36,756 nt of DNA, taken from Thermotogaceae bacterium (lineage in GTDB: Bacteria > Thermotogota > Thermotogae > Thermotogales > Thermotogaceae). The position numbers and the translations under genes are program-made. This document shows, one piece after another, positions 1-36,756 of this stretch (its first letter is position 1; each line of letters begins with the position of its first letter). A model generated the notes under the pieces. That model had not been told where the DNA came from and ran no database searches. It was given only the letters and a program-made list of their open reading frames with translations. Where the stretch lies: positions 1 through 36,756 of the forward strand of contig WGAO01000080.1 of assembly GCA_015489065.1 (NCBI GenBank). Reading direction: 5' to 3'.

Positions 1-2
1 AT

Positions 3-227
3 CCCAATTGGAAAGAGATATTTCAAGGTCTCTTTATGATAGTCTCTGCGATACCGAGATCTATTTTTATCGGGATCTACACATTGTTTTTGAAGAAAGA
101 GACATTCGAGACAATTCCAAACACTAGCGGAGTTCCGGAAATTCTATCTACAACACTCATACCAGATTCAATAGTGCTTATGAGCGACAATCTTGAACAC
201 CACATTCACAAGCTGGTGAGAAAATGA
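3..227 (+). CDS. mnhE: Mrp/Mbh antiporter subunit E (MnhE), C-terminal part
   Basis: The gene is cut by the window edge; the reading frame is open from base 3 and ends with TGA at 225-227. The visible C-terminal ~74 residues carry the MnhE ending: a serine/leucine segment (STTLIPDSIVL) followed by a short histidine-containing tail (HHIHKLVRK), matching the family's 'T-P-x-T...VH-L' region. MnhE is a small membrane subunit of multisubunit Na+/H+ antiporters and of the related Mbh hydrogenase ion-translocation module. It overlaps the next gene by ATGA, and the E-F-G order that follows supports the call. Any MrpC/D-type subunits would have to lie upstream, outside the window. Confidence 0.8.
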   Translation, partial: PNWKEIFQGLFMIVSAIPRSIFIGIYTLFLKKETFETIPNTSGVPEILSTTLIPDSIVLMSDNLEHHIHKLVRK

Positions 228-463
228 TCTGGGGAACGATCATCGCATCAATAATGATGGTACTTACCGTACTAAAAAAAGATTTGTGGGACAAACTCCT
301 TGGGCTCTCATCATTGAGCGTAAAAATCTCCGCCCTTTCTGCGCTCGTAGCTTATTCTTTGAATGAAGGATTTCTCATGGATGTGACACTTATGTATGTC
401 ATGGCATCTGGAGCAGGGACTGTTCTTTTTCTCATGTTTTTGATGAGGAGCGGTATAGAATGA
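224..463 (+). CDS. mnhF: Mrp/Mbh antiporter subunit F (MnhF)
   Basis: This 79-residue protein is almost entirely membrane segments. It has the MnhF pattern of a short first helix, a cytoplasmic 'KKDLWDKLLGLSSLSVK' region (family consensus: D-R-x-x-x-L-x-x-x-S), a middle helix and a last helix beginning with 'DVTLMYVMASGAGTV'. Length is normal for the family (about 80-95 residues). It is coupled to its neighbours by ATGA overlaps on both sides (224 and 460), so it is translated as part of the antiporter operon. The role is as a structural membrane subunit of the cation/proton antiporter module; the ion it handles cannot be read from this subunit. Confidence 0.85.
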   Translation: MIWGTIIASIMMVLTVLKKDLWDKLLGLSSLSVKISALSALVAYSLNEGFLMDVTLMYVMASGAGTVLFLMFLMRSGIE

Positions 464-723
464 TTGGGAACATAGTAATATGGATTGGAATAATCGTCAT
501 GATATCTGGAAGCGCTATTGGAATATTCGAAAAAAGGTTCTTGGTAAAGCTTCATAAAATCAGCGCCGCAGACTTTGTTGGACTATCGCTTGTTCTGATG
601 GGAATGGCTTTGAATGGCTTTGAAACTGTTAAAAGCCTTCTAACGCTAGTTTTTCTAGCTGTGTGGTCTCCTTCTATAACTCACACATTAGCAAAAACTT
701 ATGTGAACAGGATGAGAAAATGA
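460..723 (+). CDS. mnhG: Mrp/Mbh antiporter subunit G (MnhG)
   Basis: The 87-residue protein has three predicted helices and the MnhG hallmark after helix 1: 'FLVKLHKISAADFVGLSLVLMG', equivalent to the family's R-L-H-x-x-S-x-A-D-T-x-G. The C-terminal 'SPSITHTLAKTYV' matches the family's 'SP-x-x-x-H-x-I/L-A-R-A'. The start overlaps mnhF by ATGA, and the stop overlaps the next gene by ATGA at 720. It is one of three small subunits in the conserved E-F-G order, as in archaeal Mbh clusters (mbhA-B-C). Confidence 0.88.
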   Translation: MIGNIVIWIGIIVMISGSAIGIFEKRFLVKLHKISAADFVGLSLVLMGMALNGFETVKSLLTLVFLAVWSPSITHTLAKTYVNRMRK

Positions 724-1355
724 GAGAAATAATTCCATGGACTATGGTTGCAGTATCTTTCTTCGTAATAATACAGAACAATCCTACAAGAGCAGTACTT
801 CTCAGGATCACGCTGAGTATACTTGCAATAGCAGCTTATATGTTGTACATGGCACCAGACGTTGCCCTTGCAGAGGCTATGCTTGGAAGTCTCCTAACAA
901 CCTTCCTATACATCCTGATGCTTAAGAGCCCCGTCTCAATAAGGGTTGGTTATGTACCATCAAGATTCCTAATAGAAGAGCATCCCTGGGGAATGGACGG
1001 AATATTCAAAGAGCTGATCGATCTGTTCTCTAAAAAGAATGGATACGATGTGGAGTACATAAGATTCAAATCGGTCGATGAGTTAGTCGAGTCTTTAGAA
1101 TCGGGATATTTGGATATAGCTTGTGGTCCAATAACAGGAAAAGGATTCCCAATATTAGAGACCCGCGTTTTCACTTTAGACAGCGGGGAAGAAAAAGATT
1201 TTCTGTCCATGAAAAGAGAGGATTTTTACAGAATAAAAGAGTCAAAAGAAGATCACTACGGAATACTCTCGAAAAGAAGAGAGATCAATTCATTTCTGAG
1301 AGAAGCAGAGGAGAGGGGTATAATCCGTGAAATTGTTAAAAAGTATACGACTTGA
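720..1355 (+). CDS. MbhD (DUF4040) domain fused to solute-binding-like domain
   Basis: I chose ATG 720 (ATGA overlap with mnhG); an in-frame ATG at 663 would lie deep inside mnhG. The 211-residue product has two parts. Residues 1-70 form three membrane helices with the MbhD/MrpB-type signature 'MAPDVALAEAMLGSLLTT' (family: APD-x-A-x-T-E-A). Residues 73-140 follow the start of bacterial family-3 solute-binding proteins: a beta strand 'IRVGYVPS', a tryptophan-glycine turn, an amphipathic helix, a second strand and the 'L-x-S-G-x-x-D-I-A-C-G-P-I-T' motif. The C-terminal helix ('INSFLREAEERGIIREI') resembles the last helix of that fold, while the usual second lobe is much reduced. The MbhD part is well supported. 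The binding-protein part is by pattern only, and no ligand can be inferred. Function may be regulatory or structural within the antiporter. Confidence 0.75.
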   Translation: MREIIPWTMVAVSFFVIIQNNPTRAVLLRITLSILAIAAYMLYMAPDVALAEAMLGSLLTTFLYILMLKSPVSIRVGYVPSRFLIEEHPWGMDGIFKELIDLFSKKNGYDVEYIRFKSVDELVESLESGYLDIACGPITGKGFPILETRVFTLDSGEEKDFLSMKREDFYRIKESKEDHYGILSKRREINSFLREAEERGIIREIVKKYTT

Positions 1356-1956
1356 GATTATTCTCGCTGCTCTTTCGATAGCAATTGTGTTACTAACGAT
1401 GCTCGGAAAACTTGAGCACTCAAAATCGATGGCAATTGATGTATTTAAAGAGAGCAAAGTAGTGAATATGACGACTTCTATCTATCTATTTCAAAGGGCT
1501 TACGATACGGTTTTTGAAGTCTTGGTCTTCTCAATAATAGTATCAGGGCTCAGCTTATCGAAAGGTTCGAAAAGTGAAAAGAGAATAGATGATGAAGTAT
1601 TCAAATTCGTTTCCAAATTCATGGGATTTTTTATAGGAATCTCATCGATGTACCTCGCGCTAACAGGGCACATATATCCAGGCGGAGGATTCACAGCCGG
1701 AGTGGTTGGAGGAACAGCTCTACTTCTCATGGGTATATCGAGGGGAATAGACAGATTTGAATCTGAGTTTGAGAGATTTAGAGTGCCATTTATAGAGAAA
1801 ATACTGCTGGGAATCATCGCCCTGGCTGTCGCAATTCTGATAGCACTCAGGAAAAGTCACATGATACCTCTGGTCAATTTCTTGATATACTTCAAAGTCA
1901 TGGCGGGCACTTGGATAATAACTTATGAATTTACAAAGCGCAGGGGGATAATCTGA
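1327..1956 (+). CDS. mnhB: MbhE-MbhF/MnhB fused antiporter subunit
   Basis: The start is GTG 1327, inside the end of the previous gene (29-base overlap), after a purine-rich GAGGAGAGGGG stretch. The 209-residue product joins two modules. The first ~90 residues match MbhE, the segment equivalent to the C-terminus of MrpA, with 'NMTTSIYLFQRAYDTVFEV' (family: N-V-V-T-x-I-L-x-x-F-R-x-x-D-T-L-G-E). Residues ~95-209 are MnhB/MbhF with 'LTGHIYPGGGFTAGVVGG', the diagnostic G-H-x-x-P-G-G-G-F-x-x-G. In Pyrococcus-type Mbh these are separate genes. It is a membrane subunit of the ion-translocating module. The antiporter run ends here; the next gene is tmk, so no MrpC or MrpD follows. Confidence 0.83.
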   Translation: MKLLKSIRLEIILAALSIAIVLLTMLGKLEHSKSMAIDVFKESKVVNMTTSIYLFQRAYDTVFEVLVFSIIVSGLSLSKGSKSEKRIDDEVFKFVSKFMGFFIGISSMYLALTGHIYPGGGFTAGVVGGTALLLMGISRGIDRFESEFERFRVPFIEKILLGIIALAVAILIALRKSHMIPLVNFLIYFKVMAGTWIITYEFTKRRGII

Positions 1957-2567
1957 TGAAAGGGCATTTCGTATCTTTTGAGGGAATAGACGGTAGCGGA
2001 AAGAGCACTCAAGCAAGGAGATTGTGCGATTATATAAAAAAGAAACTTAAGAGAGATTGTGTAATGGTGAGAGAACCTGGTGGGACACCTGAAGGAGAAA
2101 AGATAAGAGAGATACTTCTAGACAAAAACTCAAAGCTGACACCAGAATCAGAGCTCTTCTTGTTCTTAGCTTCAAGGAGTATTTTAACAAGCAGAATCGT
2201 GATTCCTGCATTGAAACAAGGGAATTTTGTCATAGCAGATAGGTATTCTGATTCTTCATTAGCCTATCAGGGATACGGAAGGGGAATTGACCTAGAAATC
2301 GTGAAGAATGGGAATAGGATTGCCACTTATGGTATAAGACCAGAAATAGTCTTTTACATAGATATACCCGTAGAAGTCGCAATGAAAAGAAAGAATTACT
2401 CTGATAGAATGGAAAAAGAAGATTTTTTGAAAAGAGTGAGAGAGGGATATCTGAAGTTAGCAGAGAAGTATGGATACTTTAAGATAGACGGAACCAAGAG
2501 CACCGAGGAAATCTGGAAGATGGTAAAGGCTGCCGTAGATGATCTAATCGGAGGTGAAGAGATTTGA
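1956..2567 (+). CDS. tmk: Thymidylate kinase
   Basis: This cytoplasmic enzyme phosphorylates dTMP to dTDP with ATP, an essential step in DNA precursor synthesis. The 203-residue length is typical. The P-loop 'FEGIDGSGKST' lies at residues 8-18, the 'DRYSDSSLAYQG' substrate/LID region follows near residue 92, and 'FYIDIPVEVAMKRK' matches the family's 'L-D-x-P-x-x-x-x-x-x-R'. The start ATG overlaps the antiporter gene by TGATG at 1954-1958, so it is probably translated by coupling. The neighbouring antiporter genes share no obvious pathway with it. Confidence 0.95.
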   Translation: MKGHFVSFEGIDGSGKSTQARRLCDYIKKKLKRDCVMVREPGGTPEGEKIREILLDKNSKLTPESELFLFLASRSILTSRIVIPALKQGNFVIADRYSDSSLAYQGYGRGIDLEIVKNGNRIATYGIRPEIVFYIDIPVEVAMKRKNYSDRMEKEDFLKRVREGYLKLAEKYGYFKIDGTKSTEEIWKMVKAAVDDLIGGEEI

Positions 2568-3754
2568 TAGCGATCGTTTCAAAAGAGCTCTCAAGACTCC
2601 TTAAAAGATCATCTGTGCTGGCGGTGTTGATAATCTCACCCTTTGCAATATCCGCTCTCACGATACTCTTCTATATAAATTTGGATGTCAAGAGTATGAA
2701 TATAGGAATATTAAACCTTGACAGAGACGAGAGAAGCATCTTGACTGTCACCTTCCTGATGAGGTTTTTCAAAGGTGCATATCTAGAAAAAGTGAACAGA
2801 TCTAACTATCTTCAAAAACTCATCAACGGCGATTTAGAAGCAGTTTTGGTGATACCAGATGGATTCATGGAGAAAGTCTACGCGAGAAAAAAGTCAGAAG
2901 TTTGGTACATACCGAGTCCACATGACCTTCAACTTTCCATAGGAGCTTACTCAATACTGAAATCTCTTTTCGAGGATTTAGCCGGTGGAATTTTCGTGGA
3001 TATGGGAGCCACGAAATCCATGGGAGGATCTTGTATAAGGAGGATGCTCTTCAGCTACAAAAGATATCCACCACCGGAATTCATTTCAAAAAAACCAATA
3101 GTAGAAGGGGAATTTCCACCGCCATCTGTTGTGTTCTGGAAACCTCCTGAATCTGAAAAGTTAGATTTTGATGTTCTCATGTCACCAGCGGTAATACTTC
3201 TATCCGGAGTCTTGGCAATATTGACGCTATCGATTCACTCTGTTATAGATGACAGGGAAAGAGGACTTCTAGAGATCTACAAGGTTGGGAATGTAAATTC
3301 TTACCTTTACGCCATATCTAACATCCTCGTATACACGCTTATAGGGATTCTCGCATCTTCTATGTCCTATGTAATAGCATATTTTATGAGCAGGACATTG
3401 ATAAATCCACTGATAAGAATCCCTCTTATATCCTTGATATCCTTGATATACGCATCGCTTGGATTCATAATATCCGTGTACTCTCCAAACAGATCCACGG
3501 CTAATCTCCTTATGATATTTTTTATAACGATATCTATACTGGCTAGTGGCAACTTTGTAGCCATAAGCCAAATGCCTAAATTTTCAAGATCGCTCGTTAT
3601 GGCGAGTCCAATATACAACGCTAACATGATCTTCAGAAAGGAACTGCTATTTCTGGGTGCGAAGATTTCAAAAGAGCTCACAAACACCGTTATTTGGGGA
3701 GTGGCATTTTTCATATCTGCAGTGCTCAGCGGAAGGTATGCGTTCAGGAGGTGA
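2564..3754 (+). CDS. ABC-2 type transporter permease
   Basis: A TTG start overlaps the tmk stop and is preceded by GGAGGTGAAGA. The 396-residue protein has the ABC-2 permease plan: one N-terminal helix (about 18-38), a large extracytoplasmic domain (about 40-205), then five or six helices in the C-terminal half, with the cytoplasmic 'DDRERGLLEI' loop typical of the family. The exported loop is proline-rich, with two PPP runs ('YPPPEF', 'FPPPSVV') that would be slow to translate without EF-P. No ATPase gene is adjacent, so its partner is encoded elsewhere or is shared. The substrate is unknown; drug, lipid or polymer export are all possible. Confidence 0.8.
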   Translation: MIAIVSKELSRLLKRSSVLAVLIISPFAISALTILFYINLDVKSMNIGILNLDRDERSILTVTFLMRFFKGAYLEKVNRSNYLQKLINGDLEAVLVIPDGFMEKVYARKKSEVWYIPSPHDLQLSIGAYSILKSLFEDLAGGIFVDMGATKSMGGSCIRRMLFSYKRYPPPEFISKKPIVEGEFPPPSVVFWKPPESEKLDFDVLMSPAVILLSGVLAILTLSIHSVIDDRERGLLEIYKVGNVNSYLYAISNILVYTLIGILASSMSYVIAYFMSRTLINPLIRIPLISLISLIYASLGFIISVYSPNRSTANLLMIFFITISILASGNFVAISQMPKFSRSLVMASPIYNANMIFRKELLFLGAKISKELTNTVIWGVAFFISAVLSGRYAFRR

Positions 3755-3758
3755 TTAA

Positions 3759-4163
3759 ATGCAACTCGCTTTCTCAGACATGTGCTTTGGATGCGGAAAG
3801 AGAAACGAATGTGGCCTCAAATTGAGTATATCCTACTCCGGAAATAGAGCGAAATCGAAAAAGATATTTGAGGAAAGATTTCAGGGGTGGAACGGGATAG
3901 TTCACGGAGGAATAATAACAACCGCAATAGATGAGGTTATGGCTTACGCCGTTGGATCGGCGACTGGGAAAACTGGCGTCACAGCTGAGCTCACAATAAG
4001 ATTCAAAAAACCGGTTAAGATAGGTGAAGAATACGATATAGACGCAGAGGTGGTAGAATTCAACAAAAGAAAAGCCGTTGTTAGAGGTTGGATAAAAAGA
4101 GGCGGAACGATTCACGCTGAGGGAAGAGGGATTTATGTCTTGTTGAGAGAGGTGGACAGATGA
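3759..4163 (+). CDS. PaaI-type hotdog thioesterase
   Basis: The 134-residue protein has the single hotdog-fold layout. 'CFGCGKRNECGL' at the N-terminus is common in this subgroup. It is followed by the catalytic-helix motif 'NGIVHGGIITTAIDEVMAYA' (family: G-x-x-H-G-G-x-x-x-x-L-x-D), with the D/E near its middle as the usual active-site acid. A perfect AGGAGGTGAT SD precedes ATG 3759. It probably hydrolyses an acyl-CoA or similar thioester in the cytoplasm; the acyl group cannot be told from sequence. The stop overlaps the next start by ATGA, so it is co-translated with the phosphoesterase. Confidence 0.82.
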   Translation: MQLAFSDMCFGCGKRNECGLKLSISYSGNRAKSKKIFEERFQGWNGIVHGGIITTAIDEVMAYAVGSATGKTGVTAELTIRFKKPVKIGEEYDIDAEVVEFNKRKAVVRGWIKRGGTIHAEGRGIYVLLREVDR

Positions 4164-4720
4164 GGGTCATAGTGGTATCAGATACTCACGGCTCCGTTAC
4201 ATCCTGGAGAAAAATCGTAAGCGTCGCAGGGAGAGATAATCTGTTTTTGCATCTTGGTGATGTCCTTTATCATGGCCCTAGAAATCCAATCCCTGACGGT
4301 TACGATCCGAAAACTCTCGCAGAAGAACTCAAGAATTACAGGATAGATTTCGTAAGAGGAAACTGCGATGCGGACGTCGACATAACAGTTCTTGGTCTCC
4401 CAGAAATTCCGAAGATTGCAGAGCAAACCTTCGGAGATTGGAAAATTCTCATGGTTCACGGTGAAGACATTGATGACGAGATAGGTTTTGCAAAAAAACA
4501 CGGTGCGAATGTGCTTTTGAGAGGGCATACTCACATACCCAAGATAGAGGAATCATCAGGCGTGATCGTTGTAAATCCAGGAAGTCCCAGCATTCCAAAA
4601 GGTGGATTCCCCCCGACTTTTTCGATATTAGATTTTAAAGGGGATTCCCTTATCATTCGAATTCTAAATCTTGACGGATCGGAGATAATGAAGGAGGTGT
4701 TCAAACATGAAGAAAGATAA
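4160..4720 (+). CDS. YfcE/MJ0936-type metallophosphoesterase
   Basis: The 186-residue protein has the calcineurin-like metal-binding motifs in order: 'SDTHG' near residue 7, 'HLGD' near 31, 'GNCD' near 69, 'VHGE' near 99 and 'RGHTH' near 120, then 'NPGSPSIPK'. This is the YfcE/MJ0936 family of Mn2+/Ni2+ phosphodiesterases, for which physiological substrates are poorly defined. It overlaps the thioesterase by ATGA and overlaps the protease gene downstream by 14 bases. Confidence 0.85.
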   Translation: MRVIVVSDTHGSVTSWRKIVSVAGRDNLFLHLGDVLYHGPRNPIPDGYDPKTLAEELKNYRIDFVRGNCDADVDITVLGLPEIPKIAEQTFGDWKILMVHGEDIDDEIGFAKKHGANVLLRGHTHIPKIEESSGVIVVNPGSPSIPKGGFPPTFSILDFKGDSLIIRILNLDGSEIMKEVFKHEER

Positions 4721-5984
4721 GAAAAATTTTCTGAAGTTTCTTGTGGTAGCCATCATATCCATGGCTCTTGGCTGGACACTGTCGGCAGCTGGAAAAGTGT
4801 CCGATGACAAACTCATAAAGTATCTAACACCTATATACGAGTCATTGAATGCAATAAACAATTACTATTACGAAAGAGACAAAGTTGATTATGAAAAATT
4901 GGTAGATCATGCGATAGAAGGAATGCTCAGCGGCCTTCCCGATAAGTTTACACATTATGTCAGCCCGGAGATGTTGGAAGATGAGGAAATAGAGATGTCC
5001 GGTGAATATGGAGGGCTCGGGATGGAAGTTGCTTGGGACGGAGAAATGAAAGCAGTTGAGATCGTCGCACCGATGTATGGAACACCTGCATGGAGAGCAG
5101 GACTAAAATCCGGTGACAGAATAGTTGAGATAGATGGAAATCCGGTGTCCGACATGACATTCATGGAAGCTGTAAAAAGACTCAGGGGAAAACCCGGAAC
5201 AAAGGTTGTTCTTAAAGTCTACAGAGAGGGAGTAAAAGATCTCTTAACCTTTGAGATAGTCAGGGAAAAGATCCAGATAGTTGCGGTCAGAGAAGGTTTA
5301 ATAGATCAGGGAAATGCGAAAATTGGATATGTGAAAATAACCAAATTCATGGATAAAACCTATTCAGAGCTCAGAGACGCTGTAAAGGATCTGTTGGACA
5401 AGGGAGTTGAAGCTCTGATAATCGACCTCAGAGATAATCCAGGCGGTTATCTAGACCAAGCTATAGAGACAGCTGGCTTATTCTTGGATAAAGGAATAAT
5501 CGTGAGCGTAAAGGATTTTGAAGGTGAAGAAGAGGTTTACAAAGTAAGCGGAAACAACATAGTTAAGGTAAACAAATACGGAAGCCGCATCATATTCAGA
5601 AAAGATCTCACAGTTTCCAGAGACATTGATGTCGTTGTTCTGGTAAACAGAGGATCTGCTTCTGGATCAGAAATACTCACAGGAGCACTCAAAGACAACA
5701 AAAGAGCGATCGTTGTAGGGCAAAGAACATTCGGAAAGGGATCTGTTCAAAGTGGTCTCACTCTAAGCAACGGAGGGATACTCTACCTGACCACAGCACA
5801 CTATATAACACCCTCGGGAAGAGATATACACGGAAAAGGTATAGATCCAGATGTAATAGTTAAGGGAGAAGAGAAAAGAGAGACAAAAAAGAAGGTCCTC
5901 GACTACACAAAGAACACCATAGAAGTGAACACAGATGATCCTTACATAAAGAAAGCGATAGAAGTTCTGCTCAAAGGGAAATGA
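4707..5984 (+). CDS. CtpA-type C-terminal processing protease (S41)
   Basis: The 425-residue serine protease is exported. An N-terminal signal anchor spans residues 9-27, a helical N-domain follows, then a PDZ domain at about 100-185 and the S41 catalytic domain at about 200-385. The Ser/Lys dyad is visible as S319 in 'RGSASGSEI' and K344 in 'TFGKGSVQ', with the 25-residue spacing seen in E. coli Prc. 'RDNPGGYL' is the conserved strand before them. A GGAGGTG SD sits just ahead of ATG 4707. Such proteases trim the C-termini of envelope proteins. It heads a run of envelope genes (5981-9671), which suggests a role in surface or membrane maturation, but no substrate can be named. Confidence 0.92.
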   Translation: MKKDKKNFLKFLVVAIISMALGWTLSAAGKVSDDKLIKYLTPIYESLNAINNYYYERDKVDYEKLVDHAIEGMLSGLPDKFTHYVSPEMLEDEEIEMSGEYGGLGMEVAWDGEMKAVEIVAPMYGTPAWRAGLKSGDRIVEIDGNPVSDMTFMEAVKRLRGKPGTKVVLKVYREGVKDLLTFEIVREKIQIVAVREGLIDQGNAKIGYVKITKFMDKTYSELRDAVKDLLDKGVEALIIDLRDNPGGYLDQAIETAGLFLDKGIIVSVKDFEGEEEVYKVSGNNIVKVNKYGSRIIFRKDLTVSRDIDVVVLVNRGSASGSEILTGALKDNKRAIVVGQRTFGKGSVQSGLTLSNGGILYLTTAHYITPSGRDIHGKGIDPDVIVKGEEKRETKKKVLDYTKNTIEVNTDDPYIKKAIEVLLKGK

Positions 5985-6340
5985 CACGGTACGGTTTGGA
6001 AGTATTTCTTTTCGCATTGGCAGTGATTTTAAGTATAGTTTCACTTGTTCTTTCTCCATTCAGAGAGAGAACAGAGTTGAGACTGGAAAGCCCGGATGTT
6101 GTCATTTCAAATCCGTACTGGAAAAAGATTAAAGAGCTCTCTGCTGACTTCACGAGAACTAGAATGATCTACGAACTTTTAAGACTTGGAGGCTATCTTT
6201 CAAGAGAAGGTTTCTTGGTAGAAAACACAGATAGAGAGCAGATCGTTCTGAAAATAACGAAATTCGGTGTGAAGTATGAATTTCTAGACAGAAACACAGC
6301 AAGAATCATCCCATATTCAATAGTGGTGCTTATAAAATGA
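5981..6340 (+). CDS. Unknown single-span membrane protein
   Basis: I do not recognise this 119-residue protein. It starts with a clear hydrophobic helix (residues 6-26) followed by a charged soluble region of about 90 residues with alternating helix/strand character, ending in a short hydrophobic strand (IIPYSIVVLIK). A helical 'FTRTRMIYELLRLGGYLSREGF' part looks like a winged-helix-type stretch, but this is only an impression. ATGA overlaps join it to the protease upstream and to the next membrane protein, so it is translated as part of the CtpA-MMPL run. Confidence 0.6.
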   Translation: MTRYGLEVFLFALAVILSIVSLVLSPFRERTELRLESPDVVISNPYWKKIKELSADFTRTRMIYELLRLGGYLSREGFLVENTDREQIVLKITKFGVKYEFLDRNTARIIPYSIVVLIK

Positions 6341-6747
6341 TTGGTTGGAGTTATTACACAATACCAACTATCGTTTTCCTGACAAACGCAATCATGTTTT
6401 TAAGCATGGGGGTGAAGTTCGATCCCAGGGATTTTGTTTTCTACTACATCGCTGCGAATGCATACATGTTTGCTATAGCATCGATGAGCAAAGTGAAAGA
6501 AAAATACCTCGTTATATTTCTACCCTGGGTTTTCCTTCCCGTGCTGGCGTGCTTCTTTTCTGTCACGCTTGATAATTTCGGCGTAGCTTTTGCGATATTG
6601 TTCATAGCCTCGGTATCAGTTGAGTATCTGTATTTTAGCGATATTTCAATTTCAATCCTTATCATAAGATCTATTACGATAATCGCGGTATTTTGGGAGC
6701 TGAAAAAATGGTTGAGAAGTTCGTTAATCTCATACATAGCAAGATAA
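6337..6747 (+). CDS. Unknown polytopic membrane protein
   Basis: This 136-residue protein has about five hydrophobic helices, with short charged connectors such as 'KVKEKY' and 'KKWLR'. No family motif is recognised. It overlaps the preceding gene by ATGA and runs 40 bases into the MMPL exporter gene, so all three are tightly coupled. By position it may be a small accessory subunit for the exporter, an inference from context only. Confidence 0.55.
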   Translation: MIGWSYYTIPTIVFLTNAIMFLSMGVKFDPRDFVFYYIAANAYMFAIASMSKVKEKYLVIFLPWVFLPVLACFFSVTLDNFGVAFAILFIASVSVEYLYFSDISISILIIRSITIIAVFWELKKWLRSSLISYIAR

Positions 6748-9032
6748 AACTGAATATAACTTTGTTTCTAATTGCAGCGTTGATACTTGGATATGTAGGG
6801 TTCAGATACATGAAGGTGAACCCAGACTTAACTGGTCTTGTATCAGCAAACACACCCGAATACAAAAAAATGATCAAGTTTCTCAACGAGAAATCTTCAA
6901 ACAACATACTAACAGTAGTTCTTCACACAGGAGGAAAAGTTGAGAAAGGCAAGGAAACACTGAAAAAGCTTATGAATGAATTCCAGAAGACGGGGTATAT
7001 CAAAGAAGTTATGAGATTTGACAACCCAGAATTGTTTATAAAGTACGGAGTGTTTTCTGGAAATCCCAGCCTTATATCACCAATGATATCTTCAGTCAAA
7101 AATGGTGTTTATGGCAATCCCACGGATTTCAGAATGTGGAAATCCTTAGGTCTTATACTTGGAAAACTCACACAATACGTAGAAGATTACGAAAAAAGAA
7201 GCGGTTTCAACGAGTACATACTTATTTCTCCAGACAAAAACGCCATAGTCATGAACTTCATGCTCAAGTCTGAAATAACCAATGTGAGCGATACATCAAA
7301 AGCCATAGAAAAATTGAAATCCATCACGAATAAGATCGAAAGGGAATCAGGGCAAGAGATAAACTTTACAGGTGCTCCTATGAGTACTTATGAATCAACA
7401 AAAGCTGTCAAACAAGATTTTGTATTCACCACAATGTTTTCCCTCACAGTGATATCTTTTCTGCTGTACATAACCCTTGGAAATGTCGCTGGTGTTGTAT
7501 ATCTATTTCTTTCCATGTTGGTTGCTATGGCAATATCGATGGGAATATTCTACTGGGTATTCGGTGAAATAAACATTATAACTTCATTCATAAACGCTAT
7601 GATATTGGGACTTGGAATAGATTTTGGAGTGCACATAATGACAAAATTCAATCACTTTACTCTCAAAGGCCTTGAACAACTCGAAGCCCTTAGAGAATCA
7701 CTACGAGAGACTCTTAAACCATCCTTTTACTCAGCTTTAACAACCGTCAGCGCCTTCTTGACAATGCTTGCGAGCGATTCCCCTGCTTTTTCACAAATGG
7801 GACTTATGGCGTCAATAGGTATTGGAGTCTACTTTTTGGTAATGTACATATTCCTACCATCTCTTTTGATGATGAAGGAAGGGCGAGTCCACGAGTTCAA
7901 GTTGTACGACCTGAGTATAAGATATCTAGATTTTGCGAGGAGAAAAAAACCGGTATTCGCTGGTTTTCTAATCGTATCACTTGTCTTGAGCTATTTTGGA
8001 ATACTCAACATAAGCGTCTTCTGGTATACACCTCCCGGACTCGTCCCAAAGAACTCTGAATCCTACAGAACTTGGAAGTTCTTAGAAAAGGAATTCCCAG
8101 GATTTGGTATAGGCGAAATCGTTGTCGGAACAAAGGACTTCAGCAAGTTAAATGATCTAACGGAAAAGCTGAAAGAGAATCCGTACATATCTTCTGTCAC
8201 TTCTCTCACGACGGTTCTGGAAGGTTTTTCAGAAAAATCCGCAAAAGAGATATCCAGATATTACGGTCCCTTGAAAGAAGTGATAAGGAATCCATTTTTA
8301 GTTACTATACTCAGAAGGATAGGAATATACAAACAAACGCTTGAAATGATAAAACTCGTTAGGGAATCAAGTAACTTCGACATGATATTAAACGAGATGG
8401 AAAGAGATCTACCAATGTTCTTCATGAAATATGGAAAAGACACCTATTACCTAGCTTATGCAAAACCAAGTGTTGATCTGTATATAAACAACAACTTGAA
8501 AATCGTTTACGATAACCTAAAGAAGAATTTCCGTGGATATGAGCTTTTGGGATACCCAGCCATACTTTACAAACTTATGGGAGATATGAAAAACGCCTTG
8601 TCTGAAGTGATATTCCTCATAGGCGGGATGATAATTCTGATAATACTTCTCAGCACCCTGTCTTTAAGAACAACTCTGAATATGTTGGTAGTGATAGTTC
8701 TCTTCACAGTGGCTTCATTCGGAATACTGTACTTCATGGACATAAGAGCTTCCTTCATGACACTCCTTGTCATACCGATAATGTTTGGAATAGGTGTCGA
8801 TGGTATGATCCACCTGAATCACATTGTAGGACATCCTAGAGAGAGTCTTATAAAAACAGAGAAAGCTGTGTCGGTGTCCATATTAACCACAGCAATAGCT
8901 TTTGGAAGCTTGGCGTTTTCAAGAGGGAGACTGCTTCGAGAGTTTGGGATTTCCGTAGCGATAGCTCTTATAATGAGTTTCCTTTTGACGATATTCTTGT
9001 TTTTGCCTATGATAGATAAAAGGAGGGGATGA
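6708..9032 (+). CDS. MMPL/RND-superfamily exporter
   Basis: I chose ATG 6708 (GGGAG eight bases upstream) over the in-frame TTG 6693. The 774-residue protein has the duplicated RND layout: a first helix at about 12-30, a large extracytoplasmic loop, five clustered helices at about 235-390 with 'ILGLGIDFGVHIMTKF' (family: G-x-x-x-D-Y/F-x-x-x), and then the same plan repeated, with 'IMFGIGVDGMIHLNHI' in the second helix cluster. The conserved D in each half is the expected proton-relay acid. It belongs to the short 'predicted RND exporter' type rather than the drug-efflux AcrB type (about 1000+ residues). No membrane-fusion or outer-membrane partner is adjacent. The substrate is probably a lipid or other hydrophobic molecule, by family analogy. 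Confidence 0.88.
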   Translation: MVEKFVNLIHSKIKLNITLFLIAALILGYVGFRYMKVNPDLTGLVSANTPEYKKMIKFLNEKSSNNILTVVLHTGGKVEKGKETLKKLMNEFQKTGYIKEVMRFDNPELFIKYGVFSGNPSLISPMISSVKNGVYGNPTDFRMWKSLGLILGKLTQYVEDYEKRSGFNEYILISPDKNAIVMNFMLKSEITNVSDTSKAIEKLKSITNKIERESGQEINFTGAPMSTYESTKAVKQDFVFTTMFSLTVISFLLYITLGNVAGVVYLFLSMLVAMAISMGIFYWVFGEINIITSFINAMILGLGIDFGVHIMTKFNHFTLKGLEQLEALRESLRETLKPSFYSALTTVSAFLTMLASDSPAFSQMGLMASIGIGVYFLVMYIFLPSLLMMKEGRVHEFKLYDLSIRYLDFARRKKPVFAGFLIVSLVLSYFGILNISVFWYTPPGLVPKNSESYRTWKFLEKEFPGFGIGEIVVGTKDFSKLNDLTEKLKENPYISSVTSLTTVLEGFSEKSAKEISRYYGPLKEVIRNPFLVTILRRIGIYKQTLEMIKLVRESSNFDMILNEMERDLPMFFMKYGKDTYYLAYAKPSVDLYINNNLKIVYDNLKKNFRGYELLGYPAILYKLMGDMKNALSEVIFLIGGMIILIILLSTLSLRTTLNMLVVIVLFTVASFGILYFMDIRASFMTLLVIPIMFGIGVDGMIHLNHIVGHPRESLIKTEKAVSVSILTTAIAFGSLAFSRGRLLREFGISVAIALIMSFLLTIFLFLPMIDKRRG

Positions 9033-9035
9033 ATT

Positions 9036-9671
9036 TTGATAAACATGCACCTAGTTCTGGGACATGTTGTAGCTGATCATTCGTTTACCAACAATTACAA
9101 GATCAGGAATTACAGAGGGATGAAGCTTCTTAACCACATAGTTTGGTCTGTGTTTGCCGTACTTGCCTTCACCTTCGATACACTTCTAAATAACACAAAA
9201 GGAGTCATCGTTTTAAGTTCTTTCATAGCTTTTCATATTTGGGGAGATTATGAAAGAGTGAAACTGAATAGCGCGGGAAGAAAACGTATGATAGACATCC
9301 TGGAGCTCATTCTTCTCATTGGAGCAATCATAGCAAACTGGATAGTTCACGACAGATTCTACCAGTCTTTCCTTTCTTCTGAGTTTGTTTACTACCTAAT
9401 GGGAATGTCTGTCGTATCGACTGGGGTCACATATCTTTTCAGAAACTTCTATCCAGGAATTGAGGATATGTCAGATATAGAAGGAATTTCAGAGAGACTG
9501 GCTTTTTTCGTTTTCCTTCTCGCCGGAAAGATAGGATTCGCCTACTTATCGCTTGCGTTTGGATTACTCTACAGGCTCATCAGGATCAGAAAATACAATG
9601 CTAGTTGGTGGATGAGTCCGCTCTTTGGAATAGCAATCTCTTATCTGTGGAAAATCACTTTGTACAGGTGA
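9036..9671 (+). CDS. DUF3307-like membrane protein
   Basis: The start is TTG 9036, seven bases after AGGAGGGG; the ATG at 9045 would be too far from the SD. The 211-residue protein begins 'HLVLGHVVADHSFTNNY', followed by 'LLNHIVWSVFAVLAF', matching the DUF3307 pattern of a membrane helix with conserved His/Asp (L-x-x-H-x-x-x-D-x-x-x-Q/N) and a second His in the next helix. Five or six further helices follow. The family has no established biochemical function. It sits directly after the MMPL exporter and before a PPP phosphatase. Confidence 0.55.
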   Translation: MINMHLVLGHVVADHSFTNNYKIRNYRGMKLLNHIVWSVFAVLAFTFDTLLNNTKGVIVLSSFIAFHIWGDYERVKLNSAGRKRMIDILELILLIGAIIANWIVHDRFYQSFLSSEFVYYLMGMSVVSTGVTYLFRNFYPGIEDMSDIEGISERLAFFVFLLAGKIGFAYLSLAFGLLYRLIRIRKYNASWWMSPLFGIAISYLWKITLYR

Positions 9672-9675
9672 TAGA

Positions 9676-10290
9676 ATGACATATGTGATAGGTGATATTC
9701 ACGGAATGTACAAGTACTTGTTAAGACTTCTCGAAAAACTCCCAGCTAGGGAAGAAGATGAGTTTGTATTTCTGGGTGATTACATAGACAGGGGTCCATC
9801 TTCAAAGGAGGTAGTGGATCTTCTTATAAAACTCTCTAAAAGTCAGAAAACCACTTTCATAAGGGGAAATCATGAAGACATGATGCTTAGATGTCTGAAG
9901 ATGGGCGATTGCTTAACTTGGCATTTCAATGGCGCAGATGCAACTCTTAGAAGCTTTGGCGGTGTTGATGAGATAAAAAAGTACTTGGATTTCTTCGAAT
10001 CCCTGAAGATATTTTACGAAAAAGAGATGTTTCTCATGGTACATGGAGGAGTGAAACCCGGTGTTCCGCTAGAAGAACAGGACGAGTTTGATATGCTCTG
10101 GATAAGGGATGAATTCATATACTCGGTGGACCCTCTTCCTGGAAAAGTCGTAGTTTTCGGTCACACTCCTATGGAAAAACCACTTATATCAAACGATAAA
10201 ATAGGCATAGATACGGGGTGTGTTTATGGCGGATATCTTACATCAATAAGATTAGAAGATCTAGAAATTTTTCAAGTTCCCTGCCACTGA
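9676..10290 (+). CDS. PPP-family serine/threonine phosphatase
   Basis: The 204-residue protein has the PPP signature set: 'GDIHG' (residues 6-10), 'GDYIDRG' near 34, 'RGNHE' near 64, 'VHGG' near 121 and 'FGHTP' near 162. The length and motif spacing match bacterial PrpA/ApaH-like phosphatases that use two metal ions to dephosphorylate phosphoproteins or diadenosine tetraphosphate. The choice between these is not possible from motifs alone. It follows the DUF3307-like gene by four bases, and a promoter for rlmN begins just after its stop, so it probably ends the first transcription unit. Confidence 0.87.
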   Translation: MTYVIGDIHGMYKYLLRLLEKLPAREEDEFVFLGDYIDRGPSSKEVVDLLIKLSKSQKTTFIRGNHEDMMLRCLKMGDCLTWHFNGADATLRSFGGVDEIKKYLDFFESLKIFYEKEMFLMVHGGVKPGVPLEEQDEFDMLWIRDEFIYSVDPLPGKVVVFGHTPMEKPLISNDKIGIDTGCVYGGYLTSIRLEDLEIFQVPCH

Positions 10291-10294
10291 TTTC

Positions 10295-10323
10295 TTCAAT
10301 CCCAAGACTTGCTGTGTTATAAA
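10295..10323 (+). promoter_or_regulatory. Promoter of rlmN
   Basis: An extended -10 element TG-T-TATAAA lies at 10315-10323, with a weak -35 (TTCAAT, 10295-10300) at 17-base spacing. The implied start of transcription is near 10330, which puts the in-frame ATG 10323 inside the promoter and supports TTG 10344 as the true start of rlmN. Confidence 0.55.
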
Positions 10324-10343
10324 TGCTCGGAGGTGATGACCCG

Positions 10344-11387
10344 TTGAAGAGTATCATGGATATGGACTATGAAGATCTCAAAAGAGAAATAACCGAGAAC
10401 TTAGGATGGGAAAGGTATCGAGCAGACCAGATAGCAGATTGGATATACAACAAGCATGTTTTGGATTTTTCCAAGATGACGAACCTCTCAAAAGAGTATA
10501 GAAAAATTCTGAGCGAGAATTACTACACGGATCTGCTGGAGCTCGTCGATAAGCAGATTTCGAAAATAGACAGGACCACAAAGTACCTCTGGAAACTCCG
10601 CGATGGAAATACGATAGAGTCTGTTTTGATATTCTATCCAAACAGAGTTTCTGCTTGCATATCTACACAAGTAGGTTGTCCTGTAGGATGTAAATTCTGC
10701 GCTACGGGAATGAGCGGGTTTGTCAGGAATTTATCAACTGGGGAAATCGTGAGCCAGATATTACACATGGAAATGGAAGCTAGGCTTAGAATAGGAAATG
10801 TCGTCTTCATGGGAATGGGAGAGCCTTTTTTAAATTATGAAAATGTTATAAAGAGCATAAAGATAATCAACCACCAAAAAATGATAGGAATAGGGATAAG
10901 GCATATAACTGTTTCAACCGTCGGAATTCCGGACAAGATAGTCTCTTTTGCTAAAGATGGAATGAACGCAAGACTGGCTTTATCTCTTCATGCAGCTTAT
11001 AATCACAAGAGGGATTTTCTCGTTCCGATAAATATCAAATACCCTATAGAAGAGATCATACAAGCCGCTAAGGAGTACCAAAAGATCACGAACAACCGTG
11101 TGTCGATAGAATACATAATGATAAAAGAGCTTAACGATTACGATTCAGATGCAGAGAAACTTGTAGAGGTTCTCAAGGGCTTAAAAGTCTTCGTTAACCT
11201 CATACCTGTGAATCCTGTTGTAAAAGATTTTCAAAGACCATCCAGAAGGAGAATAGAGGCGTTCAAAAAGATCTTGGAAAGTCACGGAATAGAAGTGGAA
11301 GTGAGAACAGAAAAAGGAACGGATATAGATGCTGCGTGTGGTCAGCTCAGAATAAGAAACAAACAACTCAAGAGAGCTTTCAAGTAG
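10344..11387 (+). CDS. rlmN: Dual-specificity RNA methyltransferase RlmN
   Basis: This radical-SAM enzyme methylates C2 of adenosine 2503 in 23S rRNA and A37 in some tRNAs. I start it at TTG 10344, seven bases after a perfect GGAGGTGA, giving 347 residues and the usual N-terminus (M-K-S-I-M-D...). The [4Fe-4S] motif is C112-x3-C116-x2-C119 ('GCPVGCKFC'). The two catalytic cysteines are visible as C105 ('VSACIST') and C332 ('DAACGQL'), at the same spacing from the cluster as in E. coli. 'FMGMGEPFLN' is the SAM-binding strand motif. Confidence 0.95.
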   Translation: MKSIMDMDYEDLKREITENLGWERYRADQIADWIYNKHVLDFSKMTNLSKEYRKILSENYYTDLLELVDKQISKIDRTTKYLWKLRDGNTIESVLIFYPNRVSACISTQVGCPVGCKFCATGMSGFVRNLSTGEIVSQILHMEMEARLRIGNVVFMGMGEPFLNYENVIKSIKIINHQKMIGIGIRHITVSTVGIPDKIVSFAKDGMNARLALSLHAAYNHKRDFLVPINIKYPIEEIIQAAKEYQKITNNRVSIEYIMIKELNDYDSDAEKLVEVLKGLKVFVNLIPVNPVVKDFQRPSRRRIEAFKKILESHGIEVEVRTEKGTDIDAACGQLRIRNKQLKRAFK

Positions 11388-11405
11388 GGTGGGAGGGGAT
11401 CAAAG

Positions 11406-12164
11406 TTGAAGCAAAAGATTTTGGTGGTGGAAAATGACAAGCAGATGAGCGCCATGATATCGAAAGCTCTAAAGGCAGCTTCCTTCGATGTCGTAACCGT
11501 TCCTTCTTTGGAAAAAGCTAAGGAGGCTCTGGAAAAGGAAAAGTTTGATCTGGTAATAATAGAGGATGACTCGGATTCCAAAGAACTTCTCAGGGAGATA
11601 AGAACGGCAAAAGATTATGAAACAATTCCCGTTATATTTCTCGGAAAGGGAAACGACATCGACAGGATAATCGCTCTGGAAATGGGAGCAGACGATTATG
11701 TGACAAGACCCTTCAATACTAAAGAACTCATTTCAAAGATAAAAGCTATTTTTAGAAGAATAAGATGGGATAAAAAAGTGGATCGAAAAAATCAACCGAA
11801 AATGTCATTTGGACGGTTGGAAATAGATAAGGAAAGCTTTGAAGTCAAGAAGGACGGAAAGAGTATTCACCTCACACCACTTGAATTCGACCTTCTATGT
11901 TTCCTGGCAGAAAACGAGGGTAGGGTCTTCTCAAGAGAAACACTTCTGGACAGGCTTTGGGGATACGACTATTTTGTAGATACAAGAACTGTTGATGTTC
12001 ACATAAGAAGACTTAGGACAAAGATAGAAGAGAATCCGTCCAAGCCTCGTTATATAATCACAGTTAGGGGAAAGGGATATAAATTCGTGGATCCTGATAA
12101 GGAGGGAGAGAATGATACCCTACGAAGTGATAAAGAAGAAGAGAGATGGGAAAAAACTGAATAA
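11406..12164 (+). CDS. OmpR/PhoB-type regulator with degenerate receiver
   Basis: A TTG start follows GGGAGGGGATC. The 252-residue protein has an N-terminal receiver domain (1-118) and a C-terminal winged-helix DNA-binding domain (about 135-230; 'LTPLEFDLLCFLAENEGRVF', 'RTVDVHIRRLRTKIE', 'VRGKGYKF'). The DNA-binding half is fully canonical. The receiver is not. Aligned to PhoB, the metal-binding acid D10 is N10, the phosphoacceptor D53 is E53, the switch Thr is G80 and the conserved Lys is R101, although 'GADDYVTRPF' keeps the frame. It is therefore unlikely to be a normal phosphorylation switch and may be constitutively active. No histidine kinase is adjacent. It overlaps the next gene by 53 bases. 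Confidence 0.9.
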   Translation: MKQKILVVENDKQMSAMISKALKAASFDVVTVPSLEKAKEALEKEKFDLVIIEDDSDSKELLREIRTAKDYETIPVIFLGKGNDIDRIIALEMGADDYVTRPFNTKELISKIKAIFRRIRWDKKVDRKNQPKMSFGRLEIDKESFEVKKDGKSIHLTPLEFDLLCFLAENEGRVFSRETLLDRLWGYDYFVDTRTVDVHIRRLRTKIEENPSKPRYIITVRGKGYKFVDPDKEGENDTLRSDKEEERWEKTE

Positions 12165-13416
12165 GGAAGAAATAGAGTTCATGGTAATGGGATATGTCAA
12201 TGGAGAGATACCGGACTATCAGATGGCAGCGCTCTTAATGGCCATATTTTTCCAACATCTAGATGATGAGGAGAGGGCAACCTTAACGGAGATAATGGCA
12301 AAGTCTGGTGACATGATAGACCTCTCAGACATCGGTCATAAGATAGTTGATAAACATTCGAGTGGTGGCGTTGGTGACAAGACAACACTCGTTGTCGCAC
12401 CCATGGTAGCATCTCTTGGAGTTCCCATAGCAAAAATGTCAGGTAGAGCTTTAGGTCATACTGGTGGAACGATTGATAAATTGGAATCTATACCAGGGTT
12501 TGAAACCTCACTCAGCCTTGAGAAATTTAAAGAAAATGTTAGAAGATATGGAATAGCAATTGCCGGTCAGACGGCAAACCTTGCACCTGCTGACAAAAAG
12601 ATATACGCCCTTAGAGATACAACAGCCACGGTTGATGAGATATCGTTGATATCTGCCAGCATAATGAGCAAAAAACTAGCAGGTGGAGCCGATGCATTCG
12701 TGTTGGATGTAAAAGCTGGAAGCGGTGCTTTCATGAAAACAGTAGAAGATGCCACGGAGCTCGCGAAGGCAATGGTGAGTATAGGAAAAGCCCACAAAAA
12801 AGACACGGTGGCACTCGTCACAAATATGGAAGAGCCTCTTGGAAAATTCGTAGGAAACTCGTTAGAAGTTTTGGAAGCGATAGAGACACTAAAAGGGAAC
12901 TACGATGAAAAATTTTTCGAGCTTTGCCTTGAACTTTCATCTTACATGGTCGAACTCTCAGGGAAAATGGACAGAGAGAAAGCAAAAGAAGAGCTTTTGA
13001 AAAACATAGAGAATGGCAGAGCGCTTGAAAAGTTCAGAGATCTGGTCAAAGCTCAAGGAGGAGACGAAAGGGTTGTCGATGACCCGGAAAGTATTCTCCC
13101 GATATCCGAAAAAACATTCGATGTAAAATCGACAAAAAGCGGATTTGTGAAGAATATAGACACGGAAGAGATAGGAGTGGCGTCTATACTCCTCGGAGCT
13201 GGGAGGATCAAAAAGGGTGATAAGATAGATCATTCTGTAGGTATAAAGATACTGAAAAAGATAGGGGACAAAGTAGAAAAAGGAGAGACAATTGCCGTCA
13301 TATACTATTCGGAAAGATCGAATTTAGACGATGCGGCTAAAAAGATACTGAATGCATATGAAATAGGCTCTGAACAAACAGAAAAGTTGCCGATGATATA
13401 CGAGGTGATCCGCTGA
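12112..13416 (+). CDS. pdp: Pyrimidine-nucleoside phosphorylase
   Basis: The enzyme splits thymidine, uridine or deoxyuridine with phosphate into the base and (deoxy)ribose 1-phosphate, salvaging pyrimidines in the cytoplasm. The 434-residue length is normal. The family signature region is clear: 'KHSSGGVGDKTT' (residues ~83-94, phosphate-binding), 'KMSGRALGHTGGTIDKLESI' (~109-128), and 'ALRDTTATVDEISLISASI' with the substrate-contacting Arg and Ser. The start at ATG 12112 follows GGAGGGAGAG and lies inside the regulator gene. I cannot distinguish a Pdp from a thymidine phosphorylase (deoA) preference by eye. Confidence 0.93.
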   Translation: MIPYEVIKKKRDGKKLNKEEIEFMVMGYVNGEIPDYQMAALLMAIFFQHLDDEERATLTEIMAKSGDMIDLSDIGHKIVDKHSSGGVGDKTTLVVAPMVASLGVPIAKMSGRALGHTGGTIDKLESIPGFETSLSLEKFKENVRRYGIAIAGQTANLAPADKKIYALRDTTATVDEISLISASIMSKKLAGGADAFVLDVKAGSGAFMKTVEDATELAKAMVSIGKAHKKDTVALVTNMEEPLGKFVGNSLEVLEAIETLKGNYDEKFFELCLELSSYMVELSGKMDREKAKEELLKNIENGRALEKFRDLVKAQGGDERVVDDPESILPISEKTFDVKSTKSGFVKNIDTEEIGVASILLGAGRIKKGDKIDHSVGIKILKKIGDKVEKGETIAVIYYSERSNLDDAAKKILNAYEIGSEQTEKLPMIYEVIR

Positions 13417-13417
13417 A

Positions 13418-15052
13418 GTGAGATTCATTACCGCTTTGATATCGCTGCTAAGCATCGCAGTTTTTTCGAACTACTACATAGTATCTGATAAGGTTTGGAA
13501 TGTATCGGAAATGATTGAAAAAGGAGAAACCTTTCTCCTAGCGGACGATCTATCTCCACTCGGTATAGAAGTAGTCGGCGATCCCGCCAAGGGTCCTGTC
13601 TACCTATTCTTCGGGGATCACATAGTTACTTTGAGAAAAAACGGAAAAGTTACCATGGATTTTGTCGACACTCTGAGTGAACGTGGATGCTTTTTCTCAG
13701 GTAGCACCGTTTATGTATCTGCCGAAGTTGTGGAAAAGATCACGGGTTACAGGTGGAGAAGCCTTCCTGGAGACAGTATGGCGATATTTCTAAAAGAGAG
13801 GAGCATAGTATCCATAACGAGATCGTCTCGAAGCATATTTCTGAAATTCGACGGCCCGATACCATCTGATATGGTCAAGTCCACTCTCCAGAATGGAGTT
13901 CTCCAAATAATATCGTATCCAGTGAAAAGAGTTTTAAATATTCCAAAAGACTTCAATTGGAAGCTTGAGGATGAAAAATTTCAATTGCTTGTAAAGATAA
14001 GTCAGTACATTCGCCCGATAATTCATATAAGAAACGAAACGGTTGAGATAAGAATGATTCCTCAGTCTGAAGAATTCTTTGGAAAAATGAAATTATCCGA
14101 TGGTGTGATCTTTGAGAGAAAGAAAATAAAGATAGATGGGTACAGCATGGTTGTAGATTCGGTTACAGTGGATCTCAGAAAAGCATCTGTGATCCCGGAA
14201 ATCTCGGCAGCTGGTGTGGGGAGCCTTGAAACTATAAAGAGTATGGTGGACAGAACCGGAGCTATAGCTGGTGTGAACGCAAATTATTTCGATCCTAAGA
14301 CTTCTCTCATAATTGGTCTGCTGATAAAGAACGGAAAACCATTATCAACATCCTTTGGTGGAAGACCGATATTCGTGGTAACCGACAGTGACGAAGCTAT
14401 GATAGGTAAATTTTTCGTGGAGATACATGCCCTCATAGGAGATACTCTCTTTCTCGTCAAAGGAATAGACACGATATCAAAAGGTGATGTTATTCTGTTT
14501 ACAGACGATTATGCAAAAGCTGTTCCAAAAATAGAAAATAGGATATACATAATAGGCAAAAACGGCAGAATAGTGGGATTTGGATACAAGAAATTTTTAG
14601 ACGATGGTGAGTACATGGCATCTGTGGATTCAAAGTACTCTGAATATCTTAAAGATCTCAAGATAAACGACATATTCAGGATAAGAATAAATTCGACATT
14701 TGATATACCCATAAAACACGCTGTAGAAGGAGGACCGTTGATACTCCTCAACGGAAAACCACTGGTAGATCAAAAAAGCGAGAAGCACAGATATGGAGGA
14801 GGTCTTGCATTCTACAAAGCTACAAGAACGCTCGTAGCTTTAAAGGATTCTCGTACCGTTGTTTTGATGATGACAGAAGGAAAAGTGACATATGACGATA
14901 TGGTTGAATACCTCAAGAGCAAAGGATTCGTGAGTGCAATGTTCCTGGATGGTGGGAGCTCATCCACAATGGTGGTAAAGGACATGATTTTCACAGGAAA
15001 CGGCAAAGAGAGATATGTAGCTTCTGGACTCCTCGTATTTCCCAAGAGGTGA
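13418..15052 (+). CDS. Exported phosphodiester glycosidase-family protein (NAGPA-like)
   Basis: A GTG start follows GAGGTGATC. The 544-residue product has an N-terminal hydrophobic signal (residues 3-17) and an N-terminal region of about 200 residues with alternating strands that resembles copper-amine-oxidase-N or AMIN-type cell-wall modules (tentative). The NAGPA-type domain (DUF2233/PF09992) covers about 235-544, shown by 'AGVNANYFDPK', 'AVEGGPLILLNGKP' and the signature 'MFLDGGSSSTMVV'. Human NAGPA removes GlcNAc from a phosphodiester; bacterial relatives act on envelope polymers or have unknown roles. It probably acts outside the cytoplasmic membrane on a surface glycan. Confidence 0.85.
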   Translation: MRFITALISLLSIAVFSNYYIVSDKVWNVSEMIEKGETFLLADDLSPLGIEVVGDPAKGPVYLFFGDHIVTLRKNGKVTMDFVDTLSERGCFFSGSTVYVSAEVVEKITGYRWRSLPGDSMAIFLKERSIVSITRSSRSIFLKFDGPIPSDMVKSTLQNGVLQIISYPVKRVLNIPKDFNWKLEDEKFQLLVKISQYIRPIIHIRNETVEIRMIPQSEEFFGKMKLSDGVIFERKKIKIDGYSMVVDSVTVDLRKASVIPEISAAGVGSLETIKSMVDRTGAIAGVNANYFDPKTSLIIGLLIKNGKPLSTSFGGRPIFVVTDSDEAMIGKFFVEIHALIGDTLFLVKGIDTISKGDVILFTDDYAKAVPKIENRIYIIGKNGRIVGFGYKKFLDDGEYMASVDSKYSEYLKDLKINDIFRIRINSTFDIPIKHAVEGGPLILLNGKPLVDQKSEKHRYGGGLAFYKATRTLVALKDSRTVVLMMTEGKVTYDDMVEYLKSKGFVSAMFLDGGSSSTMVVKDMIFTGNGKERYVASGLLVFPKR

Positions 15053-15058
15053 GAATTC

Positions 15059-17041
15059 CTGAGATTCAAACTCTCAAGCGAATTCAAACCAACGGGTGAT
15101 CAGCCACAGGCTATTGAAAAACTGGTGGAAGGCTTAAGAAAGGGATACAGATTCCAAACACTCCTCGGCGTCACAGGAAGTGGAAAGACATTTACCATGG
15201 CAAATGTAATAGAGCAAATAGAAAAGCCCACACTCATAATATCTCCAAACAAAACCTTAGCCGCACAGCTCTACAGCGAATTCAAAAGATTCTTTCCAGA
15301 AAACAGAGTAGAGTACTTCATAAGTTACTATGATTACTATCAACCAGAGGCTTATATACCACAGAAGGATCTGTATATAGAAAAGGACGCAAAGATAAAC
15401 GACATAATAGCAAGGATGAGAATGTCTACATTTGAGGCCCTCAGAACACGAAGAGATGTAGTAGTGGTGGCATCGGTATCGGCAATTTACAACTGTGGAG
15501 ATCCAGAGGACTTCGATGTTCTAAACATAAAATTGGCGAGAGGAATGGAGATTGATCCAATTGAAATATCCCGAAAGCTAGCAAGGATAGGATACAGAAG
15601 AACTGACTCAATCAGTACTGAAGGATCTTTCAAAATAAAAGGGGATATAGTAGAAATATATCCAACGTACACTGATGATGCTTTTAGAATAGAACTCTTC
15701 GGGGATGAAATAGACCTTATACAGAGAATTGACAGGATGAACAAAACTCCACTTGAGGATCTCGACAAATTGACGATATACCCCGCAAAAGAATTTATAA
15801 CAACAGAAGAAAAGATAAAGGCGGCTGTGAAGTCGATAAGAGAAGAGTTAAACGAAAGAATTGAAGAGCTCAAAAAAGAAGGAAGGCTATTAGAAGCTCA
15901 GAGACTTGAGCAGAGAACTTTAGCAGATATCGAACTCCTTGAAACTATGGGATACTGTCCAGGGATAGAGAATTACTCAAGGCATTTTGACGGAAGAGCT
16001 CCTGGAGATCCACCATATACACTTCTTGACTACTTTGACGACGACTTTCTGGTATTCATAGACGAATCACACCTGACGATCCCTCAACTCCGAGCGATGT
16101 ACAACGGTGACAGATCAAGAAAGAAAACGCTCGTTGAATATGGATTCCGTCTTCCATCAGCTCTCGACAACCGTCCTCTGAAATTTGAAGAATTCTTATC
16201 CAAAGTAAATCAAGTGATTTTTGTCTCGGCAACACCTGGAGACTTCGAAAGAAATGTATCAGAGCAAATAGTTGAGCAGATAATAAGACCAACCGGTCTT
16301 GTGGACCCTGAGGTGGTGATATATCCCACAAAAGGACAAATAGACAGACTCCTCTTTGAAATAAAAATGGTAAAAGAGAGAGGGGAGAGAGCAATTGTCA
16401 TAGTTCTGACCAAGAAGATGGCAGAGAGGCTCTCCGAGTATTTTATCGATATGGGAATAAGATCTATATATCTTCACTCAGAACTCGACGCGATAAAGCG
16501 TGTGGAGACGCTCAAAAAGCTCAGAAGGGGAGATGTAGATGTAATAGTGGGTGTTAATCTTCTTAGAGAAGGGCTCGATCTCCCAGAAGTATCACTCGTT
16601 ACGATAATGGACGCCGATGTTGAAGGATTTCTGAGATCCGAGACAACTCTCATACAAATAATAGGAAGGGTGGCAAGGAATGTAAACGGAAAGGTAATAA
16701 TGTTCGCAGACAGGATAACTCCATCTATGAAAAGAGCAATAGATGAAACCAATAGGAGGAGAAAGATCCAAATGGAGTACAACAAAAAGCACGGGATAAC
16801 TCCGAAAAGCATTGTGAAACCTATGGAGATAGAGGTGTTCGAAAAATTCATGCAGAAAGATGATGAAAAATATCCAGAATTGGTGAAATCCGTACTTGCT
16901 TTTAGGGAACACCTGTCAATAGATGAATACGCCGCTGTACTTGAGGAAGAGATGTACAGAGCCGCATCAGAACTCAGATATGAAGATGCTGCGCTGTTAA
17001 GAGATGAGTTATACAAAATCAAAGAGAAGATGAAAAAGTAA
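15059..17041 (+). CDS. uvrB: Excinuclease ABC subunit B
   Basis: UvrB is the damage-verifying helicase-like subunit of nucleotide excision repair. The in-frame sequence between the previous stop (15050-15052) and the first ATG/GTG/TTG (GTG 15125) encodes the conserved N-terminus '[20 protein letters not shown]', including the Q motif needed for ATP binding, so translation must start upstream. The only plausible start is CTG 15059, placed six bases after AGAGGTGA; this gives 660 residues, the usual length. Walker A 'GVTGSGKT' is at 38-45, the damage-probing hairpin '[12 protein letters not shown]' at ~90-101, the DEAD-type box 'FIDESH' near 340, and a C-terminal UVR motif occupies the last ~35 residues. 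Confidence 0.95.
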
Positions 17042-17054
17042 CAACCACCTCTAT

Positions 17055-17083
17055 TTGCAAGCCGTGATAATTTCATGTATAAA
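17055..17083 (+). promoter_or_regulatory. Promoter of the MATE-degV unit
   Basis: TTGCAA (17055-17060) and TATAAA (17078-17083) are separated by exactly 17 bases, a good sigma-A-type promoter between uvrB and the MATE gene. The implied transcript starts near 17090. The TTG of the -35 box is an in-frame potential start for the MATE ORF, but it would lie upstream of the transcription start and is rejected. Confidence 0.7.
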
Positions 17084-17111
17084 AAATAGCAGGAGAATAG
17101 GAGGGATCTTT

Positions 17112-18455
17112 CTGTCCCGAACGAGAGTCGATGTATTCAACACACCAATCCCAAAAGCATTACTGAAGCTAGCTTGGCCAATAATGATAACTCAGATATT
17201 CCAAACTGTTTATAACATGACAGACGCTTTCTGGCTTGGAAAGTTGGGTAAAGTGAAATTCAGTGCTCCGACTGTATCGTTTCCCGTCATATTCATATTT
17301 ATGTCCTTTGCTTTTGGTTTGTCGTCAGCTGGTACTGCGCTCGTTTCTCAGCACATAGGAGCCTCAAATCAAAGAGATGCCGAAAAGAGTGCCATGCAGA
17401 CTCTTACATCGAGTCTTTTATTATCAATAGCGCTTGGAGCTTTCGGATTCTTCTCGGCTGACTGGATTCTCTCAATTTTGAATATAGAAGAAGTTTTAAG
17501 ACCGTACGCAGAAGAGTATTTGAAAATCATTTTTTTGGGTCTCCCAATAACCTTTCTGATGTTTTCATCCCAAGCTGTAGTTAGAGGATGGGGAGATACC
17601 ATTTTCACTATGAAGGTGATGATGATTTCCGTAATGACGAATGTGATACTAGATCCATTCATGATATTTGGAATCGGATTCCCAAAAATGGAAGTCAAAG
17701 GTGCGGCACTCGCAACAGTGATTTCAAGATCCGTAGCGGTAATCTACAGCATATACACTCTGATGAGTGGAAAGCTTGGCTTCAAAATACACATTGAAGA
17801 TATAAAACCAGACATGAAAATAATAGGAAAGATATTCAGAATAGGGATTCCCGGCGCTATAGGTCAGGCTGTCACAGCGAGTGGATTCGCAGTCGTAATG
17901 GGAGTGATATCGAGGTTCGGCCCGGCGGTTGTAAGCGCGTACGGCATCGGAAACAGGATATCCTCTGCACTTTCTATGATAGGATTCGCAATATCTGGAG
18001 CTGTTACAACTATGGTGGGACAATTTTTGGGTGCAAGGGATATTAAGAGAGTTGATGAGACTGTCAGATGGGGATTCATAGAGACTTTCATAATAGTCGG
18101 AGCTATGGCACTACTTTTGTTTTTTTTCGGAGATTTGGTCACTAAGTTTTTCATAAACGATCCAGAAGTCATAAAGCTCGGAGAGATATATTTTCATCTA
18201 GTATCCTTTTCAATTCCACTTTTTGCGATGATGTCGATAGTCATGGGTGCTTTCAACGGCGCTGGGAAGACTTTCTTAGTGGCCACGATAAATGTGATAC
18301 GGCTCTGGGGGGTCAGAGTCCCCCTAGTTTTCTGGATGGCAAAACTCTTTGGATTTAAGGGGATATTTTACGCCATGGCAATAAGCAACGCCCTGGCTCT
18401 TCTTCTCGGATACGCCATACTCAAGCTCGTGAGGTGGAAGGAGGCGGTAATATGA
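17112..18455 (+). CDS. MATE-family multidrug/cation antiporter
   Basis: The product is a 12-helix inner-membrane antiporter of the NorM/DinF type. I start it at CTG 17112, six bases after AGGAGGG, which gives 447 residues and the typical N-terminus '(M)SRTRVDVFNTPIPKALLKLA', followed by 'WPIMITQIFQTVYNMTDAFW', a clear MATE helix-1 motif. In-frame TTG 17055 and GTG 17064 lie in or next to the promoter and have no SD. A second-half repeat with 'GIPGAIGQAVTASGFAVVMG' shows the internal duplication. Substrate is probably a drug or metabolite exchanged for Na+ or H+. The gene overlaps degV by ATGA. Confidence 0.93.
   Translation: MSRTRVDVFNTPIPKALLKLAWPIMITQIFQTVYNMTDAFWLGKLGKVKFSAPTVSFPVIFIFMSFAFGLSSAGTALVSQHIGASNQRDAEKSAMQTLTSSLLLSIALGAFGFFSADWILSILNIEEVLRPYAEEYLKIIFLGLPITFLMFSSQAVVRGWGDTIFTMKVMMISVMTNVILDPFMIFGIGFPKMEVKGAALATVISRSVAVIYSIYTLMSGKLGFKIHIEDIKPDMKIIGKIFRIGIPGAIGQAVTASGFAVVMGVISRFGPAVVSAYGIGNRISSALSMIGFAISGAVTTMVGQFLGARDIKRVDETVRWGFIETFIIVGAMALLLFFFGDLVTKFFINDPEVIKLGEIYFHLVSFSIPLFAMMSIVMGAFNGAGKTFLVATINVIRLWGVRVPLVFWMAKLFGFKGIFYAMAISNALALLLGYAILKLVRWKEAVI
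18305..18333 (+). terminator. Terminator-like hairpin inside the MATE gene
   Basis: The arms CTGGGGGG (18305-18312) and CCCCCTAG (18320-18327) pair over eight positions, including one G-T wobble, around a seven-base loop. They are followed by TTTTCT (18328-18333). The form is that of an intrinsic terminator, but it lies inside the coding region, about 120 bases before degV. Confidence 0.4.
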
Positions 18456-19243
18456 AGATAGTTATAGACAGTACACTAGATGTTTCTGATGATCTTAGAA
18501 AGTTCGTCACAGTTGTTCCGTTGAATGTCGAGATAGCCGGGCATAGATTTAAAGATGAAAAACCCCTTGAAGAAGTTTTTGAAATCATGAGAAAGAGCAA
18601 ATCTTTTGCAAAGACTAGTCAACCGTCACCAAAAGACTTTGAAGCAGCATATTCAGAACTTCTAAAAGAGGGGGATTGGATACTTTCAATTCATATATCA
18701 AGCAAATTGAGCGGGACATACAACAGCGCCAGAATCGCCTCTGAAAAATTCAAGGGAAAAGTCTTCGTCTTCGACAGCATGTCAGCCTCAATTGCGGGAC
18801 ATATATTGGTAAAAGAGGCGTTGAAACTATCAAATGAGAATCCCGAAAAAGTTTTAAGAGAGCTGAAGATAGTCAGAGATTCTACGAAATTTTATCTGAC
18901 AGTCGATAATCTTGAATTTCTGAAAAGAAGTGGAAGACTCAAAGGAGTGGAATCGATCGTGAGCTCTATACTGAAATTAAGGCCTCTTATAGAAGTTGTA
19001 GAAGGCGCTCTAAAAACAAAGAAAGTTCACAGAGGAAATGCAAAAGTCTTAAAAGACATGAAAAAGCTCATGGAAAATGCAAAAGAGATCATCGTAGGTC
19101 ATATACTCAACCCTCAAGTGGCAAATGAGTTGAAGAAGCATGCAGACTCACTCGGTATACCATCAGAAATCATCGCAGTTCGTTCCTGCGCTCTCTCTGT
19201 ACACCTCGGTCCAAAAGCTTATGGAATAGCGCTCAGAATGTAA
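18452..19243 (+). CDS. DegV-family fatty-acid-binding protein
   Basis: I start at ATG 18452, which overlaps the MATE stop by ATGA and has GGAGG eight bases upstream; the in-frame GTG 18434 lies inside MATE. The 263-residue protein has the DegV pattern: 'MKIVIDSTLDVSDDL' at the start, 'FAKTSQPSPKDF' (T-S-Q-P-S, lipid head-group contact), 'HISSKLSGTYNSA' near residue 88, and 'FYLTVDNLEFLKRSGRL' near 146. These proteins bind fatty acids and, in Firmicutes, act as FakB partners of a fatty-acid kinase (FakA). No fakA gene is adjacent. Its 3' end overlaps the convergent CsgG-like gene by 11 bases. Confidence 0.9.
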   Translation: MKIVIDSTLDVSDDLRKFVTVVPLNVEIAGHRFKDEKPLEEVFEIMRKSKSFAKTSQPSPKDFEAAYSELLKEGDWILSIHISSKLSGTYNSARIASEKFKGKVFVFDSMSASIAGHILVKEALKLSNENPEKVLRELKIVRDSTKFYLTVDNLEFLKRSGRLKGVESIVSSILKLRPLIEVVEGALKTKKVHRGNAKVLKDMKKLMENAKEIIVGHILNPQVANELKKHADSLGIPSEIIAVRSCALSVHLGPKAYGIALRM

Positions 19244-20042
19244 ATGATAGCGAAATTCCAGGGAACATGAAATCGAATACAGAGAGCTCAATTGGACCTA
19301 GTTTTAATCCTCCCTCTATGTATGGTATGAACAGCATGACAGTTCCTATCTCTCCATACAGCACTCCAAAATATTTTCTGTAAAACCCTCCCAAGAGTAA
19401 GTTCACTCCGTATGCAGTATCACCCTTGAAAACTCCGTATCTGAGCATGGGAATATACCATTCCTGAAGATAATCATAATATTCATCATAGGTGTAAACA
19501 TAATAGACGCCAAAAGATAAAAACGATTCCTTCCCTCTATTTTTCGTTGGTTTTACAGCGAGTTTTTCTCTCTTTATCTTGTATATACCGTGCTTTCCAT
19601 ACCTTATCTCTGACACTATTCTTTTGATTGCTTTATCGACTTCCGGTGCAGGAACATTCGAAGCATCGGCAAAGACTATCTCTCCGCTATCCACATCAAT
19701 TATTTTTACACTGACAGTTACATAGCCATGCTTTCCAAAAGACTTCTCAACACTTCCAAAAACGACATATTTAGATCCTATCATCCTTCCAAAATCTTCC
19801 GGCTGCACCAATCCCATATCCGATAGTTTTCTCTCTTTCAATATGAGCTTTATATCATCCCTTGTGAGAACCTTGAAATACCCTAAATCCATTAAGGCGC
19901 TTTCCAAAACGGAATTCAAAGACGCTATATCTCTTTTAGAAAAGGTCTGAGACTTGAAACCGTACACCGCGAGTTTTGGCTGATCCAAAGCGAAAATAGA
20001 AAAAGCCACCACGGTAAAAATCAAAAAAAGTATTTTTCTCAT
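19233..20042 (-). CDS. Exported CsgG-domain protein with possible beta-barrel C-terminus
   Basis: The 269-residue product has a classical signal peptide (MRKILFLIFTVVAFSIFA) without a lipobox cysteine. Residues ~22-135 match the CsgG/TolB-N-type fold: 'KLAVYGFKSQ', a helix, 'DLGYFKVLTRDDIKLILKE', 'GSKYVVFGSVEKS' and 'VSVKIIDVDSGEIVFADA'. Residues ~165-269 are rich in Tyr, Gly and Phe with alternating strands and end in Phe, as in outer-membrane proteins. I infer a location in the outer envelope (toga) or periplasm; no curli genes are nearby. ATG 20042 has a GGGGGGA SD. It is the last gene of the csrA operon. Confidence 0.7.
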   Translation of the reverse strand: MRKILFLIFTVVAFSIFALDQPKLAVYGFKSQTFSKRDIASLNSVLESALMDLGYFKVLTRDDIKLILKERKLSDMGLVQPEDFGRMIGSKYVVFGSVEKSFGKHGYVTVSVKIIDVDSGEIVFADASNVPAPEVDKAIKRIVSEIRYGKHGIYKIKREKLAVKPTKNRGKESFLSFGVYYVYTYDEYYDYLQEWYIPMLRYGVFKGDTAYGVNLLLGGFYRKYFGVLYGEIGTVMLFIPYIEGGLKLGPIELSVFDFMFPGISLSFTF

Positions 20043-20052
20043 GCAATCCCCC

Positions 20053-20505
20053 CTATCTAGAGTACTTCATGTACTCTCTCATCTTTCTCTCCATCTCTCT
20101 CTTTTTTATATCCTCTCTTTTGTCGTATTTTTTCTTTCCTCTGGCAAGCGCTATCTCAACTTTCGCTATCCCACGATCATTAAAGTATATCTTCGTTGGA
20201 ATGAGAGTTAGCCCTCTCTCTTGGAGCTTTCCAGTGAGTCTCTTTATTTCCCTTTTGTGAAGGAGTAATTTCCTAGGACGCTCTGGATCATGGTTGAATA
20301 CCCTGGATGCATGATCATAAGGTGCTATGTGAAGGTTTAAAAGCCACACTTCTCCGTCCTTTATCCTGCAGAAAGAATCCTTAAAGGAAACCCTTCCCTC
20401 TCTAAGAGATTTAACCTCAGTTCCCTTTAGAGCTATTCCAGCTTCTATTCTCTCCAAAATCTCAAAATCTCTTTGGGCTTTTTTGTTTATGGCAACTACC
20501 TTCAA
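20053..20505 (-). CDS. smpB: SsrA-binding protein SmpB
   Basis: SmpB binds tmRNA and delivers it to stalled ribosomes for trans-translation. The 150-residue length and the motifs are standard: '[20 protein letters not shown]' near residue 22, '[20 protein letters not shown]' near 55, '[13 protein letters not shown]', and the basic C-terminal tail '[19 protein letters not shown]' that enters the mRNA channel. The start is TTG 20505, overlapping the yraN stop by TTGA. No ssrA gene was seen in the window. Confidence 0.97.
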
Positions 20506-20813
20506 AATTCCACACCCTCTATATGAATTATTCCATCATCTCTAACTTCAACGACATCCAATCTCACACTTTCAAAATCCCCGAACTTCTCCATATACCT
20601 GGAAGCTGCTATTTCTATTTTCGCAAGCTTCTTTTTGTCTACTCTAAACCTTCCTTCAACTCCATATTTAACTTCAACAAAAACAAGCGTTCTCCCTTTC
20701 GTGGCGATTATATCTATTTCTCCTAGCCTTGTTCGGAAATTTCTATCCAAAATCTTATATCCGCATCTTTTAAGGTAACTCGCGGCTAAATCTTCTCCTA
20801 ATTTTCCCTTCAG
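20502..20813 (-). CDS. YraN/UPF0102 nuclease-like protein
   Basis: The family core is clear: '[20 protein letters not shown]', '[15 protein letters not shown]' (G-E-I-D) and 'LVFVEVKYG' (V-E-V-K), i.e. the D..E-x-K pattern of Holliday-resolvase-like endonucleases. The only canonical in-frame start is ATG 20924, which would place 37 unconserved residues inside gatC. I prefer CTG at 20813-20811, which overlaps the gatC stop as CTGA, the same geometry as the ATGA junctions elsewhere, and puts the start right before the conserved region (103 residues). No good SD is visible, so coupling to gatC is assumed. The function of the family is not established. Confidence 0.82.
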
Positions 20814-21097
20814 CCGAGTATGGGCGGAACGATGAGATGATTTCCCGCTCTCTCTGGGAAGTTCTTCCTTATTTTTTCTGAATCGAATTCTCTCACCTCT
20901 GAACCTCTCATTGGAGCACTCCACTCAACAGGAGTATACATGGGATCAACTGTCGAAACATCGACCTCATCAAGCATTTTCATATAGTCTAGTATTTCCT
21001 GAAGGTCTTCCCTAAGCTTTTCTTCCTCCTCGGTTGTCAGGCCCATTCTTGCTAGGTTTTCCAGCTTTCTTATCAGATCCTCCGTCACTTTTACCAA
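20810..21097 (-). CDS. gatC: Asp-tRNA(Asn)/Glu-tRNA(Gln) amidotransferase subunit C
   Basis: GatC is the small linking subunit of GatCAB, which converts misacylated Glu-tRNAGln or Asp-tRNAAsn. The 95-residue product has the typical 'VTEDLIRKLENLARMGLTTEEEEKLREDLQEILDYM' helical start and 'TVDPMYTPVEWSAPMRGSEV' middle (family: P-x-x-h-x-x-x-x-x-L-R-x-D). The start is TTG 21097, five or six bases after AGGGGTGAT. It overlaps csrA by 86 bases in another frame. gatA and gatB are not in the window. Confidence 0.92.
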   Translation of the reverse strand: MVKVTEDLIRKLENLARMGLTTEEEEKLREDLQEILDYMKMLDEVDVSTVDPMYTPVEWSAPMRGSEVREFDSEKIRKNFPERAGNHLIVPPILG

Positions 21098-21311
21098 GAT
21101 TTATCACCCCTTTTAACTCCATAACACCGCTCCTGACAGCTTGAAGGTTTTCCAGCATTATTCTTTCGTAGAGCTCTTTTCTGTACACCTTAAATTCACG
21201 GGGAGCCTCTATCCCTAATTTCACTGTATTTCTTTCCACCTTAAGAACCTTTACTTCTATGTTTCCACCTATTAGTATACTCTCTCCGGCTTTTCTTGAG
21301 AGAACAAGCAC
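21012..21311 (-). CDS. csrA: Carbon storage regulator CsrA with extended tail
   Basis: CsrA binds GGA motifs in mRNA leaders and blocks or stabilises messages, often for flagellar or carbon genes. Residues 1-62 are canonical: 'MLVLSRKAGESILIGGNIEV', 'VKLGIEAPREFKVYRKELYE'. The 99-residue product then carries an unusual 37-residue tail rich in Gly, Lys, Asp and Arg (GGSDKKAGKPSKNG...), encoded where gatC begins in another frame. GTG 21311 follows a GGGGGTG SD. It is first in the minus-strand operon with gatC, yraN, smpB and the CsgG-like gene. Confidence 0.94.
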   Translation of the reverse strand: MLVLSRKAGESILIGGNIEVKVLKVERNTVKLGIEAPREFKVYRKELYERIMLENLQAVRSGVMELKGVINLGKSDGGSDKKAGKPSKNGPDNRGGRKA

Positions 21312-21326
21312 ACATACACCCCCAGA

Positions 21327-21339
21327 TGATATGATATCA
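21327..21339. promoter_or_regulatory. Overlapping divergent -10 elements of csrA and DUF2905 genes
   Basis: On the plus strand, TG-A-TATGAT (21327-21335) is an extended -10 for the DUF2905 gene. On the minus strand, TG-A-TATCAT (21339 down to 21331) is an extended -10 for csrA. The two hexamers share five bases, so RNA polymerase could occupy only one direction at a time. Neither has a convincing -35. Predicted leaders are very short, about 15 bases each. Confidence 0.5.
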
Positions 21340-21356
21340 CAACTGGAGGTGAGGTT

Positions 21357-21575
21357 GTGGCGGAGCTTGGGAAGTTTTTGATAGTTTTAGGGATCATAGC
21401 AGTGGGGCTTGGAGTGATCTTTCTGTTTTGGGGAAAGATACCGTATATAGGAAAGCTTCCGGGAGATATTGTCATAAAAAAGGGAAACTTCGTATTCTAT
21501 TTTCCTCTGACAACATCGATAATAGTTAGTATTGTGTTGAGCCTAATACTGTACTTCATCTCCAAAATTAGATGA
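21357..21575 (+). CDS. DUF2905 small membrane protein
   Basis: The 72-residue protein has two helices separated by the family hallmark 'GKIPYIGKLPGDIVIKKGNF' (G-x-L-P-G-D-I-x-x-x-x-G-N-x-x-F-Y-F-P). GTG 21357 follows GGAGGTGAG. The family is widespread in Thermotogota, Firmicutes and others but has no assigned function. It is the first gene of the plus-strand run through OPT and diverges from csrA. Confidence 0.9.
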   Translation: MAELGKFLIVLGIIAVGLGVIFLFWGKIPYIGKLPGDIVIKKGNFVFYFPLTTSIIVSIVLSLILYFISKIR

Positions 21576-21581
21576 TAAAAT
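21573..21581 (+). promoter_or_regulatory. Possible extended -10 promoter upstream of ompH
   Basis: TG-A-TAAAAT at 21573-21581 overlaps the DUF2905 stop and would start transcription near 21588, giving a very short leader for ompH. No good -35 is visible at 16-18 bases. Confidence 0.35.
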
Positions 21582-21600
21582 ACCACCGGAGGTGATGAAT

Positions 21601-22068
21601 TTGAGAAAGCTCTTACTCATTTTGACAATAGCGGCGGGAATATTAATACTCGTCGCGGCGGAGAGCTCTACTCCAAAGATAGCCGTGGTAGATGTTGCAA
21701 AAGCTGCACAGCAGTACAACAAAATGAAGGAATTAAACGCCAACTACAAAAAGGACTTTCAGTTCTACAAGAGTAAGCTGGATGAGATTCAAAAAGAGAT
21801 AGAAGAGATGAAAATCAAAGGAGCTCCAAAAGAAGAAATAGAAAAGAAGCAGCAAGAGTACCTGCAAAAAAAACAACTCTTTGAAGGGATGCTCCAGCAG
21901 GAGTACAACCCGAAGATCCAGGCGGTACTCAACGAAGTCGTTGAAAAGGCAAAAGAATTTGCCAAAGAAAAGGGCGTGGATATCCTGATCGGTCAGGGAG
22001 TCGTATACGCAAAAGAGGACTACGATCTAACGCAGCAGTTTGTAGATTATCTCAACTCACAAAAATGA
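21601..22068 (+). CDS. OmpH/Skp-family periplasmic chaperone
   Basis: I start at TTG 21601, five bases after GGAGGTGA; in-frame GTG 21592 overlaps the SD itself. The 155-residue protein has a signal peptide (residues 1-22, ending 'LILVAAES') and the OmpH plan: 'KIAVVDVAKAAQQYNKMKEL' strand/helix, a long charged coiled coil ('EIQKEIEEMKIKGAPKEEIE'), and a final 'KGVDILIGQGVVYAKEDYDLT' that matches the family's '...vl...g.vlya....DiT'. Skp proteins carry unfolded outer-membrane proteins across the periplasm. Here it would serve the toga or outer sheath. Confidence 0.87.
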   Translation: MRKLLLILTIAAGILILVAAESSTPKIAVVDVAKAAQQYNKMKELNANYKKDFQFYKSKLDEIQKEIEEMKIKGAPKEEIEKKQQEYLQKKQLFEGMLQQEYNPKIQAVLNEVVEKAKEFAKEKGVDILIGQGVVYAKEDYDLTQQFVDYLNSQK

Positions 22069-22763
22069 TCAAAGCAATCGGACTTCGGAAACGCTTCGGA
22101 AGGAAAGAAGTTGTCAAGGGGGTGAACATAGAAGTCAGAAGAGGGGAAGTTGTGGGACTCCTAGGCCCAAACGGAGCAGGAAAGACTACCACATTTAACA
22201 TGATACTCGGAATAGTTTCGCCGTCTGCGGGACGAATTTTTTTAGATGATATTAACATCACGCATCTTCCAATCCACAAGCGTGCGAAGCTCGGTATAAC
22301 ATATCTCCAACAGGAGACTTCTGTTTTCTCTGGACTGAGCGTTATTGAAAATCTGGAGATAGTTTTGAAATTCGCAGGGGAAAAAGATGCAGAGAGAAAG
22401 GCTGAAGAAATCTTAGAAGAATTCGGAATACTGCATCTCAAGGATCAGATAGCAGACGATTTATCTGGTGGCGAGAAGAGACGCCTTGAGCTCGCACGAA
22501 TGATGACCCTTAAACCGTCTTTTCTGCTCTTGGACGAACCCTTCGTAGGAATAGATCCAAAGACGGTGAAAGATATACAGAAGATGGTAATAGAACTCAA
22601 GAGTAGAAACATGGGGATAATAATCACAGACCATAATGTCGAGGAGCTAGCTGAAGTTGTGGACATACTCTATGTGATGCACAAAGGAGAAATGATCGCA
22701 AGCGGTTCACCTGATGAGGTTCTTTCCTCCGAAGTGGTCAAGGAGGTGTATCTCGGAGAATGA
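22065..22763 (+). CDS. lptB: LptB-type ABC transporter ATPase
   Basis: The 232-residue ATPase has Walker A 'GPNGAGKTT' (~35-43), a Q-loop with 'GITYLQQETSVFSGLSVIEN' (the LptB hallmark, cf. 'YLPQEASIF..L'), signature 'LSGGEKRRLELAR', Walker B 'FLLLDEPFVGIDP' and the switch His in 'ITDHNV'. It overlaps ompH by ATGA. In Gram-negative bacteria LptB powers LPS transport with LptFG. No lptF, lptG, lptC or lptA-type gene is seen here, and Thermotogota are generally described as lacking LPS, so the partner and cargo are open. Another branched-chain-type ABC role remains possible. Confidence 0.85.
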   Translation: MIKAIGLRKRFGRKEVVKGVNIEVRRGEVVGLLGPNGAGKTTTFNMILGIVSPSAGRIFLDDINITHLPIHKRAKLGITYLQQETSVFSGLSVIENLEIVLKFAGEKDAERKAEEILEEFGILHLKDQIADDLSGGEKRRLELARMMTLKPSFLLLDEPFVGIDPKTVKDIQKMVIELKSRNMGIIITDHNVEELAEVVDILYVMHKGEMIASGSPDEVLSSEVVKEVYLGE

Positions 22764-23275
22764 TAGTAGCAGTTGTGGGTTATTCCGGAAAGATTGATGA
22801 ACCACCGGTATCAGAAGTGGCTGATGTTTCAAGAGAACTTGGCAGAAGATTGGCAGAAGAGGGCTACAAGGTTATAACTGGTGGTCGGGATGGTGTGATG
22901 GAACTCGTCTCGGAGGCGGCGAGAAATTCAGGAGGAACCGTCATCGGAGTTCTCCCTGGCCGAGAAGGAGAAGGATATGTGAACCCCTATGTGGATATAC
23001 CCATATACACATCGATGGACTTTCATATGAGATCTCACATCCTGATACATTCAGCAGAAGCTGTAATATCGATCGGTGGAGAGATAGGAACAGCCATCGA
23101 AATACTCCTGTCTTACGCATCGGGCAAAAAACTCATTCTCTTCAGAGGCACTGGAGGCTGGACGGATAGGTTTGCCGATGTCCTAATAGACGGAAAATAC
23201 CTAGACAACAGAAGAACTGTAGAAGTTTTGCAAGCGCACAGCGTAGAGGAAATCATGAAGTTGTTAAGGGGGTGA
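22760..23275 (+). CDS. LOG/TIGR00725-family nucleotide-binding protein
   Basis: The 171-residue Rossmann-like protein has 'GGRDGVMELVSEAARNSGGTVIG' (family: G-G-x-x-G-x-M-x-A-x-x-x-x-A) and 'ISIGGEIGTAIEILLSYASGK' (G-G-x-G-T-x-x-E). This places it in the SLOG superfamily near the 'lysine decarboxylase-like' TIGR00725 proteins. Relatives include cytokinin-activating phosphoribohydrolases, but that catalytic set (PGGxGTxxE) is altered here, so no reaction is assigned. It overlaps lptB by ATGA. Confidence 0.83.
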   Translation: MIVAVVGYSGKIDEPPVSEVADVSRELGRRLAEEGYKVITGGRDGVMELVSEAARNSGGTVIGVLPGREGEGYVNPYVDIPIYTSMDFHMRSHILIHSAEAVISIGGEIGTAIEILLSYASGKKLILFRGTGGWTDRFADVLIDGKYLDNRRTVEVLQAHSVEEIMKLLRG

Positions 23276-23279
23276 TTGA

Positions 23280-24923
23280 ATGAGTCTGCGCGCGAAATTC
23301 CTTGTAATTTCACTCGTTCCAATGATACTAATGTGGATAATCTCACTCATAGTTGCCGGAGGGATATCCAGTATATCCAACAAAATAGATAAAGTCTTGA
23401 GCGTAGATGTTGAAAAGATACATCAAATAAGCCGTTTAGAATCCAAAGTGAATGAACTGAGATATCTCATTGCGAAAAAGTCCCTCAAGGGTGATAACAC
23501 AGAAGAAATTAAGAAGGTCATAAGCGAGATAAATCAGATATTGGACAATCTTGAAAGCAACTTAAACACAAGCGTTTCATCAGAAAAAATTAAATCTTTC
23601 GAGGATAGAATAACTAGTATACTTAATTCCGGAAAGATGAATACAAGGGATTTTGAAGAGATAGATTCTTTAATAGATGACTACATGTCATCACTCAAAA
23701 CGATTTATGCCAATGTTCAAAAGTCTCTCAACGACTCTGAAGCTGATTTGAAATCTTTCGAAAAGAAGGCTAAGAGCCTCTCCATAGTCGTTCCACTCAT
23801 CGTGATGATCGCATTCGCAGTTCTCATATACATTGTTGTAGATCGGATCACAAAACATCTTGGCACTCTTATGGAAGCTGCAAACAGAATGAAGAGCAAC
23901 GATCTCAGCGCTGATATAAAGGAAGTAAAAGGTAAAGACGAGATATCGCAGTTGATAAGTGTATTCAAACAGTCTATGGAGCATCTCAAAAACAGCATGC
24001 TCAATTTAAAGGAAAACACAGAGGCAATAGCCGGTGAAATGAGGGAGATATCCTCTGCAATGGATGAGGTATCAAGTAACATGATAATGATATCCCAAAA
24101 TGTCGACTCAATAGCTCATAAAACCGAAGACATATCGGCATCAATAGAGCAAACAACTGCTGGAACTGAAGAATTGTCTGCTACATCTCGAACGATAGCT
24201 AACAACGCTGAAATGGCAAGAGAAGATGCCGAAAACATGGCAATGAAAGCAAAAGAAGGTGGAGAGGTAATAGGAAATGTTATAGAACAAATGAAGCAGA
24301 TAACAGCCGTTTCTGATGAGATCAACAGAGTCGTTGAAAGCTTTAGCAAGGGTGCAAAAGATATAACCGACTTTGTTGAGACGATAACATCGATAGCCGA
24401 GCAGACGAATCTCCTGGCTCTTAACGCAGCCATTGAGGCGGCAAGGGCTGGGGAAGCAGGAAAAGGCTTTGCGGTTGTTGCGGACGAGATAAGAAAACTC
24501 GCTGAGGAATCCAGGGCAGCAGCCGACAGGATAAAGAGCGTCGTTGAGGAGATAAGCGGAGTTTCAAAAGATGCAGAAGATGTTGCAGAGAGAATTCACA
24601 GCCAGGTAGAAGAAGGGTCAAGACTTGCCGATGTAGCTTCCCAAAAACTGGGTGAAATAATAGACGGTGTCCAAAAAATAGTTGATATGCTCAGCGAAAT
24701 AACAACATCTGTTGAAGAGCAGGCTGGATCTATAGATGAAATATCCCAAGCTATGACTATGAATGCCAACACTGTAGCAGATATAACAGCATCACTTGAA
24801 GAGATCAACGCTTCAATAGAGAACATAACGGCATCCACTGAAGAAGTCACGGCAGCTGTAAAGACAGTTGAAGAAAAGCTGCAGAACTTAAGAGATATAG
24901 TGGCAGGTTACAAATTAGAATGA
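23280..24923 (+). CDS. Methyl-accepting chemotaxis protein
   Basis: The 547-residue chemoreceptor has a first membrane helix at 7-29, an extracytoplasmic helical sensor of about 138 residues that looks like a small four-helix bundle, a second helix at 168-188, a HAMP domain at ~189-241 and a long coiled-coil signalling domain. The tip is fully conserved near residues 371-410 ('[20 protein letters not shown]', then '[17 protein letters not shown]'), the site of CheA/CheW contact. Methylation-type Glu/Gln/Ala clusters flank it. No C-terminal CheR-binding pentapeptide is seen. ATG 23280 follows GGGGGTGATTGA. The ligand is unknown. It implies a chemotactic, probably flagellated organism. Confidence 0.96.
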
Positions 24924-24926
24924 CGG

Positions 24927-24947
24927 TGGTGCCCAGCTTGGGCACCA
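24927..24947 (+). terminator. Hairpin after the chemoreceptor gene
   Basis: TGGTGCCCA (24927-24935) and TGGGCACCA (24939-24947) form a perfect nine-base stem with a three-base loop, four bases after the chemoreceptor stop. The following TCTTTAGG is a weak U-tract; a stronger T7 run comes 14 bases later, just after the next gene's SD. It may be a leaky terminator or an mRNA 3'-stabilising hairpin. Confidence 0.55.
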
Positions 24948-24966
24948 TCTTTAGGAGGTGCTTTTT

Positions 24967-25824
24967 TTGAGAGTTGGAGGAATGGCTGTAGTAGAAGGAG
25001 TGCTCATGATAGGTAAAAGGGCATCACTAGCCGTCAGAAAAGGTGAAGAGATAGTCGTTGAAGATATGGGAACTCTGAAAAGAGCGAAGTTATCCAAAGT
25101 TCCTTTTATCAGGGGATTTTACAACCTTTACTATTCGCTGAAATTTGGAATCAACGCATTGAACAGGTCTGTAGAGATAGTAGAAGGCCAGGAGATGAAA
25201 AGCGGTGAAAAATTCCTCTCGATAACTCTCGCCGTTTTGCTTGCAATAGGCCTTTTCTTTTACCTTCCAATGGGAATTACATACATCTTGAAACCTCTGA
25301 GAAACAACGAATTTCTCTTCTCACTAGTTGAAGGGACAATAAGAATAGCCGTTTTTATTCTCTACATATGGATAATATCCCTCATGAAAGATGTGAAAAG
25401 AATGTTTATGTACCACGGAGCAGAACACAAGACTATAAATGCTTACGAGGCAGGAGAAGATCTCTCGGTGGAAAATGTTAGAAAATACAGCAGAATTCAT
25501 GAAAGATGCGGAACTAATTTTCTAATGATCTTCATGATAACTTCCGTTATAGTTTACAGCGTTCTATCTATTTTTTTCAAACCGACCTTTGAATACAGGC
25601 TTGTGTCAAGAGCCGTTGTGATACCGATCTTAATATCGGTTTCTTATGAGATACTCGCTATCTCATCAAAGTCAAAGATTGCTTCAATGGCGTTCAACTC
25701 TTTTGGAAAACTTCTTCAACTTGTGACAACTAAAGAGCCAGAGGATGACATGTTGGAAGTCTCAATCGAAGCCTTGAAATCATCTTTAAGTGGAGAAGGT
25801 GAAGATGTAGAAATAATGATGTGA
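24967..25824 (+). CDS. DUF1385 membrane protein
   Basis: I start at TTG 24967, behind AGGAGGTG and a T7 tract, since this gives the conserved N-terminus 'MRVGGMAVVEGVLMIGKR' (family: G-G-Q-A-V-I-E-G-V-M-M-R). The 285-residue protein has four or five helices and the family motif 'MYHGAEHKTINAYEAGEDL', followed by 'SRIHERCGTNFLMI' (H-x-R-C-G-T), which look like metal-binding or catalytic residues. The family is known from Firmicutes and Thermotogota; its enzymatic function is not established to my knowledge. Confidence 0.93.
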   Translation: MRVGGMAVVEGVLMIGKRASLAVRKGEEIVVEDMGTLKRAKLSKVPFIRGFYNLYYSLKFGINALNRSVEIVEGQEMKSGEKFLSITLAVLLAIGLFFYLPMGITYILKPLRNNEFLFSLVEGTIRIAVFILYIWIISLMKDVKRMFMYHGAEHKTINAYEAGEDLSVENVRKYSRIHERCGTNFLMIFMITSVIVYSVLSIFFKPTFEYRLVSRAVVIPILISVSYEILAISSKSKIASMAFNSFGKLLQLVTTKEPEDDMLEVSIEALKSSLSGEGEDVEIMM

Positions 25825-25838
25825 GAGGAGGAAGATGA

Positions 25839-27278
25839 GTGAAACATCTCAGAGCTTCTTCTCTGGTAGTTGCAGCTGTTGGATCTGTTCTAGTTACAAT
25901 GAGTTCGATGTATGTAGCGCTCAGAATGGGTGCACTGCCTTGGCCAACGGTTTTTGCCGCTCTATTTGCAATGTTCATTTTAAAGCCGCTTAGGGGTTCG
26001 CTTCACGATATAAATGTAGCACATACCGGCGTATCCGCAGGTGGACTTGTTGCTGGAGGTCTTGCCTTCACAATTCCTGCAGCTTGGCTCGTTGGAAAAG
26101 ATATTAGTTTTACTAAGATCCTTATCTCCGCATCCATCGGAGCTCTAATAGGTGTTTGGATGACCGTTTCAACTAGGAAAAAGTATGTGGAAGAGCTCAA
26201 CCTGCCCTTTCCAATGGGAATAGCTGCTTATGACACCATCAAAGCGGGAGACGAAGGTGGAAAGAAAGCGAAGATTCTCTTCACCTCAATGGCCGTGAGT
26301 GCTCTTTTTACATACCTCAGAGACGGATTAAGAGTGATACCAGTTGTTTACAAGAATTTTGGGATGTTTCCAATGGCAGTTGGAATAGGTTTCCTAATAG
26401 GAGTAATTCCAACGATGAGCTGGCTCTCTGGAGGAATAATTCAGCTGATTTTCAACACGCCTTGGATGAGGGATTTTGGACTCGGTATGATGATAGGTGG
26501 AGGTCTTGCCATGGCAATCCTCGGAAGTAGCAAAGGAAAGATCACCCTTCAGAGAACGGATTTGATAGTTGGAGTAGTTGGATTTGCATCATTCCTAGCT
26601 ATGGGAATGAGCTTTATCCCATCAATTGTTGCAGCTGCTTTTGCCGTGCTCGTGGTTCACATGGCTGGTGTGGTAGATGGAACAACCGGAATAGATCCGA
26701 TGGAAGTCTTCGCGATAATAGTCATATCGATAGTTGGACTCATTTATAAATTGGACATAACAACCGCCGTTATGCTATCTGGTGTGATAGCCGTATCCAC
26801 TGGCCTTGCGGGAGATTCACTCCAAGATATGAAAACAGGAAAGCTCCTTGGAACAAACCCAAGAGCTCAGCTCATATCTGAAGCTATCGGAGCCTCTGTC
26901 GGAGTTGTGACCGCGACCACTCTTTTGTATTTAATACATTCCAAATATGGATCCAGTGCATTTGGAAGCTATTTCCCAGTTCCTCAAGCTGCTGCTGTCT
27001 CGAAATTCCTCGGAGGTGGAGCTCTAACAAAGGCAACAATTTGGGGAATAGTAACGGCCTTTATCCTTCAAATTCTAAAGCTTCCGGCTCTTACATTTGG
27101 AATAGGATTGTACCTGCCGCTTTTCATAACGCTTCCAGTGGCTTTGGGTGGAGCACTTCGTCTTCTAGTAGATAAAACACGCCCCAGGAATGTTGAGGCG
27201 TGGAGTGTAGCTGCATCTGGACTGCTCGGTGGAGAAGGACTTGTAGGAATAATAATAGGTCTTGTAAAACCGCTGTGA
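25839..27278 (+). CDS. OPT-family oligopeptide/metal-chelate transporter
   Basis: GTG 25839 follows GAGGAGGAAG. The 479-residue protein has about 12-14 helices and opens with 'SLVVAAVGSVLVTMSSMYVA', equivalent to the OPT start ('a.iiG.il......Y..lk.g'). 'FPMGIAAYDTIKAGDEGGKKA' matches the conserved OPT loop 'P.G.a.a..i.ag......a'. OPT proteins import peptides or metal chelates by proton coupling. It is shorter than most bacterial OPTs (550-700), which may reflect a trimmed subgroup. Its stop (27276-27278) abuts the stop of the convergent oppB gene with no base between. Confidence 0.85.
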   Translation: MKHLRASSLVVAAVGSVLVTMSSMYVALRMGALPWPTVFAALFAMFILKPLRGSLHDINVAHTGVSAGGLVAGGLAFTIPAAWLVGKDISFTKILISASIGALIGVWMTVSTRKKYVEELNLPFPMGIAAYDTIKAGDEGGKKAKILFTSMAVSALFTYLRDGLRVIPVVYKNFGMFPMAVGIGFLIGVIPTMSWLSGGIIQLIFNTPWMRDFGLGMMIGGGLAMAILGSSKGKITLQRTDLIVGVVGFASFLAMGMSFIPSIVAAAFAVLVVHMAGVVDGTTGIDPMEVFAIIVISIVGLIYKLDITTAVMLSGVIAVSTGLAGDSLQDMKTGKLLGTNPRAQLISEAIGASVGVVTATTLLYLIHSKYGSSAFGSYFPVPQAAAVSKFLGGGALTKATIWGIVTAFILQILKLPALTFGIGLYLPLFITLPVALGGALRLLVDKTRPRNVEAWSVAASGLLGGEGLVGIIIGLVKPL

Positions 27279-28286
27279 TCAGTATCTAACTCTCGGATCA
27301 ACGAGAGCGTTTATTATGTCAACGAGTATACTTATAACTATGACCATCAGCGCGAAGAACACCACCGTTCCCTGAACGGCAGGAAAGTCTCTGTATTTTA
27401 TCCTCAAAACTAGATAACTACCCATCCCGGGCCATGAGAAAGTGGTCTCAGTGAGAACCGCACCGCCAAGAAGGAGTGCAAATTGGAGTCCCATCATGGT
27501 CATTATAGGAACGAAAGCGTTCTTCAAAACATGCCTGTAAAGTATCACTCTCTCCTTTATTCCCCTAGCTCTTGCAGCTTTGACGAAATCCATAGAATAC
27601 ATCAAAACGGCGTTGTTTCTGACCATTCTCAAGAAAATACTAGATATCACAAGTCCCAGAGTGGTTCCTGGAAGGACTAGATGAGCGAGGACATCCTTCA
27701 AAGCTTCCCAGTTAAGAGTGATTATGGAATCTATCAGGTAAAATCCCGTTATTACTTTCAAATCCACCGAGGGTGAAATCCTCGATCCTATTGGAAGCCA
27801 CCTCAAATAAGAGCCGAATATCATTTGCATTACAAGACCAAGCCAAAAGACAGGTATTGCATACATGAGTATGGCAAAAACTCTTGCAGCTACATCTACG
27901 GGACCGTCTTTTCTACGGGCAGCCTCCGCACCCCAAAACACACCTATGGCAAGCGCTACTATGAAGGCGAATATTGTGAGCTCCAGAGTAGCCGGAAACC
28001 TGTCCATTATTTCTCCCCAGACAGGCCTTTCTGTAAGTGTTGACCTCCCTAGATCACCTTTAAAGAGGTTGAGAAGATAGTCCCCAAATTGCACAATTAT
28101 AGGTTTATCGAGTCCAAGCTCATGTCTGAGCCTGTCTATAACGGCTTTTGGCGCTTTCCCGCCGAGCACCGCAAGAACTGGATCTCCTGGCATAATTCTG
28201 AGAACGAAGAATATCACTGCCAGGAGTATGAAGAGCATCGGTATTGCCAAGATTATCCTAACAACTATGTACTGCTTCAAAGACAA
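27279..28286 (-). CDS. oppB: Peptide ABC transporter permease (OppB/DppB type)
   Basis: I start at TTG 28286, six bases after AGGGGTGA; TTG 28292 would touch the SD. The 335-residue permease has six helices and the DppB features: 'FFVLRIMPGDPV' near the N-terminus, the 'GDLGRS' motif, and the EAA loop 'DFVKAARARGIKERVILYRH' (E/D-x-x-x-x-A-R-x-x-G). It ends in the usual 'DIINALVDPRVRY'. It is the last gene of the operon, separated from oppA by a GC-rich hairpin, and ends flush against the OPT gene. Confidence 0.95.
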   Translation of the reverse strand: MSLKQYIVVRIILAIPMLFILLAVIFFVLRIMPGDPVLAVLGGKAPKAVIDRLRHELGLDKPIIVQFGDYLLNLFKGDLGRSTLTERPVWGEIMDRFPATLELTIFAFIVALAIGVFWGAEAARRKDGPVDVAARVFAILMYAIPVFWLGLVMQMIFGSYLRWLPIGSRISPSVDLKVITGFYLIDSIITLNWEALKDVLAHLVLPGTTLGLVISSIFLRMVRNNAVLMYSMDFVKAARARGIKERVILYRHVLKNAFVPIMTMMGLQFALLLGGAVLTETTFSWPGMGSYLVLRIKYRDFPAVQGTVVFFALMVIVISILVDIINALVDPRVRY

Positions 28287-28305
28287 ATCCAATCACCCCT
28301 TGAAA

Positions 28306-28325
28306 CCCGCCCCGAGAGGGGCGGG
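28306..28325 (-). promoter_or_regulatory. GC-rich intercistronic hairpin between oppA and oppB
   Basis: CCCGCCCC and GGGGCGGG form a perfect eight-base stem around a four-base loop (TCTC on the minus strand). In the direction of transcription it is followed only by TTTC, so termination would be partial. It is far richer in G+C than its surroundings. It probably stabilises the oppA 3' end and lowers oppB expression. Confidence 0.7.
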
Positions 28326-28332
28326 AAAGGAA

Positions 28333-29841
28333 TCACTCTGCATAGATTATGTAATAGCGGAATATCTGAGTCGGCTCGAGAAGAATTCCCTTGACATTTG
28401 TAAGGGCTGCAGCCGTGGCAACTCCCTGCCACAGAGGTACATAAGGCGCGTCTTCTGCGAGCTTGACCTGAATCTTGTGGTAGTAGGCCTTCCTCTGATT
28501 AATGTCAACAACACTTCTGGCTTTAACTATCCACTCATCCATCTGTGGATCGCTGTAGAAGCTTCCCAAGGACTTTGCACCTTCTGTTCCGAGGAACGGT
28601 GAGATGTAGTCGTCAGGATCGAGGTAGTCCGGATACCATCCAAGGAGGAACATACCCATCTGACCGTGGAGGAAGTAGTCGATGTAGGTCGACCATTCAG
28701 CATATTTTATTGTAACCTTTATCATTCCAGTCTCCTCAAGAGCTTCTTTCAAAACCTGAGCAACATCGGACTCGGTGAGTCCGTAGTGGGTCGGGGTGTA
28801 CCACAGATCGATCTTCAAGGGGTTGGAAGCGCTGTATCCAGCTTCCTTAAGAAGCGCCTTAGCCTTCTCAAGGTTTCTCTTGGGGAAGACATCCTCATGT
28901 CCCCACATTCCCATCGGTATCATCGAGTAGAGTGGTTTTGCAAGTCCTACGAAGACTTCGTCAACTATAGCCTGTCTGTCAACAGCAAGAGCTATAGCCC
29001 TTCTGACAAGGACATTATCGAACGGGGCTTTCTTAACATTGAAAACTATGTAGCGGATCTGCGGACTGTTACCCTCATATGTTTTAACGAACTGAGATTT
29101 CTTAAGATCGAGAAAGTCTCTTGGGTCGAGATGTCTGTAAGCTATATCGATTTCTCCTGTTTCAAGAGCCATTCTAAGGGTAGCAGCGTCGTCGTAGAAC
29201 ATGACGACTATCCTCTTGGTTTTGGGCTGCTCTCCAAAGTAGTTTGGATTTGCTTCAAGAACTATCTTTACATCTCTCACCCACTGAGCAACCTTGTATG
29301 GTCCGGAAGCACTCTTCTGAGGCATTCCGTTGAAGAATTTATCTGCTGGGTATTCTTTCGGGTTCACCGGGTATGCGACTGTAAAGGCAAGTCTTGAGAG
29401 GAATGTAACATCGGGCTTTTTGAGCGTAAATTTCACGGTGTAATCATCTACAGCCTCAACGGATTTAACAACATCTGTGAGAAGGAACGCCGGGTCTCCA
29501 TTGAGCTTCATCGCTCTTTCTATGGACCAAGCAACTGCCTTTGCATCTATTGGTGTTCCGTCTTCGAACTTCGCATCCTTCCTGAGATGGAATGTATAGG
29601 TGAGACCATCCTTACTTATCTCCCAACTCTGAGCGAGCTGCGGGACTATCTCACTGCCTCCAATTTTATAACCCACAAGCCCTACCATGATGTTTTCAAG
29701 AACATTACAAGAGAAATAGTCATACGCCTTCGCCGGATCGAGTATGACTATCTTGTCTGTAGTCCCCACAACTACGGTGCTCTTAACAGCGAAGGACAGC
29801 AAAGCTAAAACAGCGAAAAGAATAACTAAATACTTCCTCAT
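28333..29841 (-). CDS. oppA: Family-5 solute-binding protein of peptide ABC transporter
   Basis: The 502-residue protein has a classical signal peptide (residues 1-18) with no lipobox cysteine, so it is a soluble periplasmic (sub-toga) protein. It has the SBP_bac_5 plan: 'IVPQLAQSWEISKDGLTYTF', 'KDAKFEDGTPIDAKAVAWSI', and a C-terminal 'QVKLAEDAPYVPLWQG'. In Thermotogota such proteins bind peptides or oligosaccharides, and the sequence alone does not say which. ATG 29841 has AGGAGGAGG upstream. Codon choice leans to AAG, GAC and C-ending codons more than in neighbours, suggesting high expression. Confidence 0.95.
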   Translation of the reverse strand: MRKYLVILFAVLALLSFAVKSTVVVGTTDKIVILDPAKAYDYFSCNVLENIMVGLVGYKIGGSEIVPQLAQSWEISKDGLTYTFHLRKDAKFEDGTPIDAKAVAWSIERAMKLNGDPAFLLTDVVKSVEAVDDYTVKFTLKKPDVTFLSRLAFTVAYPVNPKEYPADKFFNGMPQKSASGPYKVAQWVRDVKIVLEANPNYFGEQPKTKRIVVMFYDDAATLRMALETGEIDIAYRHLDPRDFLDLKKSQFVKTYEGNSPQIRYIVFNVKKAPFDNVLVRRAIALAVDRQAIVDEVFVGLAKPLYSMIPMGMWGHEDVFPKRNLEKAKALLKEAGYSASNPLKIDLWYTPTHYGLTESDVAQVLKEALEETGMIKVTIKYAEWSTYIDYFLHGQMGMFLLGWYPDYLDPDDYISPFLGTEGAKSLGSFYSDPQMDEWIVKARSVVDINQRKAYYHKIQVKLAEDAPYVPLWQGVATAAALTNVKGILLEPTQIFRYYIIYAE

Positions 29842-29870
29842 ACCACCACACCTCCTCCTTAAAGGTTTTT

Positions 29871-29892
29871 TGTGTTTCTAAAGCGAAACACA
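29871..29892. promoter_or_regulatory. Perfect dyad in the oppF-oppA gap, possible operator
   Basis: TGTGTTTC (29871-29878) and GAAACACA (29885-29892) are perfect eight-base inverted repeats around a six-base centre. On the minus strand a -10-like TAAAAT (29903 down to 29898) would put a transcription start at the edge of the dyad, but no -35 is seen. No T-run follows on the oppA strand, so it is not an ordinary terminator. It could be a repressor site of LacI-like symmetry or an RNA processing hairpin. Confidence 0.45.
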
Positions 29893-29900
29893 TTGGTATT

Positions 29901-30878
29901 TTAATACAGATGGCAAGCTACCATCTGACCATCCCCAACATCTTTGAGCTCTGGCTCCTTCGTTTTACATATGTCTTTTGCAAACGGACACCTTGGATGA
30001 AATCTGCATCCCGGTGGCGGATTTATTGGATTTGGAACTTCTCCTTGTGGTATGAACTTTTCCTTTTTCTTCTTTGGATCTGGCTCAGGGACTGCCGATA
30101 TCAGAGCCTTCGTGTAGGGGTGCTTTGGACTTCTGTATATCTGCTCGAACGAACCTATCTCAACTATCTTTCCCAGGTACATAACCGCTATTCTGTCACA
30201 CACATACTTTGTGGTGGCAAGGTCGTGCGTGATGAAGAGCATAGTTAGGTTGAAATCTTTCTTAAGATCTGCAAGGAGTTTGAGAAGCTGTGATCTTATT
30301 GAAACATCCAGCATCGCAACGGCTTCATCCGCTACGACGAATTTTGGTTTAGTTATTAAGGCTCTTGCTATCACAACTCTTTGCCTTTGGCCACCTGAAA
30401 GCTCCTTTGGGTATCTTTTGTAAAATTCATCTGGTGGTGTTAAATTCACCCTTTCAAGCATTTCAAGGACCATCCTTTTTCTATCTTTCGGAGATCCTAT
30501 ATTGTGTATATCCAAGGGGTGTTTTACAGCATCTCCTATCCTCATGTATGGGTTCAAGGATGCCATCGGATCTTGGAATATAAGTTGTATATGCCTTCTG
30601 AATCTTCTCAACTCTTCCACATCAAGCTTTGATATATCCTTTCCGTCTATCTTAACGCTTCCATCCGTTAGCTCTATCAACCTCAAAACGAGTCTTCCTG
30701 TTGTTGTTTTACCGGATCCAGACTCTCCAACAAGTCCAAGAACCTCTCCTTCCTCTATATCAAAGCTAACTCCATCAACAGCCTTTACATAAAGCTGCGG
30801 CTTTCCCAAAATGGCATCTATGAATGTTCTTCTAACTGGAAAGTATTTCTTCAGATCTTTTACCTCAACCATTGCCAT
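29901..30878 (-). CDS. oppF: Peptide ABC transporter ATPase (OppF/DppF type)
   Basis: I start at ATG 30878, five bases after GAGGGTGA, overlapping the oppD end by 14 bases. The 325-residue ATPase has Walker A 'GESGSGKTT', Q-loop 'LIFQDPMASLNP', signature 'LSGGQRQRVVIARAL', and an unusual Walker B region 'FVVADEAVAMLDVS', where the common 'DEPtSaLD' is DEAVAMLD. The C-terminal oligopeptide/dipeptide extension carries the Cys pattern 'GCRFHPRCPFAKDICK', a likely [4Fe-4S]-type cluster site. It works with OppD to power the OppB-OppC channel. Confidence 0.95.
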   Translation of the reverse strand: MAMVEVKDLKKYFPVRRTFIDAILGKPQLYVKAVDGVSFDIEEGEVLGLVGESGSGKTTTGRLVLRLIELTDGSVKIDGKDISKLDVEELRRFRRHIQLIFQDPMASLNPYMRIGDAVKHPLDIHNIGSPKDRKRMVLEMLERVNLTPPDEFYKRYPKELSGGQRQRVVIARALITKPKFVVADEAVAMLDVSIRSQLLKLLADLKKDFNLTMLFITHDLATTKYVCDRIAVMYLGKIVEIGSFEQIYRSPKHPYTKALISAVPEPDPKKKKEKFIPQGEVPNPINPPPGCRFHPRCPFAKDICKTKEPELKDVGDGQMVACHLY

Positions 30879-31833
30879 CGTTATCACCCTCGTAAATCCA
30901 GCATTTAACCTTGGATCCGTTCACTTCAACCGTCGGAGGCTCTTTTTCAAAACATATCTTTTTAGCCATGGGGCATCTTGGCGCGAATCTGCATCCTTTC
31001 GGTGGATCCACTAGATCCGGAGGAGAACCTGGAATGAATTTCAGTTCCAAGTCGTTTATATCAGTATTCGGTATGGATTCGAGAAGCGCTTTCGTATAAG
31101 GATGCTTTGGTTCGTAGTATATCTTTTCACTCTCGGAAAATTCAACCAGATGACCAGCATACATAACAGCTATCTTGTCAGCCATTTCGGCAACAACGCC
31201 AAGATCATGTGTTATGAGTATCATCGACATATTGTATTTTTCCTTCAAGCTCTTTAAAAGCTCCAGTATCTGAGCCTGAACAATGACATCAAGGGAAGTC
31301 GTTGGTTCATCAGCTATGACAACCTTCGGATTGAGAACGAGTCCAAGAGCTATCATAACCCTTTGTCGCATACCACCAGAGAATTGAAAAGGATAATCAT
31401 TCATTCTCACTGGATCAATTCCAACAGCTTCCAGAGCCTTTGAAGCCAGTTTCTGCGCATCTTCTTCTGACATCTCCGGGTTGTGTGTCTTTATCATTTC
31501 AACGAAGTGATCTCTGACCTTCATCACCGGGTTGAGTGAAGTCATCGGGTCTTGAAATATCATTGCAATCTTAGCGCCTCTTATTCTCTGCATCTCTTTT
31601 TCATTCTTATCCGCTAGATTTTCTCCATCAAGAAGTATTCTTCCACCAACCTTGGCGGTCCTGGGAAGGAGCTTCATTATTCCATACCCAAGAGTTGATT
31701 TTCCAGAACCTGATTCTCCAACGAGTCCTATTGTCTCTTTCTCAGCAACATCGAAAGAGACTCCATCAACAGCTTTCACCATTCCTTTTGATGTTTTGTA
31801 GTGTATTTTCACATCTTTGAGCTCCAGGACCAC
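30865..31833 (-). CDS. oppD: Peptide ABC transporter ATPase (OppD/DppD type)
   Basis: GTG 31833 follows GAGGTGATC. The 322-residue ATPase has Walker A 'GESGSGKST', Q-loop 'MIFQDPMTSLNP', a signature that reads 'FSGGMRQRVMIALGL' (F instead of L at position 1, common in DppD), Walker B 'VVIADEPTTSLDV' and switch 'ITHDLG'. The C-terminal Cys motif 'GCRFAPRCPMAKKICF' plus a later Cys ('KVKCW') resembles the Fe-S-binding extension reported for dipeptide transporters. It lies four bases after oppC. Confidence 0.95.
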   Translation of the reverse strand: MVLELKDVKIHYKTSKGMVKAVDGVSFDVAEKETIGLVGESGSGKSTLGYGIMKLLPRTAKVGGRILLDGENLADKNEKEMQRIRGAKIAMIFQDPMTSLNPVMKVRDHFVEMIKTHNPEMSEEDAQKLASKALEAVGIDPVRMNDYPFQFSGGMRQRVMIALGLVLNPKVVIADEPTTSLDVIVQAQILELLKSLKEKYNMSMILITHDLGVVAEMADKIAVMYAGHLVEFSESEKIYYEPKHPYTKALLESIPNTDINDLELKFIPGSPPDLVDPPKGCRFAPRCPMAKKICFEKEPPTVEVNGSKVKCWIYEGDNDGNG

Positions 31834-31837
31834 GAGA

Positions 31838-32716
31838 TCACCTCTTCTCCCTTACATTGGGATTCAAGAACTCGTTCAAACCTTCGCTAAACATGGAAAA
31901 TCCAAGGACGACGGTTATTATAGCCAAACCCGGATAAAGGAGTGCCCACCAAGCTCTGCTGAGTATGAATCTTCTGCCGTTGGAAAGATCAAATCCCCAG
32001 TCAGGGGTCGGTGGTGCTATACCAAGCCCCAAAAAGCTCAAACCAGCTTCTGTCATGATCGCATCTGCTAAATTCATAGACAAAACCACGACAACCGAGG
32101 GAAAAACATTCGGAAGGATATACTTCAGGAGAATTTCCCATCTCCTTGCCCCTATGGCTCGCGCTGCCTCAACGTAGAGCTCATTTTTAACAGAGGTCAC
32201 CTGATTCCTTATCACTCTGAAATAAGTTGGAGCATAGACGACAGCGATCGATATCGCTATGTTCATAATTCCGGGTCCTAAAAGCGCCGCTATCGCTATC
32301 GCAAGTATCAATCCCGGAAAGGCATACATTGCATCCATAACGAGCGTTAAAGTTCTATCAAATATTCCACCTATGTATCCAGATATCAACCCAAGGGGGA
32401 TACCAATAGCGGATGCTATAGCAACTGACAGGAAAGCTATAACGAGGGCTATCCTCGCTCCGTATATAACCCTGCTCAACACATCTCTGCCCAGGTTATC
32501 TGTACCAAACCTGTGTTCTGGTGATGGTGGTTGAAGAGACCTTCCCACCCGCTTGACTGGATCATAGGGAGCTAGGTACGGTGCAAAAACTGCGAGTATC
32601 ACATAAAACACCAATATGGTGAGACCTATAAAAGTTATCCAGCCGGTACTACTTCCGAAGAGTCCTTTGAAAGTCTTTCCCAGTCTTGAGGAGACGAATT
32701 TGTTGACTTCTGGCAA
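31838..32716 (-). CDS. oppC: Peptide ABC transporter permease (OppC/DppC type)
   Basis: The 292-residue permease has an N-terminal helix followed by 'APYLAPYDPVKRVGRSLQPP' and 'HRFGTDNLGRDVLSRVIYGA', both diagnostic of DppC, then five helices with the EAA loop 'YVEAARAIGARRWEILLKYI' and the ending 'LSFLGLGIAPPTPDWG'. TTG 32716 follows AAGGGGGT, which is part of a 5' hairpin. It is the first gene of the operon, an unusual position for this subunit. Confidence 0.95.
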   Translation of the reverse strand: MPEVNKFVSSRLGKTFKGLFGSSTGWITFIGLTILVFYVILAVFAPYLAPYDPVKRVGRSLQPPSPEHRFGTDNLGRDVLSRVIYGARIALVIAFLSVAIASAIGIPLGLISGYIGGIFDRTLTLVMDAMYAFPGLILAIAIAALLGPGIMNIAISIAVVYAPTYFRVIRNQVTSVKNELYVEAARAIGARRWEILLKYILPNVFPSVVVVLSMNLADAIMTEAGLSFLGLGIAPPTPDWGFDLSNGRRFILSRAWWALLYPGLAIITVVLGFSMFSEGLNEFLNPNVREKR

Positions 32717-32723
32717 GTTTATA

Positions 32724-32736
32724 CCCCCTTCGGGGG
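32724..32736 (-). promoter_or_regulatory. Hairpin covering the oppC ribosome binding site
   Basis: On the minus strand CCCCC (32736-32732) pairs with GGGGG (32728-32724) around a GAA loop. The G arm is the SD of oppC, and the predicted transcript begins in or just before the C arm, so the hairpin would sit at the extreme 5' end of the message. Confidence 0.5.
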
Positions 32737-32739
32737 ATT

Positions 32740-32768
32740 ATTATAAAATGCGTTCGGTGTTATGTGAA
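32740..32768 (-). promoter_or_regulatory. Promoter of the opp operon
   Basis: On the minus strand TTCACA (32768-32763) and a perfect TATAAT (32745-32740) are separated by 17 bases. The -35 matches the consensus at five of six positions. It is the best promoter in the window. On the plus strand TATAAA (32742-32747) overlaps it and might serve the CPBP gene, but it has no good -35. Confidence 0.75.
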
Positions 32769-32807
32769 GATTTATTTTCGTTATGCACTTTTTTGGGAGG
32801 TTGAAGG

Positions 32808-33332
32808 ATGATCTGCCTTCTGGTTTATGTGTCAGTCATGTTAGCAATTGCATTCGCTCTAAAAAGAAAACCCATAGGCCTCCAAGTTTTAATAGAAGGA
32901 ATAACCTTGCTGATCAGTATGATAGCTACCTCAATCTTGTTCTACCAAAGTCCATTTGCAAAACCAAGAACCTTTTCAGCTGTGTTGATATTCCTAGCAA
33001 TTCCACTGCTGGGATTGGGAGAAGAGGCTAACATTCCGATCGACAAACTATTTACAATATCTGCGACCGTACTTTTACCAGCAGCGGAAGAAATACTATT
33101 CAGATGGTGCCTTCTCAAAGAGTTCGGAGTCATCTTATCAGCTCTGATATTTTCATTGATTCACCTGACGAATGTCTTTTCAAAAATAGAAAAGTTTTCA
33201 TTTGAAGTTTTGTCAGCGAGATTTCTGCTCGGCGCCGTATTGGGAGAAATCGTCCAGCAGAGCGGCTCGATCATTCCGTCAATTATCCTTCACTCAGCGA
33301 TAAATCTGTTTGCTATTATAAAAAGCAAATGA
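32808..33332 (+). CDS. CPBP-family intramembrane metalloprotease
   Basis: The 174-residue membrane protein has about five helices and the CPBP (Abi/CAAX-like) motifs: 'AAEEILFRWCLL' (E-E-x-x-x-R), 'ALIFSLIHL' (F-x-x-x-H) and 'PSIILHSAINLF' (H-x-x-x-N). Family members cleave prenylated or other membrane proteins, and some give bacteriocin immunity. It is shorter than typical (200-300 residues) but has the core complete. ATG 32808 follows GGGAGGTTGAAGG. It overlaps the chitinase gene by ATGA; a functional link is unclear. Confidence 0.82.
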   Translation: MICLLVYVSVMLAIAFALKRKPIGLQVLIEGITLLISMIATSILFYQSPFAKPRTFSAVLIFLAIPLLGLGEEANIPIDKLFTISATVLLPAAEEILFRWCLLKEFGVILSALIFSLIHLTNVFSKIEKFSFEVLSARFLLGAVLGEIVQQSGSIIPSIILHSAINLFAIIKSK

Positions 33333-34987
33333 CCATTTGGGAGGTGAGCAAAACGAAAAGATCTGCTACAATATTCATCATCTTCTTTTCAATTCTTACA
33401 CTTTCTCTCAGAGTCTCCTTTTTACTTATGGGAGATTTCGAAAACGCAGGGGATATTTCAAACATTGTAGAAAAGTCAATCAGAAGATTCAAATCATTAG
33501 AGCTGTTTCCGAGTGAAAAACTCGCCAAACTTGTAGGAAGATCCCAAGATATGAGAAAGGTGCTCCTTGCCAGCAGAATAAGTGGATTGAGATATGTATT
33601 CATCCTGGAAAAACTCAAGGAGGGTGTTGTGATAAAACTCCTGGATGTCAGATCTGGAGAGGTGACAAATATGGGAAAAGCTGATATGGAGGCTCTAGAA
33701 AAATTCCTTGAAAGAGAGATAGAAAACCGATTCATCCACGAGGATCTCAAAATCAAGATTGTGAAGATAGAAAATTGGAAAGAGGGAAGAGTATACAAGA
33801 AAGGTGATATCGTAAGATATGACGGAAAACTCTACAGATGCAAAAGCGCGCATTATTCTTTCAAAGATAACGAGCCTGAAAAAAGCCTCTTCTGGGAGAA
33901 GATTAAGAAAAGGTACATTGCCGGATACTACGCAAGCTGGACTTCTTCCACGAAATCTTTCACACCTCTTGATATAGACGCAGAAAAGATGAATCTCATT
34001 TTCTACGCTTTTGCAAACATATCAGATAACGGAGAATGCGTCGTTGGTGATCCGAAGATCGATCTAGAGAACTTCAAAGAACTTTTGAAGCTGAAAAAAA
34101 GGCATCCACATCTCAAAATCTTGATATCGATTGGTGGTTGGAACTGGTCTAAAAATTTCTCTAAAGTTGCGCTTTCAGAAAAATCAAGAAGAAAGTTTGC
34201 AAAGAGCTGCATAAACACTTTTATAAGAGGATCGAAACTCGTCCCAAAAGGACTTTTCGATGGTATCGACATCGATTGGGAATATCCGACTGGTGGTGGA
34301 AAATATCCCGGAAGACCTGAAGACAGAGAAAACTTCACTCTTTTGATGAAAACCTTAAGAGAAGAGCTAATTAAAACTGGAAAGAATTACCTCCTCACTT
34401 TTGCCGGTGCCGCTGATGAAGAGTATATTTTCAGGAAAATAGACTTGAAAGATGTTTCAAAATATGTTGACCTGATAACCATCATGACTTACGATTTCAA
34501 AGGATGGTGGGACAAAGTCACGGGTTTTCAAAGTGAACTCTATCCAGTAAATCCGGGCGATATGAGCGTCGATAGCGCTGTAAATTCCTATATAAGAGCT
34601 GGAGCTCCATCAAGTAAACTTCTTCTGGGAATACCATTTTACGGCAGATCTTGGTCTGGTGTATCAAGTGATAATAGCGGTCTCTTTCAAAAAGCCAAAG
34701 GAGTTGGTCCCGGAACGAAAGAGGCGGGAATACTCGATTATAGTGACATAGTCAACAGATTCGAGCCGAAGATGAAAAAATACTTTCATCCAATTGCGCA
34801 GGTTCCGTGGCTTTACGGTGATGGAATTTTTATAACGTATGACGATCCACATCCAGTTTCCCTAAAAGCTCTCTATTCCTTAGAAAAAGACCTTGCCGGT
34901 GTTGCTATTTGGGAGCTGAGTTGTGATCTACATGGATCTAGTTCACTCCTAGAATCCATATATGAAGTTCTCAAAAGTACAAGATGA
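33329..34987 (+). CDS. Chitinase (GH18) with CBM5/12-type module
   Basis: The 552-residue enzyme is exported. Residues 11-35 are a signal anchor. Residues ~40-140 form a charged domain I do not recognise. Residues ~146-192 match a CBM5/12 chitin-binding module ('W-K-x-x-x-x-Y-x-x-G-D-x-V-R-Y-D-G-K-x-Y', then a final W). Residues ~195-552 are GH18. The catalytic signature D311-x-x-D314-x-D316-x-E318 ('FDGIDIDWEYP') is complete, as are 'ILISIGGWNW' and 'IMTYDFKGWW'. E318 is the expected acid. ATG 33329 overlaps the CPBP stop by ATGA; a strong GGGAGGTGA lies just after it and would point to an in-frame ACG at 33353 if used, so the start is uncertain. Confidence 0.93.
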   Translation: MTIWEVSKTKRSATIFIIFFSILTLSLRVSFLLMGDFENAGDISNIVEKSIRRFKSLELFPSEKLAKLVGRSQDMRKVLLASRISGLRYVFILEKLKEGVVIKLLDVRSGEVTNMGKADMEALEKFLEREIENRFIHEDLKIKIVKIENWKEGRVYKKGDIVRYDGKLYRCKSAHYSFKDNEPEKSLFWEKIKKRYIAGYYASWTSSTKSFTPLDIDAEKMNLIFYAFANISDNGECVVGDPKIDLENFKELLKLKKRHPHLKILISIGGWNWSKNFSKVALSEKSRRKFAKSCINTFIRGSKLVPKGLFDGIDIDWEYPTGGGKYPGRPEDRENFTLLMKTLREELIKTGKNYLLTFAGAADEEYIFRKIDLKDVSKYVDLITIMTYDFKGWWDKVTGFQSELYPVNPGDMSVDSAVNSYIRAGAPSSKLLLGIPFYGRSWSGVSSDNSGLFQKAKGVGPGTKEAGILDYSDIVNRFEPKMKKYFHPIAQVPWLYGDGIFITYDDPHPVSLKALYSLEKDLAGVAIWELSCDLHGSSSLLESIYEVLKSTR

Positions 34988-35042
34988 AATCTTGAGAAAT
35001 TTCTCTCTTGATTGTAAGATTGTGAAATGAATTCCCAAATTT

Positions 35043-35051
35043 TGTTATAAT
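35043..35051 (+). promoter_or_regulatory. Extended -10 promoter of leuS
   Basis: TG-T-TATAAT at 35043-35051 is a perfect extended -10, with no clear -35 (TGAAAT at 17-base spacing). The 93-base gap after the chitinase stop also has small A/T-rich inverted repeats, including a GAGAAA-TTTCTC palindrome near 34994-35005, without a T-run. Confidence 0.65.
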
Positions 35052-35080
35052 CCTTTCCAAGATCTGGAGGTGATCTCAAA

Positions 35081-36756
35081 TTGAAGGACTATAAACCAGC
35101 CGATATAGAGCCAAAGTGGCAAAAGTATTGGGAAGAGAAAGAACTGTTTAAAACTCCTCAGAGATCTGATAAGCCAAAGTATTATGTTCTTGTAATGTTT
35201 CCATATCCATCAGGAACGATACATGTTGGGCATGTTAAAAACTATGTCATGGGAGATATAGTCGCGAGATACAAGAGAATGAGGGGTTTCAATGTTTTGC
35301 ATCCATTTGGATACGACTCCTTTGGCCTTCCAGCCGAGAACGCAGCTATAAAGCACAACATACATCCGAAAATCTGGACTGAAAAGAACATAGAAAATAT
35401 CAGAAACCAGATAAAGAAGCTCGGTATAAGTTATGATTGGGATAGAGAAATAGCCACACACACCGAAGAGTATTACAAATGGACACAGTGGCTTTTTTTG
35501 AAACTCTACGAACACGGACTCGCTTACAAGAAAAAAGCGGCTGTGAATTGGTGTCCAAATTGTAAAACCGTTCTGGCAAACGAACAAGTCAAAGATGGAA
35601 AATGTGAGAGATGTGGAACACCCGTCACTATAAAGTATCTGGACCAGTGGTTTTTCAAGATAACGGATTATGCCGACAAGCTCTTGGAAGGGCTTGACAG
35701 ACTTGAAGGCTGGCCCGAACATGTTAAGACAATGCAAAGGAACTGGATCGGAAAGAGTGAGGGGGCAGAAGTTGAATTTCCAGTCGAAGGAACTGATGTA
35801 AAGATAAGGATATTCACAACACGTCCTGATACACTTTGGGGTGTGACCTTCATGGCTATAGCCCCCGAATCCCCACTAGTGGAACAAATAGTCACTGATG
35901 ATAAAAGGGAAGAGCTGAAGAAATTCCTCTCAAAAGTCAGCCAGCAGGATAGATTCGTCAGAGTAGCTGAGAATACCGAAAAAGAAGGAGTATTTCTGGG
36001 GAGATATGCCATCAATCCAGTTAACGGTGAGAAAGTTCCAATATACGCAGCGAACTACATATTGATGGAATATGGAACGGGTGCGATAATGGCCGTTCCG
36101 GCACACGATCAGAGGGACTTTGAATTCGCTAAAAAATACGGTCTTCCAATAAAAGTGGTTATAAAACCAAAGGACGGATCTGATTTATCACCCGATGAGA
36201 TGGAAAAAGCTTTTACCGAGAAAGGTATTCTCGTTAATTCTGGACAGTTCAGCGGAATGACATCAGAAGAAGCCATCCCGAAAATATTGAAGTGGCTTGA
36301 GGAAAAAGGAATAGGAAAAAGGTCAGTCCAATACAAACTCAGGGACTGGCTAATCTCAAGGCAGAGATATTGGGGAGCCCCCATACCGATGGTTTACTGT
36401 GAAAAATGTGGTGTTGTTCCAGTACCGGAAGATCAGCTGCCGGTTAAACTCCCGTTCGATGTCGAATTCAAACCAACGGGTCAGTCACCGCTCACATATC
36501 ATAAAGAATTCTTAAACACGATCTGCCCAAAATGTGGTGGACCTGCAAAAAGGGAAGTTGACACGATGGACACATTTGTTGATTCATCTTGGTATTACCT
36601 AAGGTACATAAACCCCAGAGACGATGATAAACCATTCGATATCGAGGATGCCAAATTCTGGATGCCGGTGGATCAGTATATCGGATGGGTAGAACACGCC
36701 GTCTTGCATCTGATGTACTCAAGATTTATAAACAAATTTCTCCACGATATAGGATA
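35081..36756 (+). CDS. leuS: Leucyl-tRNA synthetase, N-terminal part
   Basis: The gene is cut by the window end after about 558 codons of the expected ~820. TTG 35081 lies seven bases after a perfect GGAGGTGA. The class-I signature is H48-V-G-H51 ('[14 protein letters not shown]'). A zinc-type cluster '[14 protein letters not shown]' with 'KCERCGTP' follows, then the CP1 editing domain (about 220-410; '[13 protein letters not shown]' with the conserved Thr-rich loop and '[15 protein letters not shown]'). A second Cys pair ('YCEKCG', 'ICPKCGG') and '[14 protein letters not shown]' are the usual late features. The KMSKS loop falls beyond the window. Confidence 0.97.

Follow-up and report, generated by a model that had tools for sequence, protein, structure and literature searches.

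Complex I and the membrane hydrogenases are thought to descend from Mrp antiporters, and a small three-helix module, MbhD, recurs among them. In MBH- and Mbx-type complexes (PDB 6cfw chain D; 6u8y chain D), MbhD is a protein of 81-96 residues with an APDVA-E motif; it carries no tail and is part of redox-driven complexes. Its E69 has been named as the homologue of the key residue E706 of MrpA (PMC7419157). In canonical MrpA (6z16, 7qru, 7d3u), the MbhD helices correspond to transmembrane helices (TMH) 17-19, within the C-terminal part, MrpA-C, that comprises TMH17-21 (PMC7419157). The closest described relatives of the locus studied here are the group 3 Mrp systems, a layout reported for cyanobacteria (PMC5703873), in which a short MrpA without the NuoL part is encoded in the order C-D-E-F-G-A-B. 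Some of these operons contain two mrpD genes; the mrpCD1D2EFGAB operon of Aphanothece conferred Na+/H+ antiport and sodium tolerance in Escherichia coli (PMC5703873). The short A subunit of this cyanobacterial group corresponds to NCBIfam PRK07377, a "hypothetical protein" family.

We analyzed a stretch of 36,756 nucleotides from a Thermotogaceae bacterium (contig WGAO01000080.1; "the window"), which opens inside an operon of this kind, all of it on the forward strand. At positions 1-227 lies the 3' part of mrpE, its 5' part falling beyond the contig end; it terminates in ...LEHHIHKLVRK, like the MrpE open reading frame in the genome of a sister species (G002, locus L031). There follow mrpF (224-463, 79 amino acids; Pfam MrpF_PhaF, 1.2e-5), mrpG (460-723, 87 amino acids; PhaG_MnhG_YufB, 2e-10), a gene for 211 amino acids in which an MbhD module is fused to a C-terminal tail (720-1355), and mrpB (1327-1956, 209 amino acids; MnhB, 1.4e-14), which NCBIfam matches to monovalent cation/H+ antiporter subunit B. 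The fused gene is a single open reading frame in one frame; it shares 4 bases with mrpG, ATG against stop, and 29 bases at its 3' end with mrpB.

The window order, E(3')-F-G-A'-B, is completed in the sister genome, where mrpC, D, E, F and G precede the fused gene and mrpB; a Synergistales locus (L050) and a Nostoc locus (L057) have the same order. These three loci thus show the group 3 layout with a short A. No NuoL-like MrpA-N was found in the operons of the window, the sister genome or a Thermotoga-type genome (G009), and the fused-gene operon contains no hydrogenase-like or NuoC-, NuoD- or NuoH-like subunits, the next genes being tmk and an ABC-type permease. Judged by its sequence and setting, the fused gene encodes the short MrpA subunit, equivalent to the MbhD half of MrpA-C, in a compact Mrp of group 3 type (mrpCDEFGA'B) without NuoL-like MrpA-N. 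Na+/H+ exchange has been reported only for the cyanobacterial relative (PMC5703873), and for the window operon it is a prediction. Compared with canonical MrpA, the fused gene lacks MrpA-N, and MbhE is found in the next gene, with the tail lying between MbhD and MbhE: mrpB begins with an MbhE-like segment, and its Nostoc counterpart gives an MbhE match there. Because MbhE-like sequence opens the next gene, we rejected the idea that the tail stands in for MbhE. A phosphodiesterase-like gene lies near the compact operon in two genera (window 4160-4720; L032:13659-14228), which suggests a conserved neighborhood.

The initial annotation placed an MbhD/DUF4040 module at residues 1-70, and Pfam PF13244 does match residues 9-69 (744-926), above its cut-off (5e-12). 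AlphaFold models three helices here (residues 4-18, 22-42 and 47-69), and the APDVA motif is present, so that the domain match, helix number and motif all agree with MbhD/MrpA-C. Glu52 (codon 873-875) aligns with E69 of Pyrococcus furiosus MbhD and is invariant in the alignment of relatives (set A1). Among fused copies of loci L142-L157, which we would guess to be of Kosmotogaceae/Mesotoga and Petrotogaceae type, Gln occupies the equivalent position, giving APDVA..Q rather than APDVA..E.

The tail resembles half of a family-3 solute-binding protein (SBP). Against the whole protein, SBP_bac_3 matches residues 75-139 with 25.4 bits (1.3e-5), below its curated cut-off of 26.4, and against the tail alone it reaches 27.1 bits, above it. 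A family profile built from 21 relatives and searched against the PDB matches MbhD chains (6u8y, 6cfw) over positions 1-71 and SBP chains over the remainder, among them the SBP domain of MltF (5uh0, E 1.2e-7). The MltF alignment keeps the order: profile positions 68-142 fall on chain residues 8-82, and those of the final segment, 177-219, fall on 191-235. The first segment of lobe 1 is encoded at 936-1157 (residues ~73-146), and its second segment, with the last helices, at 1245-1352 (residues ~176-211; aligned to the C-terminal segments of MltF, AncQR and the organism's own SBPs). Between them, at 1158-1244 (residues ~147-175), a remnant replaces lobe 2: 34 profile positions face 108 chain residues of MltF, and 31 profile columns face ~95 residues of the organism's own amino-acid SBP (L167). 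Lobe 2 is therefore indeed cut, as first proposed, to ~30 residues rather than the ~50 estimated then. The tail has no signal peptide, and no Arg or Lys column that could represent the basic ligand anchor (TxTxxR) is conserved at 70% or more among 47 tails. The columns that are conserved are G77, E86, G94, E98, F103, D132, G136, L146, T148, D160, Y180 and Y209.

Structure prediction agrees with these assignments. An AlphaFold2 model computed with 21 sequences had a mean pLDDT of 87.7 over the whole protein and ~91 over the tail (mostly 87-94). All of the 50 best Foldseek matches in the PDB were of SBP type, with E values from 1.8e-6 and a probability of 1.00; one of them was domain A of LAO on its own (6xks, TMt 0.62). 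A cyanobacterial relative, modeled from its own alignment, gave a lower confidence, 72, and its best fold matches were LysR-type effector domains, Tp32 and PqqT, all of the PBP-II class. Lobe 1 and the last helix of a family-3 SBP, which had been read from the letters of the DNA, are thus recovered in the same frame by Pfam, profile, AlphaFold and Foldseek alike, and the absence of an SBP-type fold, which would have spoken against that reading, is not what the model shows. A single protein combines MbhD with a type-II periplasmic-binding-protein domain of one lobe. The tail shares its lobe-1 fold and segment order with family-3 SBPs (the MltF SBP domain, ArgBP, GlnBP, LAO domain A), from which it differs in its lobe 2 of ~30 residues, in lacking a signal peptide and a conserved basic anchor, and in being probably cytoplasmic. 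Single-lobe SBPs as such have a precedent, since PMC10601554 cites an SBP of Rhodothermus marinus that naturally has a single domain.

Since the window contig starts inside the operon, a frameshift, a misassembly or a chance similarity might be suspected, but the same one-frame fusion recurs across dozens of assemblies made independently, single-contig genomes among them. Among the window's own genome and 60 relatives, 40 of 61 had a match, the best copies being full length in one open frame, and about 68 of 103 Thermotogota genomes (an approximate count) had a match that covers MbhD and continues into the tail. The fused copies have no internal stops except in G343 (G343:C13:225036-225766), where the copy is apparently broken, with MbhD and tail in separate frames and stops between them. 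The tail evolves under purifying selection (omega ~0.06-0.13) nearly as strong as that on the membrane part. No frameshift separating the domains of the window protein was found, the earlier judgment that the fusion is not artificial holds, and we consider the chance of an artifact negligible. Selenocysteine or other recoding was also dismissed: the lone TGA in fused copies of genera g31 and g32 is the normal terminal stop.

The genome of the window also encodes a second MbhD, of 81 amino acids, which ends after the helices and has no tail (G000:C103, L158); the operon around it is of the Mbx redox type and contains NuoH-, NuoC- and NuoD-like genes. This bears out the expectation that ordinary MbhD subunits stop after the helices, the size in this genome being 81 residues rather than the ~90 that had been supposed. 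With L132 and the NuoL-type MrpA in L164 set apart, MbhD copies split cleanly into those with at most 17 amino acids after MbhD and those with 89-175.

A motif scan of 84,980 genomes recovered fused relatives in Synergistales, Desulfobacterota, Pontiella and many cyanobacteria, which refutes a tail confined to Thermotogota. The full-length fusion was present in 37 of 98 cyanobacteria and 3 of 101 Synergistota (more than 70 of the latter having other, mostly tail-less, MbhD matches), and in 1 of 148 and 1 of 79 for the phyla of Desulfoferrobacter and Pontiella (Kiritimatiellota), respectively. Profile-profile comparison of Thermotogota with cyanobacterial tails gave a probability of 79% with cyanobacteria alone and 96% when the intermediate phyla were included; on this sequence evidence, the two sets of tails are homologous. 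The window operon therefore shares with cyanobacterial group 3 Mrp its gene set and order, a short MrpA without the NuoL part, MbhE and MnhB in the next gene, and a homologous tail. The cyanobacterial tail is shorter and much degenerated, whereas the Thermotogota tail keeps a clear SBP lobe-1 sequence, and the window protein does not score above the PRK07377 cut-off. Between phyla the sequence drifts strongly, while fold and fusion persist. At L052, L068, L070 and other Synechococcus/Cyanobium loci, ~90 residues that neither tail profile matches follow MbhD; there the tail appears to be strongly degenerate or replaced.

In an unrooted tree built from the MbhD module alone (85 rows, 69 columns, with canonical NuoL-fused MrpA left out), all 67 fused copies fell on one side of one branch (support 99/99), and the switch between fused and tail-less states required one change in 100% of 200 bootstrap trees. 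This is consistent with one fusion event, or, because the tree is unrooted, equally with one loss. The tail is ancient.

On which side of the membrane the tail lies was approached in two ways. Mean charges in 21 relatives were +1.2 for loop 1-2, -2.0 for loop 2-3 and +2.7/-0.2 after helix 3, so that, by the positive-inside rule, the positive loop 1-2 and the positive stretch after TM3, with the negative loop 2-3, put the tail in the cytoplasm. In MrpA, helix HL, which falls between TMH15 and TMH16, lies at the cytoplasmic face (PMC7419157), and, by our own counting of helices from there, the end of TMH19, i.e., the end of MbhD, would also be cytoplasmic. The two derivations agree, and the tail is probably inside the cell. 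The cytoplasm is also where MrpE has its ferredoxin-like domain, at the entrance proposed for cations (PMC7419157).

What might such a domain do? We infer that it projects into the cytoplasm where the third helix, the one bearing the cation-site glutamate E52, ends, near the entrance for cations that MrpE, MrpF and MrpG form on that side. As a structural-regulatory cap, it would lie against the cytoplasmic face of the complex and influence its assembly, or access to or coupling of the cation site, through helix 3; a classical two-lobed ligand trap is absent from it. As a whole, a single-lobe cytoplasmic cap attached to the helix that carries this glutamate, in a compact group-3-type Mrp, is the best explanation that we can offer, and we regard it as evenly poised between right and wrong. 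Kinship to extracytoplasmic SBPs might instead suggest a receptor for solutes outside the cell, but a tail without lobe 2, signal peptide and anchor, and which both the charge pattern and MrpA topology direct to the cytoplasm, is not an extracellular receptor in any probable reading. Alternatively, an ex-sensor could have been retained purely for folding or stability of the complex, carrying no signal. That lobe 2 and the anchor are gone would fit this, as would the persistence of fold and fusion through strong sequence drift; however, selection on the tail nearly equals that on the membrane part, and E86, G94, D132 and others are kept across the class, so that we think a purely structural role unlikely.

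Another rival is ligand gating from inside, in which the lobe binds a cytoplasmic metabolite or ion, shifts helix 3 and thereby opens or closes the cation path. Isolated lobes of LAO, HisJ and ArgBP still bind some ligand, and many type-II PBPs have most of their binding residues in the discontinuous lobe (PMC10601554), the one kept here; the LysR effector domains that head the fold matches of the cyanobacterial tail are cytoplasmic PBP-II sensors; and E86, T148, D160 and Y180 are conserved. Against it, the conserved Arg/Lys ligand anchor is absent, the conserved columns are mainly scaffold positions, and the cyanobacterial tails are much degenerated. With lobe 2, signal peptide and conserved basic anchor missing, we consider ligand gating doubtful. 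Of the original proposal, then, a binding-protein-like domain on an ion-translocating complex stands, and a ligand-sensing binding protein goes unsupported in the form first put, for these same reasons and the likely cytoplasmic location. Redox sensing through the cysteine of the ACG motif, the only motif containing one, was rejected: the motif is absent from the copies of family f3, and since it is not kept in all families the idea of redox-sensed antiport is weakened.

Like the Gln that replaces E52 in some fused copies, a feature of MrpD weighs against the cap explanation. MrpD of the sister species lacks the TMH7 lysine, having Gly instead, and the clade may therefore have a changed mode of antiport; the TMH7 and TMH12-region lysines of MrpD have been called absolutely conserved and essential (PMC7419157), and Thermotoga-type, Kosmotogaceae-type and cyanobacterial MrpD keep them. 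In the mrpD genes of the window genus (L031, L172) and of two neighboring genera (L173, L175), the TMH7 Lys of SGxxxK is replaced by Gly or Asn, Asn being found in the two neighboring genera, and the TMH12-region Lys by Glu. By eye, mrpC of the sister species (L031:12183-12503) appears to have an acidic residue (AVEVMNVG) at a position where Mrp antiporters are said to carry conserved histidines, which we take to look more like NuoK of complex I.

In the open-access literature on Mrp, MbhD, DUF4040, cyanobacterial MrpA and solute-binding fusions we found no earlier description of the tail, in line with the initial annotation's view of the architecture as undescribed, nor did we find in the open-access literature any experiment on this subunit. 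Mrp subunits and single-lobe SBPs are each already known; what is new is their union, a single-lobe binding-protein domain as an integral part of an Mrp subunit. The tail is a natural and long-lived example of such a domain, of which, to our knowledge, few have been reported. That a cytoplasmic single-lobe binding protein in the cation-site helix responds to a metabolite or ion by gating antiport, in Thermotogota and cyanobacteria alike, seems to us rather unlikely; if true, we know of no earlier sensor domain within the Mrp/complex I membrane family. We know of little about how Mrp antiporter activity is controlled, and a conserved soluble domain borne by the helix of the cation-site residue offers a definite starting point in the search for that control, in an architecture that extends to cyanobacteria, where Mrp is genetically tractable.

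Follow-up and report, generated by a model that had tools for sequence, protein, structure and literature searches.

The window analysed here, a stretch of 36,756 nucleotides from a genome of the heat-loving Thermotogaceae, carries a gene for an OmpR/PhoB-type regulator that, judged by sequence comparison, is the orthologue of a two-component response regulator found throughout the Thermotogota. This orthologue has been stripped of its kinase gene, of a neighbouring 7-TM protein gene and of the phosphorylation chemistry, and has probably been kept as a phosphorylation-independent DNA-binding regulator.

The positions of the gene and of its parts are listed in Table 1. The spacing between the Shine-Dalgarno-like GGGAGGGG and the TTG start of the open reading frame is 7 nt. 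Both halves of the protein are recognised by Pfam above cut-off (Response_reg, PF00072, at residues 5–113 with 4e-14; Trans_reg_C, PF00486, at residues 151–227 with 2e-33), which along with a fold match to MtrA assigns it to the OmpR/PhoB response-regulator family. Among NCBIfam models it comes closest to YycF, PhoB and MtrA but stays far under the cut-off of each; with 204 bits vs 340 for YycF and 197 vs 296 for PhoB (NCBIfam curated cut-offs) the protein is an equivalog of neither YycF (WalR) nor PhoB. The AlphaFold model (pLDDT of about 90 over most of the receiver, disordered tail) matches full-length OmpR/PhoB regulators, with MtrA as the best fold match. Regulator and pdp, the latter with an AGGAGG of its own at 12100–12105, are probably transcribed together. 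Scans for Rfam families and tRNAs gave no matches in the window. Positions 9036–9671 of the window, 5' of a Metallophos phosphatase gene and rlmN, encode a predicted protein of 211 aa that neither Pfam nor NCBIfam recognises and that is conserved in the genus.

Table 1. Features of the regulator gene and its neighbours (positions in the window).
Feature	Position	Strand	Evidence
rlmN, directly 5' of the regulator	10323..11387	+	
Shine-Dalgarno-like GGGAGGGG of the regulator gene, within the 18-nt gap 3' of rlmN	11391..11398	+	sequence
Atypical response regulator of OmpR/PhoB type (252 aa; start codon TTG)	11406..12164	+	
Pseudo-receiver domain, residues 3-118	11412..11759	+	Pfam, orthologue alignment, AlphaFold model
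E9-N10, Mg-binding acidic pair with Asn in place of the second Asp	11430..11435	+	
E53-D54, phosphoacceptor Asp replaced by Glu, four-residue deletion directly after	11562..11567	+	orthologue comparison
G80, switch Ser/Thr lost, one-residue deletion	11643..11645	+	orthologue comparison
R101, replaces the conserved Lys	11706..11708	+	orthologue comparison
Winged-helix DNA-binding domain, residues 133-228	11802..12089	+	Pfam, conservation count
Recognition-helix region DTRTVDVHIRRLRTKIE, residues 192-208	11979..12029	+	conservation count
Overlap of the regulator 3' end with pdp, 53 bases; codes for the disordered C-terminal tail	12112..12164	+	
pdp (pyrimidine-nucleoside phosphorylase)	12112..13416	+	

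A match to the regulator was found in 103/103 Thermotogota genomes searched; G022, G054 and G056 gave a fragment or weak match only, and 100 full-length orthologues, including that of the window, were scored for the canonical receiver set D/E-D, D, S/T, K. In place of these residues the window receiver has E9-N10, E53, G80 and R101. An earlier note on this DNA had read the same replacements from the sequence, and the comparison with 97 orthologues bears it out, with four catalytic positions out of five changed and an acidic residue (E9) still heading the DD pair. The absence of the usual "LP" behind the phosphosite, also noticed there, turns out to be a deletion: the β3-α3 loop is four residues shorter than in the orthologues, and the whole "xxLP" element is gone. 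The β4-α4 region is shorter by one residue (after β4), which makes the alignment of G80 ambiguous, as it may pair with the following Ala instead. With E-N, E, G and R where a phosphorylatable response regulator has DD, D, S/T and K, the protein is an atypical one with a pseudo-receiver, defined by the absence of at least one of five conserved receiver residues (PMC12632262).

The canonical set (D/E-D, D, S/T-A, K) is present in 97/97 full-length orthologues outside genus g1 and is lost in all three g1 species, represented by three separate MAGs, none of them a complete genome (G000, which is that of the window, G098 and G099). The receivers of G000 and G098 both read E-N, E, G, R and, bearing E53, are aspartate-less receivers (ALR). 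That of G099 reads E-D, D, G, R; it keeps D10 and D53, is not aspartate-less, has the same deletions as the other two and looks like an intermediate in the loss. The alignment of Thermotogota orthologues proposed in the earlier note thus gives a divided answer: the replacements are kept in G000 and G098 and partly in G099, whereas the standard set prevails everywhere outside the genus. As canonical orthologues occur only there, the distribution shows a recent loss confined to this lineage, not an error in the original observation. Separate assemblies show the same states in G098 and some of them in G099, which rules out chance misreading or sequencing error. A swap for a canonical paralogue was likewise rejected: the most similar other OmpR regulator of the genome has just 33% identity.

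Both halves of the regulator are under purifying selection, the receiver being more relaxed. Between G000 and G098 pN is 0.116 vs a pS of 0.81 in the receiver and 0.052 vs 0.74 in the DNA-binding domain; as synonymous sites are saturated, omega was dropped in favour of pN vs pS, and the values are bounds on selection only. Where conservation among the other orthologues reaches 95% or more, the window protein is altered at 19/42 positions in the receiver and at 6/64 in the DNA-binding domain (Fisher p 4e-5), with none of the 17 in the recognition-helix region, so the DNA-binding half is intact, as the earlier note had held. A pN far below pS together with an invariant recognition helix argues that the protein is functional. 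Within the receiver R87, E92, D96, D97, Y98, E107 and R118 are kept and R111 is replaced by Lys; we take these to be the positions of the OmpR/PhoB α4-β5-α5 dimer face and the switch Tyr. The conserved positions 12, 14 and 16 of α1, the kinase-docking helix, are lost.

The loss extends to the neighbouring genes. Outside g1 a sensor kinase gene lies directly 3' of the regulator in 91/97 full-length orthologues; it encodes roughly 410–430 aa and is followed in most genomes by pdp. The Thermotoga copy comprises PAS, HisKA and HATPase domains, the closest models being PnpS/PhoR/WalK. In the three genomes of the sister genera g2 and g3 (G087, G088 and G089) its place is taken by a truncated mini-kinase of 216–220 aa, encoded between a canonical regulator and pdp (L118:4549-5196, L119:1667-2326 and L120:5086-5745, each on the minus strand). 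This protein is soluble, without TM or PAS segments, and matches HATPase_c weakly (4e-6 in G089). It has an N box and an H-box-like HD(I/V)R but no DTGPGIP box (degenerate ATPase). Its model (pLDDT 74) is similar to histidine-kinase cores, and it may be a phosphotransferase or phosphatase. In g1 there is no gene between regulator and pdp and no cognate kinase gene nearby, in agreement with the earlier note, which saw no adjacent kinase gene in the window. When the full kinase and the mini-kinase were sought elsewhere in the g1 genomes, the best matches were distant paralogues or none, and relocation of the kinase within these genomes was rejected on this ground. A canonical orthologue without detectable adjacent kinase occurs in the three genomes of family f7 (G005-G007; L148, L150, L151), where the kinase must be elsewhere or unrecognised; the notion that a missing adjacent kinase always means receiver decay was rejected on these genomes.

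Each of the 11 other Thermotogaceae (L118-L126, L197, L198) has, directly 5' of the regulator, a gene for a 7-TM protein of roughly 220 aa that may be a partner of the two-component pair; in the sister genera this gene sits between rlmN and the regulator. It is missing from this position in the three g1 genomes, where rlmN stands instead, and was not detected elsewhere in them. The C-terminal tail of the regulator is encoded by the start region of pdp, in a different frame, and is confined to the genomes that have lost the kinase gene. In G099 it adds a few residues to the ancestral protein, and in G000 and G098 it is longer still by about 13. This would fit a scar left by the kinase deletion, after which a stop codon was lost. 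The overlap with pdp, whose length had been given correctly, would accordingly be a remnant of kinase gene loss. As the adjacency of pdp is ancestral in the phylum (in the order regulator, kinase, pdp), the proposal that the protein specifically controls this gene finds no support.

The order of events was judged on a tree of pdp, which is independent of the regulator and from which G057 and G034 were left out (the G057 pdp was probably read in a wrong frame). Genera g1, g2 and g3 form one group (100/99) with g2 as the sister of g1 (99/94), and from this topology the transition from full kinase via mini-kinase to no kinase is the most economical. G099 has D53 and D10 but already G80, R101 and the deletions; it is therefore most economical that Ser/Thr and Lys were lost before the changes of Asp53 to Glu and Asp10 to Asn. 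Computed on the fixed pdp tree, and as rough figures from short alignments, the branch lengths relative to pdp exceed the background roughly 18-fold on the g1-g3 stem, 21-fold on the g1 stem and 5-fold within g1 for the receiver, and about 6-, 19- and 4-fold on the same three branches for the DNA-binding domain. The living relatives thus appear to show kinase truncation and deletion, then loss of Ser/Thr, Lys and loop, and finally the exchange of Asp for Glu. It is quite possible, though we hold it with somewhat more doubt than confidence, that this genus and its sister genera keep on view how a phylum-wide two-component system was dismantled step by step: from a full kinase through a soluble mini-kinase, maybe a phosphotransferase or phosphatase, to no kinase, with the receiver losing Ser/Thr and Lys before Asp, and with a surviving regulator that is input-free or alternatively sensed while its regulon is otherwise conserved.

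The kinase gene, the Mg-site Asp, the phospho-Asp, the switch Ser/Thr and the Lys have all been lost while selection keeps the gene, so that independence of phosphorylation is the best inference; this part of the interpretation in the earlier note stands, while Glu mimicry and the specific control of pdp are not supported. In the ancestral state the regulator would have been paired, in a regulator-kinase-pdp operon, with a PhoR/WalK/PnpS-like histidine kinase. The g1 lineage has lost the kinase gene, the upstream 7-TM gene and the phosphorylation chemistry of the receiver, and has probably retained the protein as a phosphate-independent DNA-binding regulator. The pseudo-receiver may still dimerise via the retained α4-β5-α5 surface, and binding to the ancestral DNA sites would be constitutive; on dimerisation and DNA binding without phosphate the analysis offers the kept dimer-face residues and the predicted model. 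The output of the regulator would then be set by its abundance or by a non-phosphate input.

A regulator locked in its active state by E53, as an inherent phosphomimic, is an unlikely alternative. Among the replacements in aspartate-less receivers Glu is the most frequent, and in some regulators it can mimic phosphorylation (PMC4395418; PMC12632262), but such mimicry is thought to act through the conserved Thr and Lys, and E53 is left with neither partner. In G099 the kinase, Ser/Thr, Lys and the loop are gone while D53 is present; E53 came later and was not the enabling step, and the last place of the Asp to Glu change in the apparent order argues against phosphomimicry as a trigger. The DNA binding of ChxR, moreover, survives replacement of its Glu (PMC4395418).

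A separate observation concerns Cys165 (window 11898-11900), a residue specific to the genus that lies in the DNA-binding domain, within its first helix. It is the sole Cys of the regulator and is found in 3/3 g1 species, and 92/94 other orthologues are free of Cys. Since the fold matches of the regulator model include RitR structures, a redox-responsive regulator of the RitR kind could be imagined, yet we consider it improbable: Cys165 does not occupy the position of RitR C128, the reading depends on a single residue, and there are no redox-linked neighbour genes.

Phosphorylation at the neighbouring acidic D54, by another kinase or acetyl phosphate, would agree with the conservation of D54 in 3/3 g1 species and with the presence of other histidine kinases in G000 (e.g. 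at C92, C11 and C55), but is very improbable in a receiver that has kept neither the Mg-site Asp nor the switch Ser/Thr nor the Lys and whose docking helix has lost conserved positions. That the gene is decaying towards loss, without present function, is hardly to be believed despite the roughly 5-fold excess of receiver substitutions per pdp substitution within g1, as the reading frame is intact in three divergent species, pN is far below pS and the recognition helix is unaltered.

With an unchanged recognition helix it becomes directly testable whether the kinase-free regulator and its kinase-controlled Thermotoga orthologue govern the same genes. Pseudo-receivers are common. The mechanisms by which they are switched on and off have been called a mystery (PMC12632262), and among open-licence papers we found no published account of the Thermotogota case. 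Its direct orthologues are the regulators of the Thermotogota regulator-kinase-pdp pair (a YycF/PhoB-like regulator with a PnpS/PhoR/WalK-like kinase), which stand beside pdp, share about 48-62% identity with the window protein and have an identical recognition helix; they differ in that kinase and receiver chemistry are lost in the window lineage. Streptococcus RitR, an OmpR orphan that is likewise aspartate-less, has a similar fold (5vfa, 5u8k), but it senses redox state on its own Cys128, whereas the sole Cys of the window protein lies in the DNA-binding domain. Chlamydia ChxR is an OmpR/PhoB orphan with Glu at the phosphosite and secondary structure missing near the pocket, and it is active without phosphorylation and independently of its Glu (PMC3960148, PMC4395418); it is not orthologous to the window protein, which is known here from sequence and model. 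On the best reading, the closest kind would be the phosphorylation-independent orphan regulators Campylobacter jejuni CosR and Helicobacter pylori HP1043 (HsrA), OmpR-type proteins that have lost the phospho-Asp and in which the receiver is more variable while the DNA-binding domain is conserved; the cognate kinase gene (cosS, directly 3') is found in relatives only (PMC3938529, PMC8345958). In Campylobacter, cosS lies 3' of cosR in non-thermotolerant species and is missing in thermotolerant ones, in which the phospho-Asp of CosR is replaced and the receiver is more variable while the DNA-binding domain is conserved (PMC3938529). The loss in the Thermotogota is independent of these cases and belongs to another phylum. 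It also differs in that the phospho-Asp is replaced by Glu, not Asn/Ser, with a loop deletion in addition, and in that the Thermotogota relatives retain a mini-kinase intermediate and a partly converted receiver.
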